Shown here: piece by piece, positions 1 through 64,000 of the stretch | How the letters are laid out: every line of letters begins with the position of its first letter | How positions within the stretch are numbered: position 1 is the first letter of the stretch | NCBI RefSeq assembly: GCF_003991425.1 | Contig: NZ_CP034346.1 | Span: 4,625,501 to 4,689,500 of the forward strand | Source of the DNA: Paenibacillus lutimineralis | GTDB lineage: Bacteria; Bacillota; Bacilli; Paenibacillales; Paenibacillaceae | Reading direction: 5' to 3' | DNA length: 64,000 nt | The notes under the pieces: generated by a model | Database searches by the model: none | What the model was told of the DNA's origin: nothing | Seen by the model: only the letters and a program-made list of their open reading frames with translations | Program-made: the position numbers and the translations under genes

Positions 1-800
1 TCCGCAAAATCCTCGATTATTCTTTGTGTATAACTCCTTTGAAATCCTCTAATTGTGTTAAGTATGTCTTTTATTGAGTAGTCAGGTGACCTTAACAAAA
101 GATCTACTGCAAGTTTCATTCCCGGGTGCTTCACATTATGATCTGAGTAGACCATTGAATTATATCTACCCATCCACTTTCTTAACGTGCCCCATTGCTT
201 CACGCTTTTTATATACGGTGGGTATCCACAATTCATTAATTCATCTATTGCTTTCTGATTATTTTTGTCTTTTGCTTTATTCAATGTCCATTGTAAACAT
301 AGAGCGTCATTATCCGCCCAGTTTATGATTTGAGAAATTCCAATATAAGCACGATAATCTTCAGGGTTCTCGTAAGCTAATCGCAATCCCAGTATAGTTC
401 CCCATGAATAGCCCGCAATATATATTTTATTTTTATTAAATTCTTTCTTTAAGTACCTAACTACTTCCTTAGAATCCAATATGTATTGATCAACACGGAA
501 TGAATCCTTGGATGTATTGCTATTAAATGTTTTTCCTGATCCCCTCTGATCCCAAAAAACTACTGTGTAATGTTTGACCAATTCTTTAGTTGTTGTTGCC
601 ACAACGTAGTCCCTTGAGCGACTCGATACACCAGGTATAGGTAACCCAGGACCTCCATGTAAAATAAGTAATACTGGATTATTAATATCTTCAGTTTGGA
701 TTAATAGATACTGGTCAATTCCACCTATTTCCACTTTCTCTACTTTACTTATCCCTGTCTCTGATATAATAAAATCTTTCTTGGGAAATAGAACTGCCAC
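1..800 (-). CDS. Alpha/beta hydrolase, proline iminopeptidase-like (3' end outside window)
   Basis: Read from a GTG at 800 with a GGAGG-type site just upstream; an ATG two bases further up is in another frame. About 266 residues are visible before the window edge, with no stop. HGGPG at residues 48-52 is the oxyanion-hole motif of prolyl aminopeptidase-like hydrolases, DQRGSGKT follows at 84-91, and GYSWGT at 130-135 carries the probable nucleophile Ser132. The Asp and His of the triad should lie beyond the edge. Family knowledge suggests a cytosolic peptidase or esterase; the substrate is unknown. The gene is AT-rich and begins 57 bp from an attC-like palindrome, so it may be cassette cargo (inference). 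Confidence 0.8.
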   Translation of the reverse strand, partial: MAVLFPKKDFIISETGISKVEKVEIGGIDQYLLIQTEDINNPVLLILHGGPGLPIPGVSSRSRDYVVATTTKELVKHYTVVFWDQRGSGKTFNSNTSKDSFRVDQYILDSKEVVRYLKKEFNKNKIYIAGYSWGTILGLRLAYENPEDYRAYIGISQIINWADNDALCLQWTLNKAKDKNNQKAIDELMNCGYPPYIKSVKQWGTLRKWMGRYNSMVYSDHNVKHPGMKLAVDLLLRSPDYSIKDILNTIRGFQRSYTQRIIEDFA

Positions 801-856
801 ATTATATCTCCTCCTCCTCCACCAATTCTTCTAGTACTTAATAATTTAAATGGTAT

Positions 857-1007
857 TTCACATAACGTTCTTGTATTCACGAAACGCCCCAGCCTTAGAT
901 AGCTCTTATCTTAGGCTGGGGCGTATGTTGTCTGAGCTCCTTCCATGATTATACATCTGACAACGAAAGGGCGATAGCCCTGAAGCGTGAATACGGTGTT
1001 ATGTGAA
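857..1007. repeat. attC-like imperfect palindrome, copy 1
   Basis: Outer arms are TTCACATAAC (857-866) and GTTATGTGAA (998-1007), which are perfect reverse complements. Inner arms are GTATTCACG (873-881) and CGTGAATAC (986-994). The spacers between outer and inner arms are unequal, 6 nt on one side and 3 on the other. Inside lie a long hairpin with GCCCCAGCC/GGCTGGGGC arms (886-922) and a small GGGC-gata-GCCC hairpin near 970. Paired outer R-like boxes carrying AAC/GTT, offset inner boxes and a variable middle are the layout of integron attC sites. It sits between the starts and ends of two co-oriented genes. Confidence 0.6.
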
Positions 1008-1029
1008 GTAATCGACTCCCTTGAATAAC

Positions 1030-1566
1030 CTACATAATTACTTTCCTTAACGAACAGTCATTAAGTGCCTGATTAATATGTTCTTTGTTCGTGTTCATTT
1101 CTATGCCATCAGCAATACTCTCCATTGGAAAAAATGCAAGTGTGATATCCTCTTCCAAATGGAGTAGAACGGCATAATCAAAATGTACTTGTTCTTCACC
1201 AATCAATTCAGTTTTTTGATAGATCTCAATCTTCTCAAGTCTTAAAGCTTGGGGTAGATGATAAGTAAAATGCGGCCCAGAATAACTTCTTTGTTTAATG
1301 TTATATATAATTCCATCAGGTTTATCGCCACATTCAACGATAAGCTTCCAGTAGTCATTGTATACATCTGTCTCCAACCAAACATTCTTAAATATAAGAA
1401 AAAAATCATTATCGATTGAAATGCTGAAACTATAATAAGAACCAATGTATGTAGAATTATAGCGATTCTCGGCTCCAGGTGAATTTACAAATTGTATCTG
1501 TTTTCCTATGCAGTTTCTTAGAATTTCAATCTGTTGCTCTTCTAGCTGAGCAGAGTATTGTTTCAT
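1030..1566 (-). CDS. Hypothetical protein, possible cassette cargo
   Basis: A 178-residue protein of no family I recognise. The start chosen is the ATG at 1566, seven codons inside a longer frame, because GAGGAG lies at good spacing before it. There is no signal peptide, membrane segment or clear catalytic motif. It is rich in Tyr, Ile, Glu and Asp, with alternating hydrophobic stretches that suggest a small beta-rich cytosolic fold, as in immunity or SUKH-like proteins (speculative). It ends 22 bp from one attC-like palindrome and starts 29 bp from another, leaving almost no other DNA. That spacing is what a single-gene mobile cassette would have. Confidence 0.7.
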   Translation of the reverse strand: MKQYSAQLEEQQIEILRNCIGKQIQFVNSPGAENRYNSTYIGSYYSFSISIDNDFFLIFKNVWLETDVYNDYWKLIVECGDKPDGIIYNIKQRSYSGPHFTYHLPQALRLEKIEIYQKTELIGEEQVHFDYAVLLHLEEDITLAFFPMESIADGIEMNTNKEHINQALNDCSLRKVIM

Positions 1567-1594
1567 TATTGCTCCTCTTCGCATTCTCGATTAT

Positions 1595-1777
1595 TTCACA
1601 TAACGTTCATGTGGGTTCCCGAACCCTCACACCTTAAGCCGCGATGCGGTTAGGCGGTGCAGGGTTGTCCGGCTGATTATGCTTCCTGCAAACTGAATTA
1701 TCTCCGTTGTGATTTCGCTGCTTCTGCTTCGGACGGACCAAGGGGCGATAGCCGCAGCGGGAAAACGGTGTTATATG
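1595..1777. repeat. attC-like imperfect palindrome, copy 2
   Basis: The left end TTCACATAACGTTC (1595-1608) is identical to copy 1. The right end, ACGGTGTTATATG (1765-1777), differs by one base from copy 1. Inner arms are TTCCCG (1616-1621) and CGGGAA (1758-1763). The middle differs in length and sequence but again holds a CCTTA...TTAGG hairpin (about 1630-1653) and GGGCGATAGCC before the inner right arm. The ends are conserved and the centre diverged, as among attC sites of one array. From 1778 to 2014 I see no further gene, only AT-rich DNA with short interrupted frames. Confidence 0.6.
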
Positions 1778-2014
1778 TTGTTGACGCCTGCTATGAAATA
1801 CTTTTAAATGTCCATGCTTTTATTTTCTTTCACCACCCGTGAGGATTTACGCCCTTACTCAATTACCATGATTATACCTCCATTTCATAATTATGTAATC
1901 TTATTCCTTCCCATTCTCCTATATCCCTTCCAACCATTCACCTACGCTTAGGTATGGAACTTCTCTTCAATCTTCTTCTCGATCTCCCCTCCGACTTTCT
2001 CTCCATTACTCCCC

Positions 2015-2470
2015 CTAATCCTCCCTATAAATACGGTCGAGGGGGCTTTGGATGTGGCGGAGGACATGGATACCAACCTTCTTCTGAACACGGGAGCGTA
2101 CCACCGCTTCAGTGAACACTTTTTGCAGGGTACGCCTCATGCAGATGTGTCTGCCGATTTTGCCCAGGGAATAACCAAATGGCGGCATCTCCAGCTTAAT
2201 GTATTGCTTTACTAACAGCGACGCAGCTCTTGATAGAAGGGTATGTCGGTCCTTCTTTCCTTTCCCTTGTCGGATCGAGATGATTCCACGCTCCCAGTCA
2301 AGATCCTTTATCCTCAACCGTACCACCTTACTGACACGAAGTCCTGATGAATAAGCCAGATACAACATCGTCCTGTGCCTCAGATTATCCAGTGCTTGAA
2401 GGATGCGAATCACCGCTTGTTCGGAGAGCACGTAAGGAAGTTTCTTCTCCTTTTTGGGACGGAGGTAAGT
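2015..2470 (-). pseudogene. Tyrosine recombinase remnant (IntI/XerC-like), internally deleted
   Basis: The readable frame runs from about 2470 (a GTG at 2431 is the first possible start) and begins at the interdomain linker, RPKKEKKLPYVLS, so the N-terminal DNA-binding domain is missing. The catalytic domain keeps the first Arg in SSGLRVSKVVRL, the KGKKDR beta-strand motif and the HVLRH box. It then jumps straight to a terminal SPLDRIYRED. The segment carrying the last His/Trp and the nucleophilic Tyr is deleted, so the product cannot be active. An SPLD-type tail after the catalytic Tyr is usual in IntI and related Xer proteins. It lies 240 bp from the attC-like elements. Confidence 0.75.
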
Positions 2471-2543
2471 TTGTCAACTTCCTAACCACAGACCCGACAA
2501 AAAAGGACACCCCGTCAAAGGAATGCCCTTTAAATCCGCCTCA

Positions 2544-3113
2544 CTAGAACACCTTCTTCTTTCCCTGCTCAGCCTTCAAGATTTCAACTGCCTCGCGGAA
2601 GCGCAGTGAGTGAATAATCTCGCGCTCGCGTAAGAACTTCAGGCTGTCTTGCAGATCCACGTCATCGGTCATATCGATCAGCCACTGATATGTAGCCCGG
2701 GCCTTCTCCTCCGCGGCAATATCCTCATACAAATCGGCGATGGGATCGCCCTTCGCCTGGATATAGGCGGCCGTGAACGGTACGCCCGAAGCATTCTCAT
2801 AGAAGAGCGCGCTATCATGGGCAACATAATGAGGCGCCAGCCCGCAAGCTCGTAATTCCTCTACAGTCGCATCCTTCGTGAGCTTGAACACCATAGTGGC
2901 AATCATCTCGAGATGCGCAAATTCCTCCGTCGAAATGTCCGTAAGTAATCCAATCACTTTATCCGGAATCGAATACCTCTGATTCATGTAGCGCAGCGCA
3001 GCCGCGAGTTCCCCATCAGCACCGCCATACTGCTCCAGCAGCAGCTTCGCCATTCCGATATCGCATTTACCTACACGAACCGGGTATTGCAGCTTCTTCT
3101 CATATACCCACAT
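2544..3113 (-). CDS. cotJC: Spore coat protein CotJC, manganese-catalase family
   Basis: A 189-residue protein with the ferritin-like four-helix fold of Mn catalases. Metal ligands are expected in EEFAHLEM (about residues 64-71) and in the later EEKAR and EIIHSLRF helices, and these acidic/His motifs are visible. Its length matches CotJC of Bacillus. A GGAGG lies before the ATG. It is the last gene of cotJABC, whose products assemble in the inner spore coat under mother-cell control. The 207 bp separating it from cotJB contain a degenerate mobile-type repeat. Confidence 0.93.
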   Translation of the reverse strand: MWVYEKKLQYPVRVGKCDIGMAKLLLEQYGGADGELAAALRYMNQRYSIPDKVIGLLTDISTEEFAHLEMIATMVFKLTKDATVEELRACGLAPHYVAHDSALFYENASGVPFTAAYIQAKGDPIADLYEDIAAEEKARATYQWLIDMTDDVDLQDSLKFLREREIIHSLRFREAVEILKAEQGKKKVF

Positions 3114-3140
3114 TTTCTCCGCCTTACCTCCTTCTGCTCA

Positions 3141-3299
3141 TTTTCATAAGGCCCACTTTACAGCGCTGAAGCTTATGTTAGTTGTGCATTTTGCAGAATG
3201 ATGGAGTTGCCTGAAGCTAATGTCTGAGGATGCAGTCGTTCATCCAATAACTGGCCTCAGGTGGAAGGTCTTAATCAAGACCGTATTTTTGAACACTCT
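3141..3299 (-). repeat. Degenerate copy of the GTTCAAAAA-ended MITE-like family, inside the cotJ operon
   Basis: The stretch between cotJB and cotJC begins with a decayed terminal repeat (TTTTCATAAGGCCCACTTTA), followed by CAGCGCTGAAGCTTATG, and ends with TTTTTGAACACTCT. These match the end of the copy at 40253-40469, which carries AAGCTTCGGTGCTGAAAA next to its GAAC terminus. The interior no longer aligns well. It lies between two genes of one operon. Confidence 0.6.
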
Positions 3300-3320
3300 C
3301 CATAAATAATCAAGGCAGGC

Positions 3321-3596
3321 CTAGACCTGCCAAGGCCATGGAACGTTAACCCATTCCCACGGGTATCTCGAGAAAGAATGCCCGAAATTCTGCAACGGAC
3401 CGTATAAGTGTTGAAAGTGCTCTGCCAGATGTCGTCTTTCCAATGCCAATTGATTAAATTGCTGGAGCGCAGCCAAGTCCCCCGGATGCGTATCCAGATA
3501 AAGGTTCAGCTCGACGAGCGTGAAATCCAGTGCCTGCAGCTTCTCCAGCATGTCATAATACTCCTGATCGCAATGCGGCTTAGTTACTTCATTCAT
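3321..3596 (-). CDS. cotJB: Spore coat protein CotJB
   Basis: A 91-residue protein. The ATG at 3596 was chosen over an upstream one at 3662 because it overlaps the end of cotJA by 8 bp and follows a GGAAGG site, the usual translational coupling in cotJAB. It is rich in helix-forming residues (DMLEKLQALDFTLVELNLYLDTHP), with an aromatic C-terminus containing PWEWVNVPWPW, which is typical of CotJB. The family is a coat component that depends on CotE and co-assembles with CotJC. Its biochemical activity is unknown. Confidence 0.92.
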   Translation of the reverse strand: MNEVTKPHCDQEYYDMLEKLQALDFTLVELNLYLDTHPGDLAALQQFNQLALERRHLAEHFQHLYGPLQNFGHSFSRYPWEWVNVPWPWQV

Positions 3597-3819
3597 TCGT
3601 CTGCCTTCCTTTCCCCCACCGGGATTCATAGGGGCTGTATAATGCGGGCCATAGCGTACCATGTCTTAATGCTTCCTGTGGACTGAACTGCGGCAGATTG
3701 GGTGGCTGGAAGGGCATATATAAATGCGGCGGTGTACTATAGGTTTTAATCAATATCGGCGGGCAAGGATCAAAAGGGCCAATGAAAGGGGTATATGACT
3801 TCTCCTGAGTAAAGTTCAA
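3589..3819 (-). CDS. cotJA: Spore coat-associated protein CotJA
   Basis: A 76-residue Pro-rich protein with the CotJA pattern FDPCPPILIKTYSTPPHLYMPFQPPNLPQFSP. Translation starts at a TTG (3819) with a strong AGGAGG at 7-nt spacing; no ATG is available upstream. It is the first gene of cotJABC. In the family it is a spore coat or coat-precursor component with no known enzymatic role. A possible sigma-E promoter lies about 80 bp upstream. Confidence 0.92.
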   Translation of the reverse strand: MNFTQEKSYTPFIGPFDPCPPILIKTYSTPPHLYMPFQPPNLPQFSPQEALRHGTLWPALYSPYESRWGKGRQTNE

Positions 3820-3897
3820 ATCACTTCCTCCTTTACATACTGGTTTTCAAGATCGCTGCGGCTTGGGACAAATCTAGTCACGATCTCCTCATTCTTT

Positions 3898-3926
3898 AAC
3901 ATATGACATTCGCCCAAATAATGAAC
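3898..3926 (-). promoter_or_regulatory. Possible sigma-E promoter of cotJABC
   Basis: On the minus strand GTTCATT (3920-3926) and CATATGTT (3898-3905) are separated by 14 bp, close to the mother-cell sigma-E pattern. The -35 match is only moderate. Confidence 0.35.
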
Positions 3927-3946
3927 TAAAAAGCGTGAATAAACAG

Positions 3947-3972
3947 CAAAAAACCGCCCTCTCCAGAGCGGT
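3947..3972 (-). terminator. Rho-independent terminator after the 4001-4492 gene
   Basis: The stem ACCGC.CT/AG.GCGGT is followed on the minus strand by a run of T. Confidence 0.75.
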
Positions 3973-4000
3973 CAAGCCAAATATTGATCCCATTATTATA

Positions 4001-4492
4001 TTAAATAGTAATCTCATCCGTTATACTCATTGGAATCTGCTCCGAATGAATCTCACCTTGGTTATCCTTCCAAGTAATCTGGACAATCGTGTTCTCGAGA
4101 CTAGTTCGCTCCGGCTTGATATCATCAGCACCAAGAGGTGCCGTAATCGAGCCAAAGTTGCCCAGATTCTCATAAATACCTACTGGTCCGCCTTGACTGG
4201 TATGAATCGTGTTATATACCGTCTCGTTGTCTTCAATGACTTCTATAGCGTAATAATCAGATTGATCAATCGCCTTGCTCCCGATATACCGAAGTCCCGC
4301 TTCTCCCCTCTTAATCTGCTCCTGATCCATAACTACTTTATAGTTGATGACTGTCCAATTCTCACCTTCCCCATCCATAAAATACAGATTTGCCGTAGGC
4401 TCCTGCCTCCCGCCATGCCAAAGCAATGCACCAAGTACAATGTTCATAACTGCAGACAGTAATAATCCGTACCAAGCAACCCTATACCTCAT
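4001..4492 (-). CDS. Hypothetical membrane-anchored or secreted protein
   Basis: A 163-residue protein. The N-terminus MRYRVAWYGLLLSAVMNIVLGALLW is a single membrane segment or uncleaved signal, so the rest should face the outside. The exported part has alternating polar and hydrophobic residues with many Asp, Glu and Thr, suggesting a beta-sandwich; I see no known domain. It is monocistronic, with terminators on both sides. It follows cotJ in opposite order of expression, but nothing ties it to sporulation. Confidence 0.7.
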   Translation of the reverse strand: MRYRVAWYGLLLSAVMNIVLGALLWHGGRQEPTANLYFMDGEGENWTVINYKVVMDQEQIKRGEAGLRYIGSKAIDQSDYYAIEVIEDNETVYNTIHTSQGGPVGIYENLGNFGSITAPLGADDIKPERTSLENTIVQITWKDNQGEIHSEQIPMSITDEITI

Positions 4493-4600
4493 ACTCCCGC
4501 CTTTCGGACTTCTGTTTAACTAGCATGTAGTCGTGTCCCGTTAATTCTCTATTTCCACTTATTATACCAACCACCTCCGCTCTAACAACCTATATTGGAA

Positions 4601-4660
4601 AATAAAAACCGTCAGCATCACACCGTACTCCAAGTTCTCAAGTACAGCATGACCTGACGG
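4601..4660 (-). terminator. Terminator after the CNNM/CBS gene
   Basis: CCGTCAG (4609-4615) pairs with CTGACGG (4654-4660) around an inner GTAC hairpin, with TTTTTATTTT following on the minus strand. Confidence 0.75.
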
Positions 4661-4741
4661 CCTTGTTATATTGGGTTAACCTTATTCGCAAGAAATCATT
4701 AATTCATCTGATCTTGCCAGAATCTTGGGAAACCTGAAACC

Positions 4742-6091
4742 CTATGATTCCTCACATGGATCATCGGGGAGCTCTGGCTCCACTAATTTAATGATCTTCA
4801 CGCGGGTAATTCGCAGGCGGCTTGCTTCAGCAACCTCGAAAATAATATTGTCCTCCTGCTTCTTCTTCCCCTTGGCTGGAATCCCTTCCAGCTCCTTGAA
4901 CAGCCAGCCGCCGATGGAATCAACCTCATCGTCCACCAGCTCACTTCCGATCAGATCATTAACCTCTTCGATTAACAAACGGCCGTCTACCGAGTATACG
5001 CCATCTTGCAGCTTTTCGATTTCCGGGCGCTCATCCTCGAACTCATCATGAAGATCGCCGACGATCTCCTCGAGAATCTCTTCAACCGTCAGAATACCGG
5101 CTGTACCACCATACTCATCCACCACAATCGCAAGCTGTGAATGCCGCTTCTGCATCAGCCGCAGCACATGGCTAACTTCCATCGATTCCGGTACGTTTAG
5201 AATCGGACGCACCATATCCGCGAGTTCCTTCGGACCTTCCGGCTCCGGCAGCAGCAGATCGGTAATATGTACAAAGCCAATGATCTGGTCTTTATCCTCC
5301 ACAGCCACCGGATAGCGCGAATGCTTCGTATCGTTGATAATCTTCAAATTCTCTTCCCAGGATAGATTAGTGAATAAGCAATCCATATCCGTCCGCGGAA
5401 GCATAACCTCCCGTGCCAGCATATCCGAGAAGTCAAAAATATTATCCATCAGCTTCATTTCATCTTTGTCGATCACGCCGCTCTTAGCGCTCTGATTCAT
5501 CAAGATCCGTATTTCTTCTTCGGAATGCGCCGCTTCAGCCTCATTCGCCGGCTGAATGCCGATTAAGCGCAGCAGCCCGTTAGCCGCTGTATTAAGCAGC
5601 CAAATAACCGGCAGGAACAGCTTGTAGAAGAATAGCAGCGGAGCTGACAACCACAGTGATGTCGCCTCGGACTTCTGTATAGCCAGCGATTTAGGAGCTA
5701 GTTCACCGACTACAATATGCAGGAACGTAATAATCGCGAAGCCTACTGCTACGGAAATCGTGGAGATCAGTGCAGGATCCGTAACTCCGAGCTTATACAT
5801 AATAGGCATGACAATAAGCTCGGATACAGCTGGCTCACCAACCCAGCCAAGACCGAGTGATGCAAGCGTAATTCCTAACTGAGTAGCCGATAAGTATGCG
5901 TCCAATTTCTTGTTGACTCGAAGCGCATAGGAAGCCCTTCGATTCCCTTCGCTGACAAGCTGGGTCAGCCGTGATTGGCGCACCTTAACGAGCGAGAATT
6001 CCGCAGCAACGAAGAACCCGTTAAAGAACACCAGGATTAAGACTATAAGTAGGTTAGAAATAATCTTGCCAACTTCAAAATCGGTGTGCAA
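4742..6091 (-). CDS. CNNM/CBS-domain membrane protein (hemolysin C/CorC family)
   Basis: A 449-residue integral membrane protein. Residues 1 to about 195 form the DUF21/CNNM domain with four hydrophobic segments, including the conserved TLASLGLGWVGEPAV and VVGELAPKSLAI stretches. A CBS-domain pair follows at about 210-335 (PRTDMDCLF...VEDKDQIIGFVHI). A C-terminal CorC_HlyC domain ends the protein, with DEYGGTAGILTVEEILEEIVGD before it. The family takes part in Mg2+/Co2+ homeostasis or efflux with adenine-nucleotide sensing by the CBS pair; 'hemolysin' is a historical label. It lies 51 bp downstream of yfkAB in the same direction and may share its transcript. Confidence 0.9.
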   Translation of the reverse strand: MHTDFEVGKIISNLLIVLILVFFNGFFVAAEFSLVKVRQSRLTQLVSEGNRRASYALRVNKKLDAYLSATQLGITLASLGLGWVGEPAVSELIVMPIMYKLGVTDPALISTISVAVGFAIITFLHIVVGELAPKSLAIQKSEATSLWLSAPLLFFYKLFLPVIWLLNTAANGLLRLIGIQPANEAEAAHSEEEIRILMNQSAKSGVIDKDEMKLMDNIFDFSDMLAREVMLPRTDMDCLFTNLSWEENLKIINDTKHSRYPVAVEDKDQIIGFVHITDLLLPEPEGPKELADMVRPILNVPESMEVSHVLRLMQKRHSQLAIVVDEYGGTAGILTVEEILEEIVGDLHDEFEDERPEIEKLQDGVYSVDGRLLIEEVNDLIGSELVDDEVDSIGGWLFKELEGIPAKGKKKQEDNIIFEVAEASRLRITRVKIIKLVEPELPDDPCEES

Positions 6092-6142
6092 GATGAACGC
6101 CTCTTTTCTGTGTGATTACGTATAATGTCTTATTGTTAAATA

Positions 6143-7279
6143 TTATAGTTCGATGGCTTTACGCGATTTGAAGTCGATATCCTTATAATACATATCGGCA
6201 ACCAGCAGATTTGGACCACAGCAATTCGCAGCAGGGCAATGGCAGTTCACCTTCTGATTGAGCGGATGCTCCGTAAGCCACTTCTCAAAAATATCATCCA
6301 GACGCCCGTCACGCAAATTGCCAAAGGCCGGAATCGCCGCAAAGTCGGTGACGAATACATCGCCTGTGAACATGTTTACGTTCACCCGATTGCGTCCATC
6401 CGGGTCATTGCGCACCGTAACATTCGGTTCCTCGCGTAGACGACGCAGCAGCTTGGCATCCTCCGCGCTTGGATTGCAGGCGAAGAAAGGAAGCGTACCG
6501 AACAGCATCCATAGCTTAGGATCACGAACATCAAGCAAGGAATGGATGGCTCCGCGCATCTGATCCAACGATAGCATAGGCAGTCCCTCTGCGAAGTCAG
6601 CCGCGTACATCGGATGGACCTCATGGCGTTTACAGCCCATCTCCAGAATCAAGCGATGAATCTCCGGCAGCTTCTCATAAGTTCGGTAATTGATCATCGA
6701 TTCTGCGGAGATGAACATCCCTTCCTCACTCAAGCGGCGGGTGTTCTCCACCATTTTGTCATACATTCTGTAAGCAACCTCAGACTTGACTGGATGCCCA
6801 CTGCGGGCGAAGCCCACCTCGTGGAAGTCCCGCTCGCTCGTGTAATTGAACGAGATATGCATAACATCCAGGTAAGGCAGCAGCTTCTCGTAACGCTCAT
6901 AATCAAGCGTCAGATTGGAATTGATCTGAGAACGAATCCCCCGTGACCTTGCGTATTTCAATAGCGGAACAATCAACTCGTCGACCGTCTGCTTCCGAAA
7001 TGTAGGCTCTCCGCCAGTGATACTGATCGTCTGCAGGTTCTCGACCTCATCCAGCGCACTTAGCATCATATCGAGTGGAATATGCTCCGGCTCCTTCATC
7101 ACAAGACTATCGCCTACTGCGCAATGTTCACAACGCATATTGCACAGATTGGTTACCGTCATCTCCACGCTGGTCAGTACATGTCGACCGTACTGCTTAA
7201 GCGACAGAATCGGGTCCCACGGATCATAACTCGGGCTTATTTGCCGGATGGCTTCATTGTTCATACTCATTATTTTCAT
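6143..7279 (-). CDS. yfkAB: Radical SAM protein YfkAB
   Basis: A 378-residue radical-SAM protein. Cys46, Cys50 and Cys53 in CNMRCEHC bind the 4Fe-4S cluster, and ITGGEPTF supplies the SAM-binding glycines. The C-terminus carries CHCPAANCCGP, the extra Cys cluster that defines the YfkAB group. The reaction is unknown; the extra cysteines suggest an auxiliary cluster. The start at 7279 follows AAGGTGAG. The gene begins 16 bp after the HD-GYP stop, so the two are probably cotranscribed. Its clusters would come from the suf system encoded downstream. Confidence 0.92.
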   Translation of the reverse strand: MKIMSMNNEAIRQISPSYDPWDPILSLKQYGRHVLTSVEMTVTNLCNMRCEHCAVGDSLVMKEPEHIPLDMMLSALDEVENLQTISITGGEPTFRKQTVDELIVPLLKYARSRGIRSQINSNLTLDYERYEKLLPYLDVMHISFNYTSERDFHEVGFARSGHPVKSEVAYRMYDKMVENTRRLSEEGMFISAESMINYRTYEKLPEIHRLILEMGCKRHEVHPMYAADFAEGLPMLSLDQMRGAIHSLLDVRDPKLWMLFGTLPFFACNPSAEDAKLLRRLREEPNVTVRNDPDGRNRVNVNMFTGDVFVTDFAAIPAFGNLRDGRLDDIFEKWLTEHPLNQKVNCHCPAANCCGPNLLVADMYYKDIDFKSRKAIEL

Positions 7280-7295
7280 ATTATACTCACCTTAT

Positions 7296-8393
7296 TTATT
7301 TTATAGCTTCTTTTGTACCATCTACTCCGGTAATAACGACGGATAGACGGTTTGACAGATCGATATCGTACGGAGACTTCAAATCAACTCCGTCAGGATC
7401 GGTCAGTACTCTGACCACAGGTCTGTGCGGAATCGCCTTGTGAATCTTGGCGACAACACCTCGTTCACCAGTGCTTAGATCAACGGTCATACCCACCGGA
7501 TATATAGCCATATGATCTCTGAATAGCTCTAACTTCGATTTCTCATACCATTCTCCGCAGCCTGCATAGAGCACCTCCAGTGCCTGATGCGGCAGCATCG
7601 CCGGACGGTATACCCGGTGCGTTGTCATCGCATCGAACGCATCTGTGATTGCGATCCAGCGGGCGAATTCATGGATCTCATCGCCCTTCAAGCCACGCGG
7701 ATAACCGCCGCCGTTAATGCGTTCATGATGCTGATAAGCACAGTGGGCTGCCTTGAGCGGAATCCCTGGTTCATCCTTCAACAGCTTGAACCCGATCTCG
7801 GTATGCTGCTTAATCTGTGCGAATTCCTCGTCAGTCAATTGGGACGGCTTATTCAGAACATCCCGCGGCACCTTCGTCTTGCCTATATCATGCAGCATGG
7901 CTCCAAGGCCGAGCAGAGTCAGATCCTCTTTGCTATAGCCATAGACCTGACCTAGCAACAAAGTATATAAGCATACATTCAAAGAATGGCGGTAAAGGTA
8001 ATGATCCATACTATCGATATTCATCATCATGATCATTGCATCTTCCCGAGAGCTGAGGTCATCGACGATGGATTCGACCAAGCCGGAGAAGGTCTTGCCC
8101 AGATAGGGATAGGCTACCCCTTTCATCGCCGGCTCCATCAGCTTCTTGAAGTTGACCCTTAATTCATTCAACGCGCGGCGGCGCGTAGTTTCTTCGATCA
8201 TCTCGCTGATCTGAATATCATCCGTACGATGATCAGCAATATAGATATAATCGAGGCCGTGGTGACGCAAGCGGCGAATGATAGCATCATTTATTTCTGC
8301 ATTTTCCGATAAGAGAACAATCCCGTCCTCATTATAAATCTTTTTACCCAGCTTCATTCCTGGTTGTAGAGAATTTATAGCTATTAACCGCAA
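7296..8393 (-). CDS. HD-GYP domain c-di-GMP phosphodiesterase
   Basis: A 365-residue cytosolic protein. An N-terminal region (1-115) of a type often found before Firmicute HD-GYP domains precedes the catalytic domain. His136 (RHSLNV), His168-Asp169 (HDIGK), HHE at 222-224 and GYP at 230-232 are all present, so metal binding and hydrolysis of cyclic di-GMP are expected. It sits between yunD and yfkAB with short gaps. A paralog with the same register at 10445-11491 has lost the HD His. Confidence 0.92.
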   Translation of the reverse strand: MRLIAINSLQPGMKLGKKIYNEDGIVLLSENAEINDAIIRRLRHHGLDYIYIADHRTDDIQISEMIEETTRRRALNELRVNFKKLMEPAMKGVAYPYLGKTFSGLVESIVDDLSSREDAMIMMMNIDSMDHYLYRHSLNVCLYTLLLGQVYGYSKEDLTLLGLGAMLHDIGKTKVPRDVLNKPSQLTDEEFAQIKQHTEIGFKLLKDEPGIPLKAAHCAYQHHERINGGGYPRGLKGDEIHEFARWIAITDAFDAMTTHRVYRPAMLPHQALEVLYAGCGEWYEKSKLELFRDHMAIYPVGMTVDLSTGERGVVAKIHKAIPHRPVVRVLTDPDGVDLKSPYDIDLSNRLSVVITGVDGTKEAIK

Positions 8394-8423
8394 CTAAACC
8401 ACTTCCGTCTCGTTATAAATCGC

Positions 8424-9857
8424 TTAAACTTGCTTCCATCTGGTGAAGAAGCAGCTGTCTACGGCCCCTGCCGTCTGTAATTCCATCCTGAGCAGATCAC
8501 GTATAAATAAAGGAAGCATAAATTTCTGCTCGCTTCCTTGCTGCAACCGTTCGTAGCCTACTCCGAAAGTAAACATATCCAGAGTACCGACCTTATATGT
8601 CGCTCCAGGGTCCAGAGGAATCCCGGCGACACTAGCTCGAATAATTCGCTGATCTGGCTCGGCATATGGGTCATATTCGACTTCCATACCATCCAGACAG
8701 ATCCCGCCCAGAACCTTACCGCGGAAGCCATAGCCGAATATGGTCTTATCCATCATATCCGGAAGCAATGATTGCTCCAGGGTATATAGAATGTCCTCAC
8801 CTTTTAAGATCATGGTACAAGGATTAATCGGAGAAGGGCAGCGTTCATGCAGCATGCCTTCACTAATATCACCAGCGGGAAGGTCGCTCAGCAATTGTCC
8901 GCTATTGATAATCGATAGTTCGCTGTTCGTAAACCTCCTGACCGCCTGGGCCAATAAATTGCCAAATGGAGACTCACTGCTGTAAGAGATCGACAGCTTT
9001 CGATCCGTCGTTGTGACCGTCCGATCCAGACGGGCTTTAGCCTTCCTACGATAAGTGTCAATGGAGCTCAGGATCACATCACTCTCCGCCCCTGGCCCAA
9101 CTTGAAGCACCTTTCCATCGTAAATTTCCGGTAGACCGCTCACTGGGTTCCTGCGGTATTTTATTTTCCCAAGATAATTACCGAATTTGCCCGCAGCTGT
9201 GATCGCTGTCTTCCCTATAATTAAGGACTCCTCCAGCAGATGATGGGTATGACCGCCAATGATGAGGTCAATGTCTGGAATCTTCTCTGCCAACTGTCGA
9301 TCGAGCAAGATTCCCAAATGGGACATGACAACAATCAGATCCACCCGCGGACGCAGCTGTTCTACATCATATTGGATCGTCTCTATCGGGTCAAGAGCAT
9401 CCCAACCCAGCAAGCTGTAGAAATCAGAAAATGCCGCCGTCGCTCCAATCAATCCGATCGTGAACGGACCCCGCTGTACAATAAGATGTCTTCTCATCCA
9501 TTCTGGGGGCTGGCCTGTTCTTTGTTCAACAATATTGTTGCAAATTACGGGACATCGCAGACTGGCATACGTCTCCCCTAGAAGTTCCGGAGTGAACGTC
9601 AGCCCCTCATTATTCCCGATCGTGATCGCATCGTATCCCGTCAAATTCAGAATATCGACATTCGCCTGACCCATTGTGCCTTCCGTCTCTGGTGCGGCTC
9701 GATCCATATGGTCGCCTATATCAAGGAGCAGCATTTCACTATTTGGCTCCGACCGCAAATCATCGATCATCGCGGCGATTCTGCCCATGGCGCCGAAATG
9801 GCTGTGCAAGTCATTCGTATATGCGATCGTTAATGTAACTCCGTCCTTATCCGGCAC
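8424..9857 (-). CDS. yunD: YunD-like metallophosphatase / 5'-nucleotidase
   Basis: A 477-residue UshA-type two-domain protein. The N-terminal calcineurin-like metallophosphoesterase domain has DLHSHFG, GDHMDR, GNNEGL, SHLG and GGHTHH. The C-terminal 5'-nucleotidase domain starts near residue 275 (SYSSESPFGNLLAQAVR, NSGQLLSDLPAGDIS). It has no signal peptide, unlike UshA, so it is cytosolic like Bacillus YunD. The likely role is nucleotide or nucleotide-sugar hydrolysis; the substrate is not shown. It is the first gene of the yunD, HD-GYP, yfkAB run. Confidence 0.88.
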   Translation of the reverse strand: MPDKDGVTLTIAYTNDLHSHFGAMGRIAAMIDDLRSEPNSEMLLLDIGDHMDRAAPETEGTMGQANVDILNLTGYDAITIGNNEGLTFTPELLGETYASLRCPVICNNIVEQRTGQPPEWMRRHLIVQRGPFTIGLIGATAAFSDFYSLLGWDALDPIETIQYDVEQLRPRVDLIVVMSHLGILLDRQLAEKIPDIDLIIGGHTHHLLEESLIIGKTAITAAGKFGNYLGKIKYRRNPVSGLPEIYDGKVLQVGPGAESDVILSSIDTYRRKAKARLDRTVTTTDRKLSISYSSESPFGNLLAQAVRRFTNSELSIINSGQLLSDLPAGDISEGMLHERCPSPINPCTMILKGEDILYTLEQSLLPDMMDKTIFGYGFRGKVLGGICLDGMEVEYDPYAEPDQRIIRASVAGIPLDPGATYKVGTLDMFTFGVGYERLQQGSEQKFMLPLFIRDLLRMELQTAGAVDSCFFTRWKQV

Positions 9858-10000
9858 ATGAAAGCCCCCTTGTTGTTTTTCTATTCAATAGACCAACAAA
9901 AAATGAAGATAAATCTAATTATATACCTTGAAAACGCCCACTGTCTTCTTATATATGATATATTATAGGGATTTAAACACAAAATCCGAGGTGCTTAGAC

Positions 10001-10249
10001 ATGAAAATAGAAATTTCTCTCTTCGCCGGACTGGCCGAGCGACTCGGCACATCCCGGATCTCCCTGAACTGCAGCGAATCCAGCCTAACTGCCGAGCGTC
10101 TGAAGAAGCTGCTAAGCGATGCTTATCCCGATGCCAGTCCGCTCATATCCGCAGCAATGGTTGCCGTCAATCAGGAGTACGCAGCAGCCAATTGTCCGAT
10201 CCAGGAGAAGGATGAGATCGCTTTGATTCCGCCTGTATCTGGAGGTTGA
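10001..10249 (+). CDS. moaD: MoaD/ThiS-family sulfur carrier protein
   Basis: An 82-residue ubiquitin-fold protein ending in the essential Gly-Gly (PPVSGG), which is adenylated and thiocarboxylated in molybdopterin synthesis. Its length and start (KIEISLFAGLAERLG) fit MoaD better than ThiS. A GAGGTG lies before the ATG. It stands alone: the partner moaE is not in this window. The stop codon lies inside a perfect 22-bp palindrome. Confidence 0.88.
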   Translation: MKIEISLFAGLAERLGTSRISLNCSESSLTAERLKKLLSDAYPDASPLISAAMVAVNQEYAAANCPIQEKDEIALIPPVSGG

Positions 10250-10265
10250 TGCTTAAGCATCAACC
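10244..10265 (+). terminator. Perfect 22-bp palindrome overlapping the moaD stop
   Basis: The arms GGTTGATGCTT and AAGCATCAACC are perfectly complementary with no loop. Only a weak T tract follows, so it may be a terminator or a stabilising 3' hairpin. Confidence 0.5.
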
Positions 10266-10444
10266 TTCTGTCCTCCCTGTGATCTATTTAACAGGAGAGA
10301 TAATGACTATAAGTCTTCAACACAATCCTGCTCCGGTCATAATCTTCCTCTTATAAATAGCAACAAAGAACTATGATACCGTTGTCAACCCATATATTTC
10401 CTGATATGATTAAAAAAAAGCACAATATAGAGGTGTCATCTTTC

Positions 10445-11491
10445 TTGAAGGTACATATTATGGATCTTAACCCTGGAGACAAGCTTCAGACCGACGTATT
10501 CAATCATTTTGGCGTACTGGTTCTACAGAAAGAGAAGGAACTGTCCAGCGAGGCCATCGTGAAGTTGATGCAGCACGGGATCGATTATATTGATATCATC
10601 CCTCATACCATTGACGTCATCGTGCCGACCGCCTCAGTTACTCCGCAGTTCATCCAGAAGATTCAGCCTGTGTTTAACGAAGCGATTGACGGATTTGAAG
10701 CAATATTCCTGGAAGCGCTGGCAACCGGCAATTTCGACAATTCTCAAGTAGACCAACTGCTTGAACCCATGGTCGAACAGCTCGATGACCAGAAGGATGT
10801 CGTATCTCTGCTTCTGCTGCTTGGCAATAATGATAATTATACATATAATCATTCTTTGCAGGTTGGAATGCTATCCTATTATATCGCTTCCTGGTTAGGA
10901 TATTCAAAGGAAGATGCCTATAAAGTTGGCAAAGCTGGTTACTTGATCGATATCGGGAAGTGTAAGATATCGGAGGATATCTTATTCAAACCTGGTAAGT
11001 TGACACCTGAGGAATTTGAGGAGATCAAGCGACACACACAATACGGGTATGAGATTATTATGAATTCTACCGGGGACGAGCTATCGGCCCTCATCGCTTT
11101 GCAGCATCATGAACGTGATGATGGTAGCGGTTATCCACGCGGACTGACGGATAAGGAGATCCACCCATACGCCAAGATCACTGCAGTGGCGGACGTCTAC
11201 ACAGCAATGACCTCTAACCGTATCTATCAATCGAAGCAGGAGCTATTCACCGTACTCAAAGAATTGAATAATATGAGCTTTGGCAAATTAAGTCCTGAGC
11301 CTACCCAGGTGTTGATTAGCCATCTGCTACCGAACTTTATCGGTAAGAAAGTACTGCTGAGTTCCGGCGAAGTCGGGGCGATTATCATGACGAACCCATC
11401 CGACTTCTTCCGCCCGCTAATCCGTACAGAATCGCGCTTTATCGATTTGTCCAGGGAACGCGAGCTTACGATTACTGAGATTTATATGTAA
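10445..11491 (+). CDS. HD-GYP domain protein with a degenerate HD motif
   Basis: A 348-residue paralog of the 7296-8393 protein. The TTG at 10445 was chosen because AGAGGTG precedes it and the N-terminus then aligns with the paralog; an ATG at 10373 would add 24 unaligned residues. His136, HHE (221-223) and the GYP motif are kept. At position 168 the catalytic motif reads IDIGK instead of HDIGK, so the His metal ligand is lost. The protein may bind c-di-GMP or partners without hydrolysing it, or have low activity (inference). The sequence is otherwise intact, which argues for a retained function. Confidence 0.88.
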   Translation: MKVHIMDLNPGDKLQTDVFNHFGVLVLQKEKELSSEAIVKLMQHGIDYIDIIPHTIDVIVPTASVTPQFIQKIQPVFNEAIDGFEAIFLEALATGNFDNSQVDQLLEPMVEQLDDQKDVVSLLLLLGNNDNYTYNHSLQVGMLSYYIASWLGYSKEDAYKVGKAGYLIDIGKCKISEDILFKPGKLTPEEFEEIKRHTQYGYEIIMNSTGDELSALIALQHHERDDGSGYPRGLTDKEIHPYAKITAVADVYTAMTSNRIYQSKQELFTVLKELNNMSFGKLSPEPTQVLISHLLPNFIGKKVLLSSGEVGAIIMTNPSDFFRPLIRTESRFIDLSRERELTITEIYM

Positions 11492-11533
11492 TAGCATTAA
11501 TACACCTTAATTTAGAAGCCCATTGATCTTAAT

Positions 11534-12170
11534 TGATGTGCTCCCTGTCAAGTAGACAGTGTAAAAAAACAAAGATCATGAGTGCCCTCTGAAGTGCACC
11601 CCTTAGAAAAGACATTGGAAAAACTTCTTGGTTTAACCGATGAATTTCTAGGGGTGTATTTTTTATGGCTATTAATGGTCAAAAGTTTAAGACCTATTCT
11701 GAGGAACTCAAGATGAAAGCATTTCGCTTGCACGTAGAGGAAAAATGGACGTATCGGAGGGGAGAATGCGATGCTAAAAAAGTGATTGGAAATCTGGATT
11801 CGGGAGGGAAAGAACAGCACTTCAGGCACATCGAACAAGCGGCGAACATCGGCCAAGTAGCGAAGGTACTGCGCCTTATGCAAAAGCTGGGTCTTCAAGC
11901 CAGCATTCGCCGGAAACGCCGATCATTATGACATATCTGGCTGCCGAGCGTGTGGCTGATAATCTGCTTAAGCGAAATCTCACAGCCAAAAAACCAAGCC
12001 AGAAATGGGTAACGGATATGACCCAATACCAGGTGGGTGAGCACTGGCTGTATCCGTTTTTATAACCGAAGACGACCACAGCGTAAACTAAACAAACTGA
12101 CGCCGGTAGAGTACCGACGCCAGTTTCTAGCATAGGTGTTTTTTCCATGTCCACTAAATCGGGTCTTGAC
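11534..12170 (+). pseudogene. IS3-family (IS150-like) insertion sequence remnant
   Basis: The left end has CTGTCAAGTAGACAGTG then a run of A, and the right end TCCACTAAATCGGGTCTTG; these resemble IS150-group termini. An orfA start (MAINGQKFKTYSEELKMKAF) is followed by fragments of orfB: RLMQKLGLQASIRRKR, then RVADNLLKRNLTAKKP and QKWVTDMTQYQVGE, and finally LTPVEYRRQFLA before a stop. Large parts, including the catalytic DDE core, are deleted and frames are broken, so it is inactive. About 640 bp remain, against roughly 1.3-1.5 kb for an intact element. Confidence 0.8.
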
Positions 12171-12319
12171 CCGTAGAAGTAGAAGTTTTTTTCTACTGTC
12201 TACTATGATGGGAGCATATCATTTAAGGTCAGTAGGCTATTCTTTCAGATTACATGGCGGCATGGGCGTATGACGTACACCAACTATTGGAAAATTGAAG
12301 TTGATATTAGAGTTATCAA

Positions 12320-12436
12320 TTAAAAAACAAAGGCTCTTGTAATGATAACAAGCAAAATGAACAGAACTAAAATCGCTGCAGTTGATGTGAATAATCCACC
12401 ACCACATGATCCTACACCACCAAATACTTCACCCAT
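12320..12436 (-). CDS. YjcZ-like small sporulation protein
   Basis: A 38-residue peptide starting MGEVFGGVGSCGGG, with AGGAGG 7-8 nt before the ATG. A Gly-rich head is followed by one hydrophobic segment (AAILVLFILLVII) and a short charged end. This matches the YjcZ/SscA group of tiny spore-associated membrane proteins (family knowledge). The head differs from the usual Tyr/Gly-rich one, so function is uncertain. It survives inside an otherwise decayed island. Confidence 0.7.
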   Translation of the reverse strand: MGEVFGGVGSCGGGLFTSTAAILVLFILLVIITRAFVF

Positions 12437-12577
12437 TTGTGCAAACCTCCTTGTATTTAGAGTACACACTATCCTATTCTATTTCCTATATAAAGATTGG
12501 GCACCTTTCCCTCGTCAATAGTCCATTTTATGTGATGCTTGTACTTACCGATGTAATGAAACAGGACCTGCTTACTG

Positions 12578-13060
12578 TTACAGGTGTGTTGCTTGGCTGA
12601 TGGCTACTCTTGGTATCATAAGTAATCCAACCAAGCCAGATAGTGGAGGATATAACTTGTACCCATTCGCTACTGCTTCAGCCCAGTCTTCAATCGCCCA
12701 AGGGCTTACTTGATTAATATCACGTTCACTCCCCTTTGGTTCCTCCTTCTTTGGTCGTATTTATTTCTCAGCTCAGCTTCGGTTCCATCGAATTCATTTA
12801 GATCCATTGATCCCATCTACCTTACGAGAACCGTTTGCCTATGTACCACCGGCCGGTCCTCACTCTGTACTACCAGAACTCCCAGCGTCGCCATTCTGAT
12901 GCATCAGCAGGTCTTTGAGTGCTGTATCGTGCAATCCAGAGCGGATACTGGCTCAATCCGCTGAAGTTACCAATGAATGATGGATAGGTGTAGAGTATCG
13001 GCGTGACTCCCGTGGCGCTTAATCTGCCGGATTTCGATTCGTAATCCAGTACCCCATCCT
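12578..13060 (-). pseudogene. GH25 lysozyme/endolysin remnant
   Basis: Minus-strand translation gives LDYESKSGRLSATGVTPILY, then TYPSFIGNFSGLSQYPLWIA and RYSTQRPADASEWRRWEFW, the core of phage-type GH25 muramidases including the catalytic DYE strand. It continues after frame breaks with DLNEFDGTEAELRNKY and VSPWAIEDWAEAVANGY, the usual C-terminal linker and cell-wall-binding tail. The first third is missing and at least two frameshifts interrupt the rest. It is probably the relic of a prophage or phage-like lysis gene. Confidence 0.72.
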
Positions 13061-13101
13061 CTCAATGTAAATAGCCCCCGGATCAGCTCCGAGGGTAAAA
13101 G

Positions 13102-13141
13102 AAAAAAAGAGCCTGCGTGTTTTATGTTTTACAGACTCTTT
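13102..13141 (-). terminator. Terminator after the 58-aa gene
   Basis: AAGAGCCTG pairs with CAGACTCTT (one mismatch), followed on the minus strand by seven T. Confidence 0.75.
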
Positions 13142-13169
13142 TGATTCAAGTATTCAACTATCCAGCAAA

Positions 13170-13346
13170 CTACTTCCAGCCCTTTTGCCCTTTGTACTTC
13201 TCAGCTTTATCTCGATTTTCTTTCTCCTGTTCTTTAGCCCAATTCGCTTTTTCAGTCTTCCCCTTTTTCAAATAATCCGCAGCTTGTCTACCAAAGCGCT
13301 CAGCTCTGTGCTTAAACATATCAGTTTTATCTTTAAAGAATGCCAT
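13170..13346 (-). CDS. Small highly charged hypothetical protein
   Basis: A 58-residue, Lys/Glu-rich soluble protein (MAFFKDKTDMFKHRAERFGR...). The ATG at 13346 is preferred over one 16 codons upstream because of the GGAAGGGAG at 8-nt spacing. The sequence should form one or two amphipathic helices. I recognise no family. It has its own terminator and intact frame within the decayed island. Confidence 0.6.
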   Translation of the reverse strand: MAFFKDKTDMFKHRAERFGRQAADYLKKGKTEKANWAKEQEKENRDKAEKYKGQKGWK

Positions 13347-13519
13347 AGGAGGAACTCCCTTCCAATAATGATCTTCCAGTAAATAACTTATCATAAGGCT
13401 ATTAAGAAGAGAAGGCTTGTCCTGATTCTTAATTTCAAAGTCGGCAACGACCTCAGTCGATTGATTTCATTTCCGTTTTGATCAGATCAAAGTAGATTTT
13501 AACCAAAGCCATGCTTAAT

Positions 13520-13558
13520 AAAATAAAAAAAGAATCCGCAGAAAAAATCTACGGATTC
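13520..13558 (-). terminator. Terminator of the suf operon
   Basis: GAATCCG (13532-13538) pairs with CGGATTC (13552-13558); on the minus strand a long T run follows. It lies 160 bp after the sufB stop and overlaps the integrase fragment. Confidence 0.85.
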
Positions 13559-13715
13559 AGTAAGGATATGTTTGTATTTGGTGGAGTGGCCTCATACCAC
13601 TATTCCCCACTTTCACAACCATTTTAAACGTGTATTTCCTGAGCTACGTATCCACGATTTACGTCATAGCTACGCTTCGTATTTGATCAATAAGGGGGTA
13701 GAGAGCTTAGCTTTC
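13525..13715 (+). pseudogene. Phage-type integrase C-terminal fragment
   Basis: Frame 1 reads [20 protein letters not shown]. After a one-base shift another frame reads [20 protein letters not shown] and [14 protein letters not shown]. These are the FVFGG and HDLRHSYAS motifs of tyrosine integrases. The catalytic Tyr region is missing because the sequence runs into the end of sufB. It is a dead fragment and different in type from the recombinase at 2015. Confidence 0.7.
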
Positions 13716-13717
13716 AC

Positions 13718-15115
13718 TTACCCTATACTACCTTCCATCTCAAATTTGATCAATCTGTTCATCTCAACCGCATACTCCATCGGCAACTCTTTTGTGAACG
13801 GCTCGATGAAGCCCATGATGATCATTTGCGTTGCTTCTTCTTCAGTCAGACCACGGCTCATCAAGTAGAAGAGTTGTTCCTCCGATACCTTCGATACAGT
13901 CGCTTCATGCTCCAGAACAATGTTATCATTCATGATCTCATTGTATGGAATAGTATCCGAAGTAGACTCATTATCGAGAATGAGTGTATCGCACTTGATA
14001 TTGGACTTCGCGCCATCTGCTTGACGTCCGAATGAAGCAAGACCGCGGTACGTTACTTTACCGCCATGCTTACTGATCGATTTCGATACGATTGTCGAAG
14101 TAGTATCCGGAGCAAGGTGAATCATCTTCGCACCTGCATCCTGGAGCTGGCCTTTGCCAGCAACAGCGATCGACAATACGCTGCCTTTGGCTCCGCGGCC
14201 CTTCAGAATAACCGCTGGATATTTCATCGTCAGCTTAGAGCCAATGTTGCCATCAACCCATTCCATTGTCGCATTCTCTTCGGCAACGGCACGCTTCGTA
14301 ACGAGATTGTAAATGTTCGGCGCCCAGTTCTGAATCGTGGTGTAACGAACGCGGGCGTTCTTCTTACAGATAATCTCCACAACAGCACTGTGCAGAGAAT
14401 TCGTGCTGTAGATCGGAGCTGTACATCCCTCTACATAGTGTACGAAGCTGTCCTCGTCAGCAATGATCAAGGTACGTTCGAACTGACCCATATTTTCCGA
14501 GTTAATACGGAAGTATGCTTGCAGTGGAATCTCACACTTCACACCCTTCGGCACATAGATGAAGCTGCCACCAGACCATACCGCACTGTTCAGAGCGGCA
14601 AATTTATTGTCTGCTGGAGGAATAATCGTACCGAAATGTTCGCGGAAGATCTCAGGGTGCTCTCTCAGAGCAGAGTCGGTATCCATGAAGATAACGCCTT
14701 GGTCCTCCAGATCCTTCTGCATGCTGTGATATACAACCTCGGATTCATATTGAGCCGATACCCCAGCCAGGAACTTCTGCTCCGCTTCTGGAATACCAAG
14801 CTTGTCAAAAGTCTCTTTGATCTCGTCAGGAACTTCATCCCATGTCTTGCCTTGCTTCTCAGATGGTTTGACATAGTATTGAATTTCGTTAAAGTCAAGA
14901 TCGTCCAGATTTCCACCCCAGCGCGGTAGCGGCATTTTCTCGAACTGCTCCAGCGATTTCAGACGGAAGTTAAGCATCCACTCCGGTTCATTCTTCATAC
15001 GGGAAATTTCCGTGACAATCTCTCGAGTCAAACCTTTACCCGATTGAAAAATTGACTTGTGCTCATCACGAAAGCCATATTTATACTCTTCCATTTCAGG
15101 CGCTTTCTTAGCCAT
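13718..15115 (-). CDS. sufB: Fe-S cluster assembly scaffold SufB
   Basis: A 465-residue protein, the usual SufB length. It contains the conserved beta-helix core ([21 protein letters not shown]) and the C-terminal [21 protein letters not shown]. With SufC and SufD it forms the SufBC2D scaffold on which clusters are built. It is last in the operon and separated by 45 bp from sufU. GGAGG lies before the ATG. A strong terminator follows its stop. Confidence 0.97.
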
Positions 15116-15160
15116 GGCTGCATTACCTCCTTAAACTTTCATTAATTGCATATACTCAAT

Positions 15161-15582
15161 TTATTCTTCTTCGTGAATCCCTTTCTTGAGTGCGTTCCAC
15201 GCTAGCGTCGCGCACTTGATCCGGGCAGGGAATTTATTAACCCCGGATAGAGCCTCAAGCTCTTCATATTCATCAAAATCAACAGCCTCTCCCTGCATTA
15301 AGGAAGAGAATCGGCTAGCCAAATCCATCGCTTCCGCATAGGTCCGGCCCTTCACTGCTTCTGTCATCATCGATGCTGAGGACATGCTAATCGAGCAGCC
15401 CTCTCCGTTAAAGCGGGCGTCCTTCACAACGCCATCCTCCAGCTTCAGCTGGAGAGAGATGCGATCCCCGCAAGTTGGGTTGTTCAGATCAACAGTCAGG
15501 GAATCGTCATCAAATTTCCCACGGTTGCGAGGGTTTTTATAATGATCCATAATTACGCGGCGGTATAAATCGTCAAGTTGCA

Positions 15583-15583
<1 letters not shown>
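15161..15583 (-). CDS. sufU: Zn-dependent sulfurtransferase SufU
   Basis: A 140-residue IscU-like protein. The three cysteines that bind zinc are seen in NPTCGDR, GEGCSISMSSA and IKCATLAW. In Firmicutes SufU accepts persulfide sulfur from SufS through ligand exchange at zinc rather than acting as a classical scaffold. Its ATG overlaps the sufS stop by one base, implying coupled translation. Confidence 0.97.
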
Positions 15584-18095
<2,512 letters not shown>

Positions 18096-18115
18096 TTCAG
18101 TTCCCTCCTTCCGTC

Positions 18116-18895
18116 TTAGGCTTCTTGACCGACAGTTTCATCCGTAATTCCAAGTTCTTCTTTGACCCAATCATATCCGTCGCGTTCCAGACGTTCTGCC
18201 AGCTCAGGGCCACCCGATTTAACGATTCGACCTTGCATCATTACGTGAACGACATCCGGTTTAATATAGTTGAGCAGACGTTGATAGTGAGTAATGATCA
18301 GGAATCCACGATCTTCATCACGCATGCTATTCACACCGTTAGCTACGATACGCAATGCGTCGATATCCAGACCAGAGTCGATCTCGTCCAAAATGACAAG
18401 CTTCGACTCAATCATCATCATTTGCAAAATTTCGTTCCGTTTCTTCTCCCCGCCGGAGAATCCTTCATTTAAATAACGGTGAGCGAATTCAGGATTCATC
18501 TCGAGCTCCTTCATTTTGCTCTCCATTTGACGGATGAATTTGATCAGTGAGATTTCATTGCCCTCTTCACGGCGTGCGTTGATTGCACTGCGCAAGAAGT
18601 CAGAGTTCGTTACACCAGCAATTTCGCTTGGATATTGCATTGCCAGGAACAGACCCGCGCGAGCACGTTCGTCCACGGCCATTTCCAACACATCTTCACC
18701 ATTCAAGCTCACTGCACCGTCAGTTACTTCATATTTAGGATGTCCCATTAATGCGGAAGCGAGCGTACTTTTACCTGTTCCGTTGGGGCCCATGATAGCA
18801 TGGATTTCTCCGCCCTTTATTTCAAGGTCGATTCCCTTGAGAATTTCCTTTCCTTCAATGGTCGCCTTCAGACCTTCAACAACGAAATGTGTCAT
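18116..18895 (-). CDS. sufC: Fe-S assembly ATPase SufC
   Basis: A 259-residue ABC-type ATPase. Walker A is GPNGTGKST, the signature is FSGGEKKRNEI, Walker B ends in VILDEIDSGLD, and the switch His is in IITHYQRLL. It drives conformational change in SufBD. It is the first gene of sufCDSUB; GGAGGG precedes the ATG. Confidence 0.97.
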   Translation of the reverse strand: MTHFVVEGLKATIEGKEILKGIDLEIKGGEIHAIMGPNGTGKSTLASALMGHPKYEVTDGAVSLNGEDVLEMAVDERARAGLFLAMQYPSEIAGVTNSDFLRSAINARREEGNEISLIKFIRQMESKMKELEMNPEFAHRYLNEGFSGGEKKRNEILQMMMIESKLVILDEIDSGLDIDALRIVANGVNSMRDEDRGFLIITHYQRLLNYIKPDVVHVMMQGRIVKSGGPELAERLERDGYDWVKEELGITDETVGQEA

Positions 18896-18940
18896 TTTTT
18901 ATCATACCCTCCATCTACTCGTTCTCTTTTTTGTAAAGCC

Positions 18941-19010
18941 ATTATAGCATAAAATAATTCTAATAATTATTTAATTAGAATTATTATTGGTGATTCTCAC
19001 TGATTCTCAT
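18941..19010 (-). promoter_or_regulatory. suf operon promoter with operator-like inverted and direct repeats
   Basis: On the minus strand an extended -10 (TATGCTATAAT; TATAAT at 18941-18946) lies about 45 bp before sufC. A perfect 12-9-12 inverted repeat with arms AATAATTCTAAT/ATTAGAATTATT (18953-18985) is centred on the -35 position, and no good -35 hexamer exists. Just upstream is a 10-bp direct repeat, TGATTCTCAC/TGATTCTCAT (18991-19010). The layout suggests repression by a dimeric regulator. The AT-rich motif is loosely like Fur or PerR boxes, but the regulator is not determined. The rest of 19011-19325 holds nothing I can identify. Confidence 0.65.
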
Positions 19011-19325
19011 TCCATTCTACCTTACTTTCCAAGCCGAATCAACGCGAGCTGCAAAGATTCTCAAATGAATACCATCACAATAGAGCAAAATTGAGCTTAT
19101 AGATACTGATTTATATCTAAATATAGTCTTACGTTCTAGGTCTGTAGAACTGTTTTGATTAATAATTATAAAGACATCATGCAATTTTTAATGGAATTCC
19201 GGTATGTTTATAAGATTTTAGGACTATGCTTCCCCTTGAAGCAGTGCTATGATAATCAGGTGTATTAGAGTTATATTATGAAATGTTTTTTGTTACATAT
19301 CATGACATGAGCTTTTGGGGGAAAT

Positions 19326-19880
19326 ATGAAAAAGACAAGTGCAACCGATCAAGAAGAACTAGGATATCTATTTAATGTAGAAATTCTGGTCAAAGAACAG
19401 ACAAATGCCAAAGCACTGCAAAAGCTGCTGCAGCTATTGAACAGCAGTGACGATATTATCGATTACCGGATCAACTCAGGAATTGAGCTAGGCGCCATTA
19501 TTAGTTCCATGCTTGCCAGCAAGAAGCAGTCACTTATCAACAAGTCCTATAAAAGAATCAATGAGGGCGCTTCGAACCCGGCTCCCTCGGAGACCAAGGA
19601 TACAAAAACACCCCATGCTCCTAAGGAACAACCGGAGAGCCCACAACAGAACAGTTTTGTAAGCATGGCAAAGAGTCAGTATTTTGAAAACTGGGTTCAA
19701 AAATACATCGCCAATAATTCACTCGTCCGTCTATTAGTCAACCGTAACGGGAAGCGTATCAGCATCCCTTGCAGGATCTTGAACTTCCTAGCGGATACCT
19801 ACACAATGACGGTCTACCATGTAGATGAGAAGCAAGTCTACTCCTTCCATCTCAGCGAAATTATCGATCTTAACGAATAA
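19326..19880 (+). CDS. Hypothetical protein, Paenibacillus-type
   Basis: A 184-residue soluble protein with no family I recognise. Residues 1-75 form a compact alpha/beta region (LFNVEILVKEQTNAKALQKL). Residues 76-120 are a Pro/Ser/Glu-rich linker. Residues 120-184 form a second small beta-rich domain (IPCRILNFLADTYTMTVYHVDEKQVYSFHL), reminiscent of Hfq/Sm-like or PilZ-like folds only in outline. The start follows a GGGGG stretch. It is monocistronic. Confidence 0.75.
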   Translation: MKKTSATDQEELGYLFNVEILVKEQTNAKALQKLLQLLNSSDDIIDYRINSGIELGAIISSMLASKKQSLINKSYKRINEGASNPAPSETKDTKTPHAPKEQPESPQQNSFVSMAKSQYFENWVQKYIANNSLVRLLVNRNGKRISIPCRILNFLADTYTMTVYHVDEKQVYSFHLSEIIDLNE

Positions 19881-19891
19881 TGACTCATATG

Positions 19892-19943
19892 AGCTTCAAA
19901 TAGACACTTTTGATCCCGAAGCAACACTTCGACATCGGATCTG
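19892..19943 (+). repeat. Partial copy of the GTTCAAAAA-ended repeat family
   Basis: The segment CTTTTGATCCCGAAGCAACA and the following TTCGACATCGGATCT match the left end of the copy at 40253-40469. The other end is absent. Confidence 0.6.
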
Positions 19944-20010
19944 AACACGAACATTTTAGGTACACAAAAAGAGCGGACGATCTAATTAATCATAGATTCG
20001 TCCGCTTTTA

Positions 20011-20403
20011 TTACTTATTACTGTTCTGTTGTGTCTTGTCCCATGCGGCCAGAATGAACATCAGCCAGCCGGCAATAAAGGATACGCCACCCAGTGGTGT
20101 AATCGGGCCAAACCACTTCCAGCCCGTAAGGGCAAGCAGGTATAAGCTTCCGGAGAAGAGGATCGTACCGATCAGGAACAAAATATTCGCCCAGCGCCAT
20201 TTGTTCGCACTGCCGCCAAAGGCAGCCGCTATGGACGCGAGTATCATTCCGATTCCATGAATCATCTGATAGTGAACTCCCGTCTCAAAGGTACCGAGCG
20301 ATTCCTCTCCGATGATCGATTTTAGCACATGAGCGCCGAACGCTCCCAGTGCCACAGACAACAGCATAATTATAGCGCCGATCCCGGCATATTTGCGTTG
20401 CAT
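20011..20403 (-). CDS. DUF423 membrane protein (YwdK-like)
   Basis: A 130-residue protein with four hydrophobic helices. It carries the DUF423 signature ALGAFGAHVLK near the N-terminus and LTGWKWFGPITPLGGVSFIAGW near the C-terminus. The ATG at 20403 follows AGGAGGCG; a longer start at 20427 lacks a site. The family is widespread and of unknown function. It converges on the 19326 gene. Confidence 0.88.
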   Translation of the reverse strand: MQRKYAGIGAIIMLLSVALGAFGAHVLKSIIGEESLGTFETGVHYQMIHGIGMILASIAAAFGGSANKWRWANILFLIGTILFSGSLYLLALTGWKWFGPITPLGGVSFIAGWLMFILAAWDKTQQNSNK

Positions 20404-20564
20404 GCTAACGCCTCCTATACAGCTCAATCTTCATAAATTCATCTTAACCCAATGGCTTGATACATTCTAGTACTACAAACAATTGAAATAGTCATTGATT
20501 TTTTGTCAAAGATATGAAAAATTAAACAGAGTAATCATTATGGCCTAAAGGAGAATTATTTGAA

Positions 20565-20981
20565 ATGGAAAACTTTGACCAAAGGAATTATACTACATAC
20601 CCTTCTTATCCTGGCCCCGCACAAGGCGGCCAACCCACCCAAATCATCAAGCATTCGGGTCCCGGCATCGCTTCCTTCATCATAAGCTTGGTAGCTTTCA
20701 TGGGCTATCTTTTCGCTACAGTGCTTGTATCGGTTGCAGCCGCCAATGTTCTGGAAAGCCCGGAAGAACTGTTCGAGGAGTATTTCATACAGCAGGGCAG
20801 CGCAGTTGCCGGAGTACTGCTACTATTGATTACCATAGTCTTAAATCTAACCTCACTCATACTAGGTATTGTCGGAATCAGCATGAAGAATCGCAAGAAA
20901 GTGTTCGCGATATTAGGCACGATTTTCTCTGCAATCCCTATACTACCGGTGATTTTCGTATTATTGTTTGCTAATCTATAA
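20565..20981 (+). CDS. DUF4190-like small membrane protein
   Basis: A 138-residue protein. A Tyr/Pro/Gly-rich cytoplasmic head (residues 1-36) is followed by a hydrophobic segment at about 37-60, an acidic loop (ESPEELFEEYF), and two more hydrophobic segments around 82-105 and 112-137. This layout is common in Firmicute DUF4190-type membrane proteins of unknown role. The start is preceded by AAAGGAG. Confidence 0.7.
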   Translation: MENFDQRNYTTYPSYPGPAQGGQPTQIIKHSGPGIASFIISLVAFMGYLFATVLVSVAAANVLESPEELFEEYFIQQGSAVAGVLLLLITIVLNLTSLILGIVGISMKNRKKVFAILGTIFSAIPILPVIFVLLFANL

Positions 20982-21001
20982 ACGTTGCTTCTATCTAATA
21001 C

Positions 21002-21039
21002 GTCTACTTTTCAGCACAGAGAAGGTTGGATGAAAGCTA
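21002..21039 (+). repeat. Short partial copy of the repeat family
   Basis: CTTTTCAGCACAGAGAAGG and the following TTGGATGAAAGCTA match the left interior of the copies at 58849-59204. Confidence 0.55.
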
Positions 21040-21072
21040 AGAACTATTAACAAATATTTAAAGGAGATGCTT

Positions 21073-21930
21073 ATGTCACAGATTAAAATATTCGCAGACA
21101 GCACCTCCGATCTGCCGGCAGATTGGATTACAAAATATGAAATAGGAATTATACCTCTCTACGTTGTATTTGGTGATACGATTTACCGGGACGGGGTCGA
21201 TATCACTCCGGAAGAGCTCTATCGTAAGGTTGAAGAGGGCGGCTCTCTGCCGAAAACCACGGCGCCATCGCCAACCGATTTCGTTAATGCTTTCAGTCCG
21301 CATATCGAGCGTGGCGAGACGATCGTCTATCTCAGCTTGTCGTCCAAGCTGTCCGCGACCTATCAGAATGCACTGATCGCAGCGGACGAACTCCTGCCAG
21401 GTCGGGTACATGTCGTCGACTCCCTGAATCTGTGCAGCGGAATCGGTCTGCTCGTCATGAAGGCCGTCAGAGCGGCTGAACAAGGTAAGACCGCAGTAGA
21501 GATTACAGCTATGTTAGAGCATACCCGACAATTGGTAGACACTGAATTTGTTATAGATACTCTAGAGTATCTATACAAAGGCGGACGCTGCTCTGGCATG
21601 CAGAACTTCATCGGCAGTCTGCTGAAGATCCGGCCAATCCTTAAGGTTGTTGACGGTTCTATCATCCCCGCATACAAAGTACGCGGCAAGAAAGACAAAG
21701 CCGTTCAGAAAATGCTGGATAACGCACTTGCAAATCTTGACGCAATGGATAATGATGTAATTATTGTCGTACACACGCTTGCTGAGGAAGAAGCCCTCTA
21801 CTTAGCGTCCGTATTAAAAGAGAAGACCGGCGCGCGTGAAGTAGCGCTCTCCCAAGCAGGATGCGTTATTTCGAGTCATTGTGGCCCACATACGGTAGCA
21901 ATCATGTATACTAAGAAGTCTGAGGCCTGA
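21073..21930 (+). CDS. DegV family fatty-acid-binding protein, copy 1
   Basis: A 285-residue DegV/FakB-type protein. DSTSDLP near the N-terminus, the TTAPSPTDF loop and LSSKLSATYQNA are family motifs that bind the fatty-acid carboxylate. ATG at 21073 is used because AAAGGAG is 6 nt upstream and overlaps the earlier ATG. FakB proteins present fatty acids to the kinase FakA for phospholipid synthesis; the kinase is not in this window. It is followed in 50 bp by a close paralog. Confidence 0.92.
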   Translation: MSQIKIFADSTSDLPADWITKYEIGIIPLYVVFGDTIYRDGVDITPEELYRKVEEGGSLPKTTAPSPTDFVNAFSPHIERGETIVYLSLSSKLSATYQNALIAADELLPGRVHVVDSLNLCSGIGLLVMKAVRAAEQGKTAVEITAMLEHTRQLVDTEFVIDTLEYLYKGGRCSGMQNFIGSLLKIRPILKVVDGSIIPAYKVRGKKDKAVQKMLDNALANLDAMDNDVIIVVHTLAEEEALYLASVLKEKTGAREVALSQAGCVISSHCGPHTVAIMYTKKSEA

Positions 21931-21980
21931 CGGATCAGACAGCATAAGGCCTAACTAAAACATATAAGGAGGACTACACA

Positions 21981-22835
21981 ATGGGAAACCTCAAAATATT
22001 CGCTGACAGCACATGTGACCTGCCATCCGATTGGATTGGGAAATATGACATTGGAATTATTCCCCTGTATGTCACCTTTGATCAGCAGACCTATAAAGAT
22101 GGCGTTGACCTGGATACCCCGATGTTATATCAGAAGGTAAGCGAGACCAAGAAGCTGCCGAAGACGGCTGCCCCTTCACCCGCTGACTTCATTCAGGCCT
22201 TCACTCCAGCCATCAACGAAGGCAAGGATATTCTCTATATAAGCTTGTCGTCCGAGCTCTCCTCTACTTATCAGAACGCACTGATCGCAGCAACTGAATT
22301 CCCCGAGGGACAAGTTCGTGTATTTGATTCGCTAAACCTGTCCACCGGCATCGGTCTGCAGGTGATGAAGGCATATAGAGCAGCCGAAGCAGGCAAGAGC
22401 ATCGAAGAGATCATGGACCTCCTGCACAGAACTCGCCCGCAGGTGGAGACGGAATTCGTGATCGATTCCCTCGACTATCTCTACAAAGGCGGACGCTGCT
22501 CTGGGATGCAGAACCTGGTCGGTAGCCTACTCAAGATCCGTCCGGTCATCAAAGTAATCGATGGGAAAATGACCCCCGCCTACAAAGTGCGCGGCAGTCG
22601 TGAGAAGGCTCTTCATCAAATGTTGGACAACGCGCTTGCCCGCATCGATGATATGGACAATGACCTGATCTTCGTGACTCATTCGCTGGCGGATGAAGAT
22701 GCCGACCAATTGAAGAGCATTCTGCAGGAGAAGACCGGAGCTAGAGAAGTCGCCATCTCCAAGGCAGGCTGCGTCATCTCAAGCCATTGTGGTGCGAAGA
22801 CGATCGGCATTCTGTACACGAAGAGAACAAGCTAA
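21981..22835 (+). CDS. DegV family fatty-acid-binding protein, copy 2
   Basis: A 284-residue paralog of the preceding gene with the same motifs (DSTCDLP, TAAPSPADF, LSSELSSTYQNA). The C-terminal ISSHCG region is nearly the same. AAGGAGG precedes the ATG. The pair probably arose by tandem duplication and may differ in acyl-chain preference, as FakB1/FakB2 do (inference). A strong terminator follows. Confidence 0.92.
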   Translation: MGNLKIFADSTCDLPSDWIGKYDIGIIPLYVTFDQQTYKDGVDLDTPMLYQKVSETKKLPKTAAPSPADFIQAFTPAINEGKDILYISLSSELSSTYQNALIAATEFPEGQVRVFDSLNLSTGIGLQVMKAYRAAEAGKSIEEIMDLLHRTRPQVETEFVIDSLDYLYKGGRCSGMQNLVGSLLKIRPVIKVIDGKMTPAYKVRGSREKALHQMLDNALARIDDMDNDLIFVTHSLADEDADQLKSILQEKTGAREVAISKAGCVISSHCGAKTIGILYTKRTS

Positions 22836-22880
22836 CTTTCTAGCTTGACGCTTAAGAGTACAAACATAGATAAAATAAAG

Positions 22881-22907
22881 ACCCGCCTAGATAGGCGGGT
22901 TTTTATT
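22881..22907 (+). terminator. Terminator of the degV pair
   Basis: ACCCGCCTA/TAGGCGGGT stem followed by a T-rich tail. Confidence 0.92.
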
Positions 22908-22916
22908 CGCGGAACC

Positions 22917-23312
22917 TTCTCTAACGAAACAGGATATCGCTATTTGGGCCAACAAGAGCAGTAAATCATTTTAACGAAACTGGGGATCGCTATTGAAGCA
23001 AATAGGCTGCTAAAAGTCTGGATTTCATTCAAATAACAATCTGTAGTTTCGTTAGATTTAATTTTCCGCTGTTTTTGTGCCAATAACATTCTGTAGTTTC
23101 GTTAGAGTTTGAAAGAGCCTGTACTGTACGATTCTTTTGCCTTCTCTAACGAAACTGGGGATCGCTATTGAAGCAAATAAGTGGCTAATAGTCGGGATTT
23201 CGTTCAAATAACGTTCCGTAGTTTCGTTAGATCTAATTCCCTGCTATTTTAGGGCCAATAACGATCTGTAGTTTCGTTAGAGTTTGAAATCGCCCGTACT
23301 GTACGATTCTTT
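22917..23312. repeat. TAACGAAAC repeat cluster A (50-bp period, both orientations)
   Basis: Direct units begin with CTAACGAAAC at 22921, 22972 and 23146. Inverted units end in GTTTCGTTAG near 23055, 23105, 23230 and 23280. Adjacent same-orientation units are about 50 bp apart. A roughly 172-bp block (22972-23140) is duplicated as 23146-23311. Direct and inverted units can pair through TAACGAAACT...TATTTG and CAAATA...AGTTTCGTTA arms. No coding potential is seen. Confidence 0.8.
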
Positions 23313-23324
23313 TAACCATCTGCA

Positions 23325-23515
23325 AACCTGCAAAAATGCAGGTTTTGAGTCATCCTATATGCTCCACAGGTCCTCATTCCTGCAAAATTGCAGTTGTTTC
23401 TTAGAAAACGGCTGATCCAAGACGTAATCGAATGAATCACCTGTATTTCTGCAGATTTTTTGCTAACAAAGGCTGATTTCAGAAGAAGAAAACTGCATTT
23501 TTGCAGTTTTCTTCT
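23325..23515. repeat. Cluster of TGCA-centred palindromes
   Basis: Four palindromes occur: AACCTGCAAAAATGCAGGTT (23325-23344), CTGCAAAATTGCAG (23380-23393), CTGTATTTCTGCAG (23441-23454), and a long hairpin whose arms end in AAAACTGCA/TGCAGTTTT (23481-23515). The last could terminate spoVR on the minus strand. Confidence 0.65.
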
Positions 23516-23593
23516 GAATCTTTAAACTTGGATGATACCCTCAAAATATCCCTCACAAACAGCTCTGAGCGGCTCCTGGCCCCTGACAATTCG

Positions 23594-25024
23594 CTAGACA
23601 ATCCTCCGGCTCACTTTATTGCCCTCATAGCTGAACTGAGCGCACTTGTTCTCGACGATCGTCTCTAGATGGACGGGTCTGCCCCAGAGCGTGTAGACAT
23701 AAGGTAGAGTACGCTCCAAATATTTAAGGTCCAGCTCAAGACCGTCATATTGATGCTTCAACAGCAGCTCACCAGACCGGTTATAATCTCCGTCCTTCAC
23801 GACAACGTAAGGAAATCCACCGTTCATGCGGGAGACGACTAGTTGATCACGTACATTCTCCCACCCCTTGTCGGTGATTTTCCATTCGGGCCCCTGCTTC
23901 TCGAAAATATATAGATCCAGATCATTTACTAACTGCTTCGTCAAATAGCTGCGCAGGAAAGAAATATCTGAATCGAGCTCCCGCACCTCGAAGATTTTCT
24001 CTCGTCCCTGCCCAGGAACCCGCCCGAATCTCGTTCGTTCCTCTTCTGTCGGCTCGTTCCACCGCCGTTCGATATCCTCAAAGATTTTTAGGCCGAGGTA
24101 ATAGGGATTCAGACTCTGCGAAGGCTGCACAACAGAAGCGTTAAGCTTGGCGAATTCGATGGTCTCCTCACTGCTCAGATCCATCTCGCGCAATATACGC
24201 TGATGCCAGTAAGAGGCCCAGCCTTCATTCATGATCTTCGTCTCCATCTGCGGCCAGAAATAGAGCATTTCCTCGCGCAGCATACTCATAATATCCCGCT
24301 GCCAGTCCTCCAGATGCTCCGAATACTCCTGGATGAACCAGAGAATATCCTTCTCCTGCTCCGGTGGGAAAGGAACTGAATCCTTGCTGCCCGAGAGCGC
24401 CACGCCCTGATTCTCCAGCTCCCACAGATCGTCATACTCTCCCTGCCGGGCCGGCGCCTTCTTCTTCTCCTTGGCTTGGCGCTGCTTCTCTTCCATTTGC
24501 TGTCGCTTATCATAACGATGTGGCTTAATTAGCTGCGGATCGACATGCTCCTGAATGGCTAGAACAGCATCGATGAATGCCTCTACCTTGCCTGCACCAT
24601 GAATCAGCTCGTAACGATTAATCCGCTCTGCCGTCGCGGACATACTCTCAACCATATCGCGATTCGTAGCCGAGAAGCGAAGGTTGTTCTTGAAGAAGTC
24701 GCAGTGAGCCAGCACATGGGCGATGATCAGCTTATTCTGTATCAGCGAATTGCCCTCCAGCAGAAAGGCATAACATGGATTGGAATTAATGACGAGCTCA
24801 TAAATTTTGCTTAATCCAAAGTCATACTGCATCTTCATTTTATTGAAGGTTTTTCCGAAGCTCCAATGACTGAAGCGAGTCGGCATCCCATAAGCCCCGA
24901 AGGTGTAGATGATGTCAGCCGGGCAGATCTCATAACGCATCGGATAATAATCCAGCCCGAATCCATCGGCGATCTCCATAATTTCCCGAATCGAATACTC
25001 CAACTGTTCCAGCTCAGCCGCCAC
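23594..25024 (-). CDS. spoVR: SpoVR family protein
   Basis: A 476-residue cytosolic protein close in length to Bacillus SpoVR (involved in spore cortex formation). Conserved stretches [31 protein letters not shown] and [13 protein letters not shown] are present; the latter resembles a metalloprotease-like HExxH variant region. GTG start at 25024 follows GGAGG and lies one base after the yhbH stop, so the two are translationally coupled. SpoVR, YhbH and PrkA correspond to the enterobacterial YcgB-YeaH-YeaG group. Confidence 0.95.
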
Positions 25025-25025
25025 G

Positions 25026-26198
25026 TTATTTGCCTCCTTCCCGTTTGTGGAAAAAGCGTTTCAAGGCCTGATGCACCTCACCCTTCTCCTTAATCACATA
25101 GTACAGGAACCGTTCATGCTTCAAATTGCGATAAGCGGACATTAAGGTGCTGCCGCGGTTGTATTGATTAACCTCCCCATAACCGAACATGTTCGAGCGC
25201 TTCAGGAGCTCATTAATAAGCCTAGTGCAACGTTCATTGTCTGAAGTCAGATTATCGCCATCGGAGAAATGGAAGGGATAAATATTGTAGCTGGACGGAG
25301 GATACCGTTCATCTATAATCTCCAGCGCCTTCTGATAGACGGACGAGCAGATCGTTCCGCCGCTCTCGCCGCGAGTGAAGAAATCCTGCTCGCTGACCTC
25401 CTTGGCTTCCGTATGATGGGCCAGGAACACGATTTCCACCTTCTCATACTGCCGACGTAGAAACCGGGTCATCCAGAAGAAGAAGCTGCGAGCACAGTAC
25501 TTCTCAAAATTGCCCATAGATCCACTCGTATCCATCATGGCAATAATGACCGCATTAGAGCGAGGAACCTTGACATCCTCCCATGTCTTATAGCGCAGAT
25601 CGTCCGGCGAGATGCCATGGATACCCGGAGAGCCAGAGGTCGCATTGCGACGCAGGTTTTCTAGAATCGTTCGTTTCTTGTCGATGTTGGACATTAGTCC
25701 CTTCTTGCGGACATCGTTAAATCGGAAGGAGACCGTCTCCATCTCCTCTTTATCCTTATCCTCAATAAAAGGGAGCTCCAATTCATTGAACAGCATATCC
25801 TCTAGTTCTTCGATGCTGATCTCGGCTTCTACGACATCATGCCCGGGCTGATTGCCTGCTTTCCCTCCTTTGCCAGCATTCTTCGGTTGATCCTGAGCCA
25901 GCACATCACCAACTTCGCTGTCCCCATTCCCTTGCCCGACATGCTTCTGCTTCTGAAAATTATGGATGAAGCGGTATTCCTCCAAGTTGCGCAGTGGAAC
26001 CTTAATAATCTGCTTGCCGTCCGACATGATGATATTCTCTTCCGTAATCAGGTCCGGCAGATTCTGCCGAATGACTTCCCGCACCTTCTCCTGGTGGCGC
26101 TGCTGATCCTGATAGCCTTTGCGATGCAGCGACCAATCTTCCTTGGAGACGACGAAGTTGAACTTATTCTGTTCAAATGAAGATGACACAGTGGGCAC
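25026..26198 (-). CDS. yhbH: DUF444 protein YhbH
   Basis: A 390-residue protein of the YeaH/YhbH family. It has a VWA-like domain with a MIDAS-type motif (MMDTSGSMG) near residue 210. The family is linked to the kinase PrkA and to sporulation; the exact activity is unknown. It forms an operon with spoVR. The ATG follows a GGAGGTG site. Confidence 0.95.
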
Positions 26199-26327
26199 CT
26201 CCCTATTGGAATGTCAGGGGATTAAAAAGTAGCTGTAACTAAGTATATTCACGCGGCGCGGTGATATGTGAGGGAGAAGCAACGCAAAAATAGCCCATTG
26301 GCCGAAATAGAGTAGGGCTGCTATAAC

Positions 26328-26360
26328 AAATAAAACCACCGGAACTTCAGTCCGGTGGTT
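26328..26360 (-). terminator. Terminator of the amino-sugar operon
   Basis: ACCACCGGA/TCCGGTGGT stem with TTTTATTTG following on the minus strand. Confidence 0.88.
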
Positions 26361-26389
26361 TATACATGATCTAGTCTATACGTTGCAAA

Positions 26390-28174
26390 TTACTGATCTT
26401 CGGAATCCGATAGGTCGCCAAGCGCAACCGCATACATATACCATGAAGCATGCGGCAGCCACTGCTCGCCCCAGCGCCAATTATCATCAACAACACCAGG
26501 TTCAGATTTGACGAATAATTCGATGTCCTCCTCATCGGTTAATCCAGAAGTAATGCCATTGCAGATTCCCCCCGGACAGTTCATATAGTCGAACCCATTT
26601 ACAAAATGATACTGCGGATTGTTCCGCCCGGAGCCCTGCAGCATGCAGCTGTCAAATGGATTAAGTCCAAGAATCCAGCTCAACTGGGCGTCGGCATAAG
26701 CTAACAGCCTTTCCTTAAACTCAGCATCCTTAGCTTCGGTCAACTGCTTGGCCAGCAGTCTGGCTGCTACGGCTAAAGACGCAAGGCGCGCGTTCTCCCC
26801 TTGCCACCAAGGTGAGACCTCTGTCTGATGCGGCAAGAAATAAGAAGTATATCTCCGTCCATCACTACTCTGTACCCATTGTCTCGCCAGCCCGAATGGA
26901 TTAGCAACCTCTGCGGTAATCCTCAGTTCAGATTCCATAACCCGAAGGGCCGCCTCCATTACCTTGCTACGGCGCGATGGATTCTTCTCAATCTGCAAAT
27001 AGTTCAGCAGCGCTACTACCGGAAGGCCGGCATCCGAAGCATGGAAGAACGGGCGTCCCTCCTCATTGGCGCTCCAATAGCAGCCCCACTCTGCACTTGG
27101 TTTTAAATAACCGATTAACCGCTCAGCGCTCTCGCCTGCCTGTTTCAGATAATCTGGATCCAGAGAGGCCTGGTACAATTCAACTAACGCGGTTAACATG
27201 CAATATTCATCTAACAGATTCGGCTTGCCATCATTCAAATACTTGGCATTATTCTCTGCAAGATATTCATACGACTCACGGGCTGCCTGCAAATATTGCT
27301 CGCGCAAATAATCGCCAGGGTAGGCGTGCCGGCTCGCAGAAGCCAGCGCAGCGATGGCAAATCCAGCGCCTTGACGGAATCCTGTCTCATAGGACTCATC
27401 GGTAATCACTTCAACATCAGCCGTAGCCGCTGCTCCGAACTGGGAGGAAGAATTCTTGTACAGGAACGAGATCCTCCGGTCCTCCGCCTTCATGAACTCT
27501 CCGCTGCGTCTGATCGAGCGGAAGAAACTGCCCGAGGGAGCCCTCATTCGGAACATATAATCCGCACCATACATCGCTTCATCTAACAGTCTGCGCTTGA
27601 ATTGGTAATAATGCCGATTCCCCGATTCCTCGAGCAGCTCATGCGCCTTGAATAGAACCCATGCCGTAAAGGAACCTTGCTGCGGATTGAAATAAGTCGC
27701 ATGCGACAGATGTGATAGATGCTTGCCATAATCCCCGGTCGCATCGTACCAACCCCCGTGCAAGTCATGTCGTCCTTCTCGCTCCCCAGCGAATGGGATA
27801 TCCCGGTCTGCCCGGTCAAAATCTCCGCTGCACCGCTGAGCTTTGAAATAGAAGATGACATCCGATAGACTTTGCTTTCCAAGCAAATGATCTTCTACAG
27901 CAAAATCATAGGAACGAATGACACCCTTCGTCGTATCACATTCGATTACATATCGCCCCTCGGCCTGCAACCCATCAAAATTAGCCGTCCAGAAATGCCA
28001 ATCCCTCCATCTTTCCACCGTTCCACAGCGCTGAGCACTTCCGGAATAGAGCGTCTGCCCGCTCGCCTGATCCACAACTCGGAAGCTGCTGACCTCATCT
28101 GTGCTGCCGCCCATGATGACAGCATGCTTTGTTCCCTTTCGCTCATATCCGATATGATTAATTAATATTTTCAT
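26390..28174 (-). CDS. GH9 family glycoside hydrolase, probably cytosolic exo-glucosaminidase or oligosaccharide hydrolase
   Basis: A 594-residue protein. Residues 1-95 form an Ig-like CelD_N domain (NHIGYERKGTKHAVI). The (alpha/alpha)6 GH9 catalytic domain follows with GGWYDATGDYGKH, which carries the usual catalytic Asp. The C-terminal NPFDSCMLQGSGRNNPQYHF and PGGICNGI motifs are typical. It has no signal peptide, so it acts on imported oligosaccharides. GH9 contains cellulases and exo-beta-glucosaminidases. Linkage to nagB-like and ROK genes favours glucosamine substrates (inference); beta-glucans remain possible. Confidence 0.85.
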   Translation of the reverse strand: MKILINHIGYERKGTKHAVIMGGSTDEVSSFRVVDQASGQTLYSGSAQRCGTVERWRDWHFWTANFDGLQAEGRYVIECDTTKGVIRSYDFAVEDHLLGKQSLSDVIFYFKAQRCSGDFDRADRDIPFAGEREGRHDLHGGWYDATGDYGKHLSHLSHATYFNPQQGSFTAWVLFKAHELLEESGNRHYYQFKRRLLDEAMYGADYMFRMRAPSGSFFRSIRRSGEFMKAEDRRISFLYKNSSSQFGAAATADVEVITDESYETGFRQGAGFAIAALASASRHAYPGDYLREQYLQAARESYEYLAENNAKYLNDGKPNLLDEYCMLTALVELYQASLDPDYLKQAGESAERLIGYLKPSAEWGCYWSANEEGRPFFHASDAGLPVVALLNYLQIEKNPSRRSKVMEAALRVMESELRITAEVANPFGLARQWVQSSDGRRYTSYFLPHQTEVSPWWQGENARLASLAVAARLLAKQLTEAKDAEFKERLLAYADAQLSWILGLNPFDSCMLQGSGRNNPQYHFVNGFDYMNCPGGICNGITSGLTDEEDIELFVKSEPGVVDDNWRWGEQWLPHASWYMYAVALGDLSDSEDQ

Positions 28175-28266
28175 CCAGCCATCGTCCTCTCTCCCAAGCT
28201 ACTCACATCATTTATTAGTTGAAATCATGTTTGTCCGAATGAGGCATTCGGGGAAAATGTACGTAG

Positions 28267-29238
28267 TTACCCAATCTTCTCGTAGTCCCATGCCAGACAG
28301 GCCGCTCCCAGCAATCCGGTCACCTGTGGACCGAGCTCGGTGAGTGAGATCTCCTTCAGCCCTCTCCTAGACACCCCGATCGTATTCTGATATATAAAAT
28401 CACTAAGCTCCTTCAACAGCCAGCTATCCCTCATCACTCCACCACCGAGAATAATCGCTTCTGGGTTGAGGATATTCACCAGATTAACCAGCCCGATCCC
28501 GATCGACCAGATGAACTCTTTATGTATCTTCATCGATAGTGGATCTCCCTTACGCGCCTCTCTAAAAATATCCACGGAAGTAATATTACCTGATTGAATG
28601 AGAGGGGCCAGTCTCGAATCCGGATAGTCGCTAATCCAACGGATTGCCCGGTTGATCATCCCGCCTCCTGATGCGGCAGATTCCAGACACCAGCTACTCC
28701 CACACATACACTGCTCCATATCACGTCCGACGAAGGTATGACCGATCTCCCCAGCATAATTGGAGGCTCCCCTAATCAGCCTGCCGTCACTAATGATCCC
28801 CGCGGCAATTCCAGTGCCGACATTAACATATAGAAAATGGCGATACTCCCGGCCTTTGCCGAGATGAAGCTCAGCCAGAGCCGCCGTATGTACATCATTA
28901 TCGATTGCTACATTCATTCCGTAGCGTTGCTTCAGATCATCCCTGAAGCGAATCATTTCCATCCCGGGCACCCTCATCGTCCCGAGCCAGTCCCCTTGTT
29001 CAAAATCAACGTGGCCGAACACGCCAATTCCGATATTTACAGACATATTCTCTTCACGGCGTCCATGGATATAATCCGCAATGGAACGATAGATACTACC
29101 CTTCAGCGAGGACTCCGTGCTAAGATCGATCCCGTATCTGGCATGATGAATAATATCACCCTGACGCGTTACCGACCCGATCAATATTTTCGTCGCACCA
29201 ATATCAATTCCTACAGTTACCGGCTCATCAACACGCAT
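28267..29238 (-). CDS. ROK family sugar kinase
   Basis: A 323-residue ROK protein without an N-terminal HTH, so a kinase rather than a repressor. GIDIGATK is the phosphate-binding motif, GEIGHTFVG holds the substrate Glu/His, and CMCGSSWCLE is the zinc motif. IDNDVHTAALAE supplies the catalytic Asp. Such enzymes phosphorylate glucose, N-acetylglucosamine, N-acetylmannosamine or glucosamine. The operon partners point to glucosamine or its acetyl form (inference). It lies 44 bp after the nagB-like gene. Confidence 0.88.
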   Translation of the reverse strand: MRVDEPVTVGIDIGATKILIGSVTRQGDIIHHARYGIDLSTESSLKGSIYRSIADYIHGRREENMSVNIGIGVFGHVDFEQGDWLGTMRVPGMEMIRFRDDLKQRYGMNVAIDNDVHTAALAELHLGKGREYRHFLYVNVGTGIAAGIISDGRLIRGASNYAGEIGHTFVGRDMEQCMCGSSWCLESAASGGGMINRAIRWISDYPDSRLAPLIQSGNITSVDIFREARKGDPLSMKIHKEFIWSIGIGLVNLVNILNPEAIILGGGVMRDSWLLKELSDFIYQNTIGVSRRGLKEISLTELGPQVTGLLGAACLAWDYEKIG

Positions 29239-29282
29239 TTGGCTAGATCTCCTTTCTATTTATCCCTGGATCTGAATCGTGA

Positions 29283-30005
29283 CTACAGTAGTTCAGCTGC
29301 TGCCTTATCCATAATAATCGTCAAGCTAGGATGCAGCTGCAGAACAGAGGCCGGAACATCTGTAGTTATCGGCCCCATTAAGGCCTGCCTAATGATCTCG
29401 GACTTGCCCTTCCCTTTTGCCAGGAGCAAAATCTGCTTCGATCTCATAATCCGTCGGATTCCTACGGTAATCCCTTGTTCAGGTACGCTGCCGACTGTGC
29501 CGAAGAATCCGGCCTTATCCTGCGTTGTGCGACTAGCTAGATTAATTACATGTGTATCCAGATGGAAAGGGGTTCCCGGCTCATTAAATCCAATATGCCC
29601 ATTGCTCCCAATCCCGAGAATCTCAAGATCAACTGGATACGCATCAAGAAGTCTATCGTAGGTATAACAAGCCTGCTGCAGATCTTCGTCCATGCCGTCC
29701 GGCATATAAATATGGTCGCTCTGCAAGCCGATAGGGTTCAGTACCTGGTGGCGAATCCGATAGCTGACACTTCGCGGATCATCTGGAGATAGACCGACAT
29801 ACTCGTCCAATGTAAACGCCTTCATTTTTGAAAAATCAATACGCCATTGACGACACAACTGGGACAACTCCCGATGAACTCCAACCGTAGTCTCGCCTCC
29901 CGCAAAGGTAATTACGCTCTCTGGCTTCGCTACAACCTGCTTTGTAATTTCAAGTGCAGACGCAATATGAAACTGTTCTTCTGTATCTTCCACAATGATC
30001 CTCAT
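29283..30005 (-). CDS. nagB: Glucosamine-6-phosphate deaminase NagB-like
   Basis: A 240-residue protein of the NagB/RpiA/6PGL superfamily. TFAGGETTVGVHRELSQL, LDEYVGLSPDDPRSVSYR and LGIGSNGHIGFNEPG are deaminase motifs, with the catalytic His and Glu present; Asn replaces one Asp as in some Bacillus enzymes. The ATG at 30005 follows GGGAGG; the upstream ATG at 30032 has no site. It converts GlcN-6-P to Fru-6-P and ammonia. It is first in the operon with ROK and GH9 genes. Confidence 0.88.
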   Translation of the reverse strand: MRIIVEDTEEQFHIASALEITKQVVAKPESVITFAGGETTVGVHRELSQLCRQWRIDFSKMKAFTLDEYVGLSPDDPRSVSYRIRHQVLNPIGLQSDHIYMPDGMDEDLQQACYTYDRLLDAYPVDLEILGIGSNGHIGFNEPGTPFHLDTHVINLASRTTQDKAGFFGTVGSVPEQGITVGIRRIMRSKQILLLAKGKGKSEIIRQALMGPITTDVPASVLQLHPSLTIIMDKAAAELL

Positions 30006-30050
30006 GAAGCACCTCCCAAGATGTGTAATCACCTCTATATTACCCCCTCT

Positions 30051-30069
30051 CTACCTGGAAGTGAGGTAG
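30051..30069. promoter_or_regulatory. Inverted repeat before the nagB-like operon
   Basis: CTACCT and AGGTAG separated by 7 bp, about 50 bp before the start codon and next to a TAATAT box. It may be an operator; no regulator gene is nearby. Confidence 0.3.
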
Positions 30070-30100
30070 AAAATCTTCTAATAAGGGGTTAATATTCTAC

Positions 30101-30127
30101 AAAAAGAGCCGTCTATTTTGACAGCTC
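30101..30127 (-). terminator. Terminator overlapping the yitT stop
   Basis: GAGCTGTC pairs imperfectly with GACGGCTC, followed by TTTTTG on the minus strand. Confidence 0.6.
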
Positions 30128-30949
30128 CATAAATCCTTCCCCGAACACATCGCGTACATCATGGATGGTAATAAATGCATTCGTGTCGATCGCCTTAACG
30201 ATCTTCTTCAGTTGACTGATCTCTTGCTTATTAATGACAATATACAAAATTTCCTGCGGCAGCTTCGTATAAAAGCCATGTCCGTGAAGCACAGTCACGC
30301 CCCGCTCCATCAGAACATTCACCTGCTCCGCGATCTGATTCTGCTCCTTGGATACGATCATCACCGCTTTTCTCGGATTCAAGCCTTCAATGATGAAATC
30401 CATCACCTTAGTACCGATAAACAGCATCACAATGGTGAACATCAGGCTCTGAACCCCAATAATGAACAAGGATGCAAACACGACGATCAAATCGAAGAAT
30501 AGCAAAGCATAGCTTATATTCCAATCCAGATACTTATTCATGAGCCGGGCGAGAATCGTCGATCCTGCCGTCGTTCCGCCAACCTTAATAATGAGCCCGA
30601 TGCCCACCCCGGCAAATACGCCGCCGAAGACAGCATTCAGCATCAAATCATGGGATGCGATGCTCCAGCCCTCTGTAAGATACAGGAAGAGAGAATTGAA
30701 TACGACAGCGATAATTGTATATATGGTTGTCTGCTTATCCAGGAATTTGTACCCGACCACCAGTAGTATAGAATTAAATATGAAGTTAACAAGACCAGGA
30801 GACCATTGGAACAAGTAGTACAGAATGATGGTGACCCCGGTAACTCCCCCCTCGCCAAAATCATTAGGAATAACAAACAGATTCACATCCAATGCAAAAA
30901 TTAAAGCGCCCAAGATGATCGTTAAAATATCGGTTATTCTCTTTTTCAT
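30113..30949 (-). CDS. YitT family membrane protein
   Basis: A 278-residue protein. About five hydrophobic helices fill residues 1-180 (DUF161), with the conserved NDFGEGGVTGVTIILYY and GGTTAGSTILARLMNKY motifs. A cytosolic DUF2179 domain follows at about 215-270 (GVTVLHGHGFYTKLPQEILY). The family is common in Firmicutes and its substrate is not established. Upstream, 30950-31260 holds a possible terminator-like hairpin at 31031-31075 and otherwise nothing recognised. Confidence 0.88.
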   Translation of the reverse strand: MKKRITDILTIILGALIFALDVNLFVIPNDFGEGGVTGVTIILYYLFQWSPGLVNFIFNSILLVVGYKFLDKQTTIYTIIAVVFNSLFLYLTEGWSIASHDLMLNAVFGGVFAGVGIGLIIKVGGTTAGSTILARLMNKYLDWNISYALLFFDLIVVFASLFIIGVQSLMFTIVMLFIGTKVMDFIIEGLNPRKAVMIVSKEQNQIAEQVNVLMERGVTVLHGHGFYTKLPQEILYIVINKQEISQLKKIVKAIDTNAFITIHDVRDVFGEGFMELSK

Positions 30950-31267
30950 AAAGTAAGCCCCTTCTTGTGAGTATGTATGGTGTTACCCCTCGCGCTATAA
31001 TCATGTAGATCCGGCCTGCCCGTAATAAATTGGAAAGAGCGCACCGCGGCAAGGGTACGCTCTTCTTCTCAATATGGATTGTACTGCGCTCCGAATCATT
31101 TAGCCGATCAAGCCTGCTATTTCATTGTAGTGGAAATATTATGATTTGTTAAGCCATTTTCAGAAAATGAATAAATATACAAATGATAACGTCTTTTGCT
31201 GATTTTCACTGGGCATTTGGTTCATGAAAGCAGCAGCTATGTTGCTATAAATACCCCTTCTTATCGC

Positions 31268-31299
31268 AAAAAAAGAAGCCCGCCACTATCCAGTGGCAG
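31268..31299 (-). terminator. Terminator of prkA
   Basis: GCCACT-GGAT-AGTGGC stem followed by GGGCTTC and seven T on the minus strand. Confidence 0.8.
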
Positions 31300-31388
31300 A
31301 CTATAATCCATATTCTAAGCTTATCTTCCTATAGAAGCAGGAAGCCCATGCCCCCAGTCATGTCTCCCGCCCCTGATAGCGGGATCAT

Positions 31389-33284
31389 CTAACGGTTCAA
31401 CAGGCTCCCCACATACCGCAGCAGCTCATTCGCGCATACAGGGCAATAGCCATGCTCATCAATCAAGCGCTTGCTGACCTCATTGATGCGTTTCAATTGA
31501 CTCTCATCCGGGGTCTTGGTAGAGGTCGTTATCTTGACGATATCCTTCAGATCAGCGAACAGCTTCTTCTCGATCGCTTCCCGCAGCCGATCATGATGAT
31601 TGTATTCGAATTTGCGGCCTTTACGGGAGTAAGCGGAGATGCGAATTAATATCTCTTCACGGAACGCCTTTTTGGCATTTTCAGAAATACCGATTTGCTC
31701 TTCAATGGAGCGCATCAGTCGCTCATCTGGATCAAGCTCCTCATCTGTAAGCGGGTCGCGCCGCTTGGTCCAGTTGCAGAACGACTCGATATTGTCGAGA
31801 TAATTCTCGAACAGTGTCTTGGCCGACTCCTCGAAGGAATAGACGAACGCCTTCTGTACTTCCTTCTTCGCGATCTCGTCATACTCTTTGCGAGCAATGC
31901 TGATGAAGTTCAAGTATCTATCGCGTTCCTCCTTCGTAATCGAAGCATGCTGATCCAGTCCGTCCTTAATCGCCCGAAGAATATCAAGCGCACCCATGCA
32001 TTGAATATCCTGCTTGATCAAGGCGCTGGATATCCGGTTAATAACATAACGCGGATCGACCCCGGACATCCCTTCCTCCAAATACTCATTCTGCAGTTCT
32101 TTTAAATCCGCATCTTTATAGCCCTCTACCTCTTCCCCGTCGTAGAGGCGCATTTTCTTAACGAGATCGATGCCTTGCTTCTTCGTCTCCTTCAGACGAG
32201 TCAGTATAGAGAAGACCGCCGCGGAACGCAAAGCATGCGGAGCAATATGCACATGTCCCATATCGCTCTGGCCGATCAACTTGGCGTAGATTTTCTCCTC
32301 CTGCGATACTTTCAGATTATACGGGATCGGCATAACGATCATCCGTGATTGCAGCGCCTCATTCTTCTTGTTCGCGATGAAGGATTTATATTCCGATTCA
32401 TTTGTATGGGCCACAATGAGCTCGTCGGCCGAGATCAAAGCAAATCTTCCCGCTTTAAAATTCCCCTCCTGCGTCAAGGACAACAGATTCCAGAGAAACT
32501 TCTCATCGCACTTCAGCATTTCCTGGAACTCCATCAGACCGCGATTCGCTTTATTCAATTCACCATCAAAGCGGTAAGCTCGTGGATCGGATTCAGAGCC
32601 AAATTCCGTGATCGTCGAGAAATCGATGCTTCCTGTTAAGTCAGCAATATCCTGTGATTTCGGGTCCGAAGGACTGAATGTGCCAATCCCGATCCGCCCT
32701 TCCTCGGATAAAAGCACTCTCTCCACCGGCACCTTCTCGATATCTCCGTCAAACTCTGTACGCAGCCTCATCTGGCAGACCGGGCAGAGATTCCCCTCGA
32801 TTCTAACTTGAAGCGCCTTCTCCACCTCCGGGCGCAGCTCATGAGGAACGAGATGCAACGGATCCTCATGCATCGGGCAGCCGGAGATTGCATAGACTGC
32901 ACCGCGCTGTGTACGGGAGAATTGCTCCAGACCGCGCTTGAGCATCGTAACAATCGTCGACTTGCCCCCGCTCACCGGACCCATTAACAGCAAGATGCGC
33001 TTGCGGACATCAAGCCTTCTGGCCGCGGAATGGAAGTACTCCTCCACCAGCTTCTCCACAGCCCGATCCAGTCCGAAGATTTCCTGTTCAAAGAACTTAT
33101 ACTTTTTCCGGCCATTTAGCTCTTCCACGCCGTAAGACTCAATCATTTCATACACCCGGGCATGGGCCGTCATGGCAGGTGAAGGATCCTCAGCGAGCAG
33201 AGCGACATAGTCCTTAAATGTTCCGTTCCATGCTAAAGCATCGCTTTCCGCCCGGTAAGCCGCTATACGTTCAAAAATGTCCAT
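31389..33284 (-). CDS. prkA: Serine protein kinase / AAA+ protein PrkA
   Basis: A 631-residue protein, the same length as Bacillus PrkA. The N-terminal AAA domain has Walker A MGPVSGGKST, and the C-terminal half is the PrkA kinase-like domain. Two CxxC-type pairs (CPVCQM near residue 168 and CPVCANE near the C-terminus) may bind metal. It works with YhbH and SpoVR in sporulation and stress; AAA protease activity has also been proposed for the family. GGAGG precedes the ATG. Region 33285-33700 upstream holds no gene I can support. Confidence 0.95.
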   Translation of the reverse strand: MDIFERIAAYRAESDALAWNGTFKDYVALLAEDPSPAMTAHARVYEMIESYGVEELNGRKKYKFFEQEIFGLDRAVEKLVEEYFHSAARRLDVRKRILLLMGPVSGGKSTIVTMLKRGLEQFSRTQRGAVYAISGCPMHEDPLHLVPHELRPEVEKALQVRIEGNLCPVCQMRLRTEFDGDIEKVPVERVLLSEEGRIGIGTFSPSDPKSQDIADLTGSIDFSTITEFGSESDPRAYRFDGELNKANRGLMEFQEMLKCDEKFLWNLLSLTQEGNFKAGRFALISADELIVAHTNESEYKSFIANKKNEALQSRMIVMPIPYNLKVSQEEKIYAKLIGQSDMGHVHIAPHALRSAAVFSILTRLKETKKQGIDLVKKMRLYDGEEVEGYKDADLKELQNEYLEEGMSGVDPRYVINRISSALIKQDIQCMGALDILRAIKDGLDQHASITKEERDRYLNFISIARKEYDEIAKKEVQKAFVYSFEESAKTLFENYLDNIESFCNWTKRRDPLTDEELDPDERLMRSIEEQIGISENAKKAFREEILIRISAYSRKGRKFEYNHHDRLREAIEKKLFADLKDIVKITTSTKTPDESQLKRINEVSKRLIDEHGYCPVCANELLRYVGSLLNR

Positions 33285-33711
33285 GTTCGGTACCTCCTGT
33301 ACTCCGCTTGGGGTCTCCCTGTCCCTTTGATCCTGACCAGCAATGGAATAACCTGCAGCATCATCATTTATTTAGTGAATTCTCTACACCTGACTCAATT
33401 AGAAAAAGTGTATTACATACCTATGCGAAAACAAGCAAGAAGTTGACCTTTTTTATCCTTATTAATTATTCCAGTCGGAATAATCAGTTTTCAAGCTTAC
33501 ATCATGCAAATCATCGAGGAGCATTTCCGGCTGTGCTATAATTTGGTCTATAAGCTGAGCCATAACAATCGGTGGATCACTGAAGTCATAGCGACAGCAT
33601 TTGCGATAGACTGAGAGTAAATGGGAAGTGCACCATACTTGGAGACGATCTTTGCCTAATGGACAGGGACTTCTGTCCACGCACCTTCAATAAAATGGGG
33701 TCGAGTGGCCT

Positions 33712-34139
33712 AAACGAAACGCAGCAGGCTGGCAAAACGGATCGATAGATAATCCAACGAAACTGAGGGAGCGCTATTTGAACCAGAACGGATCATCGGA
33801 TTTCTAACGAAACGTGGGATTGCTGTTTGAGCTAAAACAGGTCATTTGAAGTTCTAACGAAACGTGGAGCGCTATTTGAACCAAAACAGGTCATCCGAAA
33901 TTCTAACGAAACTGGGGAGCGCTATTTGAACCAAAACAGATCATCCGAAATTCTAACGAAACTGGGGAGCGCTATTTGAACCAAAACAGATCATCCGAAA
34001 TTCTAACGAAACGTGAGAGCGCTATTTGGGCCAAAACAGTTCATTTGGGCCGTCTTTCCTCCTAATAACGTGTCTGTGTTTCGTTAGAATTAAGATCAGA
34101 GCGTTGTTGCGACAATAACGTTTCCTAGTTTCGTTAGCG
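33712..34139. repeat. TAACGAAAC repeat cluster B (50-bp period)
   Basis: Direct units with TAACGAAAC or a close variant begin near 33712, 33753, 33803, 33853, 33903, 33953 and 34003. Spacing from 33753 onward is 50 bp. The two central units are identical. Two inverted units end in GTTTCGTTAG at about 34088 and 34137, again 50 bp apart. Each unit has GCGCTATTTG and CCAAAACAG downstream of the head. It ends 32 bp before the DUF2161 start codon. Confidence 0.85.
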
Positions 34140-34170
34140 TATAAATTCTTGGAAGTAGAGGGAGATACGC

Positions 34171-34908
34171 ATGGCAGTCAAGCATGAGACGGAATTGTAT
34201 GCTCCGCTGAAGGTTTTTTTTGAGGAGCGGGGATATGAAATAAAAAGCGAGGTACGGCATTGTGATCTGGTCGGATACCGCCCGGAGAGCGATGAGCCGT
34301 TGATCGTTGAAATGAAGAAGAGCTTCAATCTGCCCCTCCTTCTGCAAGGATTGGAGCGTCAGAAGCTCAGCAGCGAGGTATATTTGGCTGTAGAGCGAGC
34401 GCGGGCCAAGAAGGGAGCGCATAATCAGCGCTGGAGCGAAATTACGAACCTGTGCCGTAGACTCGGCCTAGGCTTCATAACGATTACACAGTACAAGACG
34501 AAGAAGCCCTTTGTTGAGATTCACTGTATGCCTGGGGATCATCTTCCCGCGCCTTCGCAAAGGATCGTTAAAGCCCGGGCCGCCCGCTTGCAGTATGAAT
34601 TTAATGAAAGAAGCGGCGATTATAACGTAGGCGGCAGCCATGGCACGAAGCTGATGACCGCGTACCGTGAGAAAGCGCTGCGTATCGCGATGGTCCTGCA
34701 GGAAGGCGGAGAGATGGCCCCCAAAGACATTAAGCTGCTGAGCGGCATCGGCCAGACTGCAGGGATTCTCCAGAAGAACTACTATCTCTGGTTCCACAGA
34801 GTCTCGCGCGGACGTTATGTCCTGACCTCTGAGGGCGAGCACGGTCTGAAGCAATACGGTCACATCATCGAGGCATGGCGTAATGCCGCTCCTTCTGTGG
34901 AGGAGTAG
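34171..34908 (+). CDS. DUF2161 protein, putative PD-(D/E)XK phosphodiesterase
   Basis: A 245-residue protein. Residues 1-110 show the nuclease-like fold: an early Glu in KHETELYAPLK, Asp in RHCDLVGY, and IVEMKKSF as the E-x-K half of PD-(D/E)XK. A C-terminal region (190-245) resembles a winged helix (GGEMAPKDIKLLSGIG). The family is annotated as DUF2161 in Firmicutes and Proteobacteria, with no proven function. GAGGGAGA precedes the ATG. Its promoter must lie in or next to repeat cluster B. Confidence 0.78.
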   Translation: MAVKHETELYAPLKVFFEERGYEIKSEVRHCDLVGYRPESDEPLIVEMKKSFNLPLLLQGLERQKLSSEVYLAVERARAKKGAHNQRWSEITNLCRRLGLGFITITQYKTKKPFVEIHCMPGDHLPAPSQRIVKARAARLQYEFNERSGDYNVGGSHGTKLMTAYREKALRIAMVLQEGGEMAPKDIKLLSGIGQTAGILQKNYYLWFHRVSRGRYVLTSEGEHGLKQYGHIIEAWRNAAPSVEE

Positions 34909-34957
34909 ACGCATACCCCTTCAGTAGGAATTCTACTCCCCCCATTCCTGCCTCTCA

Positions 34958-34990
34958 CCGCATGCAATCCAGCATGCGGTTGTTTCATTT
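34958..34990 (+). terminator. Terminator after the DUF2161 gene
   Basis: CCGCATGC-aatcca-GCATGCGG stem followed by a T-rich tail on the plus strand. Confidence 0.8.
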
Positions 34991-34997
34991 TATGTCT

Positions 34998-36569
34998 CTA
35001 ACTCCTGGCCGTGAACTCCGCCAGGGCGTCTTCAATCCGCGCTATGCCCTCGGCGATTCCCATTGCCGGGTAAGCTGCATAATTCAACCGAATCCAGTCC
35101 CCTTCCGTGATCGGGGACTGTTTTAAGTCCTCTGAAGCGGCATAGCATCGTATGCCCGGTGTAAATGCCACACCTTCTAGCATTGAGGCCTTCAGCAGAG
35201 CCTCTGAGACGATTCCTTCAGGAAGCCGTACCCACAGAAATAATCCTCTTCCCGGATCATGAACCTCAGCCTTCCTCCACTCTCTTCCTGTAAGCAGCTC
35301 CTTCATATATATCCGTCGGGTATTTAATTCATCCAATACCGCCGCCGTATGCTCTGATAATGAGAAGCGATCATCTCTCAGTAGCTTGTAGAGCATAAGG
35401 CAGGTCTGATTAGAAGCAGAGGCAAGCCCAGCTTCTTCGGTACGAGCGGCGGTGAGCCTGGTGAGCATCGCCGTATCGCCGCGCAGCCAGGCCAGCGGCA
35501 GCGATGGGAACAGGGCACGCTCGAACGAATCCAGCAAGACGACGCTCGTTCTTCTCCATTTGGCTTGACTAAGCCATAAGGAGAAGATGGAGTCGGACGC
35601 TGCCCGGACCGATGCGGTGCCCACCCGGGGCACGCCTGCGCCTTGCGGCCTGGCAGGCGCCGGCCCAGCCCCTCCGGTAACCTTGCCCCCCTCCGGGGCC
35701 GTTACCGGGCCATCCGCGCCGCCACGCCCGGCGGCGCGCGCGAACCCCGGCACCCCGCAGGCGGTGCCGTCCTCGACGATCGGCACACGGTGCCGATCGC
35801 ACTGCTCCAGCAGCGCAAGCATGCGCTGCTGGCTCCACACCGCGCCGGACGGCCCGGTGCTGTGCAGCGGCGTCACGTACACCAGCGCTGGCTTTGCCGC
35901 GCGGAGTTGACGCCGCAGGTCGTCCGGCAGCATGCCGTCCCGGTCACACTGGACCGGGACAATGACCGCGCCGCGGCGGTGCAGCGCCCACAGCGCCTCC
36001 GGCGAGCTGGGCGACTCCACCAGCACCGCGTCGCCCGGCTTCAGCAGTGCGCGGATCGCAAGCTCCAGCGCGCCTGCTGCACTGTCCGCCAGCAGCAGGC
36101 GGTCCCCCGCCTCTGCTGCTCTCTCCCCACCCTCCGCTTGCCGATAAGCGGAGGCCAGCCACTCCCGCAGCCGCTCCGAAGCCTCGGCCTTCGACTTCGT
36201 AGCTTCATCGATCCGGTCAGTCTCATTGATCCGCGCCTTTACCGTTTCATCGACCTCGCTAGTCTTATCTGCCCCCGACTTTACCGCTTTATCGGTCTCA
36301 CCCGCCTCGGAGGCTCCATGATCATCAGCGGCCCCGCTTCTCTGACAGGACTCTGTCCCCGGTTTTCTCCCAGCATCCTTCTTTCTCCCTTCCGATAACC
36401 CTAACTCATCCGCAATCCTCGCCAGAGGATCACTTAGCGAAGACAGCTCCCCAACATAACTCCTAGCGAAGGATATAAAATCTCCGTCACGAATCAAACC
36501 TTCGACATCGCTGCGGAATATGTCCGGCAGACGCCCGATCGTCTCCTTAAGCCAACCCTCCATATCCAT
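34998..36569 (-). CDS. Aminotransferase-like PLP-fold protein lacking the PLP lysine (pseudoenzyme)
   Basis: A 523-residue protein. Residues 131-275 and 325-520 align by eye with class I/II aminotransferases of the MocR type (RLLLADSAAGALELAIRALL, PGDAVLVESPSSPEALWAL, YVTPLHSTGPSG). The usual SFSK motif reads SFER (348-351), so the Schiff-base Lys is Arg. The N-terminal wHTH of MocR regulators is absent. Residues 62-130 are a Lys/Glu/Thr/Asp repeat-like stretch, and 278-320 is a Gly/Ala/Pro insert coded by very GC-rich DNA (about 35600-36170). The frame is intact. Role unknown; PLP catalysis is unlikely. Confidence 0.75.
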   Translation of the reverse strand: MDMEGWLKETIGRLPDIFRSDVEGLIRDGDFISFARSYVGELSSLSDPLARIADELGLSEGRKKDAGRKPGTESCQRSGAADDHGASEAGETDKAVKSGADKTSEVDETVKARINETDRIDEATKSKAEASERLREWLASAYRQAEGGERAAEAGDRLLLADSAAGALELAIRALLKPGDAVLVESPSSPEALWALHRRGAVIVPVQCDRDGMLPDDLRRQLRAAKPALVYVTPLHSTGPSGAVWSQQRMLALLEQCDRHRVPIVEDGTACGVPGFARAAGRGGADGPVTAPEGGKVTGGAGPAPARPQGAGVPRVGTASVRAASDSIFSLWLSQAKWRRTSVVLLDSFERALFPSLPLAWLRGDTAMLTRLTAARTEEAGLASASNQTCLMLYKLLRDDRFSLSEHTAAVLDELNTRRIYMKELLTGREWRKAEVHDPGRGLFLWVRLPEGIVSEALLKASMLEGVAFTPGIRCYAASEDLKQSPITEGDWIRLNYAAYPAMGIAEGIARIEDALAEFTARS

Positions 36570-36701
36570 TCCTCCCCTTCCGAATCATCGCCTTACGGCG
36601 ATTGTACCTGAGGACAAATTGTAGCAGCAAATTTATTGTTACCTTTTTTCTTCTACTAGAGCTTATCAACAACTCTCTCATTTGATCAGCAAACCTGATC
36701 A

Positions 36702-36745
36702 AGGCCATCGAGGATGAGCGACCGCAATTCAAAGATAGGTCCTCT
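36702..36745. repeat. Fragment of the 38834 repeat interior
   Basis: GAGCGACCGCAATTCAAAGA is nearly identical to the segment near 38885 inside the full copy at 38834-39147. Confidence 0.55.
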
Positions 36746-36954
36746 AATGCTCCTCCGATCACCCCGTTTTTGACCTCAAGGATCCAATGCTCGCACAGAC
36801 GAGTAGTATCCTTATTTATACGCTTTAGTGACATCGATTGGAAACGGGTAATGCTAGCCAAAATGATCATTTAACAGACTATACGGTCGGCTTAGGAGGA
36901 TAATTTCAAATATTCTTGTTTTTAGTTTATAAGCGTGGCTTGTCCGTTACAGAA

Positions 36955-37009
36955 TACACATCAGAAGCATAAGCTTTGATGCTTAAAACCATACTTTTTG
37001 AACATGCAC
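36955..37009. repeat. Right end of the GTTCAAAAA-ended repeat family
   Basis: CACATCAGAAGCATAAGCTT, then a diverged GATGCTTAAAA and CTTTTTGAACATG, match the right end of the 40253-40469 copy. The left end is not clear. Region 36570-37089 has no gene I can support. Confidence 0.65.
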
Positions 37010-37089
37010 TATTAGAAATATTACGTTTTGCGAGAAACGATACCACATGATAGAATGTAATCTTGGAAATAATAACTAGAGGTGATATA

Positions 37090-37494
37090 ATGCATTACTC
37101 CACGGAGCCCATGTCAGATAGCGTCCCAAGCAGAAAGAAGCGCCGGCCTTCCCCTAAGATGATTCTATTAATCTGGATTCTACTTATCGCCCTCGGCGTG
37201 ACTGCCGCTTACTTATACAGCAATCATTTGAAAGATTCGATGATCGCGCAAATGAACCTGGAGATACAAACCCGCACGGAAGCGATGAAGACGGATTACA
37301 CGACGCAGCTCGCCGCCCTGTCCGCTGAGATTCAGGAGCTCAACAGCAAGGTGGAAGCCTTCAATGAGCTACTGACCTTCACGAAGGATAACTCCAGCAA
37401 TAAGACGGATAACAGCAATAAGCTGTACTCCCAGCTGAATGAAGTCAAAGAACAGCTCGCCGCGCTGCAGAAGAAGATGGATCTGTTAAAATGA
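37090..37494 (+). CDS. Membrane-anchored coiled-coil protein
   Basis: A 134-residue protein. The ATG at 37090 follows AGAGGTG; an earlier ATG at 37063 lacks a site. A basic head (SRKKRRPSPK) precedes one membrane segment (MILLIWILLIALGVTAAYLY). An extracytoplasmic coiled coil with heptads fills the rest (QLAALSAEIQELNSKVEAFN, EQLAALQKKMDLLK). No enzymatic motif is seen. It overlaps the next gene by four bases (ATGA), so the two products probably act together at the cell surface. Confidence 0.78.
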   Translation: MHYSTEPMSDSVPSRKKRRPSPKMILLIWILLIALGVTAAYLYSNHLKDSMIAQMNLEIQTRTEAMKTDYTTQLAALSAEIQELNSKVEAFNELLTFTKDNSSNKTDNSNKLYSQLNEVKEQLAALQKKMDLLK

Positions 37495-38558
37495 TGACGT
37501 CACATAAACAAATCAATCGCTTCTTTTTACTCATGACGGGTCCTTTTCTGGGACTTCTTATCGCAATGTTGATTAGCGGAACTAGCTTGCATGTTCAACA
37601 GAAACCCGTGCCATTTACAGTCAACACCGATATTCCTGCCACGGCAGCTGCTATTTCCGGGCAGCTGGATCAGGCGGAGGAAGCAGCTCAGACAACGATA
37701 TCTTCTATTAAGAAGACGGCGGAGCTGTACAATAAGACGACCTCAACCATGTCGAAAATCGTGCAATCGTCGCAGAAGGCTGCCAAACGACCTGAAACGA
37801 TCTACAACAACAAAATTACAAGCAGGCTCGGTTCTCCATACAAGACCGTGGAATCCGACCGTATCAGGCTTGAACTCTTCACTGTAAATCCCGGTACTTA
37901 TCAAGGCTATGCCATGAAAGTGAAGCTGAAATCGCCGGATGCGATGCGAATGACCCTGGGCAAGGACAAGCTGGGCAGTTCTGAGACGACACTCGCTGCA
38001 GCCAAACGTTATGGAGCGGTCGCAGGAATTAATGCTGGCGGATTTGCCGACTCCAAGAAGGGACGTTTCCCATTAAGTACAACCGTACTGGACGGTAAAT
38101 ATCTGGGCGGATTTGAACCCAGCTACAAGGATCTCTTCTTCGTAGGATTGAACAAGTCTGGCAAATTGATCGGTGGAAAGTTCTCCACACAAGAAGAGCT
38201 AGATCGGCTTCATCCGGATTTCGGCGCTTCCTTCGTACCGGTTCTGCTTAAGAATGGTCAGAAGAAGCAGATTCCAGACAAATGGAAAACCTCGCCTTTG
38301 CGTGCTCCGCGCACCGTCATCGGCAATTATAAAGACGATCAGCTGCTTATTATCGTCGTGGATGGATATAATGAGAACGGCGGCTCCGGGGCAACTCTCG
38401 AGGAGCTACAGACCAGACTGTACAAGCTCGGCGTTCAGGATGCCTACAATCTGGACGGCGGCGGTTCTACCTCGCTCGTCGTTAACGGTCAAATCGTGAA
38501 TCATCCCTCTGATGGGCAGCTTCGTCCTGTTCCTACTCATTTTCTGTTTTTTAAATAG
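37491..38558 (+). CDS. Phosphodiester glycosidase (NAGPA) domain protein
   Basis: A 355-residue protein. An N-terminal membrane anchor (FFLLMTGPFLGLLIAMLISG) is followed by a helical linker. The NAGPA/DUF2233 domain covers about residues 130-355, with AGINAGGF, RAPRTVIG and AYNLDGGGSTSLV motifs. In the family the domain removes sugar phosphodiesters or acts on exopolysaccharide; the bacterial substrate is unknown. Translation is coupled to the coiled-coil gene before it. Confidence 0.88.
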   Translation: MMTSHKQINRFFLLMTGPFLGLLIAMLISGTSLHVQQKPVPFTVNTDIPATAAAISGQLDQAEEAAQTTISSIKKTAELYNKTTSTMSKIVQSSQKAAKRPETIYNNKITSRLGSPYKTVESDRIRLELFTVNPGTYQGYAMKVKLKSPDAMRMTLGKDKLGSSETTLAAAKRYGAVAGINAGGFADSKKGRFPLSTTVLDGKYLGGFEPSYKDLFFVGLNKSGKLIGGKFSTQEELDRLHPDFGASFVPVLLKNGQKKQIPDKWKTSPLRAPRTVIGNYKDDQLLIIVVDGYNENGGSGATLEELQTRLYKLGVQDAYNLDGGGSTSLVVNGQIVNHPSDGQLRPVPTHFLFFK

Positions 38559-38679
38559 CAAAAAAGATCACTTTGCCAGCGATCTCGTTCTGTCTGTGAA
38601 ATATATCATATTTTGATTTATTTTTACCGAAGAGATGGATATAATAGGAACAAGAGATGTTAACTTGGAGGTGTCGTCC

Positions 38680-38784
38680 TTGTCTTTCTCATTAACATTC
38701 TGGATTATTGCCATTGTACTGGCTATGTTCCTGTGCGGAATTCTTACTGCATCCTATAACGACGATAAAACAAAAGGCCTGTAA
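38680..38784 (+). CDS. Small single-pass membrane protein
   Basis: A 34-residue peptide from a TTG start with TTGGAGGTG 6-7 nt before it. One hydrophobic helix (FWIIAIVLAMFLCGILTA) is followed by a charged tail (SYNDDKTKGL). It has its own perfect terminator starting at the stop codon. No family is recognised. Confidence 0.6.
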   Translation: MSFSLTFWIIAIVLAMFLCGILTASYNDDKTKGL

Positions 38785-38820
38785 TAAATAAGCTTCCCTT
38801 CATAGGGAAGCTTATTTATT
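38783..38820 (+). terminator. Terminator with perfect 17-bp arms
   Basis: AATAAATAAGCTTCCCT pairs perfectly with AGGGAAGCTTATTTATT around TCAT. It works in either direction by sequence. Confidence 0.85.
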
Positions 38821-38833
38821 ACATTTAGAGGAT

Positions 38834-39147
38834 GTTCAAAAAGTCCGCTTTTATAAGAAAACCAATCGAGGCCAATTCATGGCTGAGCGACCGCGATTCA
38901 AAGGTAGGTTTTCTTACGATATAGAATTTCATCAACTCCGTTGATAACGAATAAATTCTATATCTAACACGAAGTGAATCAAGAAGTAACTCGGCATCGA
39001 ATCTTGAATTCGCCCGGGTCTAAGCGAATGCTTACGAAGTCATGTTTCCTACGGAAACATCTCAGGTGCTCACGTACCAACTACGTACGCTCCTCAGACC
39101 CTAGCTTCATCCAACCTTCTCGGTGCTGAAAACCTGACTTTTTGAAC
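38834..39147. repeat. Long full copy of the GTTCAAAAA-ended repeat family (314 bp)
   Basis: It begins GTTCAAAAAGTCCGCTTTT and ends AACCTGACTTTTTGAAC, a terminal inverted repeat. It shares TCGAATCTTGAATTC, GCTTCATCCAACCTTCTC and GGTGCTGAAAA with other copies. An extra segment near the left end carries nested hairpins (AAGAAAACC/GGTTTTCTT and AGAATTT/AAATTCT). It fills the gap before the AbrB-like gene. Confidence 0.75.
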
Positions 39148-39155
39148 ACACACAT

Positions 39156-39401
39156 TTAGGTCAAATGGTTCATTTCGACCAAGCATTGATTGCAGATCGA
39201 ACGCTCCTTGAAGTCGCTAACATTGTCCATAGAGCCGCAAAATACACATTTAGGACGATATCTTTCCAGAATAATATGATCGCCCTGTACAAGAATTTCT
39301 ACAGGATCTCCCTCATTCATTTGATATCTTTTGCGCAGCGACTTAGGCAATACGATTCTCCCCAGTTGATCCACTTTCCGGACCACTCCAGCTGGTTTCA
39401 T
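39156..39401 (-). CDS. AbrB-family transcriptional regulator with CxxC tail
   Basis: An 81-residue protein. The AbrB/SpoVT swapped-hairpin DNA-binding domain is at 1-48 (VVRKVDQLGRIVLPKSLRKR, GDPVEILVQGDHIILERY). A C-terminal tail has Cys52/55 and Cys70/73, which could form a small zinc site. The ATG at 39401 follows GGAGAGGTG. AbrB-like proteins are transition-state regulators; targets are not evident. Confidence 0.9.
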   Translation of the reverse strand: MKPAGVVRKVDQLGRIVLPKSLRKRYQMNEGDPVEILVQGDHIILERYRPKCVFCGSMDNVSDFKERSICNQCLVEMNHLT

Positions 39402-39653
39402 GATACGATACACCTCTCCAACATAAAATTATTATGTAAAAAATAGAACGAAATACCTATCTAATAATATATATTTCGCTATTTTTTTGCAGATTCCTGC
39501 TAATCTCGACAGTAAAAATGCTTCGCCTGGTCTCTCCGATCCCGGAACTGGTTAGCCGTAGAGTTATGTAATTGACCACGCCGACTAATATCTAACGTCC
39601 GTATCGACAATTTAGCGGGCGCGGCCCGGTGATCAAACAGCCCGTAAGCGAGC

Positions 39654-40118
39654 CTACTCCATTCCAGGGAAGCCAATCTGTCTTAATGCCTCGTAGACAA
39701 TAATTGCCGCCGAATTGGATAAGTTAAGCGAACGCACCTTATCGCTCATCGGCATCTTCATTAATGTATCCGGATGTGCCGCGAGAATCTCCGGCGAGAG
39801 TCCTTTGGTCTCTTTACCGAACACTAGAAAATCTCCGTCACGGAATTCAAGATCCGTGTAATACTGCTTCGCTTTCGTCGTAGCAAAAAAGAAGCGGCTG
39901 CCCGCGTATTTCTCTTCTACTTCCTGAAACGAGTCATGATATTCAATATTTACCGCATACCAATAATCAAGACCGGCCCGTTTCATCGTTTTATCATCTG
40001 TACGGAAGCCGAGCGGACGCACCAAATGCAGATGAGCCCCCGTTGCCGCACAGGTTCTGGCTATATTCCCGGTGTTCGCCGGAATTTCCGGCTCCACGAG
40101 TACGATATGCAATGCCAT
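39654..40118 (-). CDS. trmL: tRNA (cytidine(34)-2'-O)-methyltransferase TrmL
   Basis: A 154-residue SPOUT methyltransferase, the usual TrmL length from the ATG at 40118 (GAGGTG upstream). PEIPANTGNIARTCAATG, VFGKETKGL and VRSLNLSNSAAI are family motifs, the last forming the SAM-binding knot. It methylates the wobble base of tRNA-Leu isoacceptors. It stands alone. Confidence 0.95.
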   Translation of the reverse strand: MALHIVLVEPEIPANTGNIARTCAATGAHLHLVRPLGFRTDDKTMKRAGLDYWYAVNIEYHDSFQEVEEKYAGSRFFFATTKAKQYYTDLEFRDGDFLVFGKETKGLSPEILAAHPDTLMKMPMSDKVRSLNLSNSAAIIVYEALRQIGFPGME

Positions 40119-40252
40119 GCTGATTAACACCTCATCAAATAATAGAATCTGTACTTTCCATAGCTGTCTAAGGGTAGTCCTCACCTATTATAACAGTTTA
40201 GCTCCCAAAGTATAAGAATCGTTTTTAAAATATAATCATATTAAAAGAGGTT

Positions 40253-40469
40253 GTTCAAAAAGTCCACTTTTGATCCCGAAGTAACACAGAAAGTGATCTC
40301 GACATCGAATCTTGAATTCAGCCGGGCCTAAGCAAATACTTACGAAGTCGTTTTCTTCGAAAACGTGTAGCTCTGCTCCACAGGCCCTTGCTTCATCCAA
40401 CTGATGCGTTTCGAAGAAACGCACATCGGAAGCATAAGCTTCGGTGCTGAAAACTGGCCTTTTTTGAAC
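40253..40469. repeat. Full copy of the GTTCAAAAA-ended repeat family (217 bp)
   Basis: It starts GTTCAAAAAGTCCACTTTTG and ends CTGGCCTTTTTTGAAC. The interior has TCGACATCGAATCTTGAATT, a CGTTTTCTTCGAAAACG hairpin, GCTTCATCCAACTGATGCG and GGTGCTGAAAA. Confidence 0.78.
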
Positions 40470-40483
40470 ATCTATTAAAAGAA

Positions 40484-40515
40484 AAACCCCCCGTCGCCAT
40501 TGCAACGGAAGGTTG
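40484..40515 (-). terminator. Terminator of serC
   Basis: CCGTTGC/GCGACGG-type stem followed by TTTTTCTTTT on the minus strand. Confidence 0.7.
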
Positions 40516-40532
40516 ATAGATTTCAAGCGATA

Positions 40533-41621
40533 TTAGCCATTTTGCTGTTGGAAATGGTTCATAAGATCAACCAGAGCCTTGATGCTATCATATGGCACTG
40601 CATTGTAGATCGAAGCGCGGAGTCCACCGACACTGCGGTGACCCTTGAGTCCTACAAAGCCCTCTTGCTCCGATTGCTTAATGAACTGCTTCTCCAGCTC
40701 TTCATTAGCGAGACGGAACGTCACGTTCATGAGGGAACGGCTCTCTAGGTCAGCACAACCGCGGAAGAATCCTCCACTATTGTCAATCGCATTGTACAAC
40801 AGGTCTGCCTTCTTGCGATTATTCTGCTCAACTGCTTGCAGGCCACCCTGTTCTTCAATCCAGCGTAATACTTCATTCACCATGTAAATAGAGAAGGATG
40901 GAGGTGTATTATATAGTGAATTGTTGTCTGCCTGAATATCATAACGAAGCATGCTTGGCAGATGTTTAGGAGAATTGCTTACCAGCTCCTCACGGGCAAT
41001 GACAACCGTTACCCCGGAAGGACCTAGATTCTTCTGTGCCCCTGCATACACCATGCCGAACTGAGTCAGGTCGAACGGACGACACAGAATGTCACTCGAC
41101 ATATCCGCGATCAGCGGCACGCTACCGGTATCTGGATATTGTGTGAACTGGGTGCCTTCAATCGTCTCATTGGAGGTCAGATGCAGATAAGCTGCATTGT
41201 CTGGCAATTGGAGGTTGCTAAGATCAGGAACGGACATGTACTTGTCTTCCTCAGAGGAAGCAGCCACGTAAGTCTCGCCGATCAGCTTCGCTTCCTTAAT
41301 CGCCTTGTTAGCCCAGCTTCCGGTCTTCACGTAAGCCCCGACCTTGCCTTCAGTCAAGAGATTCATAGGAATCATCGCGAACTGCGTCGATGCCCCGCCT
41401 TGCAGGAACAGCACTTTATAGCCTTGCGGATTGCCCAGCAATTGCAGTAGGCGGCTGGATGCTTCATTATGAACCCCTTCATACACAGCCCCGCGATGGG
41501 ACATCTCCATGATCGACATTCCTGTACCATGAAAATCAACAAATTCAGCTTGCGCGCGTTCCAATACCTCAAGCGGCAGTGCAGCCGGTCCGGCATTGAA
41601 ATTATAAGCTCTCTTACTCAT
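40533..41621 (-). CDS. serC: Phosphoserine aminotransferase SerC
   Basis: A 362-residue class V aminotransferase. YNFNAGPAALP opens the protein, YAGAQKNLGPSG carries the PLP Lys, and HRSVGGLRASIYNA near the C-terminus binds the substrate phosphate. The ATG at 41621 is preferred over one three codons upstream on ribosome-site spacing. It converts 3-phosphohydroxypyruvate to phosphoserine for serine synthesis. Other serine genes are not adjacent. Confidence 0.96.
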   Translation of the reverse strand: MSKRAYNFNAGPAALPLEVLERAQAEFVDFHGTGMSIMEMSHRGAVYEGVHNEASSRLLQLLGNPQGYKVLFLQGGASTQFAMIPMNLLTEGKVGAYVKTGSWANKAIKEAKLIGETYVAASSEEDKYMSVPDLSNLQLPDNAAYLHLTSNETIEGTQFTQYPDTGSVPLIADMSSDILCRPFDLTQFGMVYAGAQKNLGPSGVTVVIAREELVSNSPKHLPSMLRYDIQADNNSLYNTPPSFSIYMVNEVLRWIEEQGGLQAVEQNNRKKADLLYNAIDNSGGFFRGCADLESRSLMNVTFRLANEELEKQFIKQSEQEGFVGLKGHRSVGGLRASIYNAVPYDSIKALVDLMNHFQQQNG

Positions 41622-41781
41622 TTCTCCCATCCTCTCCTATTTACCCTTATACCTGCGTAGTTTTTTGATAAGCATAATCATAGCAACTATTCTTTTCTAC
41701 AGCAAGCTGATATTTCATGATATATCACCAATTCGCAGAATTGACACATTAACGCTTCACCAAGATATAGAGATGAAATGA

Positions 41782-42672
41782 TTATTTTGTGTAAAACTCA
41801 TAGATTCTGGACCAGCTATAACTATCACCGGGAGCGACATTCAACTTAATAAATATTTCTGGTGAAATAACATGTTTCTCCCCCCATACCGCGATAGAAT
41901 CAACCGGATATATGCTAATCTCTCTGACTCCGGCACGACTCTCGTGGTGGTACAGATCCCAGATCCATCCTTGGGGCTCATTGGCTTGGCCTACGCCCTG
42001 CAAACGGAAATAAAACCAGCTATCCTGGGTATCATTCCAGTTAACTTCACTGTCTTGAAATAACAGACTATCCATCGATCCCTCTTCGTCTACTTCAGGA
42101 ACAAGCTCGAACGGGAACTTCAGAGTATAACCCGACCCAATCCCACGCTGGTCAATACCGAGAAAATTGTGGTTATATTCGGTCGTAGAGATCGTCTTGC
42201 TGCCTTCATTATGCAATGTGTAGTCCAGTATCAGACGGTTGTCCTCAATATGGATCTGCTTCTCCAGCTGGGCCGCATAGCCGCGGCACTCCTGTGGAAA
42301 TACCGTAAAGCATAGTTTAGACGAGCTTTCCTGTGTGACCTCCTGCCGATAAGGAATCAGTGGATATTCCTTGTGAAATTGATACGGCTCTTCATCCACC
42401 CGAGTCAACAGACCTACTCCCAGCTTGGGAAACAACTCGCCGACCTTGGCATCCTCGTATCCGATCGGATCTGCGATGCCAAACTCATTGCACAGCCCTG
42501 CTCCACCGGTTCCGAGTCCGGGAACAAGGCTCTCCGGTACGCAGAAGCTATGATTGCCCTGCCTTAGGGTCACCCCTGTAATAAAACCGCTCCAATCAAA
42601 ACGCTTGCCTTGATAAAATCCTTGCTCAGCAAAATCTACGATCAGGTGATCGTTTTTCAATTGATATCCCAT
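41782..42672 (-). CDS. Galactose mutarotase-like protein
   Basis: A 296-residue protein with a beta-sandwich pattern of the aldose 1-epimerase superfamily (GSGYTLKFPFELVPE, TTEYNHNFLGID). It is soluble, without a signal peptide. The His/Glu catalytic pair of true mutarotases is not clearly in place, so the activity may be binding or an unusual epimerisation. AGAGGAAGG precedes the ATG. The GH94 gene is not far downstream, but pepT lies between. Confidence 0.7.
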   Translation of the reverse strand: MGYQLKNDHLIVDFAEQGFYQGKRFDWSGFITGVTLRQGNHSFCVPESLVPGLGTGGAGLCNEFGIADPIGYEDAKVGELFPKLGVGLLTRVDEEPYQFHKEYPLIPYRQEVTQESSSKLCFTVFPQECRGYAAQLEKQIHIEDNRLILDYTLHNEGSKTISTTEYNHNFLGIDQRGIGSGYTLKFPFELVPEVDEEGSMDSLLFQDSEVNWNDTQDSWFYFRLQGVGQANEPQGWIWDLYHHESRAGVREISIYPVDSIAVWGEKHVISPEIFIKLNVAPGDSYSWSRIYEFYTK

Positions 42673-42778
42673 CTATTGTTTTCCTTCCTCTCCAAGGACT
42701 GAAGCATCAGCCCATATCTTGACCTCTTCGAGCTTCATTAAGGCTCCTTTACTTCCGGCAGCCCCATTAAATAAGTAT

Positions 42779-42820
42779 ACCTCCCTCCGCTCTTTTCGTT
42801 AATACGGACGGAGGTTTTTC
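42779..42820 (+). terminator. Orphan terminator-like hairpin
   Basis: CCTCCG and CGGAGG flank a 19-nt loop and are followed by TTTTTCT on the plus strand. No plus-strand gene precedes it. Region 42673-43022 otherwise holds a 21-codon frame (42675-42740, minus) and a short repeat copy. Confidence 0.45.
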
Positions 42821-42870
42821 TACCACACTTTTATCCGCCTTCCCGGTTTGATACAATTTATATAAAGGTT

Positions 42871-42980
42871 GCTCAAAAAGTCCGCTTGGTGATCATATAA
42901 TGAATCAGGAAGTGGCATCCTCAAGATCGTACCTATGTGAGGGATATATGCTTCGGTGCGCATACCGACCTTTTTTGAAC
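42871..42980. repeat. Short copy of the GTTCAAAAA-ended repeat family (110 bp)
   Basis: It begins GCTCAAAAAGTCCGCTT and ends GACCTTTTTTGAAC. The interior is much reduced but keeps GCTTCGGTGC. Confidence 0.65.
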
Positions 42981-43022
42981 ATGTACACTTTGTGATTAAA
43001 TCGATGAAAAGAGGCTAATTCG

Positions 43023-44261
43023 ATGAGAGACGAGCTTATCAACAGGTTTACTTCCTATGTTAAAGTCGATACACAGTCCAACGAGGACAATCTGGTCTGC
43101 CCATCTACACCAGGGCAACTCACGTTGGCTAGACAACTCGTGGAGGAGCTGGAAGCCATCGGCATGGAGGATATCAGTCTTGATGACAACGGTTATGTCA
43201 CGGCAACCCTGCCGGGCAATACGGTAAAAGATGTTCCCGTCATCGGTTTCCTGGCTCATCTAGATACCGCTACCGACTTTAGTGGTGCTAACGTTCAGCC
43301 GCAGATCTTAGAATCCTATGATGGCGGAGATATCTTATTGAATGAACCCGGTGATATCATATTGTCTCCGCGTGAGTTCCCCGAGCTAAGTAATTACAAA
43401 GGCCATACGCTCATTACAACCGATGGTACGAGCCTGCTTGGCGCGGATGATAAGGCTGGCATCGCCGAGATTATGACCGCGATGAACTATTTGATCCAGC
43501 ATCCGGAGATCAAGCATGGCACGATCCGCGTCGCCTTCACACCTGATGAGGAGATCGGCCGTGGTCCAGACCGCTTCGACGTCGATGCCTTCGGGGCTGA
43601 ATTTGCCTACACTGTGGATGGCGGGCCATTAGGCGAACTGGAGTACGAGAGTTTTAACGCTGCTGCAGCCAAAGTAACCTGCAAAGGGGTCAGTGTTCAT
43701 CCCGGATCAGCGAAGGGCAAGATGGTCAATTCCGCCAAGATTGCGATGGAATTCCACGCCATGCTGCCTGCTGCGGAAGCCCCTGAGCATACCAATGGCT
43801 ATGATGGCTTCTACCATCTGTCCTCGATCAATGGTGATGTGGAGCAGACACGGCTGCATTACATCATTCGCGATTTTGACCGCGAACAATTCGAGACCCG
43901 CAAGACCAAAATGCAGAGCATCGCTGAAGAGCTGAAGGCGAAATACGGTCCTGATCGAATTACCCTTGACCTGCGCGATCAATATTACAATATGCGTGAG
44001 AAAATCGAGCCTGTCATGGATATCGTGAACGTAGCCGCCGAAGTTATGAAAGAATTGAAGATCGAACCGATTATCACCCCGATTCGCGGCGGTACTGATG
44101 GCTCGCAGCTCTCTTACATGGGACTGCCTACGCCGAATCTGTTCGCCGGTGGTGAGAACTTCCACGGCAAATTCGAATACATTTCCGTGAATAGTATGAT
44201 CAAGGCGACCGAGGTTATCGTCGGAATCATCCAGAAATTTGAAGAGAGAGCGCAGTCCTAA
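43023..44261 (+). CDS. pepT: Peptidase T (tripeptidase)
   Basis: A 412-residue M20 family zinc aminopeptidase. AHLDTATD and GADDKAG give the His and Asp ligands, TPDEEIGRG the catalytic and bridging Glu, and RGGTDGS and the C-terminal [10 protein letters not shown] the rest of the site. It releases N-terminal residues from tripeptides in the cytosol. The length is normal for PepT. A repeat copy lies directly upstream. Confidence 0.96.
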
Positions 44262-44287
44262 CAGACTGCGCTCCCTGCGCTTCTATA

Positions 44288-47017
44288 CTACGGAATTCGT
44301 TCCAGCAGCACTTCAATGACTAGATTGCCTTGCTCCGGCACGTCCAGCAGCTCCCGCGAAATGAGACAACCCATTCCATTCATTTTAAGGTCTGCCTGCT
44401 GGCCATTTATTTTTACCGCACCTATACGATATTGACCGTAATCGATTTGCCGCGGATTGTGATAGACGACCTCCAGCATTCGCCCAGCGAACAGTGTCTC
44501 GACAGAAGCAGTGCCCTCAGCATCGAATTGTGTTCTTATCAGCTTCGGTTCCAACAGTAAATCACCGTAGTACCCCTTCACCCCGTACACTTCCGTAAGC
44601 TGTGTCAACAACAGCCAGCTGGCAGAGCCGGTCAAGTACGTATACATTCCTCTGCCCCGTTCGTTAATATACTCCGGTACACCCGGGTACATTTTACTAA
44701 CGGAAAAATCACTGGACAACCGATATATCGAATCGAGAACCTGGTATCCCTCCTGCACATATCCACGTTTATATAGCGCATTGGCATACATGACTGTCAT
44801 ATGGCTGAACATCGCCCCGTTCTCTTTATGACCAAAGGCAAAGCCAAAGGCGCGGCCGAGATTTTGCTGAATACCTCCAAACCGTGAGTTCAGGCGATAG
44901 CCGATGTGCTCATCCTTCAGATATCGCTCCACTGCGGCATGTATTTTATCGACCTGTTCATCGGTCGCTACCCCGCCCATGATAGTGAACACTTGCCCCG
45001 TCAAAGTCATTCTGACTCCCTCAGGACAGTCCCCCTCAACACGCTGGCCATCATTGTTATAGTAGCCGTTGAACCATTCATAGCCTTCCTGGCTAGTCAC
45101 CCATTCGTTGCGCCGAAGATGTGTGATCATCCATTCTGCTTTATGCTTAAGGTCTTGTACCACATCCTCAATGCTAAGTACGACTAACTTACCGCTTACG
45201 GCCGGTACAATCGATTGATAGTAGCTGTCCAACAGAGCAAGCTTCGATGTTGTGCTGTCATAAGAGACCGGATGTGACAAGCTGTCCAGCAGCCTTGCAA
45301 TCTCTTGGCCTAACTTGATCGTATTTATTCCCGATCTATGCTTCAACTGCAAGAGCAGATCGGACAATTCTATCAAATTGCTGGCATAGAAGGCGGTAAA
45401 AGCGACACTCTCCCCACGGTTCGGGGCCAGATCAAGCCCGTCGTTCCAGTCCGCTCCCTCCAGCTTGATATTGTTGTGTTCCCCGACATTAAAGAACGGA
45501 ACCAGATTCTGCAGCAAAATATGCTCCAAAATCGTCCCTTCATAGATGTCCCCTTCACAGGTCAACAGCTGGTTGCCCTGCTCCGGCAGCCAGCTTGTGT
45601 CCCGCCCTTTGGAGCGCTCAATAAAGCTGTCCCGGAAATAGGTCTGTGACTGAAGCAGGAAATCGAGATCCCCGCTTTGATGAATATACAGCATTGTCGT
45701 GAGCAGCGGCCAGGCACCATGGTCCATCCACACGCGCGGGATATTGTTGCGATCGGCGATGAATTCCCCTGGCCTAGCCCCAATGATCGTCGCGTTGCTG
45801 CCATCGATGCGTACCCCGGCATAATTGTTCAGCAGCAAATAACGGACCTCCGCGGGTTCCATGACCATCAGAGCCAGGCAGTCCTGCCATAGATCACGCC
45901 AGCCCCGGCCACCGCGGCCATAATCATGGTAAGGGAGAAATGAATTACCATAGAGGCGCCGCAGAACCGGCTGCAAGGTCACCCATTTCATCCACAGATC
46001 CTGTTCCTCGTCCCCGGAATGGAAGATGATCGTATCCAACTTCTCACGCCAATAACGCTCGTTCTGAGCAAGCAAATTGTCAAAGCTGGCCTCGGATAAA
46101 TATTTTGCCGCGTACTCTTCGTCGCTAATTCGTTCCCCGGTAATCAACATCGCAATAATATAAGACTTCGACTCACCTGCGGCTAGTTCCACCTCTTCAA
46201 ATCTCAAGCCGCCGACCGCTTCATAACCTTCGAAACGGACGTCTGGGCCTGCCTGCGCTTTTCGGTTGAGGACGACAGCCTCTGGCCAATCTAACGCCCC
46301 GCCTTCTCCAACGAAGTCCTCAGTCACCGGGAAGAAGCCCGAAGGACGTTTACCATGATCCTCTGCCCCAAGCACGCTATAGGTGACTTTATTGACCCGA
46401 TGTCCCCGTTCATCAAAGGACAACGAGGGCTGTACCTCAACGCCATATGTAGTAGTATAGATGCGATGTAGCAGGGAGGTCACATGCCGGTGGTCGCGAA
46501 GGTCATCGGCTGAGCGTCCGTACAATGGAATCGCCGTTGTGGCAGTGAAGCGGATAGGAGTATCCCCTGTATTCGTGAGCTTCACCTTCATCAATTCAAC
46601 TTGATCTTCAGTAACCGGGACAAAATTCGTCGTCTCGGCAGTTAGCGGTAGCATGCCATGCTTGCGTGTGACGCGATGCCATAGAAATCCAGCCTCCACC
46701 TGGCTGTACTCGCGGCCCTCGGCAAATTGTTGAGCGTTCTGCCGCGCAGAATTGCCGCTGACGGACCAAGCCCCTTCCTTCTCCGTGTAAATCCAGAAAT
46801 TCCGTGCCGCCTTTGAATTGTGAAGTGCCTCGGCCGATACAGGCTCCGTCAGAAAGCGGTTATGGCCGGATGTAATCTGCCCATGCAAATTTGGAGTGAT
46901 TGACGACATCATCCCTGCCTCATTCACTAACGGAAAATACAAATAACTATAACCCTCCGGCTGTTCAAGCTTGAACCCCCCTTGCTTCCCTGCATATTGC
47001 CATCCCCTTGACTTCAT
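44288..47017 (-). CDS. GH94 family disaccharide phosphorylase
   Basis: A 909-residue protein of the cellobiose phosphorylase family. An N-terminal beta-sandwich with substrate-site strands (NLHGQITSGHNRFLTEPVS) is followed by the (alpha/alpha)6 barrel. DWNDGLD near residue 525 holds the catalytic Asp, and RGGRGWRDLWQDCLA and WWLL-like segments complete the site. Such enzymes phosphorolyse beta-glucosides to glucose-1-phosphate. The length is close to Paenibacillus laminaribiose phosphorylase, but specificity cannot be read from sequence here. An operator-like palindrome lies upstream. Confidence 0.88.
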   Translation of the reverse strand: MKSRGWQYAGKQGGFKLEQPEGYSYLYFPLVNEAGMMSSITPNLHGQITSGHNRFLTEPVSAEALHNSKAARNFWIYTEKEGAWSVSGNSARQNAQQFAEGREYSQVEAGFLWHRVTRKHGMLPLTAETTNFVPVTEDQVELMKVKLTNTGDTPIRFTATTAIPLYGRSADDLRDHRHVTSLLHRIYTTTYGVEVQPSLSFDERGHRVNKVTYSVLGAEDHGKRPSGFFPVTEDFVGEGGALDWPEAVVLNRKAQAGPDVRFEGYEAVGGLRFEEVELAAGESKSYIIAMLITGERISDEEYAAKYLSEASFDNLLAQNERYWREKLDTIIFHSGDEEQDLWMKWVTLQPVLRRLYGNSFLPYHDYGRGGRGWRDLWQDCLALMVMEPAEVRYLLLNNYAGVRIDGSNATIIGARPGEFIADRNNIPRVWMDHGAWPLLTTMLYIHQSGDLDFLLQSQTYFRDSFIERSKGRDTSWLPEQGNQLLTCEGDIYEGTILEHILLQNLVPFFNVGEHNNIKLEGADWNDGLDLAPNRGESVAFTAFYASNLIELSDLLLQLKHRSGINTIKLGQEIARLLDSLSHPVSYDSTTSKLALLDSYYQSIVPAVSGKLVVLSIEDVVQDLKHKAEWMITHLRRNEWVTSQEGYEWFNGYYNNDGQRVEGDCPEGVRMTLTGQVFTIMGGVATDEQVDKIHAAVERYLKDEHIGYRLNSRFGGIQQNLGRAFGFAFGHKENGAMFSHMTVMYANALYKRGYVQEGYQVLDSIYRLSSDFSVSKMYPGVPEYINERGRGMYTYLTGSASWLLLTQLTEVYGVKGYYGDLLLEPKLIRTQFDAEGTASVETLFAGRMLEVVYHNPRQIDYGQYRIGAVKINGQQADLKMNGMGCLISRELLDVPEQGNLVIEVLLERIP

Positions 47018-47095
47018 CCCATCTTCCTCCTCATGAATAGTCGCTTATAAAGAACCTATTACTTCATTCGAAGCGAGAACGATTACCTCATAATT

Positions 47096-47109
47096 CGAAA
47101 CCGGTTTCG
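47096..47109. promoter_or_regulatory. LacI-type operator before the GH94 gene
   Basis: CGAAACCGGTTTCG is a perfect 14-bp palindrome with the central CG step of LacI/GalR-family operators, 80 bp before the start codon and just downstream of an AT-rich -10-like box. A weaker cre-like GTAATCGTTCTC lies closer to the gene. Confidence 0.55.
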
Positions 47110-47211
47110 TTTTGTATATTATCTCATTCTTGGCTCTCCGATGTAAAGGGATGTTCACGAATCTGAAACAAGATAAACTGAGATTTTTTATCCATCCGTG
47201 GTCACAGATCA

Positions 47212-47275
47212 AAATAAAAAAGAAGAAGCTCCCCTGAACCTATTTCTATTCCGGTCCGCGGAGAGCTTCATCACC
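47212..47275 (-). terminator. Terminator of glnA
   Basis: GAAGCTC...GAGCTTC stem followed by TTCTTTTTT on the minus strand. Confidence 0.75.
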
Positions 47276-47302
47276 TTCTATCATTGGGAGCTAGATTTCA
47301 TT

Positions 47303-48727
47303 CTATAAATCATAATATAGGCCGAATTCATAAGGATGAACACGAATTGCTACCGCTCTGGCTTCTGCCCGCTTGAATTTAATATAGTTAGCAATGAATT
47401 CGTTCGTGAACACCCCTCCTGCAGTCAGGAACTCGCTGTCCGCCTCAAGCCCATTCAGCGCTTCCTCGAGCGAACCCGGTACACTGCGAATACCTTCCTT
47501 CTCCGCTCTGGAAAGTTCATAAATATTTTTATCGAAGGGGCCGTAGCCTTCCTTGACTGGATCGATCTTGCGCTTGATCCCGTCCAGCCCGGCCATCAGC
47601 ATCGCTGAGAACGCCAAATACGGATTAGCGGTAGAGTCCGGGGTCCGGAACTCAATGCGACAGCCTTTCGGTGTAACAGCAGCGACTGGTATCCGTACGG
47701 CTGCGGAACGATTGCCTTTGGAATATACGAGGTTGACCGGAGCCTCGTACCCAGGAACTAGACGCTTGAAGGAGTTGGTGCTCGGATTGGTGAAGGCGAT
47801 CAGAGCAGGAGCATGATACAGAATGCCACCGATATAATGCAGCGCGGTCTCACTTAGGTTAGCATATGCCCCTTTTTCATAGAACAGCGGAATATCGCCA
47901 TTGAAGATCGATTGATGCACATGCATCCCGCTACCATTATCGCCGAAGAGCGGCTTCGGCATGAAGGTCGCTGTCTTGCCGTACTGAATCGCCGTATTGT
48001 GAACGATATATTTATAGACCATCAGATTATCCGCTGTTTTCAGCAGTGTGTCGAAGCGGAAGTTGATCTCAGCCTGGCCAGCAGTCGCCACTTCATGATG
48101 GTGACGCTCCACCTCAAGTCCAGCCTCTTCAAGCAGACGGCACATTTCGCTGCGGATGTCCTGCTGCTTGTCAGTCGGGGCTACCGGTACATAACCGCCC
48201 TTCACAGGAATTTTGAAGCCCGTATTGCCGCCTTCCTCAGTACGGCCTGAATTCCAGGACGCTTCCTCAGAATCCACCGAATAATAGGTTCTGTTGATCT
48301 TATTCTCATAGCGAACATCATCAAAGATGAAAAATTCCGATTCAGGTGCGAAGTAAGCTGCCGTACCGATCCCGCTTGCTTGCAAATATTCCTCGGCTCT
48401 TACCGCGATACTACGTGGGTCACGCTCATATCTCTCACCCTCCGGCGTAAAAATATCACAAAATACGTTTAACGTTGGATGGGCGGTGAACGGATCTACG
48501 TATACTGCGCCATGATCCGGCATCATCACCATGTCAGATTCCTCAATCCCGCGGAACCCGGGAATGGATGAACCGTCAAAAGCTACTCCATTAACGAATG
48601 TATCCTCATCAACCTGTTTCGCTGGAAGCGTAATATGGTGAGCCCGACCAGACAGATCAACAAACCGGAAATCCACCCATTCGATCCCTTTTTCCTTGAT
48701 AGTTCTCATTACAAGCTCTGCTGACAT
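47303..48727 (-). CDS. glnA: Type I glutamine synthetase
   Basis: A 474-residue GSI enzyme from the ATG at 48727 (GGGAGG upstream). FDGSSIPGF, the ESEFFIF metal loop, NGSGMHVHQS and the RIEFRTPD motif are intact. It has the internal insert near residues 145-190 and is longer than the Bacillus GSI-alpha enzyme (444). The C-terminal KNIYEL aligns with the adenylylated Tyr of GSI-beta. It makes glutamine from glutamate and ammonia. It is monocistronic, without an adjacent glnR, and has GlnR/TnrA boxes upstream. Confidence 0.95.
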   Translation of the reverse strand: MSAELVMRTIKEKGIEWVDFRFVDLSGRAHHITLPAKQVDEDTFVNGVAFDGSSIPGFRGIEESDMVMMPDHGAVYVDPFTAHPTLNVFCDIFTPEGERYERDPRSIAVRAEEYLQASGIGTAAYFAPESEFFIFDDVRYENKINRTYYSVDSEEASWNSGRTEEGGNTGFKIPVKGGYVPVAPTDKQQDIRSEMCRLLEEAGLEVERHHHEVATAGQAEINFRFDTLLKTADNLMVYKYIVHNTAIQYGKTATFMPKPLFGDNGSGMHVHQSIFNGDIPLFYEKGAYANLSETALHYIGGILYHAPALIAFTNPSTNSFKRLVPGYEAPVNLVYSKGNRSAAVRIPVAAVTPKGCRIEFRTPDSTANPYLAFSAMLMAGLDGIKRKIDPVKEGYGPFDKNIYELSRAEKEGIRSVPGSLEEALNGLEADSEFLTAGGVFTNEFIANYIKFKRAEARAVAIRVHPYEFGLYYDL

Positions 48728-48840
48728 GTTGTTTCCTCCCCAGATCACGAACATTAAATGCAATTATCACATTCAATGTTCATGCTTACGATTTATTCTG
48801 AGGTCATTATAAAACCATGAAATTATGTCGTCAATAGTGA

Positions 48841-48879
48841 TGTAAGGTATTTTTACATGGTAAATAAGGTATTATTACA
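48841..48879 (-). promoter_or_regulatory. Tandem GlnR/TnrA boxes upstream of glnA
   Basis: TGTAAGGTATTTTTACA (48841-48857) matches the TGTNA-N7-TNACA consensus exactly. AATAAGGTATTATTACA (48863-48879) has one perfect half and lies 22 bp, two helical turns, away. They sit 114-150 bp before glnA. Confidence 0.82.
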
Positions 48880-48904
48880 TCAAGTACAAACTTATCGCTA
48901 AATA

Positions 48905-48940
48905 GTATAAAGGCCCTCCGTCATAAAGACAGAGGGCCCT
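48905..48940 (-). terminator. Terminator of the DAHP synthase gene
   Basis: GGCCCTC (48912-48918) pairs with GAGGGCC (48932-48938); TTTATAC follows on the minus strand. Confidence 0.75.
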
Positions 48941-48977
48941 GTTTATTCAATGCTAATCATTTATCTTTTACGAACGA

Positions 48978-50021
48978 TCAGCTCTGTAGTGCAACCTTTG
49001 GAGTGTCGAATTTCTTGCCTACAATCGGAGCTAACTTCTCTAGATCTTGCAGCAAGGCGGCAAATTGGTCCGGGAATAAGGATTGCACGCCATCCCCGGT
49101 CATCGAATTGTCAGGGTCGGTATGCATCTCAATAATGAGTCCATCCGCCCCGGCAGCAACTGAAGCCTTCGTCATCGGCTCAACCAGCTCGCGCCGTCCA
49201 GTACCATGGCTCGGGTCTGAAATGACCGGCAAATGACTAAGCGATTGAAGCACCGGAATGGCCGACAAGTCCAGCGTGTTACGGGTGTAGGTTTCAAAAG
49301 TACGAATACCGCGTTCACAGAGCATCACATTCGGATTCCCGCCAGCAAGAATGTACTCAGCGGCATTCAGGAACTCATCGTATGTAGCGCTGAATCCCCG
49401 CTTGAGCAATACCGGCTTGCCGCAAGCCCCCAGTTTACGCAGCAGATCGAAGTTTTGCATATTTCTTGTGCCGACCTGGAGAATATCAGCATATTCCGCA
49501 CAAATATCAACATATTCCGGAGTCATGACTTCCGTAATCGTCAGCAGGCCATGCTTCTTGCCAGCCTCGGCCATCATCACAAGTCCTTCCACACCGATTC
49601 CTTGGAAGCTGTAAGGCCCCGTACGCGGCTTAAATGCGCCCCCGCGCAGCACCTGGCCACCAGCCGCCTTGACCAGACCAGCAATCTCATCAATTTGTTC
49701 CGGTGATTCAACCGCACATGGACCACCCATGACGACCAGTTCTCCACCACCGATCTTCACATCACCGATCGAGATTACCGTATTCTCAGGATGAAAATCA
49801 CGGCTCGCCAATTTATACGATTTGGATATTTTTATAACATTCTCAACATCTTTCATTTGCCGCAGATGCTCAGCAAGCTTCGGTTCAATACTTCCGATAA
49901 GGCCGATCACTGTACGATCCTCACCGCGTGAGATATGAACCTGCAATCCCTCTCTCTCAATAACGGCTATAATCTCCTGAATCCGTTCCTCAGATGTTCG
50001 ATTTGAAGTTACTATGATCAT
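48978..50021 (-). CDS. aroF: 3-deoxy-7-phosphoheptulonate (DAHP) synthase, AroA(I-beta)
   Basis: A 347-residue protein. A ferredoxin-like regulatory domain occupies residues 1-65. The KDO8P-type barrel follows with GGPCAVES, LRGGAFKPRTGPYSFQG, LLKRGFSAT and SDPSHGTGRR. It condenses PEP and erythrose-4-phosphate as the first step of aromatic amino-acid synthesis. The N-terminal domain confers feedback inhibition in related enzymes. It is monocistronic. Confidence 0.94.
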   Translation of the reverse strand: MIIVTSNRTSEERIQEIIAVIEREGLQVHISRGEDRTVIGLIGSIEPKLAEHLRQMKDVENVIKISKSYKLASRDFHPENTVISIGDVKIGGGELVVMGGPCAVESPEQIDEIAGLVKAAGGQVLRGGAFKPRTGPYSFQGIGVEGLVMMAEAGKKHGLLTITEVMTPEYVDICAEYADILQVGTRNMQNFDLLRKLGACGKPVLLKRGFSATYDEFLNAAEYILAGGNPNVMLCERGIRTFETYTRNTLDLSAIPVLQSLSHLPVISDPSHGTGRRELVEPMTKASVAAGADGLIIEMHTDPDNSMTGDGVQSLFPDQFAALLQDLEKLAPIVGKKFDTPKVALQS

Positions 50022-50144
50022 ATAATTCCATCCTTTCCTTATCCATTGACATCATATAGGGATATTTTGTATAGTCCCCCATAGCAATATTTTACTGTCA
50101 CGCTTAAACGCTTGTTCGCTTTTAAGCTTTTAATCGTTAAAGAG

Positions 50145-50173
50145 AATATACTCTATTGGACCACTTCCGTCAA
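50145..50173 (-). promoter_or_regulatory. Sigma-A promoter of the DAHP synthase gene
   Basis: On the minus strand TTGACG (50168-50173), a 17-bp spacer and TATATT (50145-50150). The leader carries a GCTTAAA/TTTAAGC inverted repeat around 50102-50130. The rest of 50022-50376 shows nothing else. Confidence 0.75.
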
Positions 50174-50376
50174 GATTGCCAAATTGCAGCAAGATAGAAA
50201 TGTGAATCTCGTATTTAAAAAACCGCATAACAAAGGAGCTCGTTCGACCAAAGGTTGCAGGAATACGAGAACTCGATGACAACAAATTCGAACTACTGCT
50301 CGAATACTAAATTCCCGATCCCAAAGCCTCAAGTAACGAAAGAGCTCCGTGATTTATTGTATGTGATTATGAAGCT

Positions 50377-51324
50377 TTATTTCTTGGCAACTTTAACCGG
50401 AGGAAGCAACTTCTGCATATTGACCGTCCTGACGATCTCCCAGGTGGACGGATCATCCGGATTATACTGCTCCAAATAATTGATGACTTCCTTAGTGATC
50501 GGCGTTGGCGTTGAAGCTCCTGAAGTCACCGCCACCTTGCTAATGCCTTGCAGCCATTCCAGCTTGATCTCGGACACATCAGAAACCCGGTATGCCGTTA
50601 CTCCGGCGATCTCCTCCGATACTTGTGCAAGCCGATTGGAGTTATTGCTGCGCGGATCACCTACGACGATAACCAAGTCAGCTTGGCTGGCCTGCTCAGC
50701 TACTGCTTGCTGGCGCATCTGGGTGGCCAGGCAGATCTCATTATGCACCTCAGCCCCTGGGTACTTCTCCAGCAGCTTCTTCATAATATGCTTAATGTCC
50801 CACTGGCTCATCGTTGTCTGATTCGTGATGACAATTCGGTCAGACGTCAGATGAAGATCGGCAATCTCCTCTTCCTTCTCAATCAGATGAACCTTATCAG
50901 GAGCGACACCGATCGCACCTTCCGGTTCCGGATGGCCTTTCTTGCCGATGTAGACGACTTCATAGTCTTCAGCCACCTTCTCCTTGATTAATACATGGGT
51001 CTTGGTCACGTCTGGACAAGTCGCATCCACCGTGGTCAACCCTTTCTCACGAGCCAGCTTTCTGACCTCTGGAGATACCCCGTGAGCCGTGAAGATCACA
51101 GTCCCACTCTCCACCTGATCCAGAATTTCCATCCGATTCGGGCCATCCAGCGTAATAATGCCCTCATCCTCAAAGGATTGGGTCACATGACTGTTGTGAA
51201 CAATCATGCCCAGAATATATATAGGCCGCGGAAGATCGAGATTTTGTGCAGCCTGTCTGGCCAGCACCATCGCATCGACGACTCCGTAGCAATAACCGCG
51301 CGGCGTAATTTTGAGCACTTCCAT
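50377..51324 (-). CDS. ispH: 4-hydroxy-3-methylbut-2-enyl diphosphate reductase IspH
   Basis: A 315-residue Fe-S enzyme. Three conserved cysteines for the cluster lie in [17 protein letters not shown] and [32 protein letters not shown] and SGASTPTP bind the diphosphate. It makes IPP and DMAPP in the last step of the MEP pathway and needs clusters from a system such as Suf. It is convergent with none and monocistronic. Confidence 0.96.
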
Positions 51325-51408
51325 GAATTATTCCCTTCTTTCCGTGCGCCTCTCCTAGAACCTCTTCTAGCGAGAGAAGCGGATAATACGAATCCTCCCT
51401 ATTATAGC

Positions 51409-52857
51409 CTATTCCGGCAAGGCATTAAAGAGAGCTGGAAGCCAGATGATAAAAGAAGTCCCTTCGCCCAGCTTGGTAACTACTTCAACCGACCCATCAT
51501 GCTCATCGATAATCCATTTTGCAATGGATAATCCGAGCCCGACTCCCTGGATGACACCGCGGGAAGGATCAGCCCGATAGAATCTCTCGAAGATATGCGG
51601 GATCTCGCTCTTATCCATCCCTATGCCTGTATCCGTAATGCGGATACCAATCTGTTCTCCCTGTCTGGCCGCATCGATCGTTACGCTGCCCTCAAGCGTG
51701 TATTTGAAGGCATTCTCAATAAAGATGAACAACAGCTGCTGCAAATAATCCTTATTCCCCATCACAGCGGCACCCCTAACCGCTTCAAGATTTCCTTGCA
51801 GCCAGGCTGCATTGCGCGGAAGGAATTGTGCTCTGCGTATGACCTCTTCTATTAACGGAGAGAGTGCAAGCGGTTTTTTGTTAATGGTCTTACCAGCATC
51901 AGCGCGGGCAAGCGACAGCAAATCGTTAACTAGACTACTCATCCGCCGCGATTCATCGGCGATGTCCGTAATCGCCTCCAGCGTATAGATCCGCTTCTGC
52001 TCTTCATCCAACTCTACCCGTTTTTCACCGCCTTGGCCCCACATCTTCTGCAGCAGGTCAACATTGCCACGAATCGTCGTCAGCGGCGTCCTCAGTTCAT
52101 GAGAGGCATCGGAGACGAAGCGGCGTTGAGCTAAATAAGCTTCATCCAGCTCGTTATAGAATCCCTCAGTGCGCTCTAACATTCGATTGACCGTACCAAT
52201 CAATTGGCCGATCTCATCGTCCGGACCCTCATAATCTATTCGTACACTCAGATCATTTCCAGTCTGGATTCCGTTAGCAGCCTCAATAACTTTACCGATC
52301 GGTGCCATAGACTGACGAGCCAGGAACATACCCAGTGTTGCAGCAAAAATAAGCGAAATCGATGACCCAAATAATAACACACTTCTGACCAACCCCAGCA
52401 ATCGTTCCTCAGCCCCGGTATAGGCACCAAGTTGGAGAAGACCAATATTCGTATTTTTATACTGTAAAACGGTCTGATACAGTAAAAATGAATTCTCACC
52501 GATCCGAATGCTCTGATATCCATTACCATTTTTAAGCGGCCCCTTAGGTAGTGGAAATTGAAGATTTAATTCCTGCATATTATTCGATCGGTTAATACTC
52601 TTCTTCACATCGTTATAGATTTGCGCAAAAATTTGCGCATCTTCCAAGCGATTATTTTGGCTGGGCTCTAAAGAGATGTCCAGATTCACTGGATCCAAAA
52701 TTAAAGTTTGAATCCGATTAGCCTGCTCCTCCAGCCGATTCTTTACTTCCTGATACGTATAGAAGCGTATCAATCCATAGAACGAAGCTCCGAACAATAT
52801 CAATACGACTGCTAATATGCTAGTATACCAAGCCGTGAGCCGTAATCTTATCGACAT
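51409..52857 (-). CDS. Sensor histidine kinase (CssS-like)
   Basis: A 482-residue membrane kinase. One membrane helix at about 9-31, an extracytoplasmic sensor to about 160, and a second helix at 162-182 are followed by HAMP. The H-box is FVSDASHELRTPLTTIRG, and N, G1 (DTGIGM) and G2 (GVGLGLSIAK) boxes are present. It starts four bases after the response-regulator stop. The neighbouring htrA suggests a secretion-stress role, as for CssS (inference). Confidence 0.9.
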   Translation of the reverse strand: MSIRLRLTAWYTSILAVVLILFGASFYGLIRFYTYQEVKNRLEEQANRIQTLILDPVNLDISLEPSQNNRLEDAQIFAQIYNDVKKSINRSNNMQELNLQFPLPKGPLKNGNGYQSIRIGENSFLLYQTVLQYKNTNIGLLQLGAYTGAEERLLGLVRSVLLFGSSISLIFAATLGMFLARQSMAPIGKVIEAANGIQTGNDLSVRIDYEGPDDEIGQLIGTVNRMLERTEGFYNELDEAYLAQRRFVSDASHELRTPLTTIRGNVDLLQKMWGQGGEKRVELDEEQKRIYTLEAITDIADESRRMSSLVNDLLSLARADAGKTINKKPLALSPLIEEVIRRAQFLPRNAAWLQGNLEAVRGAAVMGNKDYLQQLLFIFIENAFKYTLEGSVTIDAARQGEQIGIRITDTGIGMDKSEIPHIFERFYRADPSRGVIQGVGLGLSIAKWIIDEHDGSVEVVTKLGEGTSFIIWLPALFNALPE

Positions 52858-52861
52858 GCTC

Positions 52862-53551
52862 TTAGTCTCCTCTCAGAATGTAACCGGCTCCGCGAATCGT
52901 CTGAATTATGCGTTTCCCGCCGAACTCCTCCGTCTTCTGCCTTAGCATGGCAATATAGACCTCAAGTACATTGGACTCGCCGCTGTAATCATAGCCCCAA
53001 ATTTTATCCATAATCAGATCTCTAGTTAGGAGGCGCTTCGGATTCTGCATGAACAGATGCAGCAGATCGAATTCCTTCGCAGTCAGCTCCAGTCTCTTCC
53101 CGCCACGAATGACTTCCCGTGAATCGAGATCCATAATAATATCCTCAAAGATCAAGCGATGCTCGCCGTTCTCGCCGCCCCCTTGATCTTTCCGTCTGAG
53201 CAGCGCACGGACCCGAGCTAACAACTCCTCAAGTGCAAACGGCTTCACTAAATAGTCGTCCGCCCCAGTGTCCAGCCCCTTAACGCGACTCTCCACTTCA
53301 TCCTTGGCCGTCAGCATTAGCACTGGCACCGTACTACCGCCTTCGCGCAATCTTCGGCACACCTCGAAGCCATCCACCTTCGGCATCATCACATCCAGGA
53401 TGATCATATCCGGCTCTGCCGTCATCACCATAGATAAGCCCTCCGCACCATTTTGGGCCGTATATACATCATACCCTTCAAATGCCAGGCCACGCCGCAG
53501 CATTGAAGTGATTTTCTCATCATCATCGATAACTAGAATAACTGACCTCAT
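52862..53551 (-). CDS. OmpR-family response regulator (CssR-like)
   Basis: A 229-residue regulator from the ATG at 53551 (GAGGAGG upstream). The receiver has the phosphorylated Asp in IILDVMMPKVDG, Thr and Lys at LTAKDE and LVKPF. A winged-helix DNA-binding domain follows (LTAKEFDLLHLFMQNPKRLLTRD). It is coupled to the kinase gene after it. Direct repeats of the type bound by this family lie before htrA. Confidence 0.94.
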   Translation of the reverse strand: MRSVILVIDDDEKITSMLRRGLAFEGYDVYTAQNGAEGLSMVMTAEPDMIILDVMMPKVDGFEVCRRLREGGSTVPVLMLTAKDEVESRVKGLDTGADDYLVKPFALEELLARVRALLRRKDQGGGENGEHRLIFEDIIMDLDSREVIRGGKRLELTAKEFDLLHLFMQNPKRLLTRDLIMDKIWGYDYSGESNVLEVYIAMLRQKTEEFGGKRIIQTIRGAGYILRGD

Positions 53552-53655
53552 AAGCAACCTCCTCTGATCAAGAGCCATATGTAATGATCAAGAAATTATG
53601 GCTCAAGTCTCTATATATATTCTATCAAAATTCAAGCCCAAACTTAAACTTGTCA

Positions 53656-53687
53656 CAAAAAGGCGGCAGGCCCAAGGGCCCGCCGCC
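53656..53687 (-). terminator. Terminator of htrA
   Basis: GGCGGCAGGCCC/GGGCCCGCCGCC stem; TTTTTGTG follows on the minus strand. Confidence 0.85.
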
Positions 53688-53733
53688 TCCTTACGCCTAG
53701 AATCAGACGCATCGACCTGCCGATAAGAGGTAG

Positions 53734-53768
53734 TTCAGGTGCTGAAAACCAAACTTTTTGGACACGCA
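53734..53768. repeat. End fragment of the GTTCAAAAA-ended repeat family
   Basis: AGGTGCTGAAAACCAAACTT followed by TTTGGACACGCACT matches the right ends of the 38834 and 36955 copies. It lies between htrA and its terminator. Confidence 0.6.
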
Positions 53769-53771
53769 CTA

Positions 53772-55397
53772 TTACTGAACGTTCGAAAAGTCGTTCTTAT
53801 TGCCAATCTTAATCTTCAGATCCATCTTGTTGCCGTCACGGACAATATTGAAGGTAACCTCATCACCGACATTTTGCTTCTGAATATAGTCAATCAGCGT
53901 TTCCTTGGTGGCAAATTTCTTACCATCGGCTCCTGTAATAATATCGTACGGGCGCAGGTCTGCATTATAGGCTGGTGATTTGAACACAACGCTTGATACC
54001 ACCGAGCCTTCCTTCACATCTGAACCCATTTGGGCAGCCACTTCATCACTCATCGTCATCAGTGTAGCGCCGATGAATGGAACTGGTTTTTCCGGAATCT
54101 TCTCGTTATTCTTCAGCTTATCGATAACTTCTTTGACCGTACTGGTCGGAATCGCAAATCCGATACCTTGTGAATCCGCGCTAACTGCAACGTTAATCCC
54201 TACAACCTCACCATTCAAGTTCAAGAGCGGACCGCCGGAGTTGCCGGGGTTGATCGATGCATCCGTCTGTAGCAAGTGCTCATACTCACGGTCTTTCTCT
54301 CCGTTCTCACCAGCGATGGTAATGCTGCGCTCTTTTGCGCTAAGTACGCCCGTTGTGACGGTATGATCGAAGCCTTTCGGGTTCCCGATAGCAACTAACC
54401 AATCGCCTACCTGCGAGTTGTCAGAGCTTCCAAGTGGGATGGACGGGAAGTCGTTATTGCCCTCGATCTTTAGCACGGCGAGATCAAGCTCATAGCTCGT
54501 GCCAAGTACCTTGGCTTCATATGGTTTCTCGGTATCCTGTACCGTTACTTGAACTACATCGGCATTGTGGACCACATGTTCATTGGTCAGAATATAGCCG
54601 CTCTTATCGAAGATGAACCCTGAACCGATGCCAGTCGGAACCAATTGATTCGAATTGGACGAGGAACCACCGCCATCACTATTGCCGTTGCCGTTGCCGT
54701 TGCCGTAACCTCCGTTATTCGAATCTTCACCGAAGAAGAAACGATAGAACGGATCATCACTGTAAGAATTGCTCCGGCTTGACTGCTTGCCAGCCTTAAC
54801 CAGTGTCTCAATCTTAACAACCGCCGGTCCGGCTTCCTTAACAACACCAGCAACATCTGTAGAACCTGCCACCGGATAAGATGTAGTCGACGCCTTCGAA
54901 GCTGTAGTATCGTTACTGCCTTGATTCATATTCTGTTCAGCTACAGTTGGTTCGGATGAATTTCCTGTGAACAGGTGAGCATAGTCTGCGAACGCCATCC
55001 CACCGCCCATGATCAGCATGCCAGCCAGGAAAGCAGCGATAATGGATTTTGCAGAGGATTTCTTCTTCGGCTTATTGAACTGCCAGTTGCCCGAATTTTT
55101 TGGAGGTAATGAACCTCCCCCGTCTCCATTCAATGCGCCAGCGTCCTCAGTCGAGGAACGGTAACCATATGTGCTAGGCAGCGGCTTCACCGGCTGCGGT
55201 CTTGTAATTTCAACATCCTGTGATGGGCCTTCGCTGCCCAAGTAACTACTGGTGCTAGTTCCTTCCGGCTCCTTGCTATAGGATTGGAATGGACCGTAAG
55301 AATAATAGTAAGAAGCTCCGGAGTCTTGAGTTCCTTGCGATCTATCACTTTCATTCTCTTTGAATGGTTGACCCGATTTGTTTTTATCCTCTTCCAT
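53772..55397 (-). CDS. htrA: HtrA/DegP-like membrane serine protease
   Basis: A 541-residue protein. A polar cytoplasmic head of about 115 residues, a membrane helix at 118-136, a trypsin-like domain and one PDZ domain (about 440-530) follow. The catalytic triad is His274 (NEHVVH), Asp305 (ELDLAV) and Ser387 (NPGNSGGP). A Gly/Asn/Ser-rich loop (225-250) is inserted before the protease core. It degrades or refolds exported proteins at the membrane surface. GGAGG precedes the ATG. Between it and liaR are regulatory direct repeats. Confidence 0.95.
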   Translation of the reverse strand: MEEDKNKSGQPFKENESDRSQGTQDSGASYYYSYGPFQSYSKEPEGTSTSSYLGSEGPSQDVEITRPQPVKPLPSTYGYRSSTEDAGALNGDGGGSLPPKNSGNWQFNKPKKKSSAKSIIAAFLAGMLIMGGGMAFADYAHLFTGNSSEPTVAEQNMNQGSNDTTASKASTTSYPVAGSTDVAGVVKEAGPAVVKIETLVKAGKQSSRSNSYSDDPFYRFFFGEDSNNGGYGNGNGNGNSDGGGSSSNSNQLVPTGIGSGFIFDKSGYILTNEHVVHNADVVQVTVQDTEKPYEAKVLGTSYELDLAVLKIEGNNDFPSIPLGSSDNSQVGDWLVAIGNPKGFDHTVTTGVLSAKERSITIAGENGEKDREYEHLLQTDASINPGNSGGPLLNLNGEVVGINVAVSADSQGIGFAIPTSTVKEVIDKLKNNEKIPEKPVPFIGATLMTMSDEVAAQMGSDVKEGSVVSSVVFKSPAYNADLRPYDIITGADGKKFATKETLIDYIQKQNVGDEVTFNIVRDGNKMDLKIKIGNKNDFSNVQ

Positions 55398-55485
55398 GAT
55401 TGATATACCTCCTTCCCCTTGGTACTACAGGGGTGATTGATTGTTGAGTTGTTATCTCGTTTACATTTATTATTTTGTACCAAGA

Positions 55486-55504
55486 ACCTTAAACATACCT
55501 TAAA
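55486..55504 (-). promoter_or_regulatory. Direct repeats before htrA, OmpR-type regulator site
   Basis: On the plus strand ACCTTAAA occurs twice with an 11-bp period (55486-55493, 55497-55504). On the minus strand this is TTTAAGGT-ATG-TTTAAGGT. One-turn direct repeats are typical for OmpR/PhoB-family dimers; the adjacent regulator is the natural candidate. Confidence 0.5.
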
Positions 55505-55534
55505 AACAATTAAAAAGGAGATAAAAGCTGGAAG

Positions 55535-56188
55535 TTAACTAACCCACCCTTGACGATGAGCAAAAATGGCCAATTGAGTACGGTCTTCGAGATCGCATTT
55601 CATCAGCAAATTGCTGACATGGGTCTTGACTGTCTTGATGCTAATATGCAGTTCTTCTCCAATCTCTTTGTTACTCTTCCCTTCGGCAATAAGCAACAGT
55701 ACTTCCTTCTCGCGCTCTGTAAGATCTGTATCATCGCCCTGTACCGTTCGCTGACGAAGGCCGCGTGTTAGCGCTTGAGCAATCTCCCCCGTCATCACCG
55801 GCATACCGCGACTGGCCTGCTGCAGGGCATGAATAAGTTCATCTGCGGATACCGTCTTGAGACAGTAGCTAACCGCCCCAGCTTCCACGGCCTGTACGAC
55901 CAGATCATCCTCTATGAAACTCGTCAGTATGACGATATTGATTTGCGGATAACGCTCTAGTACCGCCCTTGTTGCTTCTACTCCATTCATAACCGGCATC
56001 ATAAGATCCATTAATACAATATCAGGCAATGCATTCTCCGGGTTAGCGTTCATAAAGTCAACCGCTTCTTTTCCGTTTCCTGCTTCAGCGATAACCTCAA
56101 AGAGGGGATCCATCATTAAATAAGTTTTAAGCCCCATTCTAACCATATCATGATCATCAACAATCATCACTTTAATTTTATCACTCAT
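55535..56188 (-). CDS. liaR: Response regulator LiaR
   Basis: A 217-residue NarL/LuxR-type regulator. The receiver has Asp in DIVLMDLMMPVMNG, and the C-terminal LuxR HTH reads LTEREKEVLLLIAEGKSNKEIGEELHIS. Its start overlaps the liaS end by 8 bp. Gene order liaF-liaS-liaR identifies it. It responds to cell-envelope damage sensed by LiaS. Confidence 0.92.
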   Translation of the reverse strand: MSDKIKVMIVDDHDMVRMGLKTYLMMDPLFEVIAEAGNGKEAVDFMNANPENALPDIVLMDLMMPVMNGVEATRAVLERYPQINIVILTSFIEDDLVVQAVEAGAVSYCLKTVSADELIHALQQASRGMPVMTGEIAQALTRGLRQRTVQGDDTDLTEREKEVLLLIAEGKSNKEIGEELHISIKTVKTHVSNLLMKCDLEDRTQLAIFAHRQGWVS

Positions 56189-57227
56189 TTACAGCCGCCT
56201 CTTTTCCCGTCTCAAATTTCGGAATATGCACACGGATGGTCGTCCCCGCTCCTGGCTTACTTATGATCTCAACATGACCGCCAAGCTTCTCGGCCCGTTC
56301 ACGCATGGTGGTTAGTCCATAAGATCCCGGTCTCTGGGTGGTACTGCTGAAACCCTGGCCATCATCGCTCACACTGAGAATGACCTGTCTTGGTCCCTCC
56401 TTGAGCGACATGCTGACTACCTTAGCACCGGCATGCTTAACAATGTTGGCCATCGCTTCTTGAATAATTAGGAACAATTGATGTTCCTTGGCTTCTGATA
56501 TGCCTCCTTGAATATCAAGGTCTTTCATTCCTTTTAGCCCATTTTGCCGGCAATAATCAGGGAACCACTGATCGAGCGCTTCTGCAAGCGACTTGCCAAC
56601 GAGCTCCATCGGGCGGAGCTGGGCGATCAATGCACGCATCTGCTTCTGCGCCGTATTCGACATTAGGATCAGCTGCTCCATCACCGTCTGTGCCTGGGCT
56701 TCATTCTTCTCCAACACTTTGGGAAGCGAGGATGCGGCCATATGAATGGCAAATAGCTGCTGACTGACTGTATCATGCAGGTCACGGGCCAGCCGGCGCC
56801 GTTCCTCCAGCACCGCAAGCTCAGCCGCCTGCTCCTTCTCAACAACCTCCTGCTCACCAAGCTGCTGCAGGAGCTTCATCTTCTTCTCCACCGCATCCGT
56901 CATATTGTTGAACTCCTGATATACCCCGGCAAAGGATTGATCCAGTGTATCAGGCATCCGTACGGATAAATTGCCCTTTGCGGCCTGAAGCATATTTAGA
57001 TGCAGCAGATCGATCCGTCCCTGAATACGACGGCCAGCGATATAACCGATAATTAGTGTTAACACGACGATCGCTATCGTCTCATAGAACCAGACATAGG
57101 GATCACCAATGATGATGATCCCCGCCCTAACACCGATATAAGAAGCAATGGCTGCCAGACTGCCTGTCAACAGGAAGAATCCGAGCAGCTCCCATTTTGT
57201 ATTTTTTAGAATTCGTTGAACGATCAT
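56181..57227 (-). CDS. liaS: Sensor histidine kinase LiaS
   Basis: A 348-residue kinase. Two membrane helices (about 13-35 and 45-65) with almost no extracellular loop mark the intramembrane-sensing type. HAMP follows, then the HisKA_3 box ERRRLARDLHDTVSQQLF, and an HATPase domain with DDGQGF and SYGLTTMRERAE. It starts four bases after liaF. LiaF normally holds it inactive. Confidence 0.92.
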   Translation of the reverse strand: MIVQRILKNTKWELLGFFLLTGSLAAIASYIGVRAGIIIIGDPYVWFYETIAIVVLTLIIGYIAGRRIQGRIDLLHLNMLQAAKGNLSVRMPDTLDQSFAGVYQEFNNMTDAVEKKMKLLQQLGEQEVVEKEQAAELAVLEERRRLARDLHDTVSQQLFAIHMAASSLPKVLEKNEAQAQTVMEQLILMSNTAQKQMRALIAQLRPMELVGKSLAEALDQWFPDYCRQNGLKGMKDLDIQGGISEAKEHQLFLIIQEAMANIVKHAGAKVVSMSLKEGPRQVILSVSDDGQGFSSTTQRPGSYGLTTMRERAEKLGGHVEIISKPGAGTTIRVHIPKFETGKEAAVNE

Positions 57228-57231
57228 ATAA

Positions 57232-58245
57232 TCAACCCACCATATTTACTTTAACGTCCCCGATAAACACGCTGACGATCAGCTTCACTTTCTTGTTAGC
57301 TTCATTATAATATGGAGTCTGCGCTTTAATATTGCTCATGAACCCGCCCTGCTTCTGGGAGAAGACGGCCAGGTCACCGATAAATGCACTCGATACAGCT
57401 ACAACGCCGACATCCATATCATCTGGTACGAAGATCTTCACATCGCCAATAAATGCTGAAATGTTAATCTTCGTCTCACCGTAAGGAATCTGTGCCTTGG
57501 TTAAATCGATAATTGTATCTCCGATAAAATGGGATATGTTCATTGGCTGAAGCTGGAAATACTCCTGACCCATATGAACATCGCCAACGAATCCTGATTT
57601 ATTAAGCGTCTCCTTAGAACCAAAACCGTTGAACTTCTTCTGAAACTGCTCTTTCCAACCTGATTTGTCATTCATTCCCTCTGGATCGTAGGATCCATGC
57701 ATTCCATTCCCCTGCTGCTTCATATCAAATTGACTGTCGCCAAAATGATCGTAATCGAAATTGCCCGGTCCCATTTTCTTCTCTTTCTTTGGCTTCTCCA
57801 TCGATTCAAAAATTGAGTCCAGCGACGATTCCATCTCCGTAATTGGCGGAACCGGCGGCTTCGGAGGTGCCGGAGGCGGGAACGGAGGCTGATTAAACTT
57901 CGGAGAACGTGGCTTGAATAGTAAATTAATACCGGCAATGATCAGTGCGAGCGGTACGAAAAACTTGAAGAACTGGCCGGGGTCAACCTGTACCAAATCC
58001 AAGTTCCTGGCTAGGAAATAACCACCGATCACAATCAGAACTAAACTGCCGATCAAGCTACCTCCGCGTCTGTCTCCATTGGCGAAACTCGCGATACCAC
58101 CAAGAATAAGAAATACTGGCCAAAATGTTCCGAACAGATAGCCTATACTTATATCTGTATAGCCCAGCATATTCAAAATAAAGATGCTGCCGATTGATAT
58201 TAATACTAGCCCGCCGATCAAGCGACCTATGTAATTATGTTTCAT
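57232..58245 (-). CDS. liaF: LiaF-like cell-envelope stress inhibitor
   Basis: A 337-residue protein from the ATG at 58245 (GGAGGG upstream). Four hydrophobic segments lie in residues 5-110, then a Pro-rich linker (PPFPPPAPPKPPVPP) and a charged stretch. The C-terminal DUF2154 beta-helix has repeated IGD motifs (HFIGDTIIDL, SAFIGDVKIFV, SVFIGDVKVNM). It is the inhibitor of LiaS in Bacillus and the first gene of the operon. Confidence 0.92.
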   Translation of the reverse strand: MKHNYIGRLIGGLVLISIGSIFILNMLGYTDISIGYLFGTFWPVFLILGGIASFANGDRRGGSLIGSLVLIVIGGYFLARNLDLVQVDPGQFFKFFVPLALIIAGINLLFKPRSPKFNQPPFPPPAPPKPPVPPITEMESSLDSIFESMEKPKKEKKMGPGNFDYDHFGDSQFDMKQQGNGMHGSYDPEGMNDKSGWKEQFQKKFNGFGSKETLNKSGFVGDVHMGQEYFQLQPMNISHFIGDTIIDLTKAQIPYGETKINISAFIGDVKIFVPDDMDVGVVAVSSAFIGDLAVFSQKQGGFMSNIKAQTPYYNEANKKVKLIVSVFIGDVKVNMVG

Positions 58246-58337
58246 TTTCGTTCCCTCCATCATACTCGTCATCTACTGTAACAACAGTGTACCGCATTTC
58301 AATGACAAGCAACAGCGGCGCGGGATGGAACATGCTA

Positions 58338-58353
58338 TCGGTCTCAAGACCGA
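58338..58353. promoter_or_regulatory. Inverted repeat upstream of liaF
   Basis: TCGGTCT-CA-AGACCGA (7-2-7), 93 bp before the liaF start. It may be a LiaR autoregulatory site or a weak terminator. Confidence 0.35.
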
Positions 58354-58454
58354 GTCGCTTTACTTTTTTTTACAGACTGAATCGTAACTTTATAAATGAA
58401 TCCTTTAAGGCAAGACTTTATAGGAATTTTGAAGCCGCCAGCAGGCAATTACAC

Positions 58455-58481
58455 AAAAAAGGGCAACCCTAACGGGTGCCC
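58455..58481 (-). terminator. Terminator of the SASP gene
   Basis: GGGCAACCC/GGGTGCCC stem followed by six T on the minus strand. Confidence 0.85.
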
Positions 58482-58505
58482 TGTAAAACTCGTTGAATCT
58501 CTCAG

Positions 58506-58661
58506 TTATTGCACATGAGAGCCTTGTTTATGTTTGACATTACGAGAAACCTTTTTAGCAGTTGTTGTTGTCATGTTCTCCTCAGCGAACTCGGCATTGA
58601 ACTTCTCGTTAGGAGTTTTATAACCAGGAGAAGCTGCTTTGTTTTTATTTTGATTTGGCAC
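58506..58661 (-). CDS. Gamma-type small acid-soluble spore protein-like
   Basis: A 51-residue protein from a GTG start with GGGAGGTG upstream. FNAEFAEEN and AKKVSRNVKHKQGS resemble the FGTEFASET and AQQVRKQNQ blocks of gamma-SASP, and the composition (Asn, Lys, Ala, Gln, no Trp or Cys) fits. Gamma-SASPs store amino acids for germination and do not coat DNA. A sigma-G-type promoter and its own terminator support forespore expression. Confidence 0.75.
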   Translation of the reverse strand: MPNQNKNKAASPGYKTPNEKFNAEFAEENMTTTTAKKVSRNVKHKQGSHVQ

Positions 58662-58743
58662 TGATTTCACCTCCCTTGCACTTTCGCGACAAGAAATCTC
58701 TCTTATCGACTTAACGGAACGTTCTTTTACAACGAACCATCCT

Positions 58744-58774
58744 TATTATGCAAGGAGTTCAGGGAAACTATGCA
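58744..58774 (-). promoter_or_regulatory. Sigma-G-type promoter of the SASP gene
   Basis: On the minus strand TGCATA (58769-58774), 18 bp, CATAATA (58744-58750). Both hexamer and heptamer agree with the forespore sigma-G consensus. The leader to the GTG is about 75 nt. Confidence 0.7.
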
Positions 58775-58799
58775 CCTTTAAACCAGGTTAAAACTACCT

Positions 58800-58838
58800 C
58801 CTGATTCACTACAATCAAAAGTGGATTTTTGAATTTCC
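58800..58838. repeat. Truncated copy of the repeat family
   Basis: AATCAAAAGTGGATTTTTGA followed by ATTTCC matches the right end of the next copy, which starts 10 bp later. Confidence 0.6.
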
Positions 58839-58848
58839 CAATTAAATC

Positions 58849-59022
58849 AGGTTCAAAAATTCGCTTTTCAGCACCGAGAAGGTTGGATGAAGCTAGGGGC
58901 TGAGGAGCACAGCGTACGGTTTGGGTACGTGAACACCGGAAGGCCAAGCTGAATTCAAGATTCGATGCCGAATAAACTCTCAGTGTTAACTACGTGATCA
59001 AAAGCGAATTTTTGAACTTCCT
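58849..59022. repeat. Tandem copy 1 of the repeat family (174 bp)
   Basis: Ends AGGTTCAAAAATTCGCTTTT and AAAAGCGAATTTTTGAACTT are inverted repeats. The interior has CAGCACCGAGAAGG, TTGGATGAAGCTAGG and GAATTCAAGATTCGATGCCG. Confidence 0.82.
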
Positions 59023-59031
59023 AATTGAATC

Positions 59032-59204
59032 AGGTTCAAAAATTTGCTTTTCAGCACCGAGAAGGTTGGATGAAGCTAGGGGCTGAGGAGCACAGCGTAC
59101 GGTTTGGGTACGTGAGCACCGGAAGACCCGACTGAATTCAAGATTCGATGCCGAGTTAACTATCCGTGTTGCTTCGTGATCAAAAGCGCATTTTTGAACT
59201 TCCT
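59032..59204. repeat. Tandem copy 2 of the repeat family (173 bp)
   Basis: Nearly identical to copy 1 at a 183-bp period, separated by AATTGAATC. Its right end touches the stop codon of the 3D-domain gene. Confidence 0.82.
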
Positions 59205-59948
59205 CTACACAGTTTTGTTCCAGAGGTCTTCGGGTATCTCCTTACTAACCTCCATCGCCTCGCCCAGTTCACGCAGCATAGCCTCCGTCAACTTACCGTT
59301 TCCCTTCCGGATGACCTGAACTTCAACTTCCTTCTTGCCCCATTCTTTATAGACCTGTTTAGTCGTCTTAAAGTACAGATCAATCTTCTTGCCTTTGATC
59401 GCTGAGCCTTTATCCGCTACAACCCCATAGCCATAGCCAGGAATGTATAGAATTGTTCCAAGCGGGAACACCTTCAGATCCGCCGCAATCGTAGAGACTG
59501 TATTTTTATCGCGGCGTACCTTAACTCCTGAATACGTGATGCCATATTCCGGGTGGTTGGGTCTTTTACCTGTCGATTCATAACCAGCAGTATACCCCGT
59601 AGCCATCACCTTGACCGTCTTCATTTTCTTCTTGACCTGCTCAGTCTTCTCCGCTTTATCCACCTTCGGTTGTAACGGTCTTTGCATCATTTCCATCGGC
59701 TTAGGTATCATTACCGTTTGCTGCTGGACCGTTGGATTTCCAAACGATTCCTGCCTTGATTGAGTCTCCAGCAGGCGCATCATCTCGAAATATTTCTTTT
59801 GTTCATAGTATGGATCTGCATACGATATATTCGTCACATTTGCCGATTTGGCTGCCGCAGGAATATGGTCCAGTGAAATCCCGTGCAGAAGCAAGCCCGT
59901 CAAAATACTTACCATTACAATTCTTTGCCATAAAATAATTTGGCGCAT
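59205..59948 (-). CDS. 3D-domain protein (probable cell-wall hydrolase)
   Basis: A 247-residue protein from the ATG at 59948 (GGGGGAGG upstream). A signal or anchor helix ([17 protein letters not shown]) is followed by a Lys/Gln-rich linker. The 3D domain of about residues 110-200 has [29 protein letters not shown] and [17 protein letters not shown] with its three conserved Asp. Related domains are lytic transglycosylases (MltA/RpfB/YuiC-like) acting on peptidoglycan. A terminal charged helix is extra. A repeat directly follows the stop. Confidence 0.88.
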
Positions 59949-60079
59949 ACGAAAAACCTCCCCCTTATTCCAAGAGGTTCTCCATATGCGCCGCAATTTA
60001 TACATTTAATTTTAAAAAAGGTATTGCTTCCGCCTCTCGCATCACTAGAAGTGACAAAGCGCGCGGACAATATGATCTA

Positions 60080-62023
60080 TTAAATAGTGTGGTTGGCGAT
60101 GTCATTTTTCAAGGATGCAAGTACATCATCCAGTGGCTGCGCGCCCAAGTCCCCTTCACCGCGCTTGCGCACCGAGACTGTACCACTATTCTTCTCGTTC
60201 TCACCAACAACGAACATGTATGGAATCTTCTCGAGCTGAGCTTCACGGATCTTATAGCCAAGCTTCTCATTGCGCAGATCACTCTCGGCACGAATGCCTC
60301 CAGCACGTAATTTATCCTCTACCTGACGTGCATATTCCTCGAAATGAACCGAGACCGGAATGACCTTCGCTTGTACTGGAGACAGCCAAAGTGGCAAATT
60401 GCCAGCAAAGTTTTCAAGCAGGAACGCTGTAAACCGCTCCATTGTACCGAGAATACCGCGGTGTAGCACCACAGGACGATGCTTCGCTCCGTCTTCTCCG
60501 ACATATTCCAGCTCGAAGCGTTCCGGCAGAAGGAAGTCAATCTGAACTGTGGACAGTGTCTCTTCCTTGCCCAGAGCGGTCTTGATCTGTACGTCCAGTT
60601 TCGGGCCGTAGAATGCCGCTTCGCCTTCTGCTTCATAGAACGGCAAGCCTGCTTCTTCTACAACCTCACGCAGCATACGCTGTGCTGTGTTCCACATTTC
60701 GTCATTTTGATAATACTTCTCTGTATCCTGCGGATCACGATAGGACAGACGGAAGCGGTATTCACCGATACCGAAGTCACTATATACTTGCTTGATCAAG
60801 TCAAGCACACGAGAGAACTCGCTCTTGATCTGATCCAGGCGGCAGAAGATATGAGCATCATTCAGCGTCATCGAACGAACGCGGTGTAGACCTGTCAATG
60901 CGCCTGACATTTCATAACGGTGCTGCATACCGAGCTCAGCGATACGGATCGGCAGATCACGGTAGCTGCGCATATCGCTCTTAAATACCATCATATGATG
61001 CGGACAGTTCATCGGACGAAGTACGAACTCCTCGTTATCGACTTGCATTCTTGGGAACATATCCTCTTCGTAGTGAGCCAAATGACCTGAAGTCTTGTAC
61101 AGCTCTGTGCTACCGAGTACTGGAGTATAGACGTGTTGATAGCCGAGGCGTTCCTCAATATCAACAATATAGCGCTCAAGTGTACGGCGTAGAGTTGCCC
61201 CTTTTGGAAGCCAGATCGGCAGACCTTGTCCAACCAAATTATTAAAGGTAAAGATGCTGAGTTCCTTACCAAGCTTACGGTGATCGCGCTTCTTCGCTTC
61301 CTCCAACATATGCAAGTGCTCATCAAGCTGGGCTTTCTTCACAAATGCTGTACCATAAATGCGCTGCAGCATCTTATTGTCGCTGTTACCGCGCCAGTAA
61401 GCACCAGCCACGCTGAGCAGCTTGAAGATTTTGATCTTGCCTGTGGAAGGTACGTGCGGCCCCCGGCACAAATCGGAAAATTCGCCTTGATCATAGATTG
61501 AGATAGTCTCGCCTTCCGGCAAATCACGAATCAATTCAAGTTTGTAAGGGTCACCCATTTCAGTGAAGATCACAATGGCCTCCTCACGGCTTACTTCGCG
61601 GCGTGTAATCGGCAGATTCTCGCCAATAATCCGCTCCATTTCCTTCTCGATCTTCTGCAGATCTTCAGGATTTAGCGGGTGTTCCAGGTCCATATCATAG
61701 TAGAACCCGTCCTCAATCACAGGACCTACACCAAGTTTAACTTCTTTACCGCCGAATAACCGTTTTACGGCTTGAGCCATCAAGTGAGCGCAGCTGTGGC
61801 GCATAATTTCCAGACCATCCTGCGAATCCAGCGTAATGATCTCTATCTTCGCCCCATCCTCCAGCTTCGTGTTCAGGTCAACGGCAACCCCGTTCAACTT
61901 GCCAGCCACTGCATTTTTGCGCAGGCCACTGCTAATCGACGCCGCTACATCTTCAAAAGTACTTCCTTCTGCATATTCCCGGACCGATCCGTCCGGCAAA
62001 GTAATCGATACTGCCACTTTCAT
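60080..62023 (-). CDS. thrS: Threonyl-tRNA synthetase
   Basis: A 647-residue class II synthetase from the ATG at 62023 (GAGGGAGG upstream). TGS (1-62), editing and SAD domains ([16 protein letters not shown]) precede the catalytic core ([14 protein letters not shown], zinc Cys and His) and the anticodon-binding domain. It charges tRNA-Thr and clears Ser. A T-box leader lies directly upstream; ytxC precedes it as in Bacillus. Confidence 0.97.
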
Positions 62024-62335
62024 TTCCTCCCTCTTATTGTTTGGCCGCCGGAAGCGGACATACAAAAAACGCCCGTCCCGTAAAAGGGACGAGCGTGATT
62101 TACCCGTGGTTCCACCCTTATTCGGCTGTCTAAGTTAATAACAAGACAAGCCCTTAATTAAGCATTGTGTAACGGTAATGAACCGGCTATTCCTAATACC
62201 GGATAACCGAGCAACAGCTGAATCAACTATAAGCCCGTTCTCCCATGGTTCGGAACAGCAGCTACAAAGGGGTAAACCATGATCGAATCCGAAGGGAATT
62301 CCAGCCAAAGTTCCCTCTCTCTGTGCAGTTCAAAA
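62024..62335 (-). ncRNA. T-box riboswitch leader of thrS
   Basis: On the minus strand a stem I region with AGAGAGAGGGAACTTTGGCT (about 62300-62325) is followed by the invariant T-box GGGTGGAACCACGGG (62103-62117). An ACC triplet near 62275 could be the Thr specifier. The transcript terminator (ACGCTCGTCCC/GGGACGGGCGT then six T) is at 62064-62096. Uncharged tRNA-Thr should favour the antiterminator and thrS expression. Confidence 0.92.
62064..62096 (-). terminator. Conditional terminator of the thrS T-box
   Basis: Stem ACGCTCGTCCC/GGGACGGGCGT followed by TTTTTTG on the minus strand. Confidence 0.92.
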
Positions 62336-62370
62336 TCCGGTTCATATCTTTGTCATCGCTTTTAGAGGTA

Positions 62371-62390
62371 ATCCAAAAAGTCACTTTTGA
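62371..62390. repeat. Possible terminal-repeat trace of the repeat family
   Basis: ATCCAAAAAGTCACTTTTGA resembles GTTCAAAAAGTCCACTTTTG; the interior is lost. Confidence 0.35.
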
Positions 62391-62484
62391 CCGACTTCTT
62401 GAATCCATACTTAAATTACAACTAATGTGTAAATTATATAGCGATCCTGTCCTACAGTCAAGGAAATGGGCTAGTTATGGCGGC

Positions 62485-63402
62485 TTAGGTGCACTGATCC
62501 TTCGATCTCTCCGATTGATGGAACATGGTGCATTGTGGGCATTGAGAGCAGATCTCCACCCGCTCTCCAAAAATCTGGCAGATCGTCGAGATCATCTGCA
62601 TCTCCGGCCATGGAGTATGGATTAAAATGCGGACTGGTGCTAGAGAAATCAAAGAACTGACAACGGCATTTTCCATCTCCAGCTCCTGATCGGCTATTCG
62701 CGCGACCATGCCTCCACCGGCAGGAATATGGATCGACGTAAACTTCTCATCCAAAACAACAAATTCTTGATCCTTTTTGTGCATCAGGTGGACTAGTGGA
62801 GTCAACGGCTCCTGAAAATGAACAAAATACTGGAGCAGGCCGATGAATTCTTCATATTGCTTATCAAGTAGAAGCTCATCCACCGCATAATCGATAATCT
62901 CATCCAGTTTGTTTATATATTCCCTTAGCCGAAAAGTGATTAGACCATCCAAATGCACAAAAGCGCTTTGCTGCAAATGTTTTTTCAGTTCTTTCTTAAT
63001 TAAGGACATCCGCGTCCGTCTGGCAGATAAACCTGCTTCGTCCGTTCCAAGTAGGCGTAAACTCAGCTTCCATACTGCTTCATAATCTTCAGCTGAAGCG
63101 AAGGAATATTTTCTGGATAGCATTGCGGACAGAATACCCGCCTCTTTCACCTCAACTACATAACGTGCGATTCCCTCTGTTAACCGTTCATGTCCATCGC
63201 CCCATACCGGGTCTGGATACTTGTGTCCGTGTGAAGTCTCACCAGATATCCCAACGAGAACATCCATGATTTTTCCGTCTGTGGAGTAGCTGATTGCTGA
63301 CTGACCTGAGTCAATATACAGATCTTGTCCTGAGAAGCACTCTGTAAAGCGGGCACCCGAGTCTGTACCGTCAATATTGATCCGAATTGTAAAAAAATCC
63401 AT
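62485..63402 (-). CDS. ytxC: Sporulation protein YtxC
   Basis: A 305-residue protein from the ATG at 63402 (GGGGGAAAG upstream). The central region (SLIKKELKKHLQQ, GLITFRLREYINKLDEIIDYAVDELLLDKQYEEFIGLLQYFV) is the YtxC signature. A Cys-rich C-terminal end (EICSQCPQCTMF) may bind metal. It is annotated as a sporulation protein in Bacillus and adjoins thrS there too. The function is unknown. Confidence 0.88.
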   Translation of the reverse strand: MDFFTIRINIDGTDSGARFTECFSGQDLYIDSGQSAISYSTDGKIMDVLVGISGETSHGHKYPDPVWGDGHERLTEGIARYVVEVKEAGILSAMLSRKYSFASAEDYEAVWKLSLRLLGTDEAGLSARRTRMSLIKKELKKHLQQSAFVHLDGLITFRLREYINKLDEIIDYAVDELLLDKQYEEFIGLLQYFVHFQEPLTPLVHLMHKKDQEFVVLDEKFTSIHIPAGGGMVARIADQELEMENAVVSSLISLAPVRILIHTPWPEMQMISTICQIFGERVEICSQCPQCTMFHQSERSKDQCT

Positions 63403-63556
63403 GGACTTTCCCCCTTCCGCTTCCTCTCCACAAGTATATGGTGAGGAGAAAACGGATATACGGATCAAGCCCATGGAATGAAAGGTAGACTTTCCAATGT
63501 TACCTAGACCAGGTCAGCGGCAGTTGGATTAACCTAACTGTGACCTTGGCTCCAGC

Positions 63557-64000
63557 CTAATTCTGCATCACAAAATCCCGTTCAACATGAGATTCCTTAT
63601 CAAACACACGCAGAATATCATACTTCGTATTACGCTGTGCCGGGATTTTCCCTGCTTCACGAATAATGGAAAGAATTGCTTCAATATTTACTTTATACGT
63701 TGCACCTGCCGATGAGACAACATTCTCCTCAATCATCGTACTGCCGAAGTCGTTGCAGCCATACCGCAGGGATAATTTACCTACCTCAGGTCCCATCGTA
63801 ACCCATGAGGACTGTAGATTCTTAATATTATCAAGGACAATCCGGCTGATCGCTACCGTCTTCAGGTATGCTTCCGGTGTTTGTCGCTCCTTCTTCAAGT
63901 TTGTGTTATCCGGCTGGAACGTCCAAGGGATAAAGGCCAGGAAGCCTTCCGAAGGATACTGGTTCTGGATGCATTCGTCCTGGGCTTCACGTACACGCAT
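63557..64000 (-). CDS. mqnC: Cyclic dehypoxanthinyl futalosine synthase MqnC, C-terminal part
   Basis: The visible 147 residues are the C-terminal 40% of a radical-SAM enzyme; the start and the CxxxCxxC motif lie beyond the window. FLAFIPWTFQPDNTNLKKER, QSSWVTMGPEVGKLSLRYG and DFGSTMIEENVVSSAGA are MqnC motifs. It forms the cyclic intermediate of the futalosine pathway to menaquinone. The pathway partners are not seen here. Confidence 0.92.
   Translation of the reverse strand: MRVREAQDECIQNQYPSEGFLAFIPWTFQPDNTNLKKERQTPEAYLKTVAISRIVLDNIKNLQSSWVTMGPEVGKLSLRYGCNDFGSTMIEENVVSSAGATYKVNIEAILSIIREAGKIPAQRNTKYDILRVFDKESHVERDFVMQN

Follow-up and report, generated by a model that had tools for sequence, protein, structure and literature searches.

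In this study, we analysed a window of 64,000 nucleotides from the genome of Paenibacillus lutimineralis (contig NZ_CP034346.1, positions 4,625,501 to 4,689,500) and concluded, at a probability of about 0.88, that it contains the recombinase-proximal end of an integron-like cassette array, from a lineage that stands beside the classical integrons and is probably their sister. The structure and orientation of the sites, the fixed point of divergence, the cassette boundaries and the sharing of single cassettes were established by comparison of sequences. Intact versions of the system occur in many Paenibacillaceae, in other Bacillota and in MAGs labelled as other phyla, and the lineage is probably widespread in Bacillota and present in MAGs of other phyla. 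Since the system appears to work like an integron and its recombinase fails the test for IntI, we filed it as a variant beside the integron family and not as a member of it.

The array end in the window and its place in the genome

The features of the array end are collected in Table 1. The earlier note had described two palindromes with conserved ends, variable middles and offset inner arms, and the positions of the boxes as well as the unequal spacers bear this out. On the plus strand, the R''/R' boxes of site 1 read CACATAAC (859-866) and GTTATGTG (998-1005) and its L boxes GTATTCACG (873-881) and CGTGAATAC (986-994); the inner spacers measure 6 nt (left) and 3 nt (right), that is, 3 and 6 nt when read on the minus strand. 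Site 2 ends in CACATAAC (1597-1604) and GTTATATG (1770-1777), and both sites have the same minus-strand layout, R'' (NNNNTAAC), spacer, L'', variable middle, L', longer spacer and R' (GTTANNNN). The single gene between the palindromes, the second gene abutting the first copy and the recombinase remnant beside the array, all claimed from the letters alone, were likewise found in place: the cargo ORF of cassette 1 lies between both sites and had no match in Pfam or NCBIfam, and the start of the cassette 2 gene adjoins site 1. The length of cassette 1 equals the distance between the left ends of both site copies, and its ends are complementary over 18 nt at 94% (998-1015 versus 1587-1604).

Table 1. 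Features of the cassette array end (window positions; genome positions where stated)
Feature	Position	Strand	Basis
attC-like site 1, end of cassette 1	859..1005	-	Covariance model R1 and folding
attC-like site 2, closest to recombinase remnant	1597..1777	-	Covariance model R1
Cassette 1, from predicted G^TT of site 2 to predicted G^TT of site 1, 738 nt	866..1603	-	Sequence, inverted repeat, boundary rule from relatives
Cassette 1 cargo ORF, 184 aa from first start codon (ATG at 1566 as alternative start)	1030..1584	-	
Part of cassette 2, the rest lying left of the window	1..865	-	Next site at genome 4625133-4625237, weak, E 0.008
Cassette 2 cargo gene, alpha/beta hydrolase, 345 aa in the genome, overruns window edge	3..800	-	PF00561, E 7.9e-14
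attI platform remnant with ATTACA-17-TATAAT facing the array (candidate Pc)	1871..1899	-	93% identity over 29 columns, four relatives
Decayed tyrosine recombinase of the integron-like clade	2015..2431	-	PF00589, E 8.4e-20; alignment with intact relatives

A covariance model, R1, was built on 25 aligned sites (~148 nt) beside clade recombinases of other genomes, with zero sites from the genome studied here, and its E-values are rough. Such a search had been proposed in the earlier note, and it recovered both sites: the best match in the whole 6.5-Mb genome was site 1 (164.7 bits, E 3.8e-37), and site 2 scored 45.3 bits (E 2.5e-7 genome-wide). The proposal to fold the sites succeeded for one of them. 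Site 1 folded far better than shuffled sequences (z -10.8 on the plus and -8.7 on the minus strand) but site 2 not clearly so (z -1.25 and -1.77 on the two strands), so that folding by itself gives site 2 no support and the covariance model does.

At E<=1e-4, R1 had 33 matches in the genome, 28 of them on the minus strand at 4556352-4627277 (three partial), four in a plus-strand cluster near 1.33 Mb, and one a partial inner-hairpin match on the opposite strand. The minus-strand sites form a compact array of ~27 kb (4599773-4627277) with 23 sites at E<=1e-4 and 30 full-length sites at E<=0.1, some weak ones having degenerate R boxes; two partial plus-strand matches inside it cover the inner hairpin only of two minus-strand sites. 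Sites 1 and 2 are the last two of these ~30, at the end that carries the remnants of the recombinase and attI. In a 46.5-kb region, a scan for half-sites detected 23 left and 29 right halves, all on one strand, with 0 on the opposite strand, and this long one-strand series indicates that the window holds the edge of a long array only. The ~30 co-oriented sites, together with cassettes common to different arrays, uphold the central claim of an integron-like array in a Firmicute. A simple pattern search with <=2 mismatches gave 94 forward and 84 reverse hits, where the reversed pattern gave 65 and 77; outside the array these were mostly noise, and the half-site and model searches were therefore used instead. 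The second, plus-strand cluster of attC-like sites lies at genome 1325153-1335278, with a further single match near 1432993.

The window remnant of the recombinase shares 57% identity over 128 aa with the recombinase of P. phocaensis, and has lost the N-terminal part as well as the stretch after HxLRH that carries the catalytic tyrosine. A profile search of the genome found no clade recombinase match at E<=1e-60. The expected intact recombinase near the array was thus seen in relatives, where clade recombinases adjoin arrays, but not in this strain. Taken with the remnant, the missing genome copy at this threshold suggests that the array of this strain, with its recombinase and part of its attI decayed, is probably frozen and CALIN-like.

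Recombinase clade, entry site and cassettes

Relatives of the recombinase were followed in 80 named loci, out of at least 565 confirmed relatives, and locus counts below refer to these 80. Among the matches listed they come chiefly from Paenibacillus, Saccharibacillus and Cohnella, then from Clostridium, Acetivibrio, Alkaliphilus and Halanaerobium, and also from MAGs labelled Nitrospirota, Bacteroidota, Gemmatimonadota and archaea. Nine open clade members, from seven genomes of the genus and two from other families in the same order, have lengths of 351-381 aa. The distance from K(D)R to HxLRH is 55-61 residues in 66 of the 80 loci (14 unmeasurable) and 58-62 in 105 of 120 database relatives of the clade, against 99-100 in 103 of 120 IntI (one at 114, 16 unmeasurable), where a wider motif failed on 118 of the 120 and the distances come from a narrower one. 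This short gap indicates that the clade lacks the ~40-residue additional domain of IntI, which is used for recognising intI (PMC2426708) and which, in the IntI structure, contacts the second extrahelical base of attC (PMC3053210). Consistent with this, all five clade proteins scanned scored 189-210 bits with TIGR02249 (cut-off 265), matched as two stretches, and 206-224 with NF040815 (cut-off 220), two of the five lying above the latter.

In two phylogenetic trees the clade grouped with IntI and not with Xer, with support of 98/93 and 100/99 for clade plus IntI, and stayed separate from the 12 IntI sampled (clade 98/98 and IntI 100/100 in one tree; clade 91/91 and IntI 100/99 in the other). 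The IntI rows came from one query, with narrow sampling, with deep IntI branches and XerA absent and with long branches flagged; long Xer branches in the first tree led us to rebuild it with XerC/XerD-like rows, and the long-branch warnings persisted. The position as sister to IntI is therefore to be read as sister to the sampled IntI. Of the IntI/Xer-type identity that the earlier note gave the remnant, the kinship with IntI thus stands in this sense, and membership of IntI proper does not, the additional domain being absent and TIGR02249 scores lying below the cut-off. An AlphaFold2 model of the recombinase (mean pLDDT 85.9, pTM 0.60) had IntI4 (2a3v) as its top Foldseek match, and VIA-align ranked XerA chains higher. 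The clade also has an extra N-terminal domain of ~75 residues, with conserved tryptophans and the motif GR.W.P..K.W..P. Three of eight pieces of this domain gave sub-threshold matches to HARP (PF07443; E 0.011, 0.037 and 0.15), and Foldseek found nothing significant, the best match being the N-terminal half of XPB (E 0.065); the likeness to HARP or XPB is a weak lead below significance.

The sites accompany the recombinase on one side. With a symmetric detector in which orientation was not built in, we counted 138 sites in 374,551 bp downstream of the clade recombinases of the 80 loci listed and 5 in 641,652 bp upstream. Of the 48 loci whose downstream DNA reaches 1.5 kb or more, 40 had one or more downstream sites, the other 32 of 80 being shorter and left out, and the surroundings of 15 non-clade recombinases from this order (300 kb) contained 3 sites, one with a 3-nt spacer difference. 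The inner spacers of the downstream sites differ by 3 nt in 95 and by 4 nt in 23 of 138, and none of the 5 upstream sites shows a difference of 3 or 4. At the level of genomes, the recombinase profile at E<=1e-60 matched 17 of 40 genomes of the genus, not all matches being full-length or stop-free, and 37 of 398 in a phylum sample, weaker matches (below ~330 bits) mostly being without the N-terminal part. Of 39 genomes of the genus, 35 had R1 sites (range 0-56 over all 39), namely 16 of 17 recombinase-positive and 19 of 22 recombinase-negative ones (cut-off E<=1e-60); we take the latter to mean that the recombinase is often lost, as in the genome studied here, and a loose association would look alike. 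Outside the genus, 8 of 101 phylum genomes had any R1 match, and more than two matches occurred only in our own genome and in one recombinase-positive family member (G120); two phylum genomes (G059 and G065) combined strong recombinase matches with zero R1 matches. Among phage records we found no strong clade member, the best 20 of 915 matches having 29.5-34.4% identity.

A few loci deserve separate mention. P. xylanivorans has a second, shorter recombinase match (L110; query residues 139-369) beside the longer one (L066), and the same attI stretch follows each. Two Chryseobacterium plasmids (L192 and L193) encode a recombinase of 38% identity including the N-terminal part; their upstream genes are alike, the directly downstream genes differ and the homology between both plasmids breaks near AAGTT, possibly marking a mobile version in Bacteroidota, and the strict site detector found no array on them. 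Only 1 of 78 loci had a LexA box in front of its recombinase, which argues against a general SOS link; this sole box, CGAACGTATGTTCG, is perfect and lies ~20 nt upstream of the recombinase ORF (L093).

As for the sites themselves, 91.1% of cells were paired in the R and L stems as specified, compared with 20-42% when the structure was slid. Double-change cells numbered 31, where shuffles averaged 10.8; the count of further pair types was hardly above that of shuffles. Of 23 pairs predicted by RNAalifold, 19 showed double changes that preserve pairing. With DNA parameters, the bottom strand was the more stable in 190 and the top strand in 53 of 249 sites folded in the array form, and in 204 and 43, respectively, in the circular form. 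No Rfam family matched the sites at gathering thresholds. R and L boxes, a variable middle and a uniform orientation are thus shared with attC, and homology breaks point to a GTT crossover.

Immediately after the recombinase gene there is a putative fixed entry point, judging from the comparison of loci. Within the P. pabuli group, 11 loci (10 genomes) share a conserved stretch of ~130 nt behind the recombinase that breaks off at ATTAGATG/TTA (GATG/TTA, the slash marking the break), beyond which each locus carries a different sequence. Six closer relatives have a second attI family with a different conserved stretch ending in GGAG/TTA; one of these loci ends with its contig at this point, leaving five informative. 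The window retains 29 nt of the second platform, and the identity in Table 1 includes one relative with a gap; weaker or shorter matches extend to two further relatives, and the crossover half is unrecognisable in the remnant. The ATTACA-17-TATAAT element facing the array, with consensus matches in the window remnant and in one relative locus (L064), is a candidate Pc. A scan of the window for promoter-like sites found no more than shuffles did (3 versus 4.0), so that conservation is the argument for this promoter.

Between neighbouring sites we delimited 192 cassettes with a median of 702 bp, whose longest ORF was co-directional with the recombinase in 154 and opposite in 24, none of >=60 aa being present in 14. 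In these counts, spacer differences outside 2-4 (structure), 3-4 (sharing) or 2-5 (non-Paenibacillaceae) were dropped, as were cassettes of >2500 nt (>3000 nt in the set from outside Paenibacillaceae). When the start of each cassette was compared with its own reverse-complemented end, 9.99 of 14 positions beyond GTTA agreed (191 cassettes); the corresponding values were 6.04 when the two sides of a single site were compared and 5.49 with shuffled partners. Outside Paenibacillaceae (21 cassettes, 11 loci) the values were 9.95, 5.43 and 5.46. A cassette closing into a circle at G^TT would bring just these two ends together. One end position agreed in only 3%: most of the rows shown have A in the cassette start and G in its end, giving the top strand a C.A mismatch and the bottom strand a T.G wobble.

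Single cassettes were also shared between arrays. A comparison of 248 cassettes yielded 40 homologous pairs from different arrays (>=65% identity over >=60% of the shorter cassette), although these are not independent because they include families of related cassettes. Left or right neighbours were homologous in 0 of 37 testable pairs, three being untestable; arrays with different cargo between like ends, which the earlier note had proposed to look for, therefore exist, and the isolated repeats with constant neighbours that it had named as counter-evidence did not emerge. In three of four pairs chosen by us, the identity of 0.88-0.99 inside dropped to 0.30-0.50 beyond G^TTA at either end (in one example 530/530 nt at 99%, with 0.30/0.35 outside); the fourth kept 0.95 upstream, where two similar sites lie, and dropped to 0.42 downstream. 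The ends of homologous segments (HSPs) fell near site edges in 25 of 40 cases at either end, against 10 of 40 at random, a weaker test because the sites resemble each other. One cassette adjoins attI in P. taichungensis, and in Paenibacillus sp. PAMC 26794 it follows an attC-like site. From the shared pairs and their breaks at G^TTA, cassettes appear to move as units.

Variety of cargo is a known hallmark of integron cassettes. The array studied here carries two GNAT acetyltransferases, a NUDIX hydrolase, alpha/beta hydrolases, a FabA-like protein, a CHAP protein, a kinase-like protein with an APH match, and unknowns, and in other arrays no Pfam family occurred in more than 3 of the 70 proteins scanned (70 of 197 eligible ORFs). 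Single proteins among these 70 matched models of anti-phage defence (PtuA/GajA-type ATPases, NucC and AriA). In the array of this strain (L062), two 129-aa ORFs in separate cassettes, 18237-18623 (-) and 10186-10572 (-), strongly resemble each other over the first 60 residues shown, as if a cassette had been duplicated.

Alternative explanations and proposed mechanism

The layout of R and L boxes and the GTT core are common to these sites and attC, and a canonical integron array, with an IntI bearing the additional domain, might therefore have arrived recently in a Firmicute and come to lie beside an unrelated recombinase. We consider this quite improbable, since nothing in the genome matches TIGR02249 above its cut-off, the array-side recombinases of relatives have the short K(D)R-HxLRH gap and not that of IntI, and the recombinase is associated with the sites in most loci that leave room for them. 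The sites could instead belong to a dispersed palindromic repeat, such as a MITE, a REP-like element or the end of a single-strand transposon, that lies between genes by chance; they are palindromic with a variable middle and occur in most genomes of the genus, including recombinase-negative ones. Yet such a repeat would hardly be clustered as in this genome, with full-length matches in one orientation per cluster, and no Rfam family matches it. Furthermore, the unit common to different genomes is a gene plus one site and not the palindrome, and the two flanks of a gene complement each other more than the two sides of one palindrome do, which makes this reading even less credible.

The least probable alternative in our judgement is that the repeats form an ordinary hot spot of homologous recombination and the phage-type integrase is a passenger. 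Repeats alone suffice for RecA to exchange blocks of DNA; however, three of the four chosen pairs lose identity on both sides at G^TTA, and the homology beside the recombinase ends at one base in 11 loci. Nor does the arrangement fit a dif-like resolution site of the Xer type: many co-oriented sites flank shared genes.

We thus favour an integron-like array of a lineage beside the classical integrons, and propose the following mechanism for it. The putative tyrosine recombinase, encoded upstream of the array and in the same direction, would recognise the folded bottom strand of attC-like sites (~65-220 nt), cut at G^TTA and free single-gene cassettes as circles. These would enter at a fixed attI directly downstream of the recombinase gene, where Pc, if it acts as a promoter, could read into the array. 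A bolder version, which we hold only tentatively and think rather less probable than its negation, is that of a second, deeply separate integron lineage in Bacillota and other phyla. It would use folded single-stranded attC sites without the additional domain of IntI, define strand identity by the 3-4 nt spacer asymmetry and by the G.T wobble on the bottom strand of the extended outer arms, have the IntI-specific domain replaced in its role by an N-terminal domain resembling HARP, which is known from fork-annealing proteins, and represent a stage between Xer and IntI.

Literature and comparison with known systems

Integrons have been reported as extremely rare in Firmicutes: across all its genomes of this phylum, IntegronFinder 2.0 found one complete integron and a few CALIN, and its authors suggested that such clades may be to some degree incompatible with integrons (PMC9024848). 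Another paper counts Firmicutes among the integron-bearing phyla but gives no detail (PMC8618304). Our search of the open-access literature, which covered few subscription papers and no bioRxiv preprints, found no report of this lineage or of Paenibacillus arrays. As 17 of 40 genomes of the genus have strong recombinase matches and 35 of 39 have sites, the gap in Firmicutes may partly be a gap in detection: a criterion based on IntI misses this lineage. The lineage could serve as a direct test of the purpose of the IntI additional domain and of the origin of integrons from Xer-like recombinases, and it uncovers a large, uncharted pool of apparently mobile single-gene cassettes in Gram-positive bacteria.

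The closest likeness among known systems is to sedentary chromosomal integrons, which share with the clade a recombinase gene, a fixed entry site, mostly co-oriented single-gene cassettes of ~0.7 kb, attC-like R and L boxes, a break at GTT, better folding of the bottom strand and cassettes common to different genomes. The clade differs from them in its recombinase, which lacks the IntI additional domain and has the extra N-terminal one, in the 3-4 nt spacer asymmetry of most of its sites, and in the complementarity of its cassette ends, which extends past the R box with a near-constant G.T-wobble mismatch; to our knowledge, canonical cassettes have no such extended end complementarity. With the chromosomal integrons of Treponema, it shares an integrase co-oriented with the cassettes, whereas the genes there are intI by the description of that paper (PMC3607928). 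The array of this strain resembles CALIN in that a cluster of attC-like sites (30 at E<=0.1) stands without a recombinase match at E<=1e-60, and is unlike them in that remnants of the recombinase and attI are still recognisable at its edge. Unlike the XerA type (NF040815; PDB 5hxy, 4a8e), the clade enzyme adjoins a cassette array with attI and has an N-terminal extension, and unlike the Xer sampled in our trees, which were built without XerA, it groups with IntI. Within Firmicutes, the counterpart is the integron of Limnochorda pilosa, the only complete one that IntegronFinder 2.0 names from this phylum (PMC9024848).
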